This document shows, piece after piece, positions 1 to 64,000 of a DNA stretch of 64,000 bases. Source of the stretch: Cephalotus follicularis (lineage: Eukaryota; Streptophyta; Magnoliopsida; Oxalidales; Cephalotaceae); assembly GCA_001972305.1 (NCBI GenBank), contig BDDD01001639.1, forward strand, positions 1-64,000. Direction: 5' to 3'. Under the pieces are notes generated by a model. That model had not been told where the DNA came from, did not search any database, and was given only the letters and a program-made list of their open reading frames with translations. A program made the position numbers and the translations under genes. How positions within the stretch are numbered: the first letter of the stretch is position 1; each line of letters starts with the position of its first letter.

Positions 1-900
1 CTACTCAAGGCAGCAATCTTCCCATTCAACCTCTGCACATCCCTGATGGTTTGAGGGGGCTTCAGGCCCTGAATTGACGAGATCTTCTCTGGATTGGCTT
101 CTATTCCTCTGCTAGAAACCATGAATCCGAGGAACTTCCCTGAGGTGACCCCGAATGTACACTTGGATGGATTTAGCTTCATGTTGTATTTTCTCAATTC
201 TTCAAATGTTTCCTCCAAGTCTTTCACATGAGGGCTCCTGGATGGGGTCTTGACGAGCATGTCGTCTATGTACACCTCCATATTCTTCCCTATTTGAGGT
301 TCGAATATCTTGTTGACCAAGCGCTGGTAAGTGGCCCCTGCATTCTTCAAGCCAAAGGGCATAACTTTATAACAGTACATACCTCGGTCAGTAATGAACG
401 TTGTCTTGCTCTGATCAGGCTCATTCATGGGGATTTGGTTGTACCCCGAATAAGCATCCAAGAAGCTTAATAGTCTATAGCCCGAGGTTGCATCCACCAG
501 CTGATCAATCTTCGGTAGAGGGAAGTTATCTTTTGGGCAGGCCTTGTTGAGGTCTGTGAAGTCGATACACATCCTCCATCTGCCATTGGCCTTCTTGACT
601 AACACAGGATTTGCTAGCCAGTCCGAGTAGTGCACTTCTCGGATAAAACCTGCCTGTAGCAACTTGCTCACCTCCTCGGCTATTGCTTGTTGCCTTTCAA
701 GGGCAAAGTTTCTCTTCTTTTGCCTGATCGGAGGTCTGGCCGGATCCACACTCAGCTTGTGAACCATTACTTCTGAACTAATGCCAGGGACCTCCTCTGC
801 CGACCATGCAAACACATATCTATTGTCTCGGAGGAATGTTATTAACTCCTCCTTCTCCGCCTTTCCAAGTTGTGAGCCAACTTGGAATATTTTCTCTTCG
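1..900 (-). mobile_element. Reverse transcriptase part of the Tat-like element
   Basis: Read on the minus strand, this stretch encodes the plant gypsy reverse transcriptase core. It shows the DATSGY, MPFGLKNAGATYQ and catalytic YIDDM signatures and the downstream FLGFMVS block. The polymerase copies element RNA to DNA. It runs into the window edge. It is a fossil part of the element ending at 2833. Confidence 0.85.
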
Positions 901-932
901 TTGCCCTCTTCCACGGGCACTTGAAGGACATC

Positions 933-1500
933 CTAACCTGGCTGTGGGCGTTCTGGTTCCGTATCACCTCTGAGCTCCACATTCGCTATGGTAAGAACCT
1001 TGCCCTTGCCTTTATCCGAGATGGCAGTTTTATAACATCTCCTCGCCATCTCCTGATCTCCTCGGACTTCCCCCACGCCAAACCTTGTGGGGAATTTCAT
1101 CAGTAAGTGCCTTGTAGACACTATGGCCTCCAATAAATTCAGACCTGGTCGCCCTATAATTGCATTATAAGGGCTTGGGGTGTCTACCACCAAAAATGTC
1201 ATCTCGACCTGAGACTGACGTGGGGCTGTACCTGCGACCACGGACAGGTTAATAGATCCTAAAGGGTGGATCGTTTCCCCTGCAAAACCAACCAGTGGGG
1301 TTTTAACTGGCTTCAACTGGTCGACCGGTATCCTCAGCTGATCAAATGCGTGCTTATACAGGATGTCGGTCGAGCTGCCATTATCAATCAGAATCCTCTT
1401 CATGGTAAAGAGCTCTACCAGAAGAGTTACCACCACTGGATCGTCGTGAGGAAGACGTACTCCCCCATAGTCCTCCTCCGAGAAGGATATCACCTCCTCA
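933..1500 (-). mobile_element. Aspartic protease part of the Tat-like element
   Basis: The minus-strand product has the retropepsin-like signature IDNGSSTDILY near its start and a later IIGRPGLN motif, the flap/ALG-type region of plant gypsy proteases. The same block occurs in the element at 16883-21215 (IDNGSSADILY) and in the fossil at 41742-42101 (VDRGSSADVLY). Confidence 0.85.
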
Positions 1501-1633
1501 TCTCCACCAGTCCTAAGCCTTTTGCTGTGAGGAACTTGTTGTACAGCAAGGGACTGTCTCCCATAGGCTTTCCTTGCATTCTTGGTGGGTTTCGCCTGGC
1601 ACCTCGTGGGTGCCTTGTCTCCACCTCTGGCCT

Positions 1634-1879
1634 CTAAGGGCCAGATACTCCTCGGACTACTGGCTGAGCAGGCCCGGCTTGCTGTTGTTGGTCGGCTAGA
1701 GTTGTGACCAACCGATCCGCGACACGCTCCAATCTTTGGAGGAATTGGTTAAGTTGCTCCCCTGTTACGGGGGCTGGATCTTGGGCCGCTATTTGAAAGG
1801 CTTCTGGTGGAGGAGCTGCAACCTCTTCTTCTTGTCGGCTGCGAGTGGCTCCAACATGGGTGTTCTTCCTCGGAGGCAT
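1634..1879 (-). mobile_element. Gag amino-terminal part of the Tat-like element
   Basis: The product begins MPPRKNTHVGATRSRQ and matches the gag start of the element at 16883-21215 (MPPKKNTLIGATRSQR), with the same Leu/Ala-rich segment (QFLQRLERVADRLVTTLA). It lies just inside the primer-binding site. Confidence 0.75.
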
Positions 1880-1902
1880 GATTAACTATGACTTTTAGTT
1901 GC

Positions 1903-1924
1903 GTTTCCCACAGACGGCGTCAAC
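1903..1924 (-). promoter_or_regulatory. Primer-binding site of the Tat-like element
   Basis: On the minus strand the sequence immediately after the LTR reads GTTGACGCCGTCTGTGGGAA. The equivalent site at 21182-21202 reads GTTGGCGCCGTCTGTGGGAA. This GGCGCCGT-type site is typical of plant Ty3/gypsy primer sites. The priming tRNA was not identified. Confidence 0.7.
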
Positions 1925-2833
1925 TGTTGATACAGAAATCCTTCTCTCAACAGTATCCTACGTGGAGGACTTTGATTTGTTAAGAGAAACGCTTTGTCAC
2001 TGATGCCTTAAGGAAGAATCTGGTCTCGGACACCTGCACAAGGAGCAACAATGGTGAAGGCCCAGGAGGTTGTTCTCCCGGGGACACTCCGACGCTCAAG
2101 TTAGTCAAGTGCAGATGAAATATTATACTCTCTTGTAATGTAAAAATTGCTGACCTTTGTTCAGTGTGTTGAACTTGTATTTATAGTGTATTCTTGAGCG
2201 TGTGAATCGGATTGATTGTTATCACCTGGGAAGTGCCGAGGATCTCGGACATTCCCTTATCTCCGCCTATAATGTAGCTGCTTTCCTTTATCTCTTCCTT
2301 GAATATCGCCTCTTTCCTTTTGTAGTTGTTGATTGAGATTCTATCTCCTTAATTGGATAAGCTTAAATCCCAACGAATCTGGTAATGATTATCCCCTTAT
2401 CCTGTTGATAAGGCTGGGATCCTCCATTATTGGTTGTGATATCTCTGCAGAGGAAAGTGGGTCTGTGCTATGGTTCCGAGGATGGAACAAGTATGAGGAC
2501 GTCCGAGGAAGAGGTCCTCAGCTTCTGTGTGCAGGAGACCATATCTTCTGTTCTCCACCTTATAATTACTATGGGCCGAGAGATTCCTCGGCCATCGCAC
2601 CATGAAAGCGGCCTTTTGCCTTTGAGTCCGAGGAGTGTCCTCGGACTTGCGGTCTCAGAGTGTTGTCTTCGAAAAGTTATGATCCTCGGCTATTGGTCCG
2701 AGATGGCGATTCTTTGTCATGAGTGTGCTCCTCGGCACGGCTTACTGATAAGCCTCTAATCCCCCATGGACAGTTGGTCAAGTCTCCTGTGGACACGTGT
2801 CCTTGCTTTTATAAGTATATTTTTCCTCCATCA
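1925..2833 (-). repeat. 5' LTR of the Tat-like element (909 bp)
   Basis: On the plus strand the repeat runs from TGTTGATACAG to TCCATCA, that is TG...CA ends. The end points were set by comparison with the solo LTR at 10126-11515. The two copies lose similarity right after TCCATCA. Read on the minus strand it holds a TATAAATACAAG promoter motif near 2180 and many TCCGAGGA/TCCTCGGA palindromes. Confidence 0.85.
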
Positions 2834-4966
2834 CTTTCTTACTTGTACACAATGAGAATTTAAACACGATTGTAACTAACAATAAGTAAAACTTATCATG
2901 TTATTGAATTTTACAATAACTCATGATATATGTATCAAAACATATACAGATATTTATGACCATCTAAAAACTTCCAGCAGAAATACAATCATTACTTTCA
3001 ATAAATACTCATAATTAAGCCATCATATTATGAGTCTAAAAACTATAAGAAATTTTTACCAAAATATTGTATTTATAATATAATGATTGATCAAAATCAC
3101 CATGCCAATCACTAATAGATGACCTCAAAAATAATAGACGAAATGCTCAGGATTTTAGTTGAAATAAAATTTTTCACTTAATATACAACAAATATATTGT
3201 AATAGTCATACATAAATATTAGTATATTAAATATGCATGTATTTAATAAGGTTTATTTTTAACAATTTTCTATTTTAACCATTGCCAAGCACAATCTCAC
3301 TCATGAACAATTACATATTCTTTCACTTTCATGTGTGAGTGACAAACATTTCGAGACAATATAACCGTAAACATAATGGCCAACTCGAATTATCAGCAAT
3401 CCCCATAACAAATTCAATAGCTTTCTTTCATTTCTTATAATTAGACTTAGTAAGGATCTCAATAAACGCAGTATTGTTATTCACATAGAAACAAGAAAAA
3501 TCACATGTCAATAATGTGTGTAATAATAATATGAATATGCTTGAAAACAAAATAAACAATACTCATCATGAAAATCCAAGCGCATCATTATATAATCAAC
3601 TTTGGGTAGAAAATATAACATGCAAGTAGGATTTCCTATATAAAATCAACAATCGAGTATACATCGATGTTCGAATAATTTATCACTTTCAGGTAGATAA
3701 ACATTCTAAACTAATACACACCCTAAACAAAATGTTTCACGTAAACCACCAAAATTAAAACATTAAATAACCACTTTTGGACAGGAAATTTAATGCAATA
3801 ATTCAGATTTCGTTCCGTAGCGACAGCATGAAAAAATCTCAAAAGTTTATGAATGGTCTACTTTGGTGTAACCATGAATAAATGGATTTAGCTCAAACCG
3901 GAATGTATAAACAACCTTACCCACAAAGTAAGTCTGCATACTAAGGTCAAAATATATGCACGTGATCCCACAAAATAAGATACTTGAACAAAATGTATCT
4001 CTTTGGATCACCAACAAAGCATGTTTGTAATAGTACAAAACTTGAACGAGTTTGAAGCATACACAAAATTTGGGGAGTACAGTAGATTAATAGCTAAAAT
4101 AGAAAGAGTGACTACTGTCAAAAGATTTTTCATATACTATAATAATTTTTCATAAAAATAGTATTTAATTATGGTAAATTAATCTTTATGAAAATAATTT
4201 CGACATAAATACTTATGGTATTCAAAAAAATAATTAAAAATTGTCAAAAATTTTATCTCAGAGAAAAATGGAAGGACCAAAAATTTGGGCCCAAGCCCAA
4301 GAATCGAGTCTCATGCGCCCATATGAGCCAAGGCCGCGCATGGGCTTGATTGGCGAGTACTGTTGAAGCACCAGCAAGCTCTGGCGGGTCGATTTCGACA
4401 CACCAGGCCTGTTTTTTGACCCGTTTTGAAATCTAACGCAAAACAGAGATTCCGAACACCAAATACGACGACATTTGTCGGGTTTTGACACGCACGATCT
4501 GTTTATGACAACTCCCAAATCAATTTATTAAAACATCAATTAAAACAACAGGAAGTTGAAGAGAGAAATTTTAGTTTAGAACCCTAAAACCCGATAGAGA
4601 TTTTCGTCAATTTCCTGACCAAAAACACTGTGTTATCATAATCAAATAGCATAGTTTTGTTCCATAACATGCGAGCAATAAATATCAAGCCACAAATCGC
4701 AATGAAACATCATGAATCAAATATTCGATTGGGTTTTGAAAGTTTTAGATCCGAAAATATCAATTGCTTATATCTCAGGTTATGGGTCATGAAATCTTAT
4801 GATTTATATATCAAATCGAAGAGTTCAAAGAAATGAACAAAACCCTTGGATATCGAAACAAATCATTCATGTTTTGATGTAAAATTTCCATGTCAAAATT
4901 TCAAGACTAAAGTAAAAGAAATTGAAAATGTGAATTTCAATAATAATTATACAAATCGATCCTAAT
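2834..4966. other. AT-rich spacer, no gene seen
   Basis: About 2.1 kb of AT-rich sequence with only short chance reading frames. No recognisable protein, RNA gene or tandem repeat was found. The stretch near 4258-4960 is less AT-rich and may be the leader of an old copia element, because it abuts the primer-site-like sequence at 4978. Confidence 0.5.
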
Positions 4967-4977
4967 TCGCATATAAG

Positions 4978-5140
4978 CCGCTCTGATACCACTTGTTGAA
5001 AATTAAAAATATCATATGCGATACTAGAACATAAGAATTAATGAGTATAGATCGTACATGGTTGAGTCATGTTTAATTTGTGCAGCGGAATATCAAAATC
5101 AGTACCATTCTTGATCAAACAGACTGGTCTTCTCCTTCTT
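4978..5140 (-). repeat. Possible LTR/primer-site remnant, minus strand
   Basis: On the minus strand the sequence reads ...TTTTCAACA then AGTGGTATCAGAGCGG, which is an LTR 3' end (CA) followed by the initiator-Met tRNA primer site used by many copia and some gypsy elements. The LTR would start on the plus strand at 4994 (TGTTGAAAATT). The other end was not found, so it may be a fragment. Confidence 0.4.
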
Positions 5141-5147
5141 TTCATTA

Positions 5148-5630
5148 GACCTGGCAAACGGATATCCGTGGGTACGGGTGACAATGGGTAACGGGTAGTA
5201 ATTACTCGTTTTTTAATGGGTATTAAAAGCTATACTCATTACTCACCCGTAACGGGTATAGATATCCGCGGGTACCCATATGATTTTTCTATTAAAAATG
5301 AAAATTAACTTATAAATTTGATAAAATAACTTAAAAATAGTAAAGACATACCATAAACCAAAACAAAAGTTATATTTAAGTTATATATAATACATGCCTT
5401 CAATTACTTTACCAAAAATAATGGGGTAACATTGTTCTATACACATATAAAAAAACTAAACTAAAATGTTCTTGTGAGAATGCTCAATATCTCCTCATAC
5501 AAATGGTGTAACCTGGAAAACGGATACCCATGAGTACGGGTGACAACGGGACTACCTGTTGGGTAACTGGTAGTAATTTCTCGTTTTTTAATGGGTACTA
5601 AAAGCTATACTCATTATCCCACAGATTTAG
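5148..5630. repeat. Diverged repeat pair rich in CGGGTACCC-type motifs
   Basis: Two direct copies, about 5148-5290 and 5510-5630, share a CGGATATCCGTGGGTACGGGTGACA-like start, then CTCGTTTTTTAATGGGTA and TATACTCATTA. Inverted GGGTACCC-like words sit at the far end of the first copy. Such GGGTACCCG-rich ends occur in plant hAT-type non-autonomous elements. That assignment is a guess. Confidence 0.35.
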
Positions 5631-5995
5631 GTGACTACTTTTTATCAAACAATATGCGATATTTTAAATGGAAATAAAAAATATATATAATAAACCCTAA
5701 TACGAATTCTCATCATACCTATTGGATTACTAAAACGAACGTTAACCACAATATATTTATTAATTCATACAAAATTGATCAATAAAAGATAATTAAGCTA
5801 TAAACCATCTTATAAATATTTCCAATACTTTATAACTTCGATAGTTTGTAAACCTTGGCATTTTTCACGTCCGTGAGAGTTTCTCAACAACTCTTTTTAT
5901 ATATCAAACAGATAGAAGAGTAATGCGAACAAGTGAGGTTAAATGCTGGACTTCTCCACTACAAACAGGGAATTCTTCTTTGCAGGAACCAAAAG

Positions 5996-5997
<2 letters not shown>
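5631..5997. other. AT-rich spacer downstream of the SCARECROW gene
   Basis: No coding or repeat structure was recognised here. The part nearest 6000 is likely the 3' flank or 3' UTR of the minus-strand gene. Confidence 0.4.

Positions 5998-6027
<30 letters not shown>
5998..6027. repeat. (TAA)n microsatellite, about 10 units
   Basis: A perfect trinucleotide run lies about 50 bp past the SCARECROW stop codon, so it is probably in the 3' UTR. It is a likely length-variable marker. Confidence 0.9.
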
Positions 6028-6029
<2 letters not shown>

Positions 6030-6076
6030 GGACATAGTAATGCTATCTGCTTTGGTGGAGCAGAGTAGAGTAGTGG

Positions 6077-8795
6077 CTAACGTGTGTAGCGACGGTTGGT
6101 GGTAGGATTGTTAGCATGGAAAGGCATCCAGGCAGAAGCAGTGAGCAAGCAAAGGTCTTTCCAACCAAGCTTTAGGGTGCCGTTATCCTCTACCAAGGTG
6201 TAACCATCAGAAGGGAACATGCCCAAGAGCAGCGTGGCCTGGGTGGCAGCGTTTCCAGCCAGAGAGATTCCCTTGAACCCAGACTGCTGCAGCTTGTCCC
6301 GCCAGTTGTGGAACTTCACCTCCCCACTCCTGGACGGCCCATTTACTGCAAGCACATTACGTATCTCTCTGGACAGCAACTGCTGCTCCACAACATGCCT
6401 CTCCTCGCTCTCCTCTCCGTACCCTGCCCCCAGCGAATCAAATAGAGCAGAGTAGTAGTGTATGGCTTCCACAAACCGTCCCAAGAATGATCCTGCATGG
6501 CTCAGATCCTGCTCAACTACCGTCACGACTTTTGGTGCCAATCTGAATATCATACATTTGGAAATGATTCACACATAAGTCAGTGCACATATATTGAAAT
6601 CCTTTATATAATATGCATCTACTGTGCTACACATGATCATCCAAATGAAACTTTCCCACAATTTAAAATGATGGAAACTGTAAAGTCATGATCGCATTTG
6701 TTACTGTGAAGATGCTAAACAACAGTAAGCACTATATTATATTAATCAAGCAGTGAGGCTTCGGGACATATTGAAAATTAAATAATAGTTTGTTGCAGTT
6801 ATAGAGTTGTGGTTTACATGGTATGGTAGAAGTATATATACTTTAATTAGATTATAGCTCCTGCATTACAACTTTAAAAACCAAGAAATATAGAGGTCAG
6901 ATGTCAATTATGTTTTATTACCTTTGCAAAAGCCATAGCGTATTGTTATCGGAACCGGTGACATCATATAGTGAATGTTGCAACCAGTGGACGGCGACGG
7001 CCTCCTTCTTGCTGACGTTGAGCCTCTCCGGATCCAAATTGCCAACTTTTTCAGCAACCGGATTGAACTCGAACGGTAGTCCAAGCTTATCGGCGAAATC
7101 AGAGAGGCGCTTGCCGGTAGCCTCCAGAGACTCGATGGAGGTTCCTAGCCCAGTGAGGCGCACGTAGGGTGGTCCCCCAGGTCTAGATGCCAGTATGTGG
7201 AAGAGGCCAGGCCACTGCAGCCCTTGCATGATGTCCAGATCTATGATGTGCACTCTCTCCTCCCTCTCGAATGCTTCCTGTATGGCCTGATTGGCGGTGA
7301 AATGTGAGAACTTGACAAAAGGGCTGATTCCGTTGAATACTTGGAAGGCAGACACCATCTTTTGGGTATGGGTATGTGGCAGCGCCGCGTATATTCCCAG
7401 GCAAGAACTCACCAGCCTCGCAGACATTGCCTCCGAGAAGTATGCCGCCACCCTTTGCGCAGACGTCCCGAACGGAGTGGAGAGTTGAGAGATTTCAAGC
7501 AGCATCTTGTTGGCTTCCTCAAAGTTGTCGGCTGAGACAGCCTCGGCGCATTGAAGGAGCAAGGTTAGGAGGTGCAAACCTTCTTCGTCTCTCTTCTGCT
7601 GCCTAATCTCTTCTTTCTTATCTCTAGTAGTGCTTGTACTTGTTGTGGTGGTGGTCGTTGCAGTCTCCGCAGTAGAGGAGTTTTCCTGCTCTTGTTGCTG
7701 ATCTTGCTGCTGAGGCAACTGCTGCCGTTGTGGAGGCGGCACCTGATTTAATGACAAAACTACTGGCGTACCAGAAGGAGCGCTACTAATCTGATGATGG
7801 GAATGAACTTGTTGGATGTTTTCTTGGCTGGCGGGGTTGGGCAGTGGAGTTAATCCCCAGTTGGAGTTCTGGGTCATCACATGGGAAGCCACAGTAGCAT
7901 CGTGTAGCGAGTAATTTGGAATGTTATCTATGCTGGACTCTAAATTGAGCGTGAGCCCAGAAGAGCCTTGATGTTGCAGTTGCTGCTGATGATTATAATG
8001 TCTATGCAGCAATCCCGCCGGCAGAGACAGAGGGTGCTGCTCTTTCCGTCGCCTCTCTAACGGATCCGTTAGTGAGCTGAGCCTGTGCTCCAAAAGAGCG
8101 GCAAGGTTGGGGTTGCAGGGTTGAATGATCTCTCTAACGTTGTGGATGAGGTGAGGGATGGAGACGTTGGTGGAGCTGTGGATGAGATCCTTTATGATGC
8201 CATCGATCCATGCCGTGGCCGAGGGGTCTTCCATGGGACAACCAAAAGCGCTGGTACTCGTATTGACAACGGCTGTGGTGTTTCGACTTCTTTCCGGTGG
8301 GAACAAGGGCAGACCTGAGAAGCCACAGACGGCAGGGGGGATGGGCTGGGGATTAGGAGAGATCGTATCGGGAGGGGTAAAGTTTGGGGTACTAGGAGTT
8401 GTAGATAAAAACACAGACCCGCCTGACGTCACCGTGGTCAAGTTGGTGGAAGAAGGTTTCAAAGTAGTCATATTGTTGATATTGATAGTGGAGTAGTTGA
8501 GGAGTGGGAGTGGAATGGGGTTATTGTTAGTTGGTGCTGGCAAGAAGGTAGAGCAGCCAATAATATTGTCGGAGGAGGGAACGCTAGTAGTACGTCGGGA
8601 AAACCTTTGGTAATCAGCTGCAAACTGCACTTCCATCTCCGAAGCCATCCTCTTTCTCACCATCTTTCCTCGCTCTTCTTGCTCTTCGTTGCTGTTTCCT
8701 GTTCTATTGCTAGTAGAGGCACTTGTCAGTGGACTTTCTCTCACATGTGCGTCAACCCCATTGTCACCTTCACCCTGCAAACTAGAAGCGGCCAT
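6077..8795 (-). CDS. SCR: SCARECROW GRAS-family transcription regulator (2 exons)
   Basis: This nuclear GRAS protein is known to work with SHORT-ROOT in ground-tissue radial patterning, endodermis fate and stem-cell upkeep. Exon 1 is 8795-6922 and exon 2 is 6542-6077, with a GT-AG intron at 6921-6543 that splits an Arg codon, giving 779 aa. The protein begins MAASS. It has the SCR-type [11 protein letters not shown] box (residues 45-55), a conserved [12 protein letters not shown] region (195-206), and Gln- and Thr-rich low-complexity linkers (about 355-395). The GRAS domain runs from about 404 to the end: leucine repeat [21 protein letters not shown] at 515-519, the PFYRE-like [44 protein letters not shown], and the terminal SAW motif [11 protein letters not shown]. 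Arabidopsis SCR is 653 aa; the extra length here lies in the linkers. The intron position within the GRAS domain is typical of SCR genes. The gene appears intact. Confidence 0.96.
6543..6921 (-). other. SCR: Intron of the SCARECROW gene (379 bp)
   Basis: The donor reads CAAAG|GTAATAAAAC and the acceptor GATATTCAG|ATTGGC on the minus strand. The join restores [17 protein letters not shown], which is invariant in SCR proteins. This sequence is AT-rich and holds no other gene. Confidence 0.93.
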
Positions 8796-9297
8796 GAGAG
8801 TAGGAAGCTGGGAATCTTATCGTCGTTTCGCATCCAAACAGACCTGCTCTTGTATACATTCTTCATGGATCAAGAGTAGAGATTAAGAACGAGCCAAGTA
8901 GAAACAGCTAAGAAGAGGGCATCAAAACAAATAATGGTTGCGAGCATTGGGACAGTGGCTTTGGGATTCTTCTCAACTGCTCAAGTCTCAACCCCAACAC
9001 GATATCCCATGGCTTGTTTTCTTATATTAAAATATACTTCACTGTATATATCCCAGTTATTTTAATAAACAGCACCACCCCCCGAAGCCATGCCTTTTGG
9101 ATGCTTCTGCTTTTTCATAACCAGCCAGCCAACACGCTTATGTACTAAAAAGATCAGAGAAAAATGGAGGAGGTCGTAGTGGTTAATTGATGGCAGTTAG
9201 CTATGCGTCTTTGTGCCAACGGATTTATTGCCACTGTCATGGCATCTAAGAAATAGAGAATGGAACACTGAAACGATACCAAATTAAGAAATGTATA

Positions 9298-9341
<44 letters not shown>

Positions 9342-9450
9342 GATGATGGGCTGGCAACATAGGAAGCAAAATCAAAGTGGCAAACCTCTGCAATTTCGTG
9401 TTGTGGATGACGATCTGATGATGTTAGTCGTTTGCCTGTTTGACGTCTTC
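8796..9450 (-). promoter_or_regulatory. SCARECROW upstream region
   Basis: This is the sequence immediately 5' of the ATG on the minus strand. A TATA-like GATATATACAG lies near 9045, and the GA tract at 9301-9337 sits about 500 bp upstream of the start codon. No transcription start can be proven from sequence. Confidence 0.45.
9301..9337. repeat. (GA)n microsatellite, 18 units
   Basis: A pure GA/TC run (CT on the SCR-sense strand) upstream of the SCARECROW gene. GA-repeat tracts in plant promoters can bind BBR/BPC proteins. Any role here is inference. Confidence 0.9.
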
Positions 9451-10120
9451 ATAGTCAGACTTCAAACGAACCATGACTATGATCCTCGACTCCTGCGCTG
9501 CTCACCAGGCCATACCCAAAGCCAAAGATGGTCATCCATGGTCAAAGGTTGATTCAAAACGCTGGGTAGGAGCAGGGTTCACATGCAAAATAACAGAAAT
9601 TCGCGTTACGTTAAAAAATATTCATGAATAAGCGATAATCTATATTGATTGGAAAAGGACGCAGAAGTTATACAAAAAAAAAAAAATTGGATCTTTATGG
9701 CATACACCGACATCAATATAAATTCATAGCGCAAAATAGATGAGGTTCACAGCATAAGTCAAAATCTTACTTCTAATTAAACTTGATTGTGACAAGTCTT
9801 TATTTCTTCTCGACATATTTACTAGAATCTCTCTATCATCTTGTTGGCTTTTAATTTTAATACAAAGTCATATGCATCAAATTGTAAGATTCTTTGATAA
9901 AACTGATAAGTCACCCTTGAGATAAATATATTTTTTGCGAATCGATTTTGTTATACCAGAAAAAACCCGATCTACTACTTTATTCATATGGCAACATCAA
10001 AAATATTTAATAGATCAAAACTATTGAATGGATAATTTTGTCACATCAAAAAGAGAAACTTTGTTGAGAAAGCTTTTTCTGTTCTAACAAAATCAATTCC
10101 TTATTTTTTCCCTCTAAATT
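9451..10120. other. AT-rich spacer, no gene seen
   Basis: Only short chance reading frames are seen. Nothing recognisable lies between the SCARECROW promoter side and the solo LTR. Confidence 0.5.
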
Positions 10121-10125
10121 CTTTG

Positions 10126-11515
10126 TGTTGATACAGAAATCATTCTCTCAGCAGTATCCTACGTGGATGACTTTGATTTGTTAAGAGAAACGTTTGTCAC
10201 TGAATGCCTTGAGGAAGAATGTGATCTCGGACACCTGCACGAGGTAACAAAAATGGTGGAAATCCAGGAGGTTGTTCTCCCGGGGACACTCCGACGCTCA
10301 AGTTAGTCAAGTGCAGATGAAATATTATACTCTCTTGAATGTAAAAATTGCTGACCTTTGTTCAGTGTGTTGAACTTGTATTTATAGTGGATTTCTGTAA
10401 CTGAATGAGCGTGTGAATCGGATGTGATTGTTATCCCCTAGGAAATGCCGAGGATCTCGGACATTCCCTTATCTCCGCTCCGCCTATAATGTCGCTACTT
10501 TCCTTTGGTAGTAGTTGACTTGAACTCTATATCTTTGTTTGGATAGGTATGGATCCCATGGAATCTGGTAAAGATAATCTCCTTATCCTGTAGATAAGGT
10601 TGAGGTCCTCCGTGGTAGGATTGTAGAAGAGATCAACTATGATACTGCTGCCGAGGTCATGGTCCTCTTTAGTCCGAGGACAAAAATATATCAGAGGAGG
10701 AGCTTGATAGTTTCTGTGTAGAGAAGGGAATGTCTCATGTCTTATGTCTGGTAGGTACAGTGGGCAGTGGAAGTCCTCGGCCCCGACACCCTGAATGAGG
10801 TCTTCTGACCCGAAGTCCGAGGAGGGTCCTCGGCCTTGATGTTTCAGTATGTGCTCTTCATAAAATAGTGGTCCTCAGCTCTGGGTCCAAGGAGGAGGTC
10901 TTCCGCTATGTTAGCGTTCCTCAGCACGACCTCCTGTCAAGCTCCTAATCCCCTCTGGACAACTGGTCATGTCTGCAGTGGACACGTGGAGGAAGTCCTC
11001 TGCCATGCTGTAGAGGAGGAGGTCCTCCGCCATGCTGTAGAGGAGGAGGTCCTCTGCCTTGCTGCCGAGGAGGAGGTCCTCCGCCATGCTGTAGAGGAGG
11101 AGGTCCTCCGCCATGCTGTAGAGGAGGAGGTCCTCCGCCATACTGCCGAGGAGGAGGTCCTCCGCCATGCTGTAGAGGAGGAGGTCCTCCGCCATGCTGT
11201 AGAGGAGGAGGTCCTCCGCCATGTTGTAGAGGAGGAGGTCCTCTGCCTTGCTGCCGAGGAGGAGGTCCTCCGCCTTTGAGTCCGAGGAGGAGGTCCTCCG
11301 CCTTTGAGTCCGAGGAGTGTCCTCGGACTTGTGGTCTCAGTGTGTTGTCTTTGAAAAATAACAGTCCTCGGCTCCTGGTCCGAGATGGACATTCTTCGCT
11401 ATGTGTGTGCTCCTCGGCACGGCTTGCTAATAAGCTTCTAATCTTCCCTGGACAACTGGTCATGTCTGCTGTGGACACGTGTTCTTTAAAATATGAACAA
11501 ATTTTTCCTCCATCA
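10126..11515 (-). repeat. Solo LTR of the Tat-like family, with target duplication
   Basis: The repeat runs from TGTTGATACAG to TCCATCA and is flanked on both sides by the perfect 5-bp duplication CTTTG (10121-10125 and 11516-11520). No internal sequence is present, so this is a solo LTR, the usual product of recombination between the two LTRs of one element. It is 1390 bp against 909 bp for the copy at 1925-2833. Much of the extra length is the minisatellite at 10988-11313. Orientation matches the minus-strand copy at 1925. Confidence 0.92.
10988..11313. repeat. 27-bp minisatellite inside the solo LTR, about 12 units
   Basis: Units of the form GGAGGAGGTCCTCCGCCATG plus CTGTAGA (variants CTGCCGA) run head to tail. 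The last two units are 28 bp and end TTTGAGTCCGA. The related LTR at 1925-2833 carries the ancestral single copy (CCTTTGAGTCCGAGGAGTGT near 2618). Because 27 is a multiple of three, the array opens long but meaningless reading frames on both strands. Each unit contains an AGGAGGTCCTCC palindrome. Confidence 0.95.
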
Positions 11516-11520
11516 CTTTG

Positions 11521-11740
11521 TTTAAACACCAAATTAACTTCTCACTCTTTTATAGACGATCGAACAAATTAAAATATATCTCAGATTGTGATACAAAGTT
11601 AAGGTAAGAAATATTTTCTTTCAAACGATGTTAGCCAGGTTTTATATTCTACTGCATGGACAATGATAATGAAAATTGTTCACAAAATAAAACCTATATT
11701 TTTGTTGTTTTCTATATAGTCGTAAAATGGTATATATATT
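11521..11740. other. Short AT-rich spacer
   Basis: Host spacer between two Tat-family insertions. No feature was seen. Its last five bases (ATATT) are the target duplication of the next element. Confidence 0.5.
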
Positions 11741-12612
11741 TGATGTGGGGAAAAATTAAGTTAAATGAAAAGAAACACGTGTCCTCATGCAAGCACTGTC
11801 AGATGTCCAAGTGACAAGGATTGATGAATTAAAGGCAGAGGAAGCCTATTGGCCAATAGGACAGTAGTATAAGGAGGATTCTTCCTCGGCATAAGTGCAG
11901 AGGACCCGTCCAGTGACTTCAGTACAAAAATCATCCTCCTCGGATCCAGGTCCGAGGACACCATGTGCAGCAACCCTGCCGAGGACACCCTCGGCCACAT
12001 AACAGACCATCTACTTCAAGTGCATATCTGTGGAAGAAGAAGACTTAAAAGCTAAGGGCTGACTATCTCATTAGCCTCACAGCAGTTCCTCTCCTCGGCA
12101 GATCATTGACAGAAGGTCTCCTCTTCATTTGCGGAATGAGGACAGGGAGTTAGCCTAAATTCCAGGGATCCTTATCTTCTAAATATAGAAGATAAGATAA
12201 GGATGACTATCACAAAATATAGAAGATAAGATAGAGATGACTACTAGCAAGGAAAGGAGAAAATTAAGGAGGCGATAAAGGAAAGAAGAGAAAAATCAGG
12301 TGGAGATAAGGGAAATCCTGAGATCCTCGGAATTTCCTTAGGGGATAGCCATTAACTCCGAATTTCATGCTCAATCAGTTACCAAACACCATTATAAATA
12401 CAAGTTCAACAGACTGAACAAAGGTGAGCAATTTTTACATTCAAGAGAATTTTATTTTCTCTACACTTGGTCTAACTTGAGGGTCGAAGTGTCCCCGGGA
12501 GAACAACCTCCTAGACTTCCACTATTTTTGTTACCTTGTGCAGGGATCCGAGAGCAAAGTCTTCCTCAAGGCATCAGTTGGCAAGCGTTTCTCTTAACAA
12601 ATAAAAGTCCTC
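11741..12612 (+). repeat. Left LTR of the non-autonomous Tat-family element
   Basis: It starts TGATGTGGGGAAAAATTAAG and is collinear with the right LTR at 15014. A TATAAATACAAG promoter motif lies near 12393. It is slightly shorter than its partner. Confidence 0.88.
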
Positions 12613-12629
12613 CAGTTGAGCCTTGGCGG

Positions 12630-14378
12630 CCCGAGAAGTTTCCTTCTCCTCCATCACCTCCAACCTTAGCTTGTCGCACCTCTCCAAGATGATTGAGTAG
12701 TTCTCAACCAAAAGGTGGTGGTTATTTAAAGCCTGAAAAGAAAAATGAAGTTAGAACAGAAAATACAGAAGTACAAACTATACGGTCAGAGGATCTTCAT
12801 TTACCTCAAACTGGCTTCGCAGGCAATTATGGACAAGGTCCTTGCTGGACCAGTCCTCCCTTTCCTTCAGCTCATCAGGGAAGAGACAGAGTGAGCTGAG
12901 GGCAAAAGGTACCCCTTGAGTATTTAAGCTAGAGGAGCCCTTCCCAACTCCCTCTAGCTCATTGATCATCCTCTCCACGTCCCGAGAAGGAGGCAGGATG
13001 ATGGGGACGTCTGCAGTTTGTCCGAGAATGGAGTCCATCTCGAACTCGGTGATAAGTCTCCCCCTTTTGCTCGGGGGACGAGGAAGCTTGTCAGAGGAAC
13101 GTTCGCTAACAGGGCGTTTGCCCCCTTTATCCTTGACCGCTGCTTTCTTCAGTTGCTTGGCCCCGGCAGCAGCGTCCTTGGCCCTTTGTTTGGCCCCCTC
13201 TGTAGCCTTTTTCTTAGCTGTCTCCTCGGCTATCTTCCTTCTGGCCGCTTCCACGGCAGCTTTTCGTCTGGCATCTACCTCGGCAGCCTTTTGTTTCTCT
13301 GCAGCGGCAGAGGAGGACTTAGAGCCCTGGCATGCATTGAACAGAGCATCGAACCCTCGCCGAGAAGACATAGCTGTGCAGGCAGAGATCAAGAATGTCA
13401 GTAACTTAAAATTGAACTACAAGATTATAAATATGAAGATAAAAAGGACGGAGGAGACGAAAGCTTTATACAGTTTTCCCCCATCTCCTGGGGCATGGAT
13501 TGGACAGGAGATCCCTCACTCCCTGAGGCCTTCTCGACCTCGGCCGAGGGTGACCCTTGGCTTGGGGCAACACTTAGACCAGCCCGGAGCAGACGCTCCT
13601 CGACGATGACAGAGTTCACCTCCTCGGGCTCTAAGTGGATGAGTTTATTGAGGTCCAGGTCCTCGGCCGCGGTCAATGTGGGCTTTTTGTTTAGACGTGT
13701 GGTCTCCAAGGAGTCACACCACGCAGGGGGGGTAAACCCTTCGAAGTTCTTGATAAGGAAGTACCTCGTCCTCCAGTGTTTAATAGACTGAGTTGGTTTG
13801 GTAAGAATTTTTGTAATACCAGGACGTGACTTAAAAAAGTAGCCACGCTTCCCTGGCGAGGACGAGATGACATGGAATTGCTTAAACAATCCCACTGTGG
13901 CGGTCACCTCGGACTCTTGACATCTAACAAGAAAACCTATTATGAAACTCCATGACTGGGGTTGAAGAAGAGAAGGATGGACTCTGAACGTGTCCAAAAT
14001 TGATAAGGCAAATGAAGGAACAGGAATCCTCAGACCATGAGTGAGAGCCCCCTCGAAGACAACGAAGAGGCCCTTTTTACTCTTGGTGACAGTCCGAGGA
14101 TCCTTGGGGAGACAGAATCTCAGCCCAGAAGGGAAATTGAACTTGGTTGTTAGATCAACCACATCCTGCTGAGAGAGAGCACTGACACCAAAGCCATCAG
14201 GGGCAGAGGAGTCAGCCTCTGTATCGGGAACGACAGGTTTGCCCACGGCAGCCCCCAAGCTACCCTCAGATGGAAGGGGACTCTCAGCAGGGGGACTCTC
14301 AGCAGGGGGGATTACCATGGCCAGGGGTTCAACCTCCAAAGGAGGAGAAACCCTAGCCGTACGTTTGGTTCTGGCCAT
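12630..14378 (-). CDS. Antisense gene of the Tat-family element (Transposase_28-like), in pieces
   Basis: The main open block at 14378-13425 encodes 317 aa beginning MARTKRTARVSPP. It has an acidic, Pro-rich leader and then a domain like the 'putative gypsy type transposon' family (KFNFPSGLRFCLPKD, THGLRIPVPSFALSIL, SFIIGFLVRCQ, SSPGKRGYFFKS, FTPPAWCDSLE). A second block, 13392-12778, is Ala/Lys/Glu-rich with coiled-coil character and ends in a conserved helix (DELKEREDWSSKDLVHNCLRSQFE-like). A third coiled-coil stretch follows to about 12630. Homologous blocks in the same order occur at 48613-50584 on the plus strand. Extra ORFs, some antisense, are known in plant Tat elements; their function is unknown. 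The gaps between blocks look like introns. Confidence 0.7.
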
Positions 14379-14602
14379 CTAGGTCAAAATAGATAAAAGA
14401 GATGAAGAAAAAAGTAAAGAAGAAAAACAGGGATCAGCTCAAAACAAAAAAGGCACTGTTAACTTACTCAGAAACTTGAACGAAGATGGGTTGAAAACGA
14501 AGGTTCAAGGTAGAAAGCACAAGGGAAACTGGAAATCTTAAACTCTCAAGTGTAAGCAAAAAGCAAGAGGGTGTAAAAGAGTGGATAAGTGATTTAGGGT
14601 TC

Positions 14603-14610
14603 CTTTTATA
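14603..14610 (-). promoter_or_regulatory. TATA box for the antisense gene
   Basis: On the minus strand the sequence reads GGGCCTATAAAAGGAACCC, about 225 bp upstream of the antisense gene's ATG. A leader of roughly 200 nt would follow. This suggests transcription opposite to the LTR promoter. It is a motif call only. Confidence 0.55.
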
Positions 14611-14999
14611 GGCCCTGTTTTCAATCCTAACCCTCCATCTAGCAAAGATCTAATGGTTGAGAATCCAACCGATGTACCAAGCGCGAGAAACGAAGCGGCA
14701 GAGGCGGGAAACGCTCTGCTTATGCCATGTGTTAAGTGTGCTTAGTACGTTACTTAAGTGCAATGATGGGGGTTCATAGCACGTGGACCAACGGATGGGA
14801 CATGAGAAGACAAGGGGGCAGGATTGATCCTCTACCAAGACACATTCAACATCCCAACATTTTTCAAAAAATAATACAAGTCTTTATTCTCGGCTAGTTC
14901 ATGAGAAGAGGATTAATAGCAAGTTTCGAAAAGGTGTATTGCCTGGGTCACGGCTCTCAACTCTGCTAATTATCCTCTGACCACGGTCAGAGAACAAGG

Positions 15000-15013
15000 A
15001 CCAGGGGGGCATA
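15000..15013 (+). promoter_or_regulatory. Polypurine tract of the non-autonomous element
   Basis: The purine-rich run ACCAGGGGGGCATA abuts the right LTR, as expected for the plus-strand DNA primer in the plus orientation. It confirms that the element runs left to right while its gene runs right to left. Confidence 0.7.
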
Positions 15014-15925
15014 TGAAGTGGGGAAAAATTAAGTTAAATAAAAAGCAACAAGTGTCCTCATGCAAGCACTGACAGATGTCCAAGTGAAAAGGATTGATGA
15101 ATTAAAGGCAGAGAAAGCTTGTTGGCCAATAGGACAGTAGTATAAGGAGGATTCTTCCTCGGCATAAGTGCCGAGGACCCGTCCAGTGACTACAGTACAA
15201 AAATCATCCTCCTCAGATCCAGGTCCGAGGACACCATGTGCAGCAACCCTGCCGAGGACACCCTCGGCCACATAACAAGCCATCTACTTCAAGTGCATAT
15301 CTGTGGAAGAAGAAGACTTAAAAGCTAAGGGCTGACTATCTCATTAGACTCAAAGCAGTTCCTCTCCTCGACAGATCATTGACAAAAAGTCTCCTCTTCA
15401 TTTACGGAATGAGGACAGAGAGTTAGCCTAAATTCCAAAGATCCTTATATTCTAAATATAAAAGATAAGATAAGGATGACTATCACCAAATATAGAAGAT
15501 AAGATAGAGATGACTACCAGCAAGGAAAGGAGAAAATTAAGGAGGCGATAAAGGAAAGAAGAGAAAAATCAGGTGGAGATAAGGGAAATCCCGAGATCCT
15601 CGGAATTTCCTTAGGGGACAGCCATAAACTCCGAATTTCATGCTCAATTAGTTACCAAACACCATTATAAATACAAGTTCAACAGACTGAACAAAGGTGA
15701 GCAATTTTTACATTCAAGAGAACTCTATTTTCTCTACACTTGGTCTAACTTGAGCGTCGGAGTGTCCCCGGGAGAACAACCTCCTGGACTTCCACTATTT
15801 TTGTTACCTTGTGCAGGGATCCGAGATCAAAGTCTTCCTCAAGGCATCAGTTGGCAAGCGTTTCTCTTAACAAATAAAAGTCCTCCACGTAGGATACTGT
15901 TGAGAGAAGGATTTCTGTATCAACA
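15014..15925 (+). repeat. Right LTR of the non-autonomous Tat-family element (912 bp)
   Basis: It runs from TGAAGTGGGG to TGTATCAACA. The TATA motif ATTATAAATACAAG is near 15664. From there to the end it matches the reverse complement of the LTRs at 1925, 10126 and 16883. The first half (U3) is specific to this subfamily. Confidence 0.9.
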
Positions 15926-15930
15926 ATATT

Positions 15931-16882
15931 TATTGAAATACTCTATTATTTTGCATGAGCGATGGGTTAATTATGGACAATTTTCCATCAAAGTTGACAA
16001 CGTGGTTGCTTTGGGGTTTTTATATAGAATATGTAGCATAAACAAATGATATATGTGGATATACATGTAACTAATAAAGCGAGCTTCTAGCATTAACTTT
16101 GTTGAAATGAATATCTATTTTAGGTTCGCTGAGAACAAAATATTTGATTATTTTAAATGTTTGAGAGCCTATTTTTCTCCGCTCTCTCACAAACATACTT
16201 TTAAAGTGAAATTTAAGTTTTAACATTATATCAAAATCAAGAAGAATTTTTCAGTTTCACTTTTATCCCAATATTCGATATTGCATGAAGCACTAATATT
16301 CAATTTGTGGTTGAGGTCTGGTTTTCACTAGGCGAGGCATTAATCTCCTATTGCCCCTTAGCCCAATTTTTGATTATTTTTGCCTTAACATAATATTCGA
16401 TTGTTATCATTTCATTGGCACTAATCTCAGATTTATCGTAAAATTATATCTCTTAACAAATTGCATAAGTAACGTCACCCCATGATTGTGCACATGGATC
16501 TATTAGCAGACTGCATAAGTAACATCACATGTGATAGTTGGAATTGCAATGTACTATAACAAGGATATGGGAGATCTACTCACGATTGAGCTTGAGCTTC
16601 AACTACAAATTCAAGAGAAATAGGCTGCATAACATGTTCGATTGGCTAGGTTCTGATGAACAAATAGGTTACTATAATAAGATATTGGGTTGCATTGGAA
16701 GAGACGACCAGCCCTAGTTTAAATTGGCCCATTTGACTGGTAAGGTCACTGTCAGTTTGAATTTTCACACAAGCAAAGGGAGAAGGTTTTAAATTACATC
16801 TGTAAACATATCATTCTGATCTCGAGACGTGTTTGGTTTTATTTACTTCGTTCTCAGAATCTTAGCAAGGATACAACATTAG
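15931..16882. other. AT-rich spacer, no gene seen
   Basis: About 950 bp between two Tat-family insertions. Only short reading frames are seen and no repeat or RNA gene was recognised. Confidence 0.5.
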
Positions 16883-17414
16883 TGTTGATACAGAAATCCT
16901 TCTCTCAAAAGTATCCTACGTGGAGGACTTTGATTTGTTAAGAGAAACGCTTGTCACTGATGCCTGTGAGGAAGAAACTGATCTCGGACACCTGCACAAG
17001 ATAACAACAATGGTGAAGGCCCAGGAGGTTGTTCTCACGGGGACACTCCGAAGCTCAAGTTAGTCAAGTGCAGATGAAATATTATACTCTCTTGAATATA
17101 AAAATTGCTGACCTTTGTTCAGTGTGTTGAACTTGTATTTATAGTGGATTTCTGTAACTGAATGAGCGTGTGAATCGGATGTGATTGTTATCCCCTAGGA
17201 AATGCCGAGGATCTCGGACATTCCCTTATCTCCGCCTATAATGTAGCTACTTTCCTTTGGTAGTAGTTGAATAGAACTCTATCTCTTTGTTTGGATAGGT
17301 ACGGATCCCATGGAATCTGGTGAAGATAATCTCCTTATCCCGTGGATAAGGTTGAGGTCCTCCATTATAGGGTAGTATTGATTGTGATATGGCTGCGGAG
17401 GAAGGTAGAGGGGA
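16883..17414 (-). repeat. Partial 3' LTR of the Tat-like element
   Basis: It starts TGTTGATACAGAAATCC on the plus strand, like the copies at 1925 and 10126, and stays collinear with them for about 530 bp before passing into the antisense-gene tail. Confidence 0.85.
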
Positions 17415-17704
17415 TTGATGAGGTAGAGGACAGGGTCCGTGAGAGGTTGGCTCAAGAGGCTTCTGCTGCTCCAGTGGGCGAGACGACAACCCCTACTTCT
17501 CCAGAGGTGGTCATCCTCGCAGAGGACCCTACTGCTGCCTCCTCGGGCGTTGTTGTGGACTCCTCTGCTCTTCATTCTCCTGATGCTCCAGAGGATGTTT
17601 TTGCTGGTGTTGGAGATCCTCCTCTGCCTTCTACAGAAGCCTTCTTCCCTCCTGCACCTCTCGAGGATCCTCCCTCCGAGCACGATGATGCTCCTCGGGC
17701 TTAG
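17415..17704 (+). other. Carboxyl tail of a Tat antisense gene
   Basis: The plus-strand reading frame continues for about 95 residues, acidic and rich in Pro, Ala and Ser, with helical VEDRVRERLAQEA at its start and an end at SEHDDAPRA. It lies antisense to the host element. The plus-strand copy ending at 50584 has an equivalent acidic, Pro-rich tail, and both are followed by a T-rich 3' region. Its function is unknown. Confidence 0.55.
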
Positions 17705-18945
17705 TTTTTCATTTTTCTTTTGTAATAGCTTTTGGCTTCCTTTAACTTGTAATTTTTTTTCAATATTAATGAAATGGAACTTCTTTCTCATCCTCTGACT
17801 TTGTATTTAAGTTTTTCTGCTATGTGTTGTGGTTGATCTCTGCATGCCCGAACTTGTTAATAATTCCCTTAGGAATTCTTTGTCTTCACAGTAATCTCAG
17901 ACTTTTCCCATAAATGAACACTTAACTTCAAAGAACTTAAGTAACTTAAAAAATGTAAGTGAAAAGAGCTTTGGCTCCTCGGGCTTCATCTTCTCGGAAT
18001 ACTTGAATACTTGAACAAAATATATAAGTATTGATGATTCCCTCGGGAATTTTATTCTTGTTGTGACCTCGGATTCCTCGCATAAGTGGGGAATTAACTC
18101 CACAAAGATTTAATTAACTTGGCCAAAGCACAAATGAGAATGGGGCTTGCCTTCTCAAGCTTTTTCTTTAATTAGTTCCTTAGAACTTTAAATTTTGCAT
18201 GAATCACTAACCTTTGGTGGACGAGGTCACACAGGCTTGGTAGTCCTCGTAGGACCTTTTGCTTTGAGAGCACTTTAATTTGACAGCATCTCAGTCTTCA
18301 TAATATCTTTATACTCATAGTTTGAGTTATTGGTCTGCTCGGGCAAGTTCCCATGGGTTTGCCGAGGAGAGTATCGTCTGACCTAGGATGTTCTAGGACA
18401 GGTCGGCTGAGCTTTCAGTCCACTTAGAGACACTTGTATTAAAGTGCTCAGTCCGACGAGCTTGATCGTTGCGAGTTCCCATGGATTCGCCTTTCAAGTC
18501 GCGATTTTAGGTCTGGTTGGACAAGTTCCCATGGTGTTGCCAACCAGTTCTTGCTCCCTTGGGAGTCTTTGTTAATATGCTCCTCGGGAGGAGGCTTTTG
18601 TATGCTCCTCGGTAGGAGGCTTTTTGTGTGCTCCTTGGAAGGAGGCTTTTGTAAGTGCATCCTTGGATGCTCTTAAAGGCCCGTTTGACTGGTCTGCTTG
18701 AGACCTTGACTTGTGTTGGTTTTCCTTTTGAGGATCAGCCTTCGTGAGGCTTAGAAAACCTCGGATCTTGGTGCCCCCTTGAGGGCATGGTCCGAGATGC
18801 TTTAAGTTGATCTGAGGGAACTGATCGGTGGCTGTTCAGAGGTTTGAGGACTTGAACATTGCACCTCCGGTCCCTTGCAAACTTGGAACTATAATGTTGA
18901 ACATAGATCTTGAGAAAATTTCAAACTTTCATTGAGAATATCTTA
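17705..18945. other. Non-coding internal sequence of the Tat-like element
   Basis: About 1.2 kb without a coherent protein. It is rich in CTCGGG/CCTCGG words. Three near-identical units of about 26 bp occur at 18577-18655 (TGCTCCTCGGGAGGAGGCTT and variants), each with a small palindrome. Confidence 0.6.
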
Positions 18946-18949
18946 CAAT

Positions 18950-21202
18950 TTATTGATAGTACTTCCTCAGATGCTCGGCATTCCAAGCTCTGGCAACCTC
19001 CCTACCCCCCAAAGTTTCAAGTTTGAATGTTCCTGGGCGGAGGACCCTTTTGAGAGGATGGATCGTCTCACCTGCAAAACCAACCAGTGGGGTTTTAACT
19101 GGCTTCAACTGGTCGGCTGGTATCCTTAGTTGATCAAATGCATGCTTGTAGAGGATATCAGCCGAGCTGCCATTATCTATCATAATTCTCTTCATGGTAA
19201 AGAGTTCTACCAGAAGAGTTATCACCACTGGATCATCATGGGGAAGACGTACTCCCTCATAGTCCGCCTCGGAGAAGGATATCACCTCCTCATCTCCACC
19301 AGTTCTAAGCCTTTTGCTGTGAGGAACTTGTTGCACAGCGAGGGACTGTCTCCCATAGGCCTTTCTTGCATTTGCATCGTCGCCCCCAGATGCGACCCCC
19401 CCAGAGATGGTGTGGATGACACCTCTGGGTTGTTGCTGTTGTTGTTGCTCCTCTTGCTGCCGAGGAGCCTCTTCCCTTCTCTGCTCTCTTCTTCCTTGGG
19501 GAGCATCTCTATCCACATACTTGCGCAAATGTCCCTTCCTAATCAGATCCTCAATCTGATTTTTGAGTTGCCTGCACTCCTCGGTGTCGTGGCCGTGGTC
19601 ACGATGATAACGGCAGTACTTCTCTACACTTCTGTTCTCTGCCGGGGCCCTCATCTTCACTGGCCATTGGAAAGGGACCTTATCTTGCTCCACTGCAAGT
19701 ATCCTTGTACGTGTGTCCAGGAGGGGAGCAAAGGTATTGTAAGATGGTATGGGTGCTCCACCCCTGGATGTACCTTCTCGCCTAGAAAGCTTATGTCTGA
19801 GGTCTCCCTTAGATAGGTCCGACCTCTCCTTCCTCTTTTCTCTTCTCTCGGGAACATTTCGTGAATGCTCCCTATTCTCCTCCTGTTGGCCAGTCCAAGG
19901 TGCTTTTTGTTTCCTGGCCAGCATCTCTTCCTCAGCATTAACATACCTCTCTGCCCTTCTCAATAACTCTGCCATATCTTTTGCTGGCTTCTTCAGCAGG
20001 GAGAAAATGAATTTGGAATTGCTTCTCAGCCCATTGTTCAAGGCTGCCAGAGCAAAGGATGGCTCCAGGTCTTTCACTGTAAGGGATTCTTTGTTGAACC
20101 TGGTGAGGTAGTCTCTCAACGTCTCATCCTTGCCCTGCACCACATTGATGAGATGGGTAGAGTTCCTCCTCTGCGTGGTGCTGTTGAGGAACTTTGTCAC
20201 AAACAGCTCCATAAGCTGATCGAAGTTCTTCACTGAATTCTTGGCCAAGGTGAAATACCATGATTGTGCAACTCCAGTTAAAGTCACTAGGAATCCTCGG
20301 CAAAGCATGGCGTCCGAGGCCTGATGCATCCACATTGCCTGGATATATGTGCGCACATGCTGGATGGGATCCGTGGACCCATCGTACTTATCAAGATTGG
20401 GGTTTCTGAACCCACTGGGGACTGGCTCCGCTGTTATCTCAGCTGTGAAGGGGTGTGCATTGATATTTTGCACCTCGGATAGGTGCCCCCTTTGTTGTTC
20501 CACTCCTCGGAACCTCCTCTCAATGTCTGCCAGCCTCCTGTTCACTGCCTGCTCCACCTCTTCAATGTTCCTAACTCTGCTAGAGACATGTGACCCTCCA
20601 GCCACTGAGGCTGGGGGGTTGGCCCTACTTCCTCGGGCAGTACCAGCTCTGCGTGGAGCATTAGAGCGCACTTGTGCCTCCACAGCTCCCCTACCCTACT
20701 GCCGAGGATCCACATCCATGAGCTGGTGCTGAGAGTGTTCTCTCCTGGGATCGTTGGGATGATCCCTAGCAGTCGAGGACTCAGCTCTCTGAGACACATT
20801 GATCTCGGCTCTCCTTCCCAGGGGATTATCGTCCCCTGACCGCCTAGGGGGAAGTTCGTCTCCCCTTGGTGGGTTTCGCCTGGCACCTCGTGGGTGCCTT
20901 GTCTCCACCTCTGGCCTATGAGGGCCAGAAACTCCTCGGACCACTGGCTGAGCAGGCCCGACTTGTTGTTGGTTGGCCAAAGTTGTGACCAACAGATCTG
21001 CAACACGCTCCAATCCCTGGAGGAATTGATTGAGTTGCTCCCCTGTGACGGGAGCTGGTTCTTGTGCTGCCACTTGGGCGACTTCTTCTGGAGGAGCTGC
21101 AACCTCATCTCGTTGGCTGCGGGTGGCTCCAATTAGGGTATTCTTCTTGGGAGGCATGATTTTTGATGACTTCTTGCTGCGTTTCCCACAGACGGCGCCA
21201 AC
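18950..21202 (-). mobile_element. Gag and protease part of the Tat-like element
   Basis: The stretch from 21160 to about 20696 encodes the gag amino end (MPPKKNTLIGATRSQR). The stretch from 20683 encodes the capsid-like retrotransposon gag domain (NLDKYDGSTDPIQHVRTY, SWYFTLAKNSVKNFDQL, FNKESLTVKDL). It continues to a Tat-style zinc knuckle CRYHRDHGHDTEEC and the protease DNGSSADILY. It ends shortly after the protease active-site block. The primer-binding site lies at 21182-21202. Confidence 0.88.
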
Positions 21203-21215
21203 TGTTGATACAGAG

Positions 21216-22314
21216 AAGAAACCCAATGTATCGCTTTCTACAAATTTAAATTGCGAGGTTTGTAGCTATATATATATATATATATATATTGTTTGACAAA
21301 TAAAAAAGTGTAATTGTTTAATAGACATTTTAGTACTTCCTCCTCCATTATTATTTGTACGTTATTGATGGTGATTTCGAATGGGATTGTTTATTCGGAG
21401 GTGTTTGAACAGGGAAAACCAGAAAGTTGGGGCGGAGGTAGACAATTGCATAATTAGCGAGAATTAAGAAAAAATGATTTTTTAAAAAAAAATGGAAAAA
21501 GAATGACAATAAGCACATGACAGGTTGAGATAACAGGTAGAGGACAAAAGAGGAACGTTAACAGAGTAGTAGGAGCTGTCAAACCTCAGTTCCCACAAAA
21601 ATGCAACGTAGCGTTTGACATTTTGCAAACTGCGTCGTAACCCGTCAGCTTTTTGCTCTTTTTAAACTCTCAAAATTAAAAAAACTATTTTCATTGAATA
21701 GTAGCATGTGGTTCTTTTTAATAATGGCATATCCCTTATCCTTTACTAGTTCTATATTAAGTTTTGGGTCTTGTTTGACTCAACACCACTGGTTAGAGTT
21801 TAAAAATATTAGATTTTGCAATAGTTGTGAGATAGACAGAACAAGCAAACAATTGCAGCAAACCAGAAAGAAACAAAGGCGCACGTTATACGAGGATATG
21901 CAGTTAAAAAAAAAAGTCTATTGCTACATAGGCACAGTACGTAGTTGTAGTTTTTGGCAGTTTGGGTATGTAAAAGTTGAACGTCTTTTAGAGCATCGTC
22001 CCTTTTTGAGCTCAGTATCCCAGCAGATACAAAAGTCTTCATCGTAGCAGGCTACAACCACAACACGTGAGGTGTCACAGAAGCCGAGGCAAGCTCAGAT
22101 GCGATCCCAAACGTCATCATTATTTTGCAAACCTTCCTAATTTCTCTTTTTTATTTTATTGGGTATATAATTCAAGGTATCTTTTATTAAATGTAATGAT
22201 TTCAAATATTTTATTTTTAGAAATATTATTTTTATATGATTTTTTATTAAAACTAATTCACGTACTAAAATTAAATATTAAATAATAAATTTATTATTTA
22301 TTCCTATAAAAATA
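21216..22314. other. AT-rich spacer with a (TA)n tract
   Basis: No gene was recognised. A TA dinucleotide run occupies about 21267-21289. The region leads up to the LTR of the nested copia pair. Confidence 0.5.
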
Positions 22315-22696
22315 TATTGATTATTTGCTTAGATTTTAGTTGATCAGTTGTCTGATTGGAGCGAGTGTACGAGCTCTAATCGGGCAACTGGTCTTGGGTG
22401 GCTTTTGTTTTGTTTTTTATTAGAGCGAGCCTTTAACAAGGTTGGGGGCATCGCCACGACCCGAATTTTTTAGAGGGGATATTTATATGTTTGTAAAACA
22501 CTTTATTAGGGTTAATTACGAATTGAGAGTGTAAGACGGCCGCACATATTGTGAAGGCGCCGTAGAGAGTTTGTACTCCTTCTAAAACAGTTTTTCATAA
22601 TGGATTTCTTGTGCTGCTGCCGTGGTTTTTTCCCGCAAGGGTTTTTCACGTAAATCGTGTGTTGTTCTTTAATTTTTCGCACCTTATTTTCTTGCA
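22315..22696 (+). repeat. 5' LTR of the Tork/Tnt1-like element
   Basis: It is collinear with 37645-38032 and ends CTTGCA just before the primer site. A U3 inverted repeat is present near 22344-22395, and TATTTATATG lies near 22482 as a TATA-like motif. Confidence 0.9.
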
Positions 22697-22698
22697 AG

Positions 22699-22710
22699 TG
22701 GTATCAGAGC
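22699..22710 (+). promoter_or_regulatory. Primer-binding site (initiator-Met tRNA type)
   Basis: TGGTATCAGAGC lies two bases after the LTR end. This is the standard copia primer site, complementary to the 3' end of initiator Met-tRNA. Confidence 0.9.
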
Positions 22711-22739
22711 TTAGGGTTTCATAAATATGGTTTAAGCAA

Positions 22740-22939
22740 AAATTGGCAAAGCACCGTGTACGATCTGTTGATCCCGGACGGTTTGCACAAAGTCCTCGAA
22801 GATATTCGTCCGGAGGGTCTGTCGTTCAACGACTGGAAGGATTTACAGTTGAAGGCTTGCAGCACGATTCGTCTTAGTCTGGCACCCGATGTGAAGTATC
22901 ACGTGTTGAAGATTAGCACGCCATCTGAGATGTGGAAGA
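22740..22939 (+). mobile_element. First part of gag of the Tork/Tnt1-like element
   Basis: This encodes the copia gag start (FNDWKDLQLKACSTIRLSLA, then SEMWKML), up to the point where the inner element inserted. The remainder of gag lies after 33696. Confidence 0.8.
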
Positions 22940-25074
22940 TGTTGGAGTAGGGGTGTCCCTGCATGCCACGTTTTGGTATTCAGCTTGTACAAACACTTTC
23001 TATTTATATGATCTGTATTCACTTTATGTTTATGTGCATATATATTTTAACAATGACAAACCATACTATATGTATTATCCCAAACCATCTTAAATGTATC
23101 GGATGATCACCATGTTATCTGAGTACACATATAGTGCCCTGTCCTAAAAGGGTTGTATCTCATGCTTGAGAGGTGATGAGAATGAGATCCTTACTCCCTT
23201 CTGACAAAATGTTCCAAGTCATAGGTTCACTTTTAGGGCAATAGATGAACCGTAAAGACTTGTCGTATTATGCTTGCTCCCGGGGAATGTGGAGGATGGA
23301 TCATCTCATTGCCATTTGGGTTTACCCTAAAGCTAATGCGGGGTGCATGCAAGAAGCATGTCACTGAACTGACCCACCATAGGAAACCTATTTGGAAAGT
23401 CTTACCTATGTCAATAGGATTCCTATAGTATCGGTAGTGTATAGTCTATAGTGACTAGTAGACCATTCATGGAGCTACGTTGTGTCACTAGACCTGAGCG
23501 ACTGGCATGCATTATATTGAAACTGCTTAACTTTGATTTCCGCTTTCCCCAACACTAGACACGTGCTGGCAAAAGGGTTGTCTTTGGATCTTGTGGAAAC
23601 TTCATTGAGATGTATGGGCGAGTTTACAATAAGGAATCGTCACACCAGTAAGAGGGTGATCGACTCTATATTATTTATGTCCGTTGTAGACTTAAAATTC
23701 CTGGCCAGGTATAGGCAGACTGGAATAGGGTTTTCCGGGATAGTCTACCGATAGTCTCAGTGCGCACATGAATTTATAGTTATCGCAGCTTTACATGGGG
23801 GTGACATTATTCCAAACCCCAGGTCGCGGTTGGAGCTAAGTATGACGTAGGATGCATGACACATATGTCGTTGACTGGATAAAGTACTGGTTTGCCGGAT
23901 AACGACTTATAGACATGGGTGATACCATGGATCCGGGGGGTGATAAGGAATCACACCGGGGTCATTTTAATAGTCGGAGACTATTAAAGTGGTCGTACTA
24001 GAACTCCGGGATGTTCTGGGAAACTTATAGTCGTACCAAGGTACAACCGGGCTTTCGGGTCCCTACTATTTTTGGATCATATTGATATGTGCGGGGCACA
24101 TGTCATTAATTAAGAGGATAGCACCCGGGGGGTGTTACTTGGCCTATGAATATTTATTTTGCTAGACTTTATTTATTTCTAAGGAAGTGAAATCGAGCTA
24201 CACCATAAATAGGTCATTCCGGGCTGATGGGTATTTTGGTCATTTGTGAAAAGTTGACTTTTCATGGAGAGGGAGACCAATTGGGCCGAACCCTAACTTT
24301 GTGATGCTAGGGTATGGCCGGCCCAATTGGAGGCTTAGTCACATTAATGTGACTAACTAGTTATTGAAGAAGATAGAACCACCATGGTTGCTTAGAACTT
24401 GTTTGTCCAAGAATAGAAAAGCCATCTTACCTTCCACTTACCATACCATAGCAATTGTAGGTGGAGATTTGCATAAAAACTCTTCCTCCAATTGTCTAGC
24501 TTTTTTAGAAACTTGGAACCAGCAAAAGTGGCTTCACAATTGTTCTTTGCCATGCCAAAGGGAGCAACAAATGTGAAGGATAAAGTCTTGGAGCTCAAGG
24601 AAAGGAATTCCCAAAATTGAAGGAGTAAAAACTTGAGGTATTTTCTTACATCCTTCATCTTTACATGCTATATGGATGTGGTGTGTGAGTTGTTCCCAGA
24701 GCTTTGCCAAGCTCTAGATGTTTTGTTTCTTATGCAGGTTGTGTGTTCTTACTAGGGTTATGCCAAATCCTATCTCTCCTTTAGGGTTAGACAAAGGTTG
24801 GGAATGGTTTAGGGTATGGTGTGCATTACCCTATCCATTCACCATGTTGGCCGTTTTTGGGGTTGGAAAACCCTAGGCCAACCGAACCCTCACATGCTTG
24901 GTTCGGCCTTATGGTCTTTCTAATGACCAATTAGTGATCCTAGGGCCAACTTGGGACATTTTTAGGCAATGGTTATGGGTGTTATTTATGTCGGAATCCG
25001 TTTTTTAAAAATTATACACCCTAATCAAAGTTGCCGGAAACTTTTTTCTTCCGTTGCGTTTCCAAGTTCCAACA
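22940..25074 (+). repeat. 5' LTR of the Angela-like element (2135 bp)
   Basis: It starts TGTTGGAGTAGGGGTGTCCC and ends AAGTTCCAACA. It is collinear with 31248-33696, although the two differ in length. Confidence 0.9.
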
Positions 25075-27209
25075 AGTGGTGTCAGAGCTCCTAATTGCCA
25101 TTAATTGTACCATTTAGAATGTATATTGGCATATTGGAGAGACTTTGTCTCTTGGCCAAAATTTTGAGTCCCAAACCCTAAAGTGAAATGGGATGCTAGG
25201 GTTGTAAAATTCTAGGTTTCAACATGTGGTTGTTTCAATTTCCATTTGGTTGATCTTATGTGGTAAGACTAGTTAAATGGATTGTATGATGAACCAAAGT
25301 AATCTACATTGAGTGTTTATGATGCTAGGGAGCATTCAAGCATTCCGGTGTAATGCTTGGGATCTCAAACGAACCTAAATTAGTCATTGAACGAGAGGTT
25401 CAAAGTGACCAAACATCTATTTTTTAAACAGCTGGAATGTGCTGACTTCCTGCAAATATTTTTTGCACTACCTTCAGTGCAATCTTTCTTACAGTGGTCA
25501 AAGTATTTTGTTACGTTGGTTAGTGACAATTTGAATGTCGGGATTTCCTCTAAAGTGTCCGGCATCGGTTGCTGTGAAACTTGGAAGTTTCTTCACTCCT
25601 ATTGACAATTCCCAATATAATAAATACATTAATGAATATATGTTTTCGGAAAGCTTTTGGATTGCTTCTGTAAGTTTTTTCAGTGCGGTTTTCGCACAGA
25701 GAATGTATGGAAATATTATTAATAGGATAGGCACAGACCGGGGTGGTTTAGACAGAGTTTTGGACACGATACCACGTAACGTGTCATCAAAAATATTGCA
25801 TTAAAATATTCATTAAAAATATTCATTATTTTTACAATGCAATGTATTTTCACTATTAATTTTTGGATGGACCAATGATTAATTTTAGCAAGGAGCTATA
25901 TAAGGGTATAGTAGGTTTTTATTAATCTAGTGGGAGTCGAGTTTTGATTTTGGTCTTTTTACAAAAATGCCCCTAGACATTCTTTTCTTTTCTACGTGTT
26001 TATTAATTAAATATAAAGTGTATATTTTTTGAATTTCTTATACATGCTGGTAGATTGGGGACTAGACCTACCTTCTGATTTCTTTTGTGAATGGAATTTA
26101 ATTGCTTTATTTACTTGGTTTATCATTTGGTCTGTAAAAGGGATGCGTGCGTGCACCAATTTTTTTTCTTATCTTTTATTTATTGAGTATAATAAATTCT
26201 CTTCTCCCCCTTGTATTCTTATTTTTTGAAAGTTACTAAGGACGTAATTTATTTAAATTTTGATACTATGGAGCTTGAAGAGAAGATCAAGAAAGATGCA
26301 AGACTAAGTGAAGACCATGTATGCATGGTATAATGTGTAATATAGTTGAGATTAAATTTTGTTTTCACCTAGGAGACCAAGTGGTCACGTTATGGCACAC
26401 GTGATCACATAGATAGTTAAAGTCCCCAGTCAGGCCACTTTTTAGGCTGCATGAGATGGATGAATTTTTATTTTTCCATACACATCCAAGCATGTTAAGT
26501 CGTTATCAAATGGAATTTGAAGATTAAAATTAATCTAATAACGGTTTTGGCTAAATAAAATGTGAGACCCTAAAATTCCTTCAAACTGAAAATAATAAGT
26601 CCATAAGCGATATGAGCACATGGGTGCTCCGCCGTTGGCCTTCCACTCTTTCATTTACTAGTATTGATATATTAGGGATATCACTGCCTCAGCAGAGGTC
26701 CCCCGTATGACCATTTCTATTAAATTTCGGTGCGGGGTGCACTGGGAGGAAATAACTAAGTTTTGGCATTCTTACTAGCCTACTGGTGGATATCAAAACT
26801 GGTTTATTTCTTTGAGGGTTGTGGGTACGGACTTATACTGAGTTCATACTATTAGCGCCGCCATAGCGCTGGATTGTATGGGTCGGAAGGCCGAATGATG
26901 TATCGGATCTTGCATTTCAAGGGCGAGGCCCTAATGCAAATCAGCCTTTAAAGCCCACCTATTTGGTATTATGGTTTGTCCAGCCCCCAGCGGAGACCAT
27001 AATATGCGAAATAGATTCCGATCCCCACTAGGAAGTGGGAGCTTCCCGAATTCCACATCTGGAGGAGTGGGATACGATTAGAATAGTGGGAGAAGCCATA
27101 ACTTCTAAAGACCAAGGGTTATGGTAATAACATAAAATTGAATTATCTGATAATTTTTTTCTCTTGTTTCCTCTTAATAGGTTGCTAGTTTATCATATCT
27201 GTTATCAAT
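25075..27209 (+). mobile_element. Primer site and leader of the Angela-like element
   Basis: The primer site at 25077-25091 is followed by about 2.1 kb of leader. The GC-richer part at 26560-27060, with GCGCCGCCATAGCGCTGG near 26857, looks like an ordinary leader of this lineage. The block at 25387-25804 has short overlapping frames on both strands and was not identified. Confidence 0.6.
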
Positions 27210-28070
27210 ATGGCTGTCAGCACCGTGATTGCACGTATTCTTGAAACGAACAAATTGGAGGGTCCTAATCTTTTGGACTGGCAACGCAACTTGTGCTTGG
27301 TACTCACGAGCATGAAGCTCAATCATGTTATGACTGATACCGCCTCTACACTGGGAGCTCATCCTACAGATGAACACAAGGACTATGTGGCCAAGTGGTT
27401 AGATGATGACCAGTAGGCTCGTTGCCTAGCGATTGCGGGTATGGTCCCGGAATCGCAAAGACAACACAAGCAGCTGGACACCTTGGGAGCCATACTTCTT
27501 TGGTTGAAGGAGTTGTATGGTGCAAGGTCGAGGACTCAGAGGTTTAACCTCTCTCGATGTCTTTTCTGGATGAAAATGGCAGAGGGTTCTTCAGTCCATT
27601 CTCATGGATTGAAGATGATAGATTTGATAGAGCAGCTGGCTCAATTGGATGTTATTATGGACGACGGTTATTATATTGATCTTATGTTGTCCTCCCTCCC
27701 ACGCTCATACTCCCAGTTCATCACGAATTTCCACATGAACAAGGTGGAATGTACTCTGCCTGGGTTAGTGGAAATGCTTCGGACTGCCAAAGCGGATATG
27801 GACCATGGTAAGTCCAAATCCGACGTGATGTTGATTCCATCCACTTCCTCCTGGACAGCCCCTAAGTGGGGTGGACATAAAAATTCCAAGGGCAAGGGCA
27901 AGGCGTCCATGAAGCCCAAAGGGAAGAAGGGGAAGGCACCACGGGCAGTGGTGGGGGATGCCGTCCATGCTAGGATTCACCAGCTTTCTGATGAGAAAGC
28001 ATGCTTCTACTGCGGGAAGCAAGGACATCGGAGAGCTCAGTGTGCTGAATTTCTCAAGTCCACATCTTGA
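27210..28070 (+). mobile_element. Gag part of the Angela-like element
   Basis: It begins MAVSTVIARILETNKLEGPN with DWQRNLCLVLTSMKL, and ends with a CCHC zinc knuckle (CFYCGKQGHRRAQC). A lysine-rich segment precedes the knuckle. Confidence 0.88.
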
Positions 28071-28094
28071 GGTGCCTCAGGTTCAGGTACTTTT

Positions 28095-31000
28095 ATGATT
28101 GAGTCTTTTCTAGCTTACAATGTTAGTTCAAATTGGGTTGTTGATTCGGGTTGTGGGACTAACATCTGTAATTATTTGCAGGGACTAAGAAATGCTAGAC
28201 AGCTGGAAGCTGAAGACCAGTTGGACTTATGCCTTGGTGATGGGTCGAGGATCCACACCACTTTTGTTGGCGTTTTTTATTTATCTTTTGTAAATGGTTG
28301 TATTTTGGAACTTGATCCATGCTACTATGTAGCGAACATTGTAAGAAATGTAATTTCTGTATCATATTTGTATAGGAAGGGCTGGGAGCTCACTTTTTCT
28401 GCATTAACTTACAATCTTATACATAACAATGTTCAAATGTGTACGGGCCACATTGATAATGGAATATATGTTCTAGATATTAATCAATAATTTGCTTTAA
28501 CAATTCAAAAGGGAAATAGCAGTAAAAGAAAAGAGAGAATGATGATATAAATCCTTCTTACTTATGGCATTGTAGATTAGGTCATCCTAGCGAGGCTAGA
28601 CTAACACGTTTGGTTAAGGATGGACTTTTGGACATCTAGGACGTGGAGTCCTTTCCTACGTGTGAACCATGTTTGATTGGTAAGATGACCAAATCTCCCT
28701 TCTTCGGACAAGGAGAAAGGGCAGTGGACATACTTGAACTTGTCCACACCGACGTTTGCGGACCTATGTCGGTCAATGCGAGAGGAGGTTTTCTCTACTT
28801 CATTACCTTCACCGATGATTTATCACGGTTTGGGTATGTGTTTCTGATGAAACACAAGTCTAAATCCTTTGAGAGGTTTAAAGATTTTAGACTTGAAGTA
28901 GAAAAGCAAAGAGGTAAACCCATTAAATCACTTCACTCTAATAGAGGAGGTGAATACCTATCTGCAGAATTCTAGGGTTATCTGAGAGATAACATAATTC
29001 TCTCTCAATGGACCCCTCCCGGAACACCACAGCATAATGGTGTATCCGAACGGAGGAATATGACCTTGATGAACATGGTCCAGTCTATGATGTCTTTTAC
29101 AGATCTTCTGATCTCCTTATGGGGTTATGCACTGGAATCAACAGTGTACATCCTAAACTGGATTCCTTCAAAATCCATCCCTTCCACACCATATGAGATG
29201 TTTAAAGGGAGGAAACCCAACCTAAGCCATTTGAAGGTTTGGGGTTGTCCGGCTTATGTGAGGAGGCAAGAGCCTTCTAAGCTGGAGGCATGAGCGGATC
29301 GTTGCCAGTTTATGGGGTATCCTAAGGAAACTAGGGGATATTACTTTTACCATCCCAGTGATCAAAAGGTGATTGTATCACCTTCTGCTCATTTCCTAGA
29401 GTCAGAATACCTGCTTGCAGGGAGCAGTGGGAGTATGGTGGAACTAAGAGAGTTACCACCTGGTAAAAGCCCACAGGACGATGAGGAATTAGAGGTTCCT
29501 ACCTTTAGAAACACAGTTGGGGAGGGTTCCCAACCTGAGATGGATTCTCAGAAAGGCACTCCTCATTTGAGGAGATCAAGCCGGGTTTTCACAGAGCCTG
29601 AGAGATATGGGTTTCTCGTTGAAGGAATTGATGAACCCAATGATGTCAATGAAGATGAGCCTGTCAGCTACCAGGAAGCAGTGAAAAGCACTGATTCCAG
29701 GGCATGGTTAGAAGCCATGAAATCCGAGATGGATTCCATGTACGCCAACCGAGTATGGAACTTGGTCGAAGCACGAGATGGGATTACTCCTATTGGGTGC
29801 AAATGGATCTTCAAGAAGAAGATCGACGTCGATGGTAAGATAGAGACTTACAAAGCACGATTGGTCGCAAAAGGTTATAGGCAACGTCATGGGATTGACT
29901 ATACTGAAACCTTCTCACCAGTCGCTATGCTTAAGTCCATTAGGATACTGCTTGCGATTGCCGCTCATTACGATTACGAGATATGACAAATGGATTTCAA
30001 GACTGCCTTCTTGAATGGCTATCTTGATGAGGACATTTATATGTCCCAACCCGAGGGGTTTACATCCGAGGAGCATCCACAAAGTGTGTGCAAGCTCCAA
30101 AGGTCCATATATTGGCTAAAGCAAGCATCCCATAGCTGGAACATTCATTTTGACGAGGCCATAAAGGCTTTTGGCTTCATCAAAAATATAGATGAGCCTT
30201 GTGTTTACCGAGAACAGGATGACCTCAGACTCACTTTCTTGGTACTATACGTGGATGACATACTACTCATAGGGAATGATAAAGGTATGTTGGAGTCCGT
30301 CAAAGTATGGTTATCCAAGAACTTCTCCATGAAAGATTTGGGAGAAGCATCCTATATACTTGGTATAAAGATCTACATGGATAGATCTAATAGGTTGCTT
30401 GGACTCTCCCAAAGCCAGTACATCAGAAAAGTGTTGAAAAGGTATGGCCTTGAGAATTCCAAACGTGGGTTGTTGCCCATAGGACAAGGAATTCACCTTT
30501 ACAAGAGGATGTCTCCACAGATAGCTGAGGAAAGGGAATGCATGAGTAGGCAGCCTTATGCTTCGGCTATGAGCTCCATCATGTATGCTATGCTGTATAC
30601 TAGACCTGATGTCGCTTTTGCCTTGGGAATGGCAAGTCGATTTTAGTCCGATCCCGGTGAGAAACATTGGGAAATTGTCAAAGGACTTTTAAAGTACCTG
30701 AGGAGGACTCAGGATACTTTCTTGACATATGGAGGAGACAGTGTATTGAGACATGAGGGCTTTACAGACTCTAGTTTCAATAGTGATCCGGATGATCACA
30801 AGTCAGTTTCAAGATTTGTATTCGTGCTTAATGGAGGTGCAGTCGACTGGAGGAGTTTGAAGTAGGAAACTACGACCACCACAGAAACAGAATATGTAGC
30901 TGCCTCAGATGCTGCAAAGGAAGCAGTTTGGATGCGGAAGTTAATTGCTGAACTTGATGTAGTTCCAACCATCACATGTCCAGTTGTGGTGCACTGTGAC

Positions 31001-31200
31001 AATGATGGGGCTGTTGCACAAGCCAAGGAACCCAGGTCTCACCACCGCTCCAAGCATATACAGCGTCGATATCACCTGATCAAAGAGATTATAGAGAGAT
31101 GAGACATCACTTTAGAGAGAGTTGCCTCGGAGACAAATTTGGCAGACCCACTAACCAAAGCCATGAGCAGTACAGTACTCGAGCGACAGCGGAGCTCGAT
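28095..31200 (+). mobile_element. Protease, integrase, reverse transcriptase and RNase H of the Angela-like element
   Basis: The protease motif is WVVDSGCGTNIC (about 28130). Next come the pre-integrase HTDVCGPM region and the integrase core (about 28560-29300, with GTPQHNGVSERRN). Reverse transcriptase (about 29640-30400) shows GCKWIFKKK, TAFLNGYLDEDIYM and YVDDILLIGND. RNase H (about 30730-31200) shows TEYVAASDAAKEA and the copia-typical DPLTKAMS end. The order is that of Ty1/copia. Confidence 0.9.
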
Positions 31201-31247
31201 GGGCTTAGGCTATAGGTCTTCGTGGCTTGAAGGGCCAAGTGGGAGAT

Positions 31248-33696
31248 TGTTGAAGTAGGGGTGTCCCTGCATGCCACGTTTTGGTATTCAGCTTGTACAA
31301 ACACTTTCTATTTATATGATATGTATTCATTTTATGTTTATGTGCATATATATTTTAACAATGGCAAACCATACTATATGTATTATCCCAAACCATCTTA
31401 AATGGATTGAATGATCACCATGTCATCTGAGTACACATATAGTGCCCTGTCTTAAAAGGGTTGGATCTCATACCTGAGAGGTTATGAGAATGAGATCCTT
31501 ACTCCCTTCTGACAAAATGTTCCAAGTCATAGGTTCACTTTTAGGGAAATAGATGAACCGTAAAGACTTGTCGTATTATGCTTGCTTCCGGGGAATGTGA
31601 AGGATGGATCATCTCGTTGCCATTTGGGTTTACCCTAAAGCTAATGTGGGGTGCATGCAAGGAGCATGTCACTGAACAGACCCACCATAGGAAACCTATT
31701 TGGAAAGTCTTACCTATGTCAATAGGATTCCTATAGTATCGGTACTGTATAGTCTATGATGACTAGTAGACCATTCGTGGAGCAACGTTGTGTCCTTAGA
31801 CCTGAGCAGCTGGCATGCATTATATTACAACTGCTTGACTTTGATTTCTGCCTTCCCCAGCACTAGACACGTGCTGGCAAAAGGGTTGTCTTTGGATCTT
31901 GTGGAAACTTCATTGAGATGTATGGGAGAATTTGCAATAAGGAATCGTCACACCAGTAAGAGGGTGATCAACTCTATATTATTTATGTCCGTTGTAGACT
32001 TAAAATTCTTGTCCAGGTATAGGCAGACTGGGATAGAGTTTTCCGGGATAGTCTACCAATAGTCTCAGTGCGTACATGAATTTATAGTTATCATGGATTT
32101 ACCTGGGGGTGACATTATTCCAAACCCTAGGTCACGGTCGGAGCTAAGTATGATGTAGGATGCATGACACATATGCCGTTGACTGGATAAAGTACTGGTT
32201 TACCGGATAACGACTTATAGACATGGGTGATACCATGGATCCGGGGGGTGATAAGGAATCATACCGGGGTCATTTTAATAGTCGGGGACTATTAAAGTAG
32301 TCGTACCAGAACTCCGGGATGTTCTGGGAAACTTATAGTAGTACCGGGGTACAACCGGGCTCTTGGGTCCCTACTGTTTTTGGATCATGTTGATATGTGC
32401 GGGGCACATGTCATTAATTAATAGGATAGCACCCGAGAGGTATTACTTGGCCTATGAATATTTATTTTGCTAGACTTTATTCATTTCTAAGGAAGTGAAA
32501 TCGAGCTACACCATAAATAGGTCATTCCGGGCCGATAGGTATTTTGGTCATTTGTGAAAAGTTGACTTTTCATGCAGAGGGAGACCAATTGGGCCGAACC
32601 CTAACTTTGTGATGCTAGGGTATGGCCGGCCCAATTGGAGGCTTAGTCACATTAATGTGACTAACTAGTTACTTTGATGTAACTTAGTTTATTTGGTTGA
32701 ATTTTCATGGTTGACTTGGTCAATTACTTAGCCATGAAGCAAAGCATATACTTGGCTTAAAATTGACCAAAATGGCCGACCATAGGGAGGAGAATAAGTC
32801 AAGATGTGTGTTGTCATGTTCTAAGTGTATTAGAGATAATGTGAGAAGGATTTTGGTTAATGACTTCTCATTGCACACGGCAACACAACATTCCAAGATA
32901 AGTGCATTTGTATCTCTTTGTATCTCTCTTGCACTCTCTCCCACGGCTTCTCTCTCTTTTCTTCTCTTCATCTTCTCTACTGGTTTGAAGAAGATAGAAC
33001 CACCATGGTTGCTTAGAACTTGTTTTTCCAAGAATTGAAAAGCCATCTTACCTTCCACTTACCATACCATAGCAATTATAGGTGGAGATTTGCATAAAAA
33101 CTCTTCCTCCAATTGTCTAGATTTTTTAGAAACTTGGAACCAGCAAAAGTGGCTTCACAATTGTTCTTTTTCGTGCCAAAGGGAGCAACAAATTTGAAGG
33201 AGAAAGTCTTGGAGATCAAGGAAAGGAATTCCCAAAATTGAAGGAGTAAAGACTTGAGGTATTTTCTTACATCCTTCATCTTTACATGCTATATGGATGT
33301 GGTGTGTGAGTTGTTCCTAGAGCTTTGCCAAGCTCTAGATATTTTGTTTCTTATGCAGGTTGTGTGTTCTTGCTAGGGTTATGCCAAACCCTAGCTCTCC
33401 TTTAGGGTTAGACAATGGTTGGGAATGGTTTAGGGTATGGTGTGCATTACCCTAACCATTCACCATGCTGGCCGTTTTTGGGGCTGGAAAACCCTAGGCA
33501 AACCGAACCCTCACATGCTTGGTTCGGCCTTATGGTCTTTCTAATGACCAATTAGTGATCCTAGGGCCAACTTGGGAAATTTCTAGGCAATGGTTATGGG
33601 TGTTCTTTATGTCGGAATCCGTTTTTTAAAAATTATACACCCTAAACCCTAGTTGCTGAAAACTTTTTTCTTCTGTTGCGTTCCCAGGTTCCAACA
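31248..33696 (+). repeat. 3' LTR of the Angela-like element (2449 bp)
   Basis: It runs from TGTTGAAGTAGGGGTGTCCC to GGTTCCAACA, is preceded by GTGGGAGAT and followed by the GAAGA duplication. Confidence 0.92.
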
Positions 33697-36600
33697 GAAG
33701 AAACTTGAGGGAATCTACATGTCGCAGTCTTTGACAGATCGACTGCATCTGAAAAAGCAGTTGTATCAATTACGAATGACGGAGGGTTCGGATATTCGAA
33801 GCCATCTGAACAAGTTCCAGATAATCACCACCCAATTGTCGAGTATTGCGGTACAGATGAATGAAGAAGATTTGGCTCTTATTCTTTTTGCGTCACTGCC
33901 AGAGACCTACAAATCACTTGTGATGACTCCTCTAGTAGGGAAGCAGACCCTGAATGTGGTTGAGGTAACCACAGGGTTGCTAGAAGTGTCTGATTTAAGC
34001 CATTCACAGGCTGGTTAGAGCGATGAAGGATTGGTTGTAGCAAGCAGTCCCGGAAGTGGGAAGAAAGAGCATAAGTTAAGAGGAAGGAGCAAGTCGCAAG
34101 GGGGCAAAAATAATGGCAAGGATCGATCCAAGTCTCGATCCAGAAAATAGGCCCCTGCAGATTTACAGTGTTATTACTGTAAGGAAAAGGGTCACTATAA
34201 AAATCAATGCCCTCAACTTACCACAGATTTGAAGGAATTGCAGATTCGCAGAGAGGCAAATATGGTGACCAGGAATTCGGACAACAGTGATGGAGAGATT
34301 CTGATAGCTTCGGTCGATACACAATGCAATGTAATGGAAGGTAAAAATACTACTGATTCGTGGCTTATGGATTCTTCATGTTCATTCCATATGAGTCCTA
34401 ATAAAAATTAGTTTAGTACATATACTGCTTGTGACGCTGGTAATGTGTTTATGGGAAATGACTATAGCTACAAAGTAGTTGGTATTGGGACAATTAAAAT
34501 TAAAATGTTTGATGGAGTTGTGAGAACCCTAACTGAAGTTAGGCATGTCCCTGAATTGAGGAAGAGTTTGATTTCCTTGGGTACCCTAGATAAATTGGGG
34601 TACAAGTTCACTGGTTGTGATAACATGCTTAGAGTTTCCAGAGGAGCATGTGTGGTTATGAAAAGTCATCAAGTAGGTACATTGTACAAACTTGTTGGGA
34701 GCACTGTTACAGGTGGAGCTGTGGCTGCCTTGGCATCTTCAGAGACTAGAGGTAATGAAGCAGCGTTGTGGCATATGAGGCTGGGCCACATGAGTGAAAG
34801 GGGAATGCAGGAATTACATAAACAAAAATTATTGAAGGGGCTGAAAAATTACAATTTGAATTTCTGTGAATTCTGTGTCTTGGGAAGCAGCGACGGGTCA
34901 GTTTTAAAGAGGCTTCACACACCAGCAAGGGAGTGCTGGACTACGTGCATACAGATGTCTGGGGTCCATCTCCGGTCACATCATTTGGTGGAGCATCCTA
35001 CTTTGTCACATTTGTTGATGACTATTCCAGAAAGGTATGGGTTTACTTTCTGAAATTTAAATCCGATGTATTTACCGTGTTCAAAAGTTGGCATGTGCAG
35101 GTTGAAAATCAAACAGGGAGGAAGTTGAAATACCTACACGGTAACAACGGTGGCGAGTATACGAGCAAAGAATTTATAGATTTCTGTGCTCAAGAGAGTA
35201 TTACATGGTATTTTTCAGTTAGGGGAACCCCGCAGCAGAATGGGGTAGCAGAAAGGTTCAACCGTACTTTACTGGAGAGAGCTAGGTGCATGAGGCTCAA
35301 GTCTGGCTTACCGAAGGCATTCTAGGCAGAGGCAGTGAACACTGCAACATATTTGATAAATAGATCTCCTTCTACAACCATTGGAATGAAGACCCCGAAG
35401 CAACTTTGGTCAGGTAAACTTGCTGATTATTCAGTTTTGAGAATTTTTGATTGCCTTGCATATGTTCATTTGCAGGATGTTGAGAGGCCGAAGTTGGATT
35501 CCAAGTCCAAGAAATGTATTTTTCTTGGGTATGAGCAAGGAGTGAAGGGCTTCAAACTTTGGGATCCAGCTGGGAAGAAAAGAATAGCCAGTAGGGATGT
35601 CGTATTTGATGAAATCACCATGCTACAGAAGGAGGTTGGAAAAGAAGAGCCTGCCAAAGACAGAGTACAGATTAACATCCAAATAGTCAACACCAGCCCA
35701 GGATTGAGTCTATTCAGTCAGCTGAACCAGTTCAGCTGATTGAGTTTGGCAACCATGATGATTCTGTTCATGAGAAGGATACTCAGGAAGATGAACAAGT
35801 TAGCATTGATGTAGTGCAGCAGCAGCAACCATATTCTTTAACTCATGATAGACCGAGGAGAGCTCATCGAGCACCACAACGATATGGTTTTGAGGATATG
35901 GCTAGTACCGTTTTGATGGCTGCAGGTGGAGATCGATGCAGTTATAAGGACATGGTTGGTTTTGCTATTTTGGCTACAGAGGATGATCCTACCACTTTTT
36001 GAGAGGCTGTTACATCCAGAGAATCAAGCAAGTGGATGACTGCCATGACAGAAGAGATGGAGTCCCTACAGAAAAACTGCACTTGGGATTTGGTGGAGCT
36101 TCCCAAGGATAAGAAAGCTATTGGCTGCAAGTGGGTGTTTTGCAAGAAGGAAGCGATATCAGAAAAGGAGGGGGAAAGATTCAAAGCTCGGCTTGTTGCG
36201 AAAGGGTATTCGCAGAAAGAGGGGGTCAACTACAATGAAATTTTCTCTCCGGTTGTGAAGCACACTTCTATTCGGTTCATTTTAGGGATGGTGACCATGA
36301 AGAATATGGAGCTTGAACAACTTGATGTGAAGACCGCATTTCTCCATGGCACACTTGAGGATGACATCTATATGCAGCAGCCTAATGGGTTTAAAGAACC
36401 CGGCAAGGAGTGACTTGTGTGTAAGCTGAAGAAGTCGCTTTATGGTCTCAAGCAGTCCCCATGGTAATGGTATAGACGCTTTGACACTTTTATGATATCG
36501 CATGGGTATAGTCGAAGTGAGTATGATTGTTGCGTTTATTTTAAAGTGTTGAAGGATGGCTCTTATATTTATTTGACATTGTATGTGGATGATATGTTGA

Positions 36601-37500
36601 TTGCTTATAGTAGTTCTTCTGAGATTTCTAGGTTGAAGAAGATGTTGAGTAGAGAATTCGAGATGAAGAACATTGGGGCTGCAAGAAAAATTCTTGGTAT
36701 GGAAATTTATCGAGATCGTCAGAAAAGGAAGCTATGGGTAACTCAGAGTGGATATGTGAATAATGTTCTTAACAGATTCAAGCAGTCAGAACGCCATTAC
36801 CCTCTCATTTTAGATTGTCGAAGAATGATTGCCCGAAGACTTTAGAGGAGAGAGAGTACATGTTACATGTGCCATATGCAAATGCAGTTGGTTGCTTGAT
36901 ATATGCAATGATCTGTATTAGGCCTGATATTTCCCATGCAGTGAGTGTGGTGAGTAAATATATGGTGGATCCGGGAAAAGAGCATTGGGCAGCCGTGAAG
37001 TGGATTCTCAGGTACTTGGCTGGAACAGTTGATGTGGGTATTGAGTTTGGATGAGATGGGGCATTAGATAGTGTAATTGGCTACGTCATTTCTGACTATG
37101 CAGGGGACCTATATGCGAGGAGGTCCACGACTGGGTATGTCTACACTTATGGTGGAGGCCCTATTTCATGGAGTTCAGTTTTGCAGCCTACTACAGGATT
37201 ATCCACTACAGAGGCAGAATATATGGCAGTGACGAAAAGTGCTAAAGAAGCTCTTTGGCTAAAGGGTTTCATAGGAAGTCTTAGGGTTTAGCAGGATGGT
37301 ATTCTTTTGTATTTTGATAGTCAGAGTGTGATTCATTTGGAAAAGAATCAGGTGTTTCATGCTAGAACGAAGCACATAGAGGTTCGGTACCACAAGATTA
37401 AAGAATGAGTGGAAACAGGATAAATTCTGTTGACAAAGATTCACACCAATGAGAATGCAGCTGACATGTTGACTAAAGACGTTCCGTCGGAGAAGTTCAA
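33697..37500 (+). mobile_element. Remaining gag and pol of the Tork/Tnt1-like element
   Basis: The second part of gag (33697-34220) includes a zinc knuckle CYYCKEKGHYKNQC. The protease block is near 34360-34420. Integrase (about 34930-35320) shows HTDVWGPSPV, VTFVDDYSRKVWVYFLK and GTPQQNGVAERFNRTLLERAR. Reverse transcriptase (about 36020-36700) shows AIGCKWVFCKKE, VKTAFLHGTLEDDIYMQQPN and LYVDDMLIA. RNase H lies at about 37080-37480. Wording is close to the Tnt1-94 polyprotein. It is a fossil with several interruptions. Confidence 0.9.
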
Positions 37501-37644
37501 GCATTGCTTGGACTTAATCCAGGTTACTTCCCATTGATGAGAGACGAGGTGGCGCACTCCTACCTAAAGTGGGGCGTGTGTGGCGGCAGAGATTAGTGCT
37601 ATGATTTTTTTTTTTGGAGATGGATTTAAAGCCAAAGTGGAGAT

Positions 37645-38032
37645 TGTTGATTATTGGCTTAGAACCTATTGGGCTGGTTGTCCGATTGGAGTGTGTGCGC
37701 TCGTGTTGCTCGTGCACACACTCCAATCGAACAATTGGCCTTGGGTGGCTCTTGTTTTGTTTTTTAGTGGAGCGGGCCTTTGACAGGGTTCGGGGCAGCG
37801 GCCCGGCCCGAATTTTTTAGATGGTGTATTTATATGCTTGTAAAACACCCTATTAGGGTTAATTAAGAATTGAGAGTGTAAAACGACCGCATATGTTGTG
37901 AGGGCACCGTAGAGAGCTTGTACTCCTTCTAAAACAGTTTTTCATAGTAGATTTCTTGTGCTGCTGCCGTGGTTTTTTCCCGCAAGGGTTTTCCAGGTAA
38001 ATCGTATGTTGTTCTTACCTTATTTTCTTGCA
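37645..38032 (+). repeat. 3' LTR of the Tork/Tnt1-like element
   Basis: It runs from TGTTGATTATTGGC to TTTCTTGCA. The U3 contains a long hairpin-forming inverted repeat around 37679-37736. The purine tract AAAGTGGAGAT abuts it at 37634-37644. Confidence 0.9.
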
Positions 38033-38389
38033 GAATGTTGGATTCTGACAATTTTTTTTATGAGAATCACATTCTCATGTTTTATGGGTAAAAGATTTTT
38101 ATAGAATCTTAGGAATGTTACATTCTCATGGAAGATACCCCGATGATAGAAAGTGCTAACACAAAGTTTTTTTTATTTGTATTTTACCCTTTATTTTATT
38201 TTTCCACACAAGTTCGTTGTCCCACATCGTCACATCCCATCGTCTTTATTTCTTTCCTCATGTGCTACTCTGGTCCCTTACTATACCATAAGTGTTAATA
38301 ATTAAACATTAATTTTGTTTTAGTTAGTCTATGGTCAAATAATTAAATATTTTTTACTATAATTTTTTAATTATTATCTTATTATTCAT
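38033..38389. other. AT-rich spacer
   Basis: No gene was seen. There are several ATGAGAAT/ATTCTCAT words near 38060-38130 but no complete terminal repeat. Confidence 0.45.
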
Positions 38390-39480
38390 ACTTGTTATGC
38401 AAGAAAGCGGATCCTCAATCAACATGACAATTGACAATTAATAACTCGTCTTCCTCAATCTGTAAGACAATTGAAAACCACAAAAGTGATTGGAGATGGA
38501 CTCTGGAATCACCCTCCGATGCTTAAGTCAATACAGGCTGGAAGAAAGAAAAATGTATAAAACTCAAGAGAACACAAAGATATCGCGAGAGTCTTAGAAT
38601 TCGAACCTCGACCTTATGAATGAATGTCATATTTATAGTAGAGCAAGTAGGGCTACATTGTAGAATCATGGTTGACTTTGAATTATGCATGGATTGAGAT
38701 GTTTTCCCATTTATGGGTCCTAGGAGGATTCTACCTCTTAGATTTTAGGAGTTGACATTATCAAGATCTCTAGAATGAATCTGTCTGAGATTTTCTTCCA
38801 TAATTAATGAGATTTAATACAATCAAAATCCTTCTTATTAATTACTGGTCTGTCCACGTAGCATGTTCTAATTGGCTAGTGAATTTTACTTATATCATAT
38901 GCTCCCCTACTTTCTGGACTCTTCAACTACTTGGTCAAAGATAGAAAGTATTACAGAGGTGTAGGCATTGCCTTGCGATCCTCTGAAGGACTATGTTAGA
39001 ATTTTGATTCACCGAGACCTGCTCTGACGCAATTCATGATTCTTTTGTCATAGATATGAATATTTAAAATGAATTATGATCTCTATGAGGTAAAACAGGC
39101 CTGGTCTTGCTAAAATGGATCATGTGTCGAATATCTGATTTTGTCCCCGTCAAAGTTTAAACATAGTAGCGGAGAGATCAAATGACTTGTTTGAGATCTG
39201 CTATATTCGCTTGTAAGAGGAGAAATAATCAGGGTTGCATAGCTGGCCTCTGGTATGGTCTTCATCTCCAAGTGCACTTATTTTTGGGTTAAGACTTAGA
39301 TCAATAGGAGGAAGGACACGTAGCAAACTTATTTGCATAGTAAATTTGTAGAGAGTGAGACATGGTCGTATTACCACCGCATGCATTTAAAAAGGAAACT
39401 GTAAAAGTGAAATAACAGTTGTGAAAACTAAGAGGTCACGTCATCCCAACCGTTGATTCATTGAATCACAACCGTTGGAT
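38390..39480 (-). repeat. Probable LTR remnant of a diverged Tat-like element
   Basis: The layout copies the Tat LTRs in this window. CACCCTCCGATGCTTAAGTC near 38510 corresponds to ACACTCCGACGCTCAAGTTA in the others, and CATATTTATAGTAGAG near 38630 corresponds to the promoter region. It lies on the correct side of the antisense gene at 39739. The ends were not fixed. Confidence 0.45.
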
Positions 39481-39738
39481 TTAAGGAGTTACTTTTTGGA
39501 TTTTAGAAACTCTAAAATGAAATCGTCACTTTCACTTTCACTATTTTCACAAAAAGTTCTTGCCTCTTTGTCTTCCTTTTGCTCTCATCAGTTCATCTTC
39601 ACTTATCTAAGGATCTTTCCAATATCTTCATAGCTTTCAACCTTGTTCCAGTTCTTGTTTGACAGTTTTTAACTTTGGTGAGTTCTTGTTTTGTTTTTAA
39701 TTTATATGCCCTTACTTCCGTAGAAAAAGAATTTAAGG

Positions 39739-40440
39739 ATGAATCTTCCATCTTCCTTTACTTCAGAGCTTAGGATGTCTCCCTTTAGGGAGAGTGCTTC
39801 CTTATCTACTAGAGACTTGGAAGTGAATGTTATTCCCCTTCATCCTTAACCGAGACGTAACCTTTTGTTGTGTCTTATTCAAAAAGCGAGGACGAGGAGG
39901 ATTGTATACCATTAACGTCTGTAAGGGATAGAGTGAAGAATGTGGTAAAAAATCCTTGGAACCATAGGAGGGAACAAGTTGGTCCTTCCCAAGGATCTGA
40001 TAGGAAGCCTGCTCCCCTCAGAGAAATGCCTTAGATTTCTGTTGATCACCCAATGAGTAGGCTGACGTTGGCTTAGGCTCCAGATTTGGCAGAGGAATTT
40101 CATATCCGTGAGAATCTGCTCATATGGGTTCCTGATAATGGCATTCAAGCCACTGAAAACGTGCCCAAGCACTTCATGTTATTTGAGGATACCTTGAAGC
40201 ATGGTTTGCGTCTTCCTTTGCTTGAGTTTGCTCAAGATGTGTTGAGACATTATAAGTTACAACCCATTCAACTCCAAGTGCAGTCCTAGGCATTCGTGAT
40301 GGGCTTTTTGGTGATATGCCTTGAAACAAAGGTCTTTGTACGATAGGGCTTTGCTGACATGATAGGCCAGTTTTTGGAGTCTCCTTTCTAACCTGATTAG
40401 GACAGAATTGACAGCTCCTTCAGCAATAGCATGTTATAAA
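39739..40440 (+). other. Antisense-gene remnant of a Tat-like element
   Basis: Plus-strand pieces resemble the Transposase_28-like domain of the gene at 12630-14378: FHIRENLLIWVPDNG, KHGLRLPLLEFAQDVLRHYKL, FVMGFLVICLE. It lies antisense to the pol remnant at 40503-42101. It is a broken fossil. Confidence 0.6.
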
Positions 40441-40502
40441 TAAAGTATGTCACTTGGGTGGGGCTTGGTCATCATCGGAGAAGAAGTTAGATACTCCTTG
40501 AG

Positions 40503-42101
40503 CTAGATAAATGATCTCTGACACTCATCTATCCATATGAACCCCATAGGATTCCTAAGCACCTTAAAGAACAGAAGACACTTCTCTACCATCCTGGAGA
40601 TAAACTTGCTCAATGCTGCTACTTTACCATTGAGCCTCTGGACTTCTTGAACAGTTCTTGGTGGAGCCATGCTCTGAATTACCGAGATCTTTTTTGAATT
40701 AACTTCAATCCACTTGTTTGATACCATAAAACATAAGAACTTCCCAAAGGTAACTCCAAAAGCACACTTTGCTGGGTTAAACTTTAACTGGTATCTTATT
40801 AGCACTTCGAAGGCCTTTCTAAGGTCCTCCACGTGAGATCTTTGGCCTCTTGTTTTAATGAACATATCATCCATATATACCTCCATATTACTACCAATAT
40901 GATCCTAGAAGATCTCGTTTACTAGGTATTGATAGATAGCTCCTGCATTCTTGAGACCAAACATCATCATCTTATAGTAATACGTACCCTGATATATAAT
41001 AAAAGAATTCTTATCCTTATCTAGAGGATACATCCTAATATGATTATAGCTCGATTATGCATCCATAAACTCCAAAGTTTGTGACCCGAGGTAGCATCCA
41101 CGAGTTGATCAGTCTTTGGAAAAGGAAAATGATCTTTGAGATAAGCTTTTTTCAGGTTTATAAAATCAATGCAGATCCTCCATTTCCCGCTGGCCTTTAG
41201 TACCAAGATGACATTTTCTAACTAGGCAGAGAAGTGCTCTTCTTTAATAAACCCAACTTTAAGGAGTTTCTCTGCCTCCTATGCTATAGCTGCCTGCCCT
41301 TTTGGACCGAAGTTCCTCATCTTTTGTCTGACTAGAGGGTGGTCTGGGTCTACTCTAAGCTTGTTAACGATTAAATCAGACTTGACCCCTGGTACCTCCT
41401 CCGCAGACCAAGATAAAACATCTTTGTTATCCCTCAAGAACTGGATAACCTCTTATTTTTCTAGGCCTTAAAGCTTTGACCCAATACAAAAGACTTTATT
41501 ATGGTATTCTCATCAGCTATCACCTGGACGAGATCATCCATAGGCTCTGGTCTTTCTAGCTCTATCCCATCTCTAAAATTTACATTGCCTATGGATAAAG
41601 GTTTCTCTTTACTTTTCAGATTTACGATGGAAACCTAGAACTTCCGTGCAGTTGTTTGATCTCTTCTGATCTGGCCTATTCCACACTTTTTTGCAAACTT
41701 GATGACTAAATGCTTGGTTGAATCCACAACACCAAAAAGGTTCAGACGAGAATAGCATTGTGAGGGTTGGGCATGTCAACCACGATGAATGTTACGTCTG
41801 CCAAAGCTTGCCTCAGGGCTACGCCAATAATGTCTGGAAGCGTGATTGCTCCCTTGGGTATACTACCTCCCGAAAATCCAATCAAAGCAGTCTTGACATG
41901 TTTTAGTCTGTCATTTGAAATTTTTAGTTGATCGAAGGCATGCTTATACAAAACATCTGCTGAACTACCTCGATCAACCAATATCCTCTTAACTATGAAT
42001 AGATCCACATTGAGCTCTACCACAACTGGATTTGCATGGGGTAGCCACACACCATGGAAATCAGCATCACTGAAGCTGATCACGTCCTCTGACATACCCA
42101 T
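40503..42101 (-). mobile_element. Reverse transcriptase and protease remnants of a Tat-like element
   Basis: On the minus strand the protease comes first (about 42101-41742: DVISFSDADFHGV, VDRGSSADVLYKHAFDQL). Reverse transcriptase follows (about 41206-40503: GKWRICIDFINLKKAY, TDQLVDATSGHKL, MEVYMDDMFIK, LRYQLKFNPAKCAFGV-like, FLCFMVSNKWIE). The wording parallels 1-1500 but is more diverged. It is an old fossil with several interruptions. Confidence 0.85.
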
Positions 42102-42111
42102 TTTCTATATC

Positions 42112-42675
42112 TTTACAATGCCTAACTAATACCTGTAAGCTCCCCTTGGTTAGGGGATGTATTTAAGTATCATTAAGACATGATATCTTATACACAAGAT
42201 ATAAAATGGTGACTCAGGTCTAAGGACGACTTATATAACTGCAATACAAGACGCCTATTTGACTTGTATGTAAAACTCCATACATGACTTCTTACTATGA
42301 GTCACTTCAATGAACTCATAATATAATGAGCACCCATGCGTCTACCATATAGTCACTACATGATAACTTGTGAGATTAGTCAACATCTTCAACGAGCTAG
42401 CAAACAATGTGCTAGTGTAACTGGATTATACATGTCCTATATGTGTAATCCAATGACTAGGAAGATTCTAGAATAAAGTTTATAGATGTGCTAAGCTCAC
42501 AGCATGATCATATCATAGTTTTAGTTATCATACTTTATTCTATGGACATTCAGCATTATATATATACACATATAAATGAATAAATTGCCAGTGACTTAGT
42601 AAGAACATCTTTAGTTGAATAAAATGTTATTATACGCTGGGGTATAATCTAACTTGCAGGATTTATCCCTAATAG
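42112..42675 (-). repeat. Copia LTR fragment (Angela type)
   Basis: It is similar along its length to 52020-52580, the U3 half of the copia LTR at 50869. Shared words include CTCATGTCCAAGGAC/CTCAGGTCTAAGGAC, AACTCCATACA, CGAGCACCCATG and CTATGACTAGGAAGATTC. The right end reaches a few bases into the copia internal sequence (CTTGCAGGATTTATC). Confidence 0.7.
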
Positions 42676-43070
42676 AACTAGTAGGGACAATTTGTTTAGT
42701 TCTTTTTTCAATTCCGCCTTCAATGACAGAATCTGGGACTTCCACATCATCCCCAACTTTGTTATCTGTGACAACAGGGTCATTAATCTTTCTTATCTAG
42801 ACTGATGAATTGGACATTGATTGACTGGTATTCTCCCTCTTTCCTTTGGAGTAACGTGGTACTACAAAATAAATAAGAGGTTCTCTTGGTCATCACTAAT
42901 AACCACGGGATCACCAGTCTTTGATTTCTCCTGTGAAGATTTTTCTGGAGAATTCCTTTTTCTTTTATATATCCCTTGTCTAGCAGAATAGAGTAATAAA
43001 TCCACCATGGACAATTCACCAGTTCCATCTGTAGAGATCGAGTACATATATCCGTTTTATTGTATTTAGC
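42676..43070. other. Unclassified coding-like fragment
   Basis: The minus strand has two overlapping short frames rich in Lys, Glu and Ser (for example KSKTGDPVVISDDQENLLF). It matches neither the neighbouring Tat nor copia parts in the window. It could be gag of another element or a host gene piece. No function is assigned. Confidence 0.3.
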
Positions 43071-44280
43071 GTTACTACATCATATTTATTACTGTATTGA
43101 TAATATACATATTGGATGACTGGATTGGGGTATTCAATTACCTATATACATATTAACGTGTTTGTTTAATAGCTTTAATTAGCATGGGGGTAGATTTACG
43201 ACTTAGCATATAAACCAAGCCTTAACCTTTTTTTACTCATTCTCTCCATCTCTCACGTTTCACTCTGAAAACACAACCAAACCCTCTCAAACTCTCAACC
43301 ATCTACTGCCATTTTCATCAAGATCAAAGTGGGTTAAATTTTTTTTATTGCAAATTGATTTGGGGATTACTGAATTGAAGCTTGTTTAACCATTAAAGCT
43401 TGAACTTGAGTTCTCCACCATTATTTCAACCTAGGTTTTGCCAAGAACAAGCTCATAACTGATTGGTAGATAATCTCTACCTAAAATGCACCATTAATAC
43501 ATGGTTTAATACTTTATACAATGCATAAACTGATTATTGTAACCTTTGAATTGATTAATTGCTTAAATTGAAACCAGGGTTTACATCTAGGGGTTTTTGT
43601 CCTAAATTAATCAAAGGTTGTTTAAGCTGATTGCAACTAGTTTTGAACTTTACTAGACTCCTACAAACTGATAGAAACAACTGATTTGAGTTTGGTTTGA
43701 AAGGATTTGGATAATAAGAAGTGGAGAAATTGCTGCTCTTACTTATGGGCTCTTAAGCGGCAACGCTTACCCATAAGCGTTAATGCTTAATGATCGTAAA
43801 ACTGGGATCCTCTTACCCAGTGTTATTGTCAACGTTTAGTATTGTCGCTTAGCTAAGCGTCTCCGCTTAGCCAAAGAGACGTCGCTTAACAATCATTTTA
43901 CAAAGGAAAAACGTACTTCCCTCAAAGCATCGATACCTTAACTTAAGCATCGCTGGTTAAGGTCGACGCTTAGCCTAATCGTCGTCGCTTAAGTAAGCCT
44001 TATAACATAAGCGTCGGCGCCTAACGCTAAACGTCACCAGCTAAGATCAATGTTTAGTTTTTAACAGCTTTTAAGGAATGTTCTTCATTTGTTTTCCAAT
44101 GGATTTCTCTTTGGGACCTTTCTTAGGCCCATGTATGAACTGTTCTTAACACTATTTTAGAGAGATCAATCATAGATCAATCCTCACCACTGTAAATGAA
44201 ATGTTTTATACACTAAACCGTACCGAAGAAATGCTTGACCATGGTTTGACATTCCTTATTGTTTGTACCTGTAGGGTTTT
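43071..44280. repeat. Possible LTR fragment with a GCTTA/TAAGC-rich block
   Basis: It contains a CT-rich leader-like stretch (43230-43320), then at 43740-44060 many copies of the inverted words GCTTA and TAAGC with GTCGACGCTTA-like cores. Similar words occur in the Tekay/Del LTR at 57024-57290, so this may be part of a related LTR. No ends were found. Confidence 0.35.
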
Positions 44281-45308
44281 TCAAACCCTAATAAATCTTA
44301 ATATGATTGATATTGATGATAACAAAATGTTAAGGTGCATAAATTAAAAAAGATGATTAAGAGATAAAAGTGTTTTTGATTGCAAATGATAAAACTTTCG
44401 TTCAAAATACAATTTACTGACTTTGGTAAATCACATCGATGTGTAAGGACATTAAGTCATCGTGCTTGTAATTTGTTTACTTATACAGGAAGTAACTTAA
44501 GAACAAGTTGACGTATAGAAGTTATCAAGTCGACGTTCAAAGTTTCAAATTATAAGTCAAGTCAACATGAGAAGACCAAGTCGACGTGCAAAGCTTATAG
44601 GCTGACATGAGGCTATAAAATTTGTTCATAAAATCAGTAGAGACTCATTCCATATTAAGTCGATGTATGAAGTCGACGTACTGTAGATATTGATGAACAA
44701 GTAGACATGTAATGAAGAACGTGTCGATGTGCTGGAAAATTAATTGAACAAGTCGAACTCATTTCAAATACAAGTCAAAGTTTTTTGTCACGTCAGAATT
44801 AAGTCAATGGGTTGACAAATGAAATCGATATGCTGATCGTTGATTACAAGCGATGATTAGTTTACAAACTTGGCTACAATCAATGGCTTTTCCAATACGC
44901 TCTAAGCGGCTATGTGACTGAATTTCATCTATATAAATAAGTTTATGGGGTGATTTTAACAAGACACAACAACACAGAGCGACAAACAACAATTTGACTA
45001 AAATCTTCAAGCAACGTCAAAAAGCTCTTATACAATAAAAAAACCTTATACTTTTACATTATGTAATTGAGTGATAGAGTAACATTCTTTGTTGCATATA
45101 TGACCTAGACGGAGTCTTTCTTTGTCAACACAAATTATTTTAATTCTCTGTACTTGTGATCAAGAGAAGTGAATTCTTGATAGGCTCTAGCAGAGAGGTG
45201 TAGTGATTGAGGTTAATCATTAAATTGTAAAGGTGTTACGATTTGTACCCGAAAACCAAATCGAGGTTGTATTCAGGATAATACTAGTGGAAGTGGAAAT
45301 ATGCAGGA
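44281..45308 (+). repeat. Possible copia LTR remnant (SIRE-like)
   Basis: The sequence has TTGATGATAACAAAATGTTAAGG near its start and a poly-A/T-rich promoter and leader zone near 44930-45060. Near 45200-45290 it has the phrase GTAGTGATTGAGGTTAATCA and following text typical of R-U5 ends of large copia LTRs. Repeated AAGTCGACGT-like words lie at 44430-44780. The family call is tentative. Confidence 0.35.
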
Positions 45309-48300
45309 TGTAACACCCCGCGTTATTATGGAGTATACAGTTATGTATTCATGCCTTGTGAAATGATTATGGGCCTTTGGTGTTTTAATTAAAGCATGCA
45401 TTATTTTACTTGGGACTATGCTAATTGGAGTTTAAATGGATAAGTTGGTTTGGATTTAATATTGGGCTATGAATTATATGTTATATATGATAAAGCAAAA
45501 AGACCTAAGCTTAATATAGACATGGTCCAATTTTGTTGTAGAATTTATTCATACATTAAGGTCCAAAGTAAGGGTATTATATTGCAAAATCCAACCCAAG
45601 CAAATTCCTTTATGGTATAGTCCAAAGTGATGTGTATTGAGCCCAAATAATGCAAAAATTTCGGCCCAAATTGTCTAAATGATCATAGTCAGAAATTTTA
45701 ATCTTAAAGGCTCCAAATCATCATTTTAATGGCCCAAGTTTCCTACTTCATTCAAAAATCCAAAAATTATGTAAAGGGCCCAAAAAAATTGATTTCATTT
45801 CTTCTTCAAACGCAGACCCAAGCTTCCCATTTCTTCTCCTTATTTCTCCAACATTCTACAAGCTTCATAAAGTTATAAGAGAAGCCAAAAACAACACTTT
45901 CCTTCTCCATGCGAATCAGACGTTTCCTCTCCACTTTCTTCTTCACAATTTTCAAGCAATCTTCAGGAGACTAAGTTTATTAAGTGATTCTCTTCCAATC
46001 TTCTAGTATGTTAAGGTAAGCTCTACTCAACTCCTTGCTAAGCTTAGTTTATATGTTGCATCCTACCTCTAATTTCGGGTTGAGCAAGGAATGGTTAAGA
46101 TAATGGTTTGTATTAGTAGAGAAGATGAAAATAAGACGGTTATTGAATTATTTGATTGAAGAGCAAATTTCCATTTTCTTTCTTTCAATTTCGGGTTGCT
46201 GTTGAGGGAGGGGAAAAGTGATTTTTTTTATATGAAATATTGATATGGATATGTTAGAAAGTGAAGTATGTTAGAATGAATTTAATCTCTTCCTAATTCC
46301 TCTAAATTTCGGGTTTTATGATTGTTAAGGGAGGAGTTGAATTTTCGGGTTTTGTGGATGTAATTGTGCTAGAATTGAAGTAAATAGTATTGATTTAATT
46401 TCTCTTTTAGCTTCCAAAAATTTCTGGTTTTTATGCACAAAGACAAATTGATATTGTAATGATATTTTTGGAAGAAAGGAGATGTGTATGTGATAAATTG
46501 AAATAAATTCCATAGACTAATTATCCCTTCACCCTTCATAAAATCTGGGCTTCAAGGAGAGTGATGAAGAGCTGGAAATTTTCTGTCTTAATGTTGGTAA
46601 CAGGAGTTAGTAAAGTAAATTCTTCTTTGTGTAAATTTCCTGTTTCTTTGATGATTATTGAAGTCTTGATATTGTTTAGAGTAAAGATGAAATTGTAATG
46701 GTAAATAGAAGCATGATAGCATGGTTTAAACTCTATTTTCTCCCCTAAATTTCAGCTTCCATGTAAATAGATAAAAGGGGTTGATTAGTTCTTGATTAAT
46801 GATGTAGAGATGTATTTGAATGATAATTAGCAATGATGGAGGCATTAGAAGGTATGATGAAATGAGACATTTAAATGATAGGATATAATGGTGGATGCAC
46901 TGAATTGAGTTATTGGTTGATATCGGCAACTTTAGCCGCCATGTCGCCGAAATGGTATTTTAGTCACTTTCAGACCTAGAGTGGTCGGATTGACTTGAAA
47001 TTTTAATGGTAGACCTTAGGATAGTTTTAAATATTACCTGTAAAGTTTCATGCTGAATATACTTGGTTTGGAACGAAAAGTACGAAGTTACGCTAAAATC
47101 TTTTTAAAACGGTGATTTTACAAAGGAGCTTATAGCTCTGCTTATTCGTTTGAATTGATTTTTGAGTAGAAGATTATTAGACATGTTAAAACACATTACT
47201 GAAAGTTTTGTGTCGAACGGATATGATTTTGGCCAAAAAGTCTCGTTTTTGCAGTTTTTTCGGGAAAATAGTTCAAACATTAGTTTTTCAAAGTAGCTCA
47301 GAACTCCGATCATCAGTTTGACTTTATTTTTTAGTGGTAGACTCTTGGATAGGAATAAACACTTTTCCCAAAGTTTCAACTCCATTGGATCTTTAAAAAT
47401 TGTAAAAAGGGTGTTAACTTTGCTTTTGCGGAAAACTCATTTAGCAATGACTTTTCAAAGGGGACTAAAGCTCAGCAAGTCGGTTTCACTCGATTTTTGA
47501 ATGACAGACTACTGGGATCTTTTAATTATGATATGGAAAGTTTCACTTTGATACGACATCTTAACACATAAAGTAGCTTATACGTGTGTTCATGAAGAGT
47601 TAAGGATATGATCAATGATAGTGGAGCTTCTAGTCCATGATGGGGAATCCGATAGTCGAACTGGATTTTAGCATTTAGTGAGATGTGGATCTTGTAGCTG
47701 ATCCAGAGCATCGAGGGACTAGTCTACGGGGGTTATTATTATTGATACAGTGAGTGGGACATTCCCTTCCTTTATTTTTATTGTCTTTGAGACTCTTGTT
47801 TCTATATGTGCCCTTTTGTTTGATATTGATGTTTGATCGGGATTTGATTCTCACATGTCTTATGTTGAGATTGTTATTGACTATTATGTGATAAACTCTG
47901 GGTGACTAGGTCACCTTCCTATTTTTCTTTATGTATCGTTGACACTGTGCTTTGTACTCTGATGCTGAGTATTATGTTGTCTATGACTGTAATAATGGTC
48001 TAGGGTGAGGTGTACGTTTGATGCTCAACTCTCCTTAGCATGCCCATTGGTCTATAATGGAGTGTTATACGGGAACTGTCCCCAGGTTCCATACCTGGAT
48101 CTGCAGCATACTATTGTCTATGATGGTTCAGTGTGAGTGCAGCCGAGCTCCGTTACTCACTTGATAGACCATATTACCAGTCTGATGCTATTAGATACCA
48201 ATCTCTCAGCGAGGGCCAAGGTCCGTGCTTTGAGATATGTCGGCCCCTCGTGTGAGGCAGAGCATAGGATATACAGCCTGTGTGGCTGGGATGATGACAT

Positions 48301-48612
48301 GAGATATGGATGTGACGTGAGATATTGCACCGGTGTATGAGGATGATGATATATGATGATGATATTCAGATGTTTTGTACGTAGGCCCCTTGAGCAAGGG
48401 TAGAGGGGGTGCGTGCAGTATAGTAGACCCCCAGGCGAGGGTTGGGGGTGTGTACAGCGTAGTAGGCCCCTCGGACGAGGGTATAAGGGGTACTACGTTG
48501 AGGATGGCATGAGATCATGAGGTTTTACCACCATCCCCATATGTTATGATTTTCTTTATGGGCACATACCTTGATCTTTTATTCATGATCATGTCTTTGA
48601 TTCTTGATATTC
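45309..48612 (+). repeat. Tekay/Del-type LTR fragment
   Basis: It begins TGTAACACCCCGCG, the hallmark start of chromovirus Tekay/Del LTRs, and runs about 3.3 kb without a protein frame. A tandem of three units of about 45 bp (GTAGGCCCCTCGGACGAGGGT type) occupies about 48380-48500. The usual GTGCGACA end and primer site are not present. The sequence passes directly into Tat antisense-gene sequence. Confidence 0.65.
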
Positions 48613-50584
48613 TTGTATACTGTGGGGCTACTCAAAGAGTTTCACTCTGTCAACGCTTCTCCGGGCAAGCGTGGCTTTTATTTCAAGTCACATGTGAGCC
48701 GAGTTAAGAAGCTATTGGTGGAGCCTACCAAGTCGGTCAAAGGCTGTAGTGGGAGGTATTTCAACATTGGGAACCTCCATGGCTTCACTCCCTGCTCGTG
48801 GTGCGATTCCTTGGACACCCAACAACTCAACAAGAGGACCACCTTGTCCGAGACCGAGAAGGCCGACATGGAGAAGCTTTCTGTTCTGGCCCCCAAGGAG
48901 GTGAACTCCATAGTGTGGGAGGATCGCTTACGCCGAGTTAGGCTGAGCATGTCCTTGGGTCGTCGGGTCTGCATGGAGGAGGAAGAGGAGATCCCCATGG
49001 GGGTTGATAGAGAGAGAGATCAGGATGCTCGATATGAGCTCGTATCCTCGGATGTTGTTGAAGGAGAGAGCCATATTAAGCTTTCCATTGATATTTTGTC
49101 TTCAATTTTATTTCATTATATGTTTTTTGATGTATTTCTAACTCTTCCTTTGTGATTCCTTGTAGCGATGGCATCTCAGTAACCCCTTATTGATGTCTTG
49201 AGGGCTGCTTGGGAACATGCGAGGGCCGTTTCCGAGGAGGAAAGACAAAAGGCCCTGAAGAAGGCTGCTGCTGCGAAGGAGAAGAGAGCAGCAATGAAGG
49301 CTGATGCTAAGGCCAAAGTTGAGGCTAAGGCCAAGGCTGATGCTGAGGCTAGGGCTAGGGCCATTGCTGAAGCTGAGGAGACCCAAGCAAGGGCTGCCGC
49401 GGAGGCCACCAGGGCTGAGATTGCTCAGGGCAAAAGGAAGGCAAATGACCAACCACCTCGTCCCTCCAAAAATAAAAAGACGAAGGGGACAGGTAAGGGT
49501 GGTTCTTCTCGGGAAGGCGCTCCCGAGGTGAGCCCTCGGGAATCTGTCTGTCCTGATACACCCGAGGAGCTCGGCAGAATAAGGGAAATTCTCAAAGAGC
49601 TAGGCCAATTTGGAGTCAACTTGAGAACCCCGGGGGTAGCACTTGAGCTCGCCAGGTCGGGGCTTTTTCCCCCTGAAATGGAAGCACGACAAAACTGGAC
49701 TGTCGAACAAATATGGACTCATCTCTTCCAAAGCAAGCTTAGGGTTTGTAATCTTCCTCTGATTTTCCCCTAAGTCAATCCTTTTCTCTTCTTTTGACCT
49801 TGACCTTGATCTTTCTTTTCCAGGCCATGGGCGATGCCTTCCTTCTGTGAGAGAGTGCCAGAGAAGACTATGCACTGGATGAGCAGCTTCAGGTTGGGCA
49901 TGCTGAGCTCAGGAAGTCGTCCGACGAGGCCCGTGCTTAGCTAGAGGAAGTGCTCGTTGCTCAAGAGTCTATCATGGCCGAGAAGAGGCAGGCTGAATAA
50001 GCTTTGGCGAGGGTGATGGCAGAGAAAGGGTAGGTTGAACGGGAGTTTGCATGAGTGGGTGAGATGTACCGTGCTCTTGATGAGAAGTTTAATGGATACT
50101 GAGACAGGGATGAAGCTTGGGTCAAAAAGGCAGTGGATAAGGCCTTGCAAACTTCAAGGCTTCAGACGAGTTTCGTGGAGCTCTGACGAAATCTGTGGAT
50201 GACTTCAGGGATTTTGAAGATTTCAACAAGGAGGTCCTTAAAGAATCTTCGGCACTTTTTCGCCATGGATTCGACACCTGCCGCAATTTGGTTGGATTTT
50301 ATCTCGAGCTTCCCCTGGAGTCAATCATATGTGATCCATCAGTGATCGAGTGTGACTTTTTCCCTGATAGGGTTGATGAAGCGGAAGAAGCAGATCTTCA
50401 AGCCTATGAGGAAGAACAAAATCATGCTCGAGGATCTGAGGGGTCATCTAGAGTAGACCTTCCTGGTACAATGGTCCCATACGTCGGCCCTACCGAGGAC
50501 CCCAATTTTGTACCTCCGCCCGGGAATCCTCCAATACCTCTTCCTCCAACTGTACATGACATCCCTTTAGGGGATGAATCTTAG
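48613..50584 (+). other. Antisense-gene copy of a Tat-like element (Transposase_28-like), in pieces
   Basis: Three blocks match the antisense gene at 12630-14378. The first (48613-49060) has VGLLKEFHSVNASPGKRGFY, FTPCSWCDSLDTQQLNKR and KEVNSIVWEDRLRR. The second (49168-49773) is an Ala/Lys/Glu-rich coiled coil with repeated AEA/AKA motifs, a basic nuclear-signal-like RPSKNKKTKG and the helix PEMEARQNWTVEQIWTHLF. The third (49826-50584) has further coiled coil and an acidic, Pro-rich tail ending IPLGDES. The start of the domain is missing. It is broken, with several interruptions. Confidence 0.7.
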
Positions 50585-50868
50585 AATATGACTTTTCCTT
50601 TGCCTTGTACCCTTCGAACAATTATGATATTGTATTGTAATTTTGTTTAAGTAATAAAATACAAAGATTTGGCATCTCTAGATTTTCTCGTTCTCTATAT
50701 GAACTTTTTAGACTTGTATGCTTGAGCTTTATTCGAGTACTTACCGTTCCCTTAGGAAAATTTTACTTTAGTCTAACTTATAGACTTGTATTATGGCCTT
50801 ACATTTTTTAAACCGAATTACCTAAGCTTTCTAGCCCCCATAGGACACTTTGTATCAAAAGCGCTTAG
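50585..50868 (+). other. 3' flank of the Tat antisense gene
   Basis: T-rich sequence with AATAAAATACAAAG near 50655, a plausible poly(A) signal for the plus-strand gene. It is cut at 50868 by the copia insertion. Confidence 0.4.
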
Positions 50869-52557
50869 TGTTGGAACCTTATGGTGATCAATTAAAATCT
50901 AGATGCTTACATTCTAATAAAATTGTGTTATCTTCTCATGATTATCAAACCATAAAGTTCAATTCCAAGATCGTTTGAGCATATATGTACAATTAGAAAT
51001 ACAAAGATTAAATAGAAAGAGCAGGAGGAATATACTCACAAAATAGAGCAACTCCTTCTTTGATTGTTACTAGTTATAGCCTCCAAGAACAGCAGGCCTC
51101 CAAGGTATCCACACCAAGCTTTTATTTCCAACACAAATTCTTCTCAAGCTTTCAACTCTTGTTTTGGTTGCTGTGTTTTTCTTTGTTCTTGAAAGAACTA
51201 GAAGAAAATGTTGAGAGAGAAGAAGAGAATGTCTAGAGTCCACTTGAGAAAAACGTGCTCACCGTTTTTATTGCAGATAAAAACGTGTTGAACTACATTT
51301 CTCAATCTCCTATTTTAGTTAAATATCATACTTAACATAAATGGGATTACTTCCATATATGTTTATATACTTTCCTTAATCACATTAAGGATATTTAATC
51401 TCTTTAAATATAATTAGAAAATAATTATCCTAATTATTTTTCTCTCGTACGGTGTTAGAAATATCAGCCTATATTGTGTGTAACCCTATGGGTTCACTAT
51501 TACGCTGGCCGTAGGATTAAATCGTGACACTCACGATTATCCGATTAAATATTTATTATCACATAAAAATTATTATCTCGGACATTTCGAATTAAAACTC
51601 TTTTAATTATTTTCTTCCAAGATTAATTATCAATTTAATCTCGGGTATCCTACAGGTCAACATCGACATCTAGCAATGCATAACGACCCCCAGATACTAT
51701 GAATTATCTGTGAACCACTATTTACAGGTACATGCACATATAGTCCCTCCATTGACAATGCTCTGATTAAATCTAGGGTACGGATTATGCCAGACCCCAA
51801 TAATTTAATCTATAGCCTCGTGACTATCTTTCGCCACCCTTAAATAATATTAGAGGTGCTCATCTAATATTCAACCAATAATATCACATACTTGATATCG
51901 TGGCTAGCCTGGTCAGACGCTTAATTGCTGACGAAAATCATCATGAGCATAATCTTCTTTTACTAGAAGCAATGGAGTCATTGTTGCCAGTTCACATGCC
52001 TCCATACATAAGCGTACTATGTCCAACTAATGACTGTATACACTTCATTGAATATGTATTTAAGCACCATCAAAACAAAGTACCCTATGCACAAGACATC
52101 CAGTGACGGCTCATGTCCAAGGACCACTTGCACTACTGTAAAACTAGAATTCTGTATGATATGTAAGTAAAACTCCATACAAATATTCTATCATTGGTCA
52201 CATTCAGTGAACTCATTAATAAATTAACGAGCACCCATGTAGTTGTCATAGCATCAATCATGCGAGTGGTGTGAGATCAGTCACCCTCTGCTTACCGATC
52301 TGATAGTACGTGCTGGTCTATCCGGATTGATCATGTCCTGAGTGTCAATCCTATGACTAGGAAGATTCGAAATAAAGTATACCGCGATTCCAATTCTCAC
52401 ATCATGATCTCATCATGAACTCGGTTCTCTAACTTCATTCCAGGACATTCATTTATTAAATAAACATGTTTTCAAATAATGAACTCATAGCCAATGATAA
52501 AATATAAACATCTTTATTGAATTTATATACAAGATAGAGTAAATACAAGCTCAACAC
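50869..52557 (-). repeat. 3' LTR of the minus-strand Angela-like element (1689 bp)
   Basis: On the plus strand it runs from TGTTGGAACCTTATGG to AAGCTCAACA. The minus-strand LTR therefore ends GTTCCAACA, exactly like the Angela-like LTRs at 22940 and 31248. The RNase H end (MGVIHYGN) lies just outside it. Confidence 0.85.
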
Positions 52558-52577
52558 TGGCTTGCAGGACTTTATCT

Positions 52578-55480
52578 CTAGTTTCCATAGTGTATCACAC
52601 CCATGGAATCAAGACGTCGGTCAAAGACCACCTTTGGTAATACTTTAGTGAGCGGGTCTGCAGTTTTGTCTTCACCTGGAACTCGTTCCACTTTTATATC
52701 TTCATGATCAACGATCTCACGTATAAGGTGAAAGCGCCTGAGAATGTGTTTAGATTTTGAGTGTGATATAGGCTCATTGGCCTGCGCTATCGCTCTATTG
52801 TTATCACAGTATAAAGATGCCGGATCATCAATGACAGGAACTACACCCAAATCTTTGATGAACTTCTGCATCCATACACCTTCCTTGGCTGCTTCTGATG
52901 CCGCAATGTATTCAGCTTCTGTAACTGAATCTGCAGTGGTAGGCTGCTTGGAACTCTTCTAGCTCATTGCTCCACCATTCAAGGTGAACACAAACCCTGA
53001 GGTTGACTTTGAGTCATTCACATCTATTTGAAAATTAGAGTCAGTATAACCCTCAATGTTCAAACCTTTTCCTCCATACATCAAGAATAAATCCTTAGTC
53101 CTGTTAAGGTATTTGAGGATATCTTTGACAGCTTTCTAGTGTTGCTCACCTGGATTTGACTGATATCTGCTTGTAACAATTACAGCATAGGCGATATCTG
53201 GTCTAGTGTAAAGCATATCATACATGATGCTTCCAATTGCTGAAGCATAAGGAATATGCATCATCCTCTGCCTTTCCTCAAGCGTCTTGTGAGACATCTG
53301 CTTGGAAAGTGAAATCCCATGACAGAGAGGCAAATAACCTTTTTTGGAATTTTCCATACCAAAATGCTTAAGCACTCTATCAATGTACAAAGACTGGGAC
53401 AACCCTATCATCCTTTTTTATCTATCCCTATAGACCTTTATACCCAGGATACAAGAAGCTTCTCCCAAGTCTTTCATGGAGAAAACTGTGGATAACCAGG
53501 CCTTTACATTAGACAACATGATCACATCATTTCCTATAAGGAGTATGTCATCAACGTACAAGACCACAAAGGTCATTGAGCTCCCATTAAGCGTTTTGTA
53601 CACACATGGTTCATCTCAATTCTTTATGAAACCAAACTCTTTGATCGTTTCATCAAATCGAATGTTTCGGCTTCTCGAAGCTTGCTTTAGTCCATAAATG
53701 AACTTTTGAAGTTTGCACACTTTCTGGTCCTAACCAGTGGATATGAAACCCTCAGGTTGGGTCATATATATGTCTTCATCAATGTTTCCATTAAGGAAGA
53801 CAGTTTTCACATCCATTTTCCCATATCTCATACTCAAGATGTGCAGTTATACCAAGTAAAATCTGAATGGATTTAAGCATGGCTATGGGAGAGAAAGTTT
53901 CCTTATAATCAATCCCTTCCTATTGATTGTAGACCTTGGCTACGAGCCTAGCTTTGAAGGTCTTCACCTTCCTATCGTCTCCAAGCTTTCTTTTGAAAAT
54001 CCATTTGCAACCTAAGGGAACCTCTTCGGGTGCATTACTAGATTCCAAACTTGATTGGAGTACATGGATTCCATTTTGGAATTCATGGCACTAAGTCATT
54101 TCTCCGAGTCCATATCACATATGGCCTCTTTGTAGATAATCGGATCATAATTCATGAGGTTTACCTCTTGGGTTCCTTCAATGAGAAAACTATCATAGCA
54201 TCTCTCAGGTTCCCTAGGTAATCGGGTAGTTCTACGTAGAAGTTATGTGTCTGTGGCCACTGATGTTTCAGGCTCATCAATTTGAACAGGAGTGGATAGG
54301 TCCTCAACTCGTGTTGCTGTTGATCGCTCATCCAACTCTATCATACTCCCACTACTATCTTCCAATAGGAATTCCTTCCCAAGAAAAGTAGCTTGCCTGG
54401 CTATAAACACTTTGTTGTCAAGTGGGTTTTAGAAATAATATCCTCTTTTCTCTTTAGGATATCCCATAAGTTTACATTTTATGGAAGTAGAGTCCAATTT
54501 ATCTGTTGCTGCTTGCTTGACATATGCAGTGCAACCCCATATTCTCAGATAACTAAGATTGGGTTTCTTCCCGTTCCATATCTCATATGGAGTCTTGGGA
54601 GCAGATTTTGTTGGAGTCCTGTTCAGTATGAGAACAGTAGTCTCCGAGGCATAACCCCATAAAGACAGTGGAAGTTGAGCATCACTCATCATGCTCCGCA
54701 CCATATCAAGCAAGGTGCGATTTCTCCTTTCAGACACACCATTATGCTGTGGTGTTCCAGGAAGCATCCACTGAGAGATAATCCCATTATCTCTGAGATA
54801 ATTTAAGAACTCTATGGAGAGATACTCTCCACCTCGATCTGATCGAAGAGTTTTTAGACTTTTACTAGTATGTTTTTCTATTTCTGGTATGAATTCCTTG
54901 AACTTTTCAAAGGCTTCAGATTTGTGTCACATAAGGTACAAATAACCAAACCGTGAATGATCATCAGTAAAGGTTATGAAGTACGAATATCCATCTCTGG
55001 CATCCACTATCATCGATCCACACACATTAGTGTCCACTAGACCCAACAGTTCTGGGGACATTTCCCCTTTCCCTGTGAAGGGTGATTTGGTCATTTTTTC
55101 TTTGAGACAGGGTCACAAGTTGGAAACGATTGATACTATGAAAAATCAAAGTATCTATCCGAGATCAACAGGTGCACTCTTTTCTCACAAATATGACCAA
55201 GTCTATAGTGCCATAGGTAAGATGGATTACTTTCATCTCTCTTTTATTTATTGTCTTTTTTCATATTGAAAACAATCTCATCTCTATTCAATACATATAA
55301 TCCTTCATGAATGAATCATTTTGCATAAATAACATCATTCATTAAAATGGTACAACACTTGTCCTTAAAAACAATATTAAAACCTCCGACATCTAATGCT
55401 GGAATAGATATGATGTTCCAAAAAATGCGAGGTGAATAAATGCAATGTTTAAGTACAAAGCTCTGGCCTGAAGGCAACAA
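52578..55480 (-). mobile_element. Integrase, reverse transcriptase and RNase H of the minus-strand copia element
   Basis: RNase H shows DDPASLYCDNNRAIAQANEP, HSKSKHILRRFHLIRE and KTADPLTKVL. Reverse transcriptase shows VVLYVDDILLIGNDV and FSMKDLGEASCILGIKVYRD. Integrase shows LPGTPQHNGVSERRNRTLLD and SYLRIWGCTAYVK. The order and wording parallel the Angela-like element at 22940-33696. Confidence 0.88.
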
Positions 55481-57023
55481 AATACTGACTTGTAACGCTT
55501 AAAATTTTATAAATAATTATTTTAATATTGGCACAGTGTATGACCATATTGAACCGATGGAGCCCGAATTAATAAAAGGCATCGGGTATTGGAGCCCCAA
55601 ATCGTAAGGCCCGAAATGGCCAATAAAGCCCATTTTCAATGCGCGACAATAAGTCCCTACGTTCGCATTTTTATTGCGATTATTTTGGTACCCGTTTGGA
55701 TAATTAATATTGCCGTTTGCGGATTAAACGGGATCCCGGCCTTCGTATTTTGGTCAGTAAATACCGAGAAGGAAGTAAAATTAAAAAAAAAAAGGAGAAT
55801 AGCGCCTGGCGCCAGACGCTTCACAAATAGAAAGAGTGGGAGAGAGAGTGAGACAGCGGGAGAGAGACATCGGGAGAGAGAACCAGAAGGGGAGAGAGAC
55901 GCCGGAGAAGATGACGGCGAAGGCGCCAGACCGGGAAAGCGAGCGGCGTGACTTCACCCACGGTAACCTCCTCTTTCTCTTCTTCCTTTTCTCTTTCTTT
56001 CTTCTCCCCGACGTCGCCACTGTCGTGCGTTGCTGAGCGTTCCACCGCCGGTTAGCATCACGGGAAGGTCCGACATTCACCTAGGAGGCCGACTACACCT
56101 ATTTCAGTGGCTGATTTGACGTCATTCGGCCGAAAATGGCCGGATTCGAACTGACGAGTTGACTCAGTGGAGCCAACTCGCTACCGCCTTTGACCGCGCT
56201 TTTGGCGATGAGTCTCAACGAGTTAAGGGCTTAGATGCGTTTGTCTGGTGGTTGTGATGTGTTTTATGGTGGTAGCCGGAGTTAAGGACGACCGACGAGT
56301 CATCTCAGTGAGTTGAACTCACTGGCTGGCCGTGACAGCGCGTTTCACGGTGAGTCTCTGGCAGTGACGCGTAGAGTTGATGGTTGTGAGGCGATTTTGG
56401 GTGGTGACCGAAGCTGTGGTTGACCGACGAGTTGACTCAGTGAGTTGACTCACTGCTGCCCGTGACAGCGCGTTTCACGACGAGTCACGGTGAGCCTCCG
56501 ATGGTTTTGAACATATCGTCCAATGTGGAACCTGTTTTTGGGTTTCGACAGAGCTAAATGAGTTGGCCGGAAACTGGCCGAAGCTCCGATGACGCCTGTT
56601 CTTGGTTTCCGTGCGTAGAGTGTAACAGAAATGTGTTGTGCATGCAGGATAAAGGAAACGATCAAGGATAAGCAAAACGATCAAGGATAGAGGATTTCCG
56701 AGCTTTACGAGCTCAGTTGCTAAGAGGTAGGTTATACTATTGCTTGCATTACATTCATGCATTCTAAATACTTATATGGATTGATGTGTACGAATTGTAT
56801 TTGTATGTATGCATGATTGTGTATATATATACGAGCATATGGGTGGATATATATAATTTCATATGGCATATGATATAAGGGTTCGATATTGAATTAAGAG
56901 GAGATGAGTTCTTGCCTTCTCTTAATTCACGGGCTATGGGATGAATCTTAAAGGCTTTGAACTGTTTTGGACATAGTTTCATTGGTTTACGAACTCTTTC
57001 ACAAACTGCATTTTCTATCAAAA

Positions 57024-57290
57024 CCGTCGACGCTTTATGCTTTCAAAACTAAACCTGTCGACGCTTTTATGTGTTAAACTTACAGTCGACGCTTTTATGT
57101 GTTAAACTTACAGTCGACACTTTTATGTGTTAAACTTATAGTCGGCGCTTTTATGTGTTAAACTTACAGTCGACGCTTTTATGAATTAAACTAAACAGTC
57201 GACGCCTTATGTTTAAAACAAATCGTTGACACTTTATACTTGTGCTTTTTAAAACTGTTGACGCCCGCGGCTAAGCATCGACGCTTAGTG
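57024..57290. repeat. About 28-bp tandem repeat with GTCGACGC core
   Basis: About eight units of the form GTCGACGCTTTTATGTGTTA plus AACTTACA, degenerating at both ends. It lies inside the Tekay/Del LTR. The GTCGAC core is self-complementary. Confidence 0.88.
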
Positions 57291-57984
57291 CCCTAGTCAG
57301 CCCAAACACCCTGTTTTACATGGTTTTCCATCCAAAATGGTTTTATGTTCAACCGGATTTCATAGAAAGCCTCCCTAAGGCTTTGTAACCTATGGAAATC
57401 CTTATGTATTACTTTTGATTTCTAAATCGATGTTCAAGTGAAGTTTTAAGGAAAGTACTCAATAAAAGAGTTTTACGTAAATGGTTTCTAAATGGTTTTC
57501 AAAATGGTCAGGATAGTTCCATTAGGATATCGAGACGCGGATATCTTATTTGGACTTCATCTCCATTGTTTTATGGATTTCAAAATGGTCAGGTACTTCC
57601 ATTGGGACATCTAGGCACGGATACTCCTATTTGGACTCCCTTTCCATTCATTATAACTTCGATAGGGACCAACCAAATGATATATGAAAAATTGATTACA
57701 AAATGGATTATGGACACAAAAATGGCCATTGGACATGAAAAATGACTTATGATTAAGAAATGATCTTTATATGATTTGACGGATGTGGATCATATGAGAT
57801 CCTTTATGAAATGGTCCCTATCCTTTAAACAAATATATGTTCAGGGTTACGAGTATTGCAAGGTACAACTATGATACATATTATTGTTTGAGACCTATGA
57901 GATAACCACCCATAACCTACGTTTCCGTCATGAGGATTATGGGTGTTCGATCACATCATCATTGGAGGTTCTTGGCGCCTATGG

Positions 57985-58125
57985 GTTCTCACCGTTTTTA
58001 CGGCTTTACCACCATACTACGGATTCTGACCGTTTTTACGGCTTTACCACATACTACGGGTTCTGACCGTTTTTACGGCTTTACCACTATATTTACGAGC
58101 TCTGACCATTTTTACGGCTTAGCCA
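57985..58125. repeat. About 42-bp tandem repeat
   Basis: Four imperfect units containing TGACCGTTTTTACGGCTTTA then CCAC. They carry the inverted words CCGT/ACGG and lie within the Tekay/Del LTR. Confidence 0.85.
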
Positions 58126-59345
58126 TGATGTGATCAGCGTTATCTCTTCCCCACTCGGCTACGACCTCAAAAGGGTAGGTAGTAGGTAGTAGTACTATCT
58201 CGGGTCGGAGGGGCAAAGTAGTACGCAGACCTATGGACTGGTTGTCCCTATGATTGATATTGATTGTTATATGGATTGTCTTCAGGCTTATGTCCTTTTA
58301 TGTGATTAGGACCAGCCCAGTATACCATTACTTAGGGATAGTTGGTATATTGGCGCCGTCCGCAATTGTCATTTATGCACACGACATGCCATACATATAT
58401 ATTATACTGTTGCACGCATATCACCATTATGCCGATGCACTACATGACATACATTGATATACTGTTGTACACATACATTATTATACTGTTGCATGCATAG
58501 CATAGTATACCTACACGACATTATGTGGCTGACCCATTTCCCCTGTGTGCGGAATGGGTCAGGCTCAGGCACAGGCGATGGACTGCAGTGAGGTAAGCTG
58601 AGAAGGACAGGTTTTCTATAACAGATTTTGTTAGCCAGTTGTATATGGAGTTGCTTGTATATGGATTTACTTATATGAATTGTATTAAATGTGACAGGCT
58701 GAGACGGATGGAATCTTTATAGCATATTTTGATTTGCCCTTTTGTACATGGTCTTACTTACGGTAAAGGATATGAGTTTATTTATAAGAGTTGTATAAAA
58801 AGGGCCTCGAGCTATAAATGAACTGTACTGATATGTTAGACTTGTTATGTATAAGAGACAGATCAAAAGATATATTAGAAATGTTTTATTTCAGCTATCG
58901 ACCTGTCGACATGTGGCAGTCCTTACGATATGTGTATTGATGTATTAAACAGGGACAAGCCCATCATTTGAGGCATTAGAATGATATGATACTGGTTTAG
59001 TTGTGATTGTTGAGGGCTTAGCCCGTGTGTATATATAAATTGCTGATTCCTCCTTCGGGAGTGTTGAGATATAAATTGAGTTTTTCTTCACAGGGAGTTT
59101 AGCTCTATAAACGAATACTTCATGCCGAAATTTCGGGAAATTTTAAAAGTTAGTTTTATTTGGATTGATTAATTCCACTGATGTATATATAATTCTTCCG
59201 CTTATATGACTTTGATTTAAAGTTTTAAATTTATAACACTTTTTGGAGTATGAATTATATGATATATATGATTGAATGACCGAAGAGAATGAATATCACG
59301 CGTCGGATCGTGGGGGTTTACCCTTGCGGTTTGGGGTGCGACAGC

Positions 59346-59359
59346 TTGGTATCAGAGCC
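59346..59359 (+). promoter_or_regulatory. Primer-binding site of the Tekay/Del element
   Basis: TTGGTATCAGAGCC (Met-tRNA type) lies immediately inside the LTR end GCGACA. Confidence 0.88.
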
Positions 59360-59858
59360 GGTCCTATGCTGGATACGCCAGGATAGGGTCCTTGGCTATG
59401 GGAATTGAGAATGATTGATGGCAATAAAGTGCTAATTGGAGTTACTTGGAATAGTGGAATGATAAGTGTTACATGGAGTTTCATGGAAGTATGAGTATAA
59501 GAAGTCGATAGCTGAATCTTTGTCTCTCAAACAAGTAGATATGGAACAGAAAAGGAAAGGAACTACCATACCACATTTAGACTAGTCCCACGGTCAGGAA
59601 TTATCGAGGACATACAGTTTGACCTAGTCTCACAGTTTTATGGTATGGGTTGGTTATACAGTTATGGATTGTACGGTTGCGGACCGTACAACCATGAATC
59701 GTACGGCTAGGGATCGTGCAGTTATGGTTAAGGGATAAGGTATGAATACGGATTTGATATGTTTGCGGATCGCATAGTTACGGATAGTAATGATCCGGAT
59801 TGTGATGGTATAGTCGGAGGACAGTCCATGTGTTTAGTTAACCCTCCTATGGATATAT

Positions 59859-60055
59859 CATTACAAGAAAATGGGGCATTTGAAACGCACCCTTTTGAAA
59901 CGGACCAGGCGGCCGTTTCAAAAGGCCCACCCTTTTGAAACGGTAGCTATCTTCCGTTTCAAAAGGGTGGGCCTTTTGAAACGGTAACTATCTTCCGTTT
60001 CAAAAGGGTGGTCCTTTTGAAACGGAAGATAGTTACCGTTTCAAATAGGTGTGTT
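59859..60055. repeat. Left terminal and subterminal repeats of the CACTA-like element
   Basis: There are eight copies of CCCTTTTGAAACGG or its reverse complement, some with minor changes. Several form hairpins such as CCCTTTTGAAACGG, a 10-base loop, then CCGTTTCAAAAGGG (about 59930-59967). In CACTA elements such subterminal repeats bind the transposase. Confidence 0.85.
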
Positions 60056-60726
60056 TTATTCCCAAATGTTAAAACAATGTTGTCTCCGAACTGAACTTCC
60101 TCTCTACCCTCATTCTCTGGTCACCATCTCTGTCTCTCGCCTTCAACACTAACCTAGTACGGCAACGAGCTCTCCTCCTCCTCTCCTCTCACTTTCAACG
60201 GCTCCACTTCTCCTCTCCTCAGTCCTCTCACTCTCGACTCAATATCGCCAGTCTCCAATCACTTTGAAAGGCTCCTCTCCTCCCACTTTGATCGGTACCA
60301 GCGGACAGTCGACAGAGTAATACAGGTTTCTATCGTTTCTTTCTCTTTCCTGTTTTTCTGTTTTTACTCGACATTGAAAGTCTTTTACCAGATGTGGGTC
60401 TGTTTTTAGTCGCCATCCATTGTTTTTTTGAACGACTCAAGCATTATGAGCCGGGTTGAGGGGGATAAACCATGATCCGGAGGTGGGTCTGCAACAGTGG
60501 ATGGTGGCTGGGTGGCATGTCATGTTGGTGGATTTATTTCTGCTGAACTTTGGGATATGGTTCGTGGAGAGGAATGAAGCCTTCGATTTCAATGTGGAGA
60601 AGCACGTTTGGAGAGAGAACGAGGAGGTCGGTGGATCTCGAGTTCTTATTATGAAGTAAGAGAAAGCATCTTTTACTCATTTATTATCATATAGGTTGAC
60701 ATTCATTCTTATAATTTGGTTCATAG
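60056..60726 (+). other. Leader-like region with an unidentified reading frame
   Basis: CT-rich sequence at 60090-60300 looks like a plant 5' UTR. A frame at 60456-60659 encodes 67 aa (MRGINHDPEVGLQQWMVAGW..., then FDFNVEKHVWRENEEV) and overlaps a good donor (GTAAGAG at 60656). The protein was not recognised. It does not match the part of DHFR-TS expected before the next exon. Confidence 0.4.
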
Positions 60727-60792
60727 AAAGTGTTTTGGCGGGGTGTTGTTGAAGAACTTCTGTGGTTCATCAGTGGTTCTACAAGTGCCAAG
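60727..60792 (+). pseudogene. Captured thymidylate synthase exon (from DHFR-TS)
   Basis: This 66-bp exon encodes [16 protein letters not shown] then GSTSAK, a near-invariant part of the thymidylate synthase domain that in plants belongs to bifunctional dihydrofolate reductase-thymidylate synthase (dTMP synthesis). It is bounded by an acceptor (TTCATAG) and a donor (GTACGG) and is phase 0 on both sides. The preceding TS exons (ending FPLLTTK) and the following ones (HIWDGNASR and the catalytic Cys region) are absent, so no enzyme can be made. It lies in the CACTA-like element with a DDRGK fragment downstream in the same orientation. Confidence 0.85.
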
Positions 60793-61425
60793 GTACGGAA
60801 TTTATTGACAGTGTGGGCATGCTATCTTTTCCATTTGAAGTTTTTAATGTGGTGTTTGTAATTGGATTCGATTTGCTGGATTATTTTTGATTTCTTCAAT
60901 CCCAGTAATCATAAGACCAAGTTGCCCATTGCATGACTATTATGGGGGCAAGATATGTTTCACAAAAGTAACCCCTTTATTGTGCCATTGCCATTTTCAA
61001 GTGGTGTCACTGAAAATAAGTTAGATTTCCTTGTGTCATACCGAGTTTCTAGTGACTCCTAATTCATTTGTTGCAGTTTAGATGATTAAGTGTTTGTGTT
61101 CACCAATGAATCTCTATATACCAGCAGTAGATATTTGATTGAGAAACTATGTTCACGTAATAATTAAGTTCTCATGCAAATTTAAATGTACTCAGCTGTG
61201 GCATACTTTTTCACAATCAAATTTCTCAAAAAACCATTGACGATATACATGTTAGCTAACTTTCAAAAATTATGTTGTTTTCTTCATGTGATCCTGGGCT
61301 TTTTATCAAAACAAATTTACATCCTTTTTCCCTTTTATCTTCTTTTAAAGTTACACCAATTGTCCCTGTCTGCTGATCAGTTGACATTTATTGTAAATTC
61401 TGATTTCCATATGATCATTGTGAAG

Positions 61426-62842
61426 GCTGACGAAGCTGCACGTGAGTCGGGGCATACAAAAAAAGACCGCTATGCGGAAATGCGGAGGAAAAAAGAGGAG
61501 GAGCATGAGGCCCGAGAGCATATGCTGGTGGGTTGATAAGCTTTCTTTCTTGTGTTTTGTTATTACACATAGATGTAGTAGGGTGCACAAGGAGGCATGG
61601 TGTCATTTTGTATTTTCATCAAGATGGGTTGATAACCTTTCTTTTAGCATATACATGTTGCACACACATTGAGATGTGGTGGGGAGCACAAGGAGCCATG
61701 GTATTATTTTGTATTATCATCAAAATCCAAGTTTCTTACAAAATTCCAAGTTCGTTGAGAACTTGAAATACAAAGACTAATTTTATTGATTACCAGAATT
61801 AAGTGTCTATTTATTAAGCTTTCAAAACCAATTATTATAGGAAAGAAATTATAAAATGCTAGTAATAAATTTATCTTGATGGTTTAATAAACTCTAGTTC
61901 TACCCTTGCAGCTTTTGCATCACATACACAAACATTTATTGGATTTGCTGTTAATGTATTGGTCATGTTTTTTACAGGAAGAAGAAGCCAAGGCTCAGAA
62001 AGCAAGGGAGGAGGAAGCTGCCGCGTTAGAATTTGATAAATGGAGAGGTGAATTTTCAGTTGATGCTGAAGGCACTACAGAAGCCGAATTGCAGGATGGA
62101 AATCAGGACTTGCTTTATGATTTTGTGGAATATATTAAGGTATTTATCTGTATGGCTCTTGTTAGTTGCTCACGATAAGGATTTTATCATTTTCAATACG
62201 CTTTTAATTTGTTTAATTGGATGTGTGTTAGATGATCCATTATATGATGTTGTCTTCTTTTTCCAACTTGTGTTTAGTTAACAGTGGAATTGAATTTTTA
62301 GAAGAACAAATTCTATTTAGTATTGGAAATGTTATAAGAGTGCATATAGCTGTACACAATAATAGTATGGACCTTCAGTCAGACAGATATATCAATGGAT
62401 GATAATGAGGCTTCAAAGCCAATGTTGTTGTGCTGATTCGTTTTGTTCTATTTCTAAATTTGAACGAGCAGAAACAGAAATGTGTACCCTTAGAAGATAT
62501 TGCTGCAGAGTTTAAGTTAAGGACACAGGTGCTCTCTCTGACCTTTTTTTTAATTTAATTTTTTGAAAATCAATGTCCCATTCCGTGTTTCTTTTATTTC
62601 TGGACATTGTGCTAGAGTGGGTTAGCATTCTGATAGATACAAAGCATATGCTAACTCATCTGTCATGAAACATTTAATCACATAAGTTAAGTGTATTTGC
62701 ATTCGTATGTCTAAGTAACTACTTTTACACGATATGTTTGTATTCTCATATTCGTGTGACTTTATGCAAAGTATGGATTCTTATTTAAAATTTTGGTTGA
62801 TGCAGGAATGTATCAATCGGATCACCTCCCTTGAAAGTATGG
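61426..62842 (+). pseudogene. Captured DDRGK1/UFBP1 gene fragment (four exons)
   Basis: The exons are 61426-61527, 61978-62139, 62472-62528 and 62806-62842, all with AG/GT borders. They encode the middle of the DDRGK domain protein: ADEAARES, DRYAEMRRKKEEE, EEEAAALEFDKWRGEFS, DAEGTTEAELQDGNQDLL, KQKCVPLEDIAAEFKLRTQ and ECINRITSLESMG. DDRGK1 (UFBP1) is an ER-anchored partner of the UFM1 ligase UFL1. The amino-terminal membrane anchor and the carboxyl part with the MDDRGKYIYIS signature are missing, so this is a fragment. The first three exons are phase 0; the last ends in phase 1. Exons and introns were captured as genomic DNA, not as cDNA. Introns are AT-rich and hold nothing else recognised. 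Confidence 0.88.
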
Positions 62843-63121
62843 GTATGTTTCATTTCCATACCTGTAATTGTGCACTGCTTTCACATTCACTATCATTAGA
62901 ACTGTACAACTTGATCTTAGCGTCTTGAGGATGTCTTCTGTCATGCTTTAATATTCAAATAACACTTCAAAATATTTCCATGTCCCCTACAGCTCACCTC
63001 CCTTCTACTAACTCCCAATCTATGATTCAGATTTGGGTAACCTCCCATGTAATGACATCCTCTGTATGTGATTGAAAAACCGATCAATTTAGCAACATTC
63101 TTTTACTAATATCTGATGCAG

Positions 63122-63235
63122 ATCTTGGAGCTCAATCCAGAAAAGAAGAATATAGATTCTTTTGTGGCAGATGATTTTAAACTCATAGGTTATGATCCCC
63201 ACCAGAAGATAGAGATGAAAATGGCTCCTTGGCAA
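63122..63235 (+). pseudogene. Captured last exon of thymidylate synthase (DHFR-TS carboxyl end)
   Basis: After an acceptor (CTGATGCAG) the frame reads ILELNPEKKNIDSF, VADDFKL then IGYDPHQKIEMKMA, the carboxyl terminus of plant DHFR-TS, where the natural protein ends MKMAV. Here the sequence continues past that point into MAPWQYLLIFF, so the native stop is lost. The exon begins in phase 0, whereas the upstream DDRGK exon ends in phase 1, so a splice between them would shift frame. The exons that lie between this and the TS piece at 60727 in a real gene are not here. Confidence 0.88.
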
Positions 63236-63889
63236 TATTTGCTCATATTTTTTAGGCAAGTAATAAATTGTATACCGTTTTTAGCTGATGATTTCATTTA
63301 TTCATTAAACTTTTTAATGTTCAATCTATTTTGTATATTCATTAGTTAAGATATGTTAAACACAGCAAGTGCATAAGGGCTTCATGCCTGACGTTTTAAA
63401 TTCCAAGGCATCCATCACTGCCTTGCAAGTTTGCAATGAGGGTCCTCTCTGCTTGTTTGTAATGAGGGTCCTCTCAGTCAATGATGTTTGGTTTAAATAC
63501 TTATCACCTTAAAGCAGGTTGCATTTGAAGCTTTGTTTCTCTTTGATGTTTCAGGCACTGCCACGGGAGGCTTATGTTGAATACAGAGTTGTTACAAATG
63601 GTCAAATAACAGTTTAGTAGTTGGATACATTTTAAGGACTTTGCATATGTATCAAGCCAGAATCCTTTAGTTCCACATTGGGTTGGTTGGTTCTAAGGTG
63701 ATTTAGGATACTTGTTTTTTTCTTGCTTTTCATATTAACTTTTTGCTTTTACGTTGGATTCATTTTCTGAATTATTGCAAATGTTCTGTTGTACTGTTCT
63801 TAAATGTTGTGTTCTTAAAAGATTTAAATGAATTATATTTTTTTATTTTTTAAAACCCTTTTGAGGGTTTTTTTTAAAATTTTTTTTAG
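63236..63889 (+). other. 3' part of the captured region, with one unidentified exon-like piece
   Basis: Near 63555-63616, after a TTTCAG acceptor, a short frame reads ALPREAYVEYRVVTNGQITV and stops. It looks like the end of a real protein but was not recognised. A repeated phrase AATGAGGGTCCTCTC occurs twice at about 63437-63475. T-rich sequence follows, up to the right subterminal repeats. Confidence 0.4.
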
Positions 63890-64000
63890 AACCTTTTGAA
63901 ACGGTTAAAACCGTTTCAAAAGGGTATTTTTTTTATTTTTTTTAGAACCAAACCGTTTCAAAAGGGTACCCTTTTGAAACGGTTGGTGTTAACCATTTCA
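63890..64000. repeat. Right subterminal repeats of the CACTA-like element
   Basis: Copies of CCTTTTGAAACGG and CCGTTTCAAAAGGG are paired head to head, matching 59889-60050. The window ends inside this block. Confidence 0.85.

Follow-up and report, generated by a model that had tools for sequence, protein, structure and literature searches.

At its right-hand end, the window, a 64-kb stretch of Cephalotus follicularis DNA (positions 1 to 64,000 of contig BDDD01001639.1), carries pieces of host genes between two clusters of one short repeat unit (Table 1). In order, these are a probable exon fragment of a NECAP gene, an exon of thymidylate synthase (TS), four exons or exon fragments of DDRGK1/UFBP1 (D1–D4), and the last exon of TS, followed by an exon-like stretch. 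TS is an enzyme of DNA building, through dTMP synthesis, and DDRGK1 belongs to the UFM1 pathway. The first-pass annotation had described the TS exon, the four DDRGK1 exons, and the terminal TS exon as lying in one orientation with their introns kept, and the homology and the AG/GT exon edges presented below agree with that description. The window also carries a GRAS gene and LTR retrotransposon domains. A 625-aa open frame on the − strand (6918-8795) contains part of a GRAS domain (positions 2-231 of the 374-position profile, E 1.7e-76) and is a transcription factor gene that is either cut short or interrupted by an intron. A 27-bp tandem repeat array (D1 in the repeat listing) at 10934-11338 overlaps a 195-aa open frame on the − strand.

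Table 1 Features of the putative CACTA-like element and its gene fragments (positions in the 64-kb window).
Feature	Position	Strand	Basis and remarks
Putative left terminus, CATTACAAGAAAA	59859-59871	+	Sole match in the window, on either strand, with at most 1 mismatch to CACTACAAGAAAA
Left subterminal array	59888-60051		TTTTGAAACGG units every 20-21 bp, direct and inverted in strict alternation; repeat families D3, D5, D7, and I1-I4
Probable NECAP (PF07933) exon fragment, GIWFVERNEAFDFNVEKHVWRENEEVGG	60552-60635	+	Weak Pfam and PDB matches, and tblastn
TS exon (TSa)	60727-60792	+	22 residues, corresponding to 301-322 of 8dae; PDB and Pfam homology, splice borders
DDRGK1 exon or exon fragment D1	61426-61527	+	Homology; acceptor GTGAAG is weak
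DDRGK1 exon D2	61978-62139	+	Homology, splice borders; also seen in the six-frame Pfam scan
DDRGK1 exon D3	62472-62528	+	Homology, splice borders
DDRGK1 exon D4	62806-62842	+	37 nt, ends in phase 1; homology, splice borders
Last TS exon (TSz)	63122-63226	+	Lacks the final residue and stop; homology reaches residue 535/536 of 8dae
Exon-like stretch, ALPREAYVEYRVVTNGQITV	63555-63617	+	Good acceptor TTTCAG, 20 codons, stop
Right subterminal repeats	63889-64000		4 of the 11 TTTTGAAACGG copies, orientations + − − +; families D5, D7, D8, I5, I16, and I17; cut by the window end

The peptide of the first TS exon gave the TS entry 5by6 as its top PDB match (E 1.5e-8, 20 of 22 residues identical; among the best 60 of 89 sequences up to E 1). 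In Pfam, this very short piece matched positions 49-69 of PF00303 at E 0.00017 and 21.3 bits, which is under the curated cut-off of 24.3. The last TS exon matched positions 232-265 of the 266 positions of the same family at E 9.5e-6, over the cut-off, and the best of 44 PDB sequences was a DHFR-TS chain, 8dae, the enzyme from Arabidopsis (residues 501-535 of 536, E 4.4e-12, 26/35 identical). Past 63226, the frame of this exon continues into other sequence. The end of the feature had been set at 63235; TS homology stops at 63226, short of the natural final residue and stop, both of which are absent. The middle of TS, residues 323-500 of the 536-aa 8dae (178 residues), was not found between the two exons. 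A six-frame Pfam scan of 59851-64000, which showed only one of the four DDRGK1 exons, detected no PF00303 besides the two TS exons. When a TS probe was used in tblastn, 9 hits were obtained; the two TS exons had E values of at most 1.6e-10, and the other seven had E values of at least 0.046.

With D1–D4 joined, Pfam assigned the peptide to PF09756 at E 1.1e-22, over the cut-off. All five PDB matches were DDRGK1 entries (best E 1.6e-10), one of them a DDRGK1 fusion and another named 'C20orf116 homolog', C20orf116 being an older name of DDRGK1. A tblastn search with a DDRGK1 probe recovered the four exons (E 3.0e-25 to 3.8e-4) along with 10 further hits, none better than E 0.82. The weak acceptor of D1 may represent a capture breakpoint within an exon instead of a splice site. 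The C-terminal part of DDRGK1 was not found by tblastn with this probe, which was without the N-terminal part of the protein. Because the middle of TS and the C-terminal part of DDRGK1 are missing, the region is not a normal TS or DDRGK1 gene, and the possibility of such a normal gene, named in the first-pass annotation as a ground for rejecting the mosaic, is contradicted. A search for DDRGK1 in viral contigs gave 5 pattern matches, 0 of which were confirmed relatives.

The stretch GIWFVERNEAFDFNVEKHVWRENEEVGG, upstream of the first TS exon, was not listed in the earlier annotation. In Pfam, its peptide matched PF07933 at E 0.012 and 15.7 bits, well under the curated cut-off of 29.2, and the PDB search up to E 10 returned two matches only, both NECAP1 (E 0.96 and 1). 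The tblastn search with a plant NECAP probe matched 60552-60635 at E 3.7e-6 with 19/33 identical residues and a five-residue gap, and the next hit was at E 2.0; this probe was drawn up after GIWFVERNEAFDFNVEKHVWRENEEVGG had been seen. NECAP was not shown at E 1 by the six-frame Pfam scan of 59851-64000. Judged from its sequence, GIWFVERNEAFDFNVEKHVWRENEEVGG is probably a piece of a third source gene, NECAP. The peptide of ALPREAYVEYRVVTNGQITV had no Pfam family up to E 1 and no PDB match up to E 10; this stretch may represent the terminal exon of another captured gene, or it may be no exon at all. The Pfam scan also gave weak minus-strand matches to PF24244 (E 0.033) and PF16974 (E 0.099), which were taken as chance.

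All six TS and DDRGK1 exons lie on the + strand and contain no internal stop or frameshift. At their edges, AG acceptors were found in 6/6 cases and GT donors in 5/5 cases; the edges were set at the AG or GT nearest to the ends of homology, hence this agreement is partly by choice. Plant introns are expected to be T-rich on the sense strand. The five gaps between the six exons were T-rich on the + strand, with T fractions of 0.36-0.42; the fraction was 0.29 in the 499 bases to the left of the element and 0.24 in exon D2. The gap between D4 and the last TS exon (62843-63121) differs from the other four in being richer in C and poorer in G. The retention of intron-like gaps with splice borders shows that the gene pieces were captured from DNA and not from mRNA. 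TSa, D1, D2, and D3 are each divisible by three in length and join in frame. Inclusion of D4 puts the last TS exon out of frame, with a stop after 17 codons. With D4 skipped, the last TS exon reads open, and so does the exon-like tail if a splice between the two is assumed. No in-frame ATG was seen by eye before the TS exon for one assumed upstream donor. A scan for sigma-70-type promoters, which is unsuited to a plant locus, gave 1 match versus 0.8 expected, showing no excess.

The mosaic is bracketed by two clusters of the subterminal unit TTTTGAAACGG, as the first-pass annotation had proposed from matching subterminal repeats. This unit occurs in 11 exact copies in the 64-kb window, against 0.07 expected; seven are at 59893-60025, four are at 63894-63982, and none is found elsewhere in the window. 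Both orientations occur in each cluster. In one study, CACTA elements are recognized by such subterminal units of 10 to 20 bp, direct and inverted, and an intact CACTA motif is required at both ends (PMC8978399); at this locus, direct and inverted units lie near both ends of the element in the manner of CACTA (En/Spm) elements. A 16-bp subterminal sequence gave one match at each of 8 loci in viral contigs, which were taken as chance. The left array (59888-60051) consists of near-perfect inverted repeats, the predicted transcript of which folds very stably and is a possible source of small RNA against the element. The RNA fold predicted for 59880-60060 comprises an outer stem and three hairpins (−123.3 kcal/mol, z −18).

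The putative left terminus, CATTACAAGAAAA, is separated by 16 bases from the first repeat copy (59888). It agrees at 12/13 bases with CACTACAAGAAAA, the 13-mer of the plant CACTA end; the CACTA motif itself is not intact (CATTA) and is one transition off. From a rough simulation (6 hits in 8 million positions), matches to CACTACAAGAAAA with at most 1 mismatch are expected ca. 0.096 times per 64 kb and 3e-5 times per 40 bases. With at most 2 mismatches, 5 matches were found versus 3.0 expected in the window, which is no excess. The argument for the left terminus is thus the one-mismatch match together with its position, the motif CACTACAAGAAAA having been picked after the sequence was read. Among published sequences, CACTACAA is printed as the Arabidopsis CACTA end in one report (PMC8903248), and the 12-nt query CACTACTNGAAA was used for lettuce (PMC8195511). 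The right terminus lies beyond the window end at 64000, as do the right flank and the 3-bp target site duplication, and the element is at least 4.1 kb long. We call it CACTA-like because the left end is one transition off CACTA and the right end is outside the window. The CACTA-like assignment made in the first-pass annotation accordingly gained a left terminus and shared subterminal units but was not proven. In view of the left terminus and the subterminal units, neither Helitron nor Mutator was considered further as the origin.

No match to 59859-64000 was found in the rest of the window by blastn at E 1e-3. About 500 bases left of the element, at 59347-59358, there is an exact copy of TGGTATCAGAGC, a primer-site motif of LTR retrotransposons. 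Judging from this motif to its left, the element probably sits inside a retrotransposon leader. Upstream of the primer site, short tandem arrays with units of 28 bp and about 38 bp occur at 57029-57224 and 57975-58125 (D1 and D4 in the repeat listing).

Host gene fragments, those of TS and DDRGK1 and probably NECAP, thus lie inside the element in the manner of Pack-CACTA elements, and we consider it likely that the locus is a gene-bearing, non-autonomous CACTA-like transposon of the Pack-CACTA sort. The order of its source pieces is probably NECAP-TS-DDRGK1-TS, drawn from two and probably three host genes, and genomic copies of these pieces would make up most of the interior. No transposase domain was found up to E 1 by the six-frame Pfam scan of 59851-64000, a scan that missed known short exons; with no such domain seen, the element would need a related autonomous one. 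It would move when a transposase provided in trans binds its ends and subterminal units. The host DNA would have been taken up at the DNA level, in several steps or through template switches, and the gap before the last TS exon may hold a capture junction. A TS block extending up to the last TS exon would have been captured early, and a break inside the element could later have been repaired by copying an unrelated template, by which a DDRGK1 block replaced the middle of TS. Early capture of TS followed by replacement through break repair is the simplest reading of the A-B-A order, that is, of a DDRGK1 block between two TS pieces, and we put it forward tentatively; we infer the order of capture purely from parsimony. 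The cargo is most likely passive. It cannot make intact TS or DDRGK1; if it is transcribed, splicing could yield chimeric RNAs, by analogy with Tgm-Express1.

The same kind of element might also have acquired the whole mosaic in one repair or replication event, in which several template switches led from NECAP through TS and DDRGK1 to TS again. The collinear TS pieces on both sides and the single orientation fit a return to the first template, and microhomology-guided template switching has been inferred for animal Pack-TIRs (PMC8277862); we regard a single event as possible, if on the unlikely side. The earlier statement that the interleaving reflects at least two captures, or one capture inside another, therefore stands as one reading only, since template switches during one repair event would produce an identical arrangement. 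It appears improbable that the A-B-A order is a relic of the copying by which CACTA elements gain genes, one captured gene having been left as template and then resumed, and that, in addition, in-frame TS-DDRGK1 chimeric splice forms are produced. An element of this kind could instead have formed by fusion of two neighbouring elements of the same family, which enclosed the DNA between them, later trimmed. This corresponds to the acquisition model presented for Pack-CACTA in two reports (PMC8903248; PMC13317346), but no relic of internal ends was found, none of the 11 exact TTTTGAAACGG units lying in 60026-63893. As the model permits deletion of the internal ends, we judge such a fusion unlikely and no worse than that.

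Another reading assigns the two repeat clusters to separate elements and takes the mosaic as a patch of chromosomal pseudogenes between them; it is suggested by the position of the right terminus outside the window and by the dependence of the element's identity on one shared 11-bp unit. However, TTTTGAAACGG has no exact copy elsewhere in the 64 kb, and the left terminus is at the expected place. Moreover, the TS, DDRGK1, and NECAP peptides had no match left of the terminus, bar one hit of the NECAP peptide at 41734-41666 (E 0.071), which was taken as chance. We consider two separate elements decidedly unlikely. The first-pass annotation had itself named a different origin of the repeats at 63890-64000 as a ground for rejecting its proposal, and the shared unit makes such an origin unlikely without settling the matter. 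A functioning chimeric gene for a TS-DDRGK1-TS fusion protein would fit the six open exons, the in-frame junctions from TSa to D3, and the in-frame position of TSz when D4 is skipped; the frame shift and early stop with D4, the lack of a visible start codon before the TS exon for the one assumed donor, and the mostly missing TS domain make it very unlikely. An assembly artefact joining unrelated reads is very unlikely; the pieces adjoin one another in intron-like DNA, and clusters of a single shared repeat unit flank them on both sides.

Elements of this kind are already known from Tgm-Express1, Tpn1, and Pack-CACTA, and the A-B-A interleaving is the unusual point of the present one. Tgm-Express1, from the wp allele of soybean, belongs to the CACTA superfamily, as we propose here, and carries pieces of five source genes, whereas two and probably three are found here; the available text on it mentions no gene fragment flanked on both sides by fragments of a second gene, in contrast to the A-B-A order (PMC1947982). 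In the same text, the captured exons of Tgm-Express1 are spliced into chimeric RNAs, as shown in soybean (PMC1947982). The Tpn1 family of Ipomoea nil is similar in having conserved ends and subterminal repeats with an interior replaced by captured host sequence, and a chimeric transcript has been reported for it; 339 non-autonomous copies with target duplications are known, whereas here there is one partial copy with other cargo (PMC5105172). Pack-CACTA elements were annotated by both ends, target duplications, and copy clusters, and include elements with several source loci (PMC8903248). In the openly licensed literature, no earlier report of a CACTA element with TS or DDRGK cargo was found, and none of the papers that combine two of these terms pairs CACTA with DDRGK or has a title on a transposon; among the matches listed for NECAP, none contained CACTA and NECAP together.

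For animal Pack-TIR elements, gap filling and fork stalling with template switching have been proposed (PMC8277862). The models published for the acquisition of DNA by transposons include neighbour fusion, gap filling, and template switching. Once aligned with the source genes, the junctions of an element like this one, in which DDRGK1 sequence interrupts two collinear TS pieces, could separate these acquisition models.
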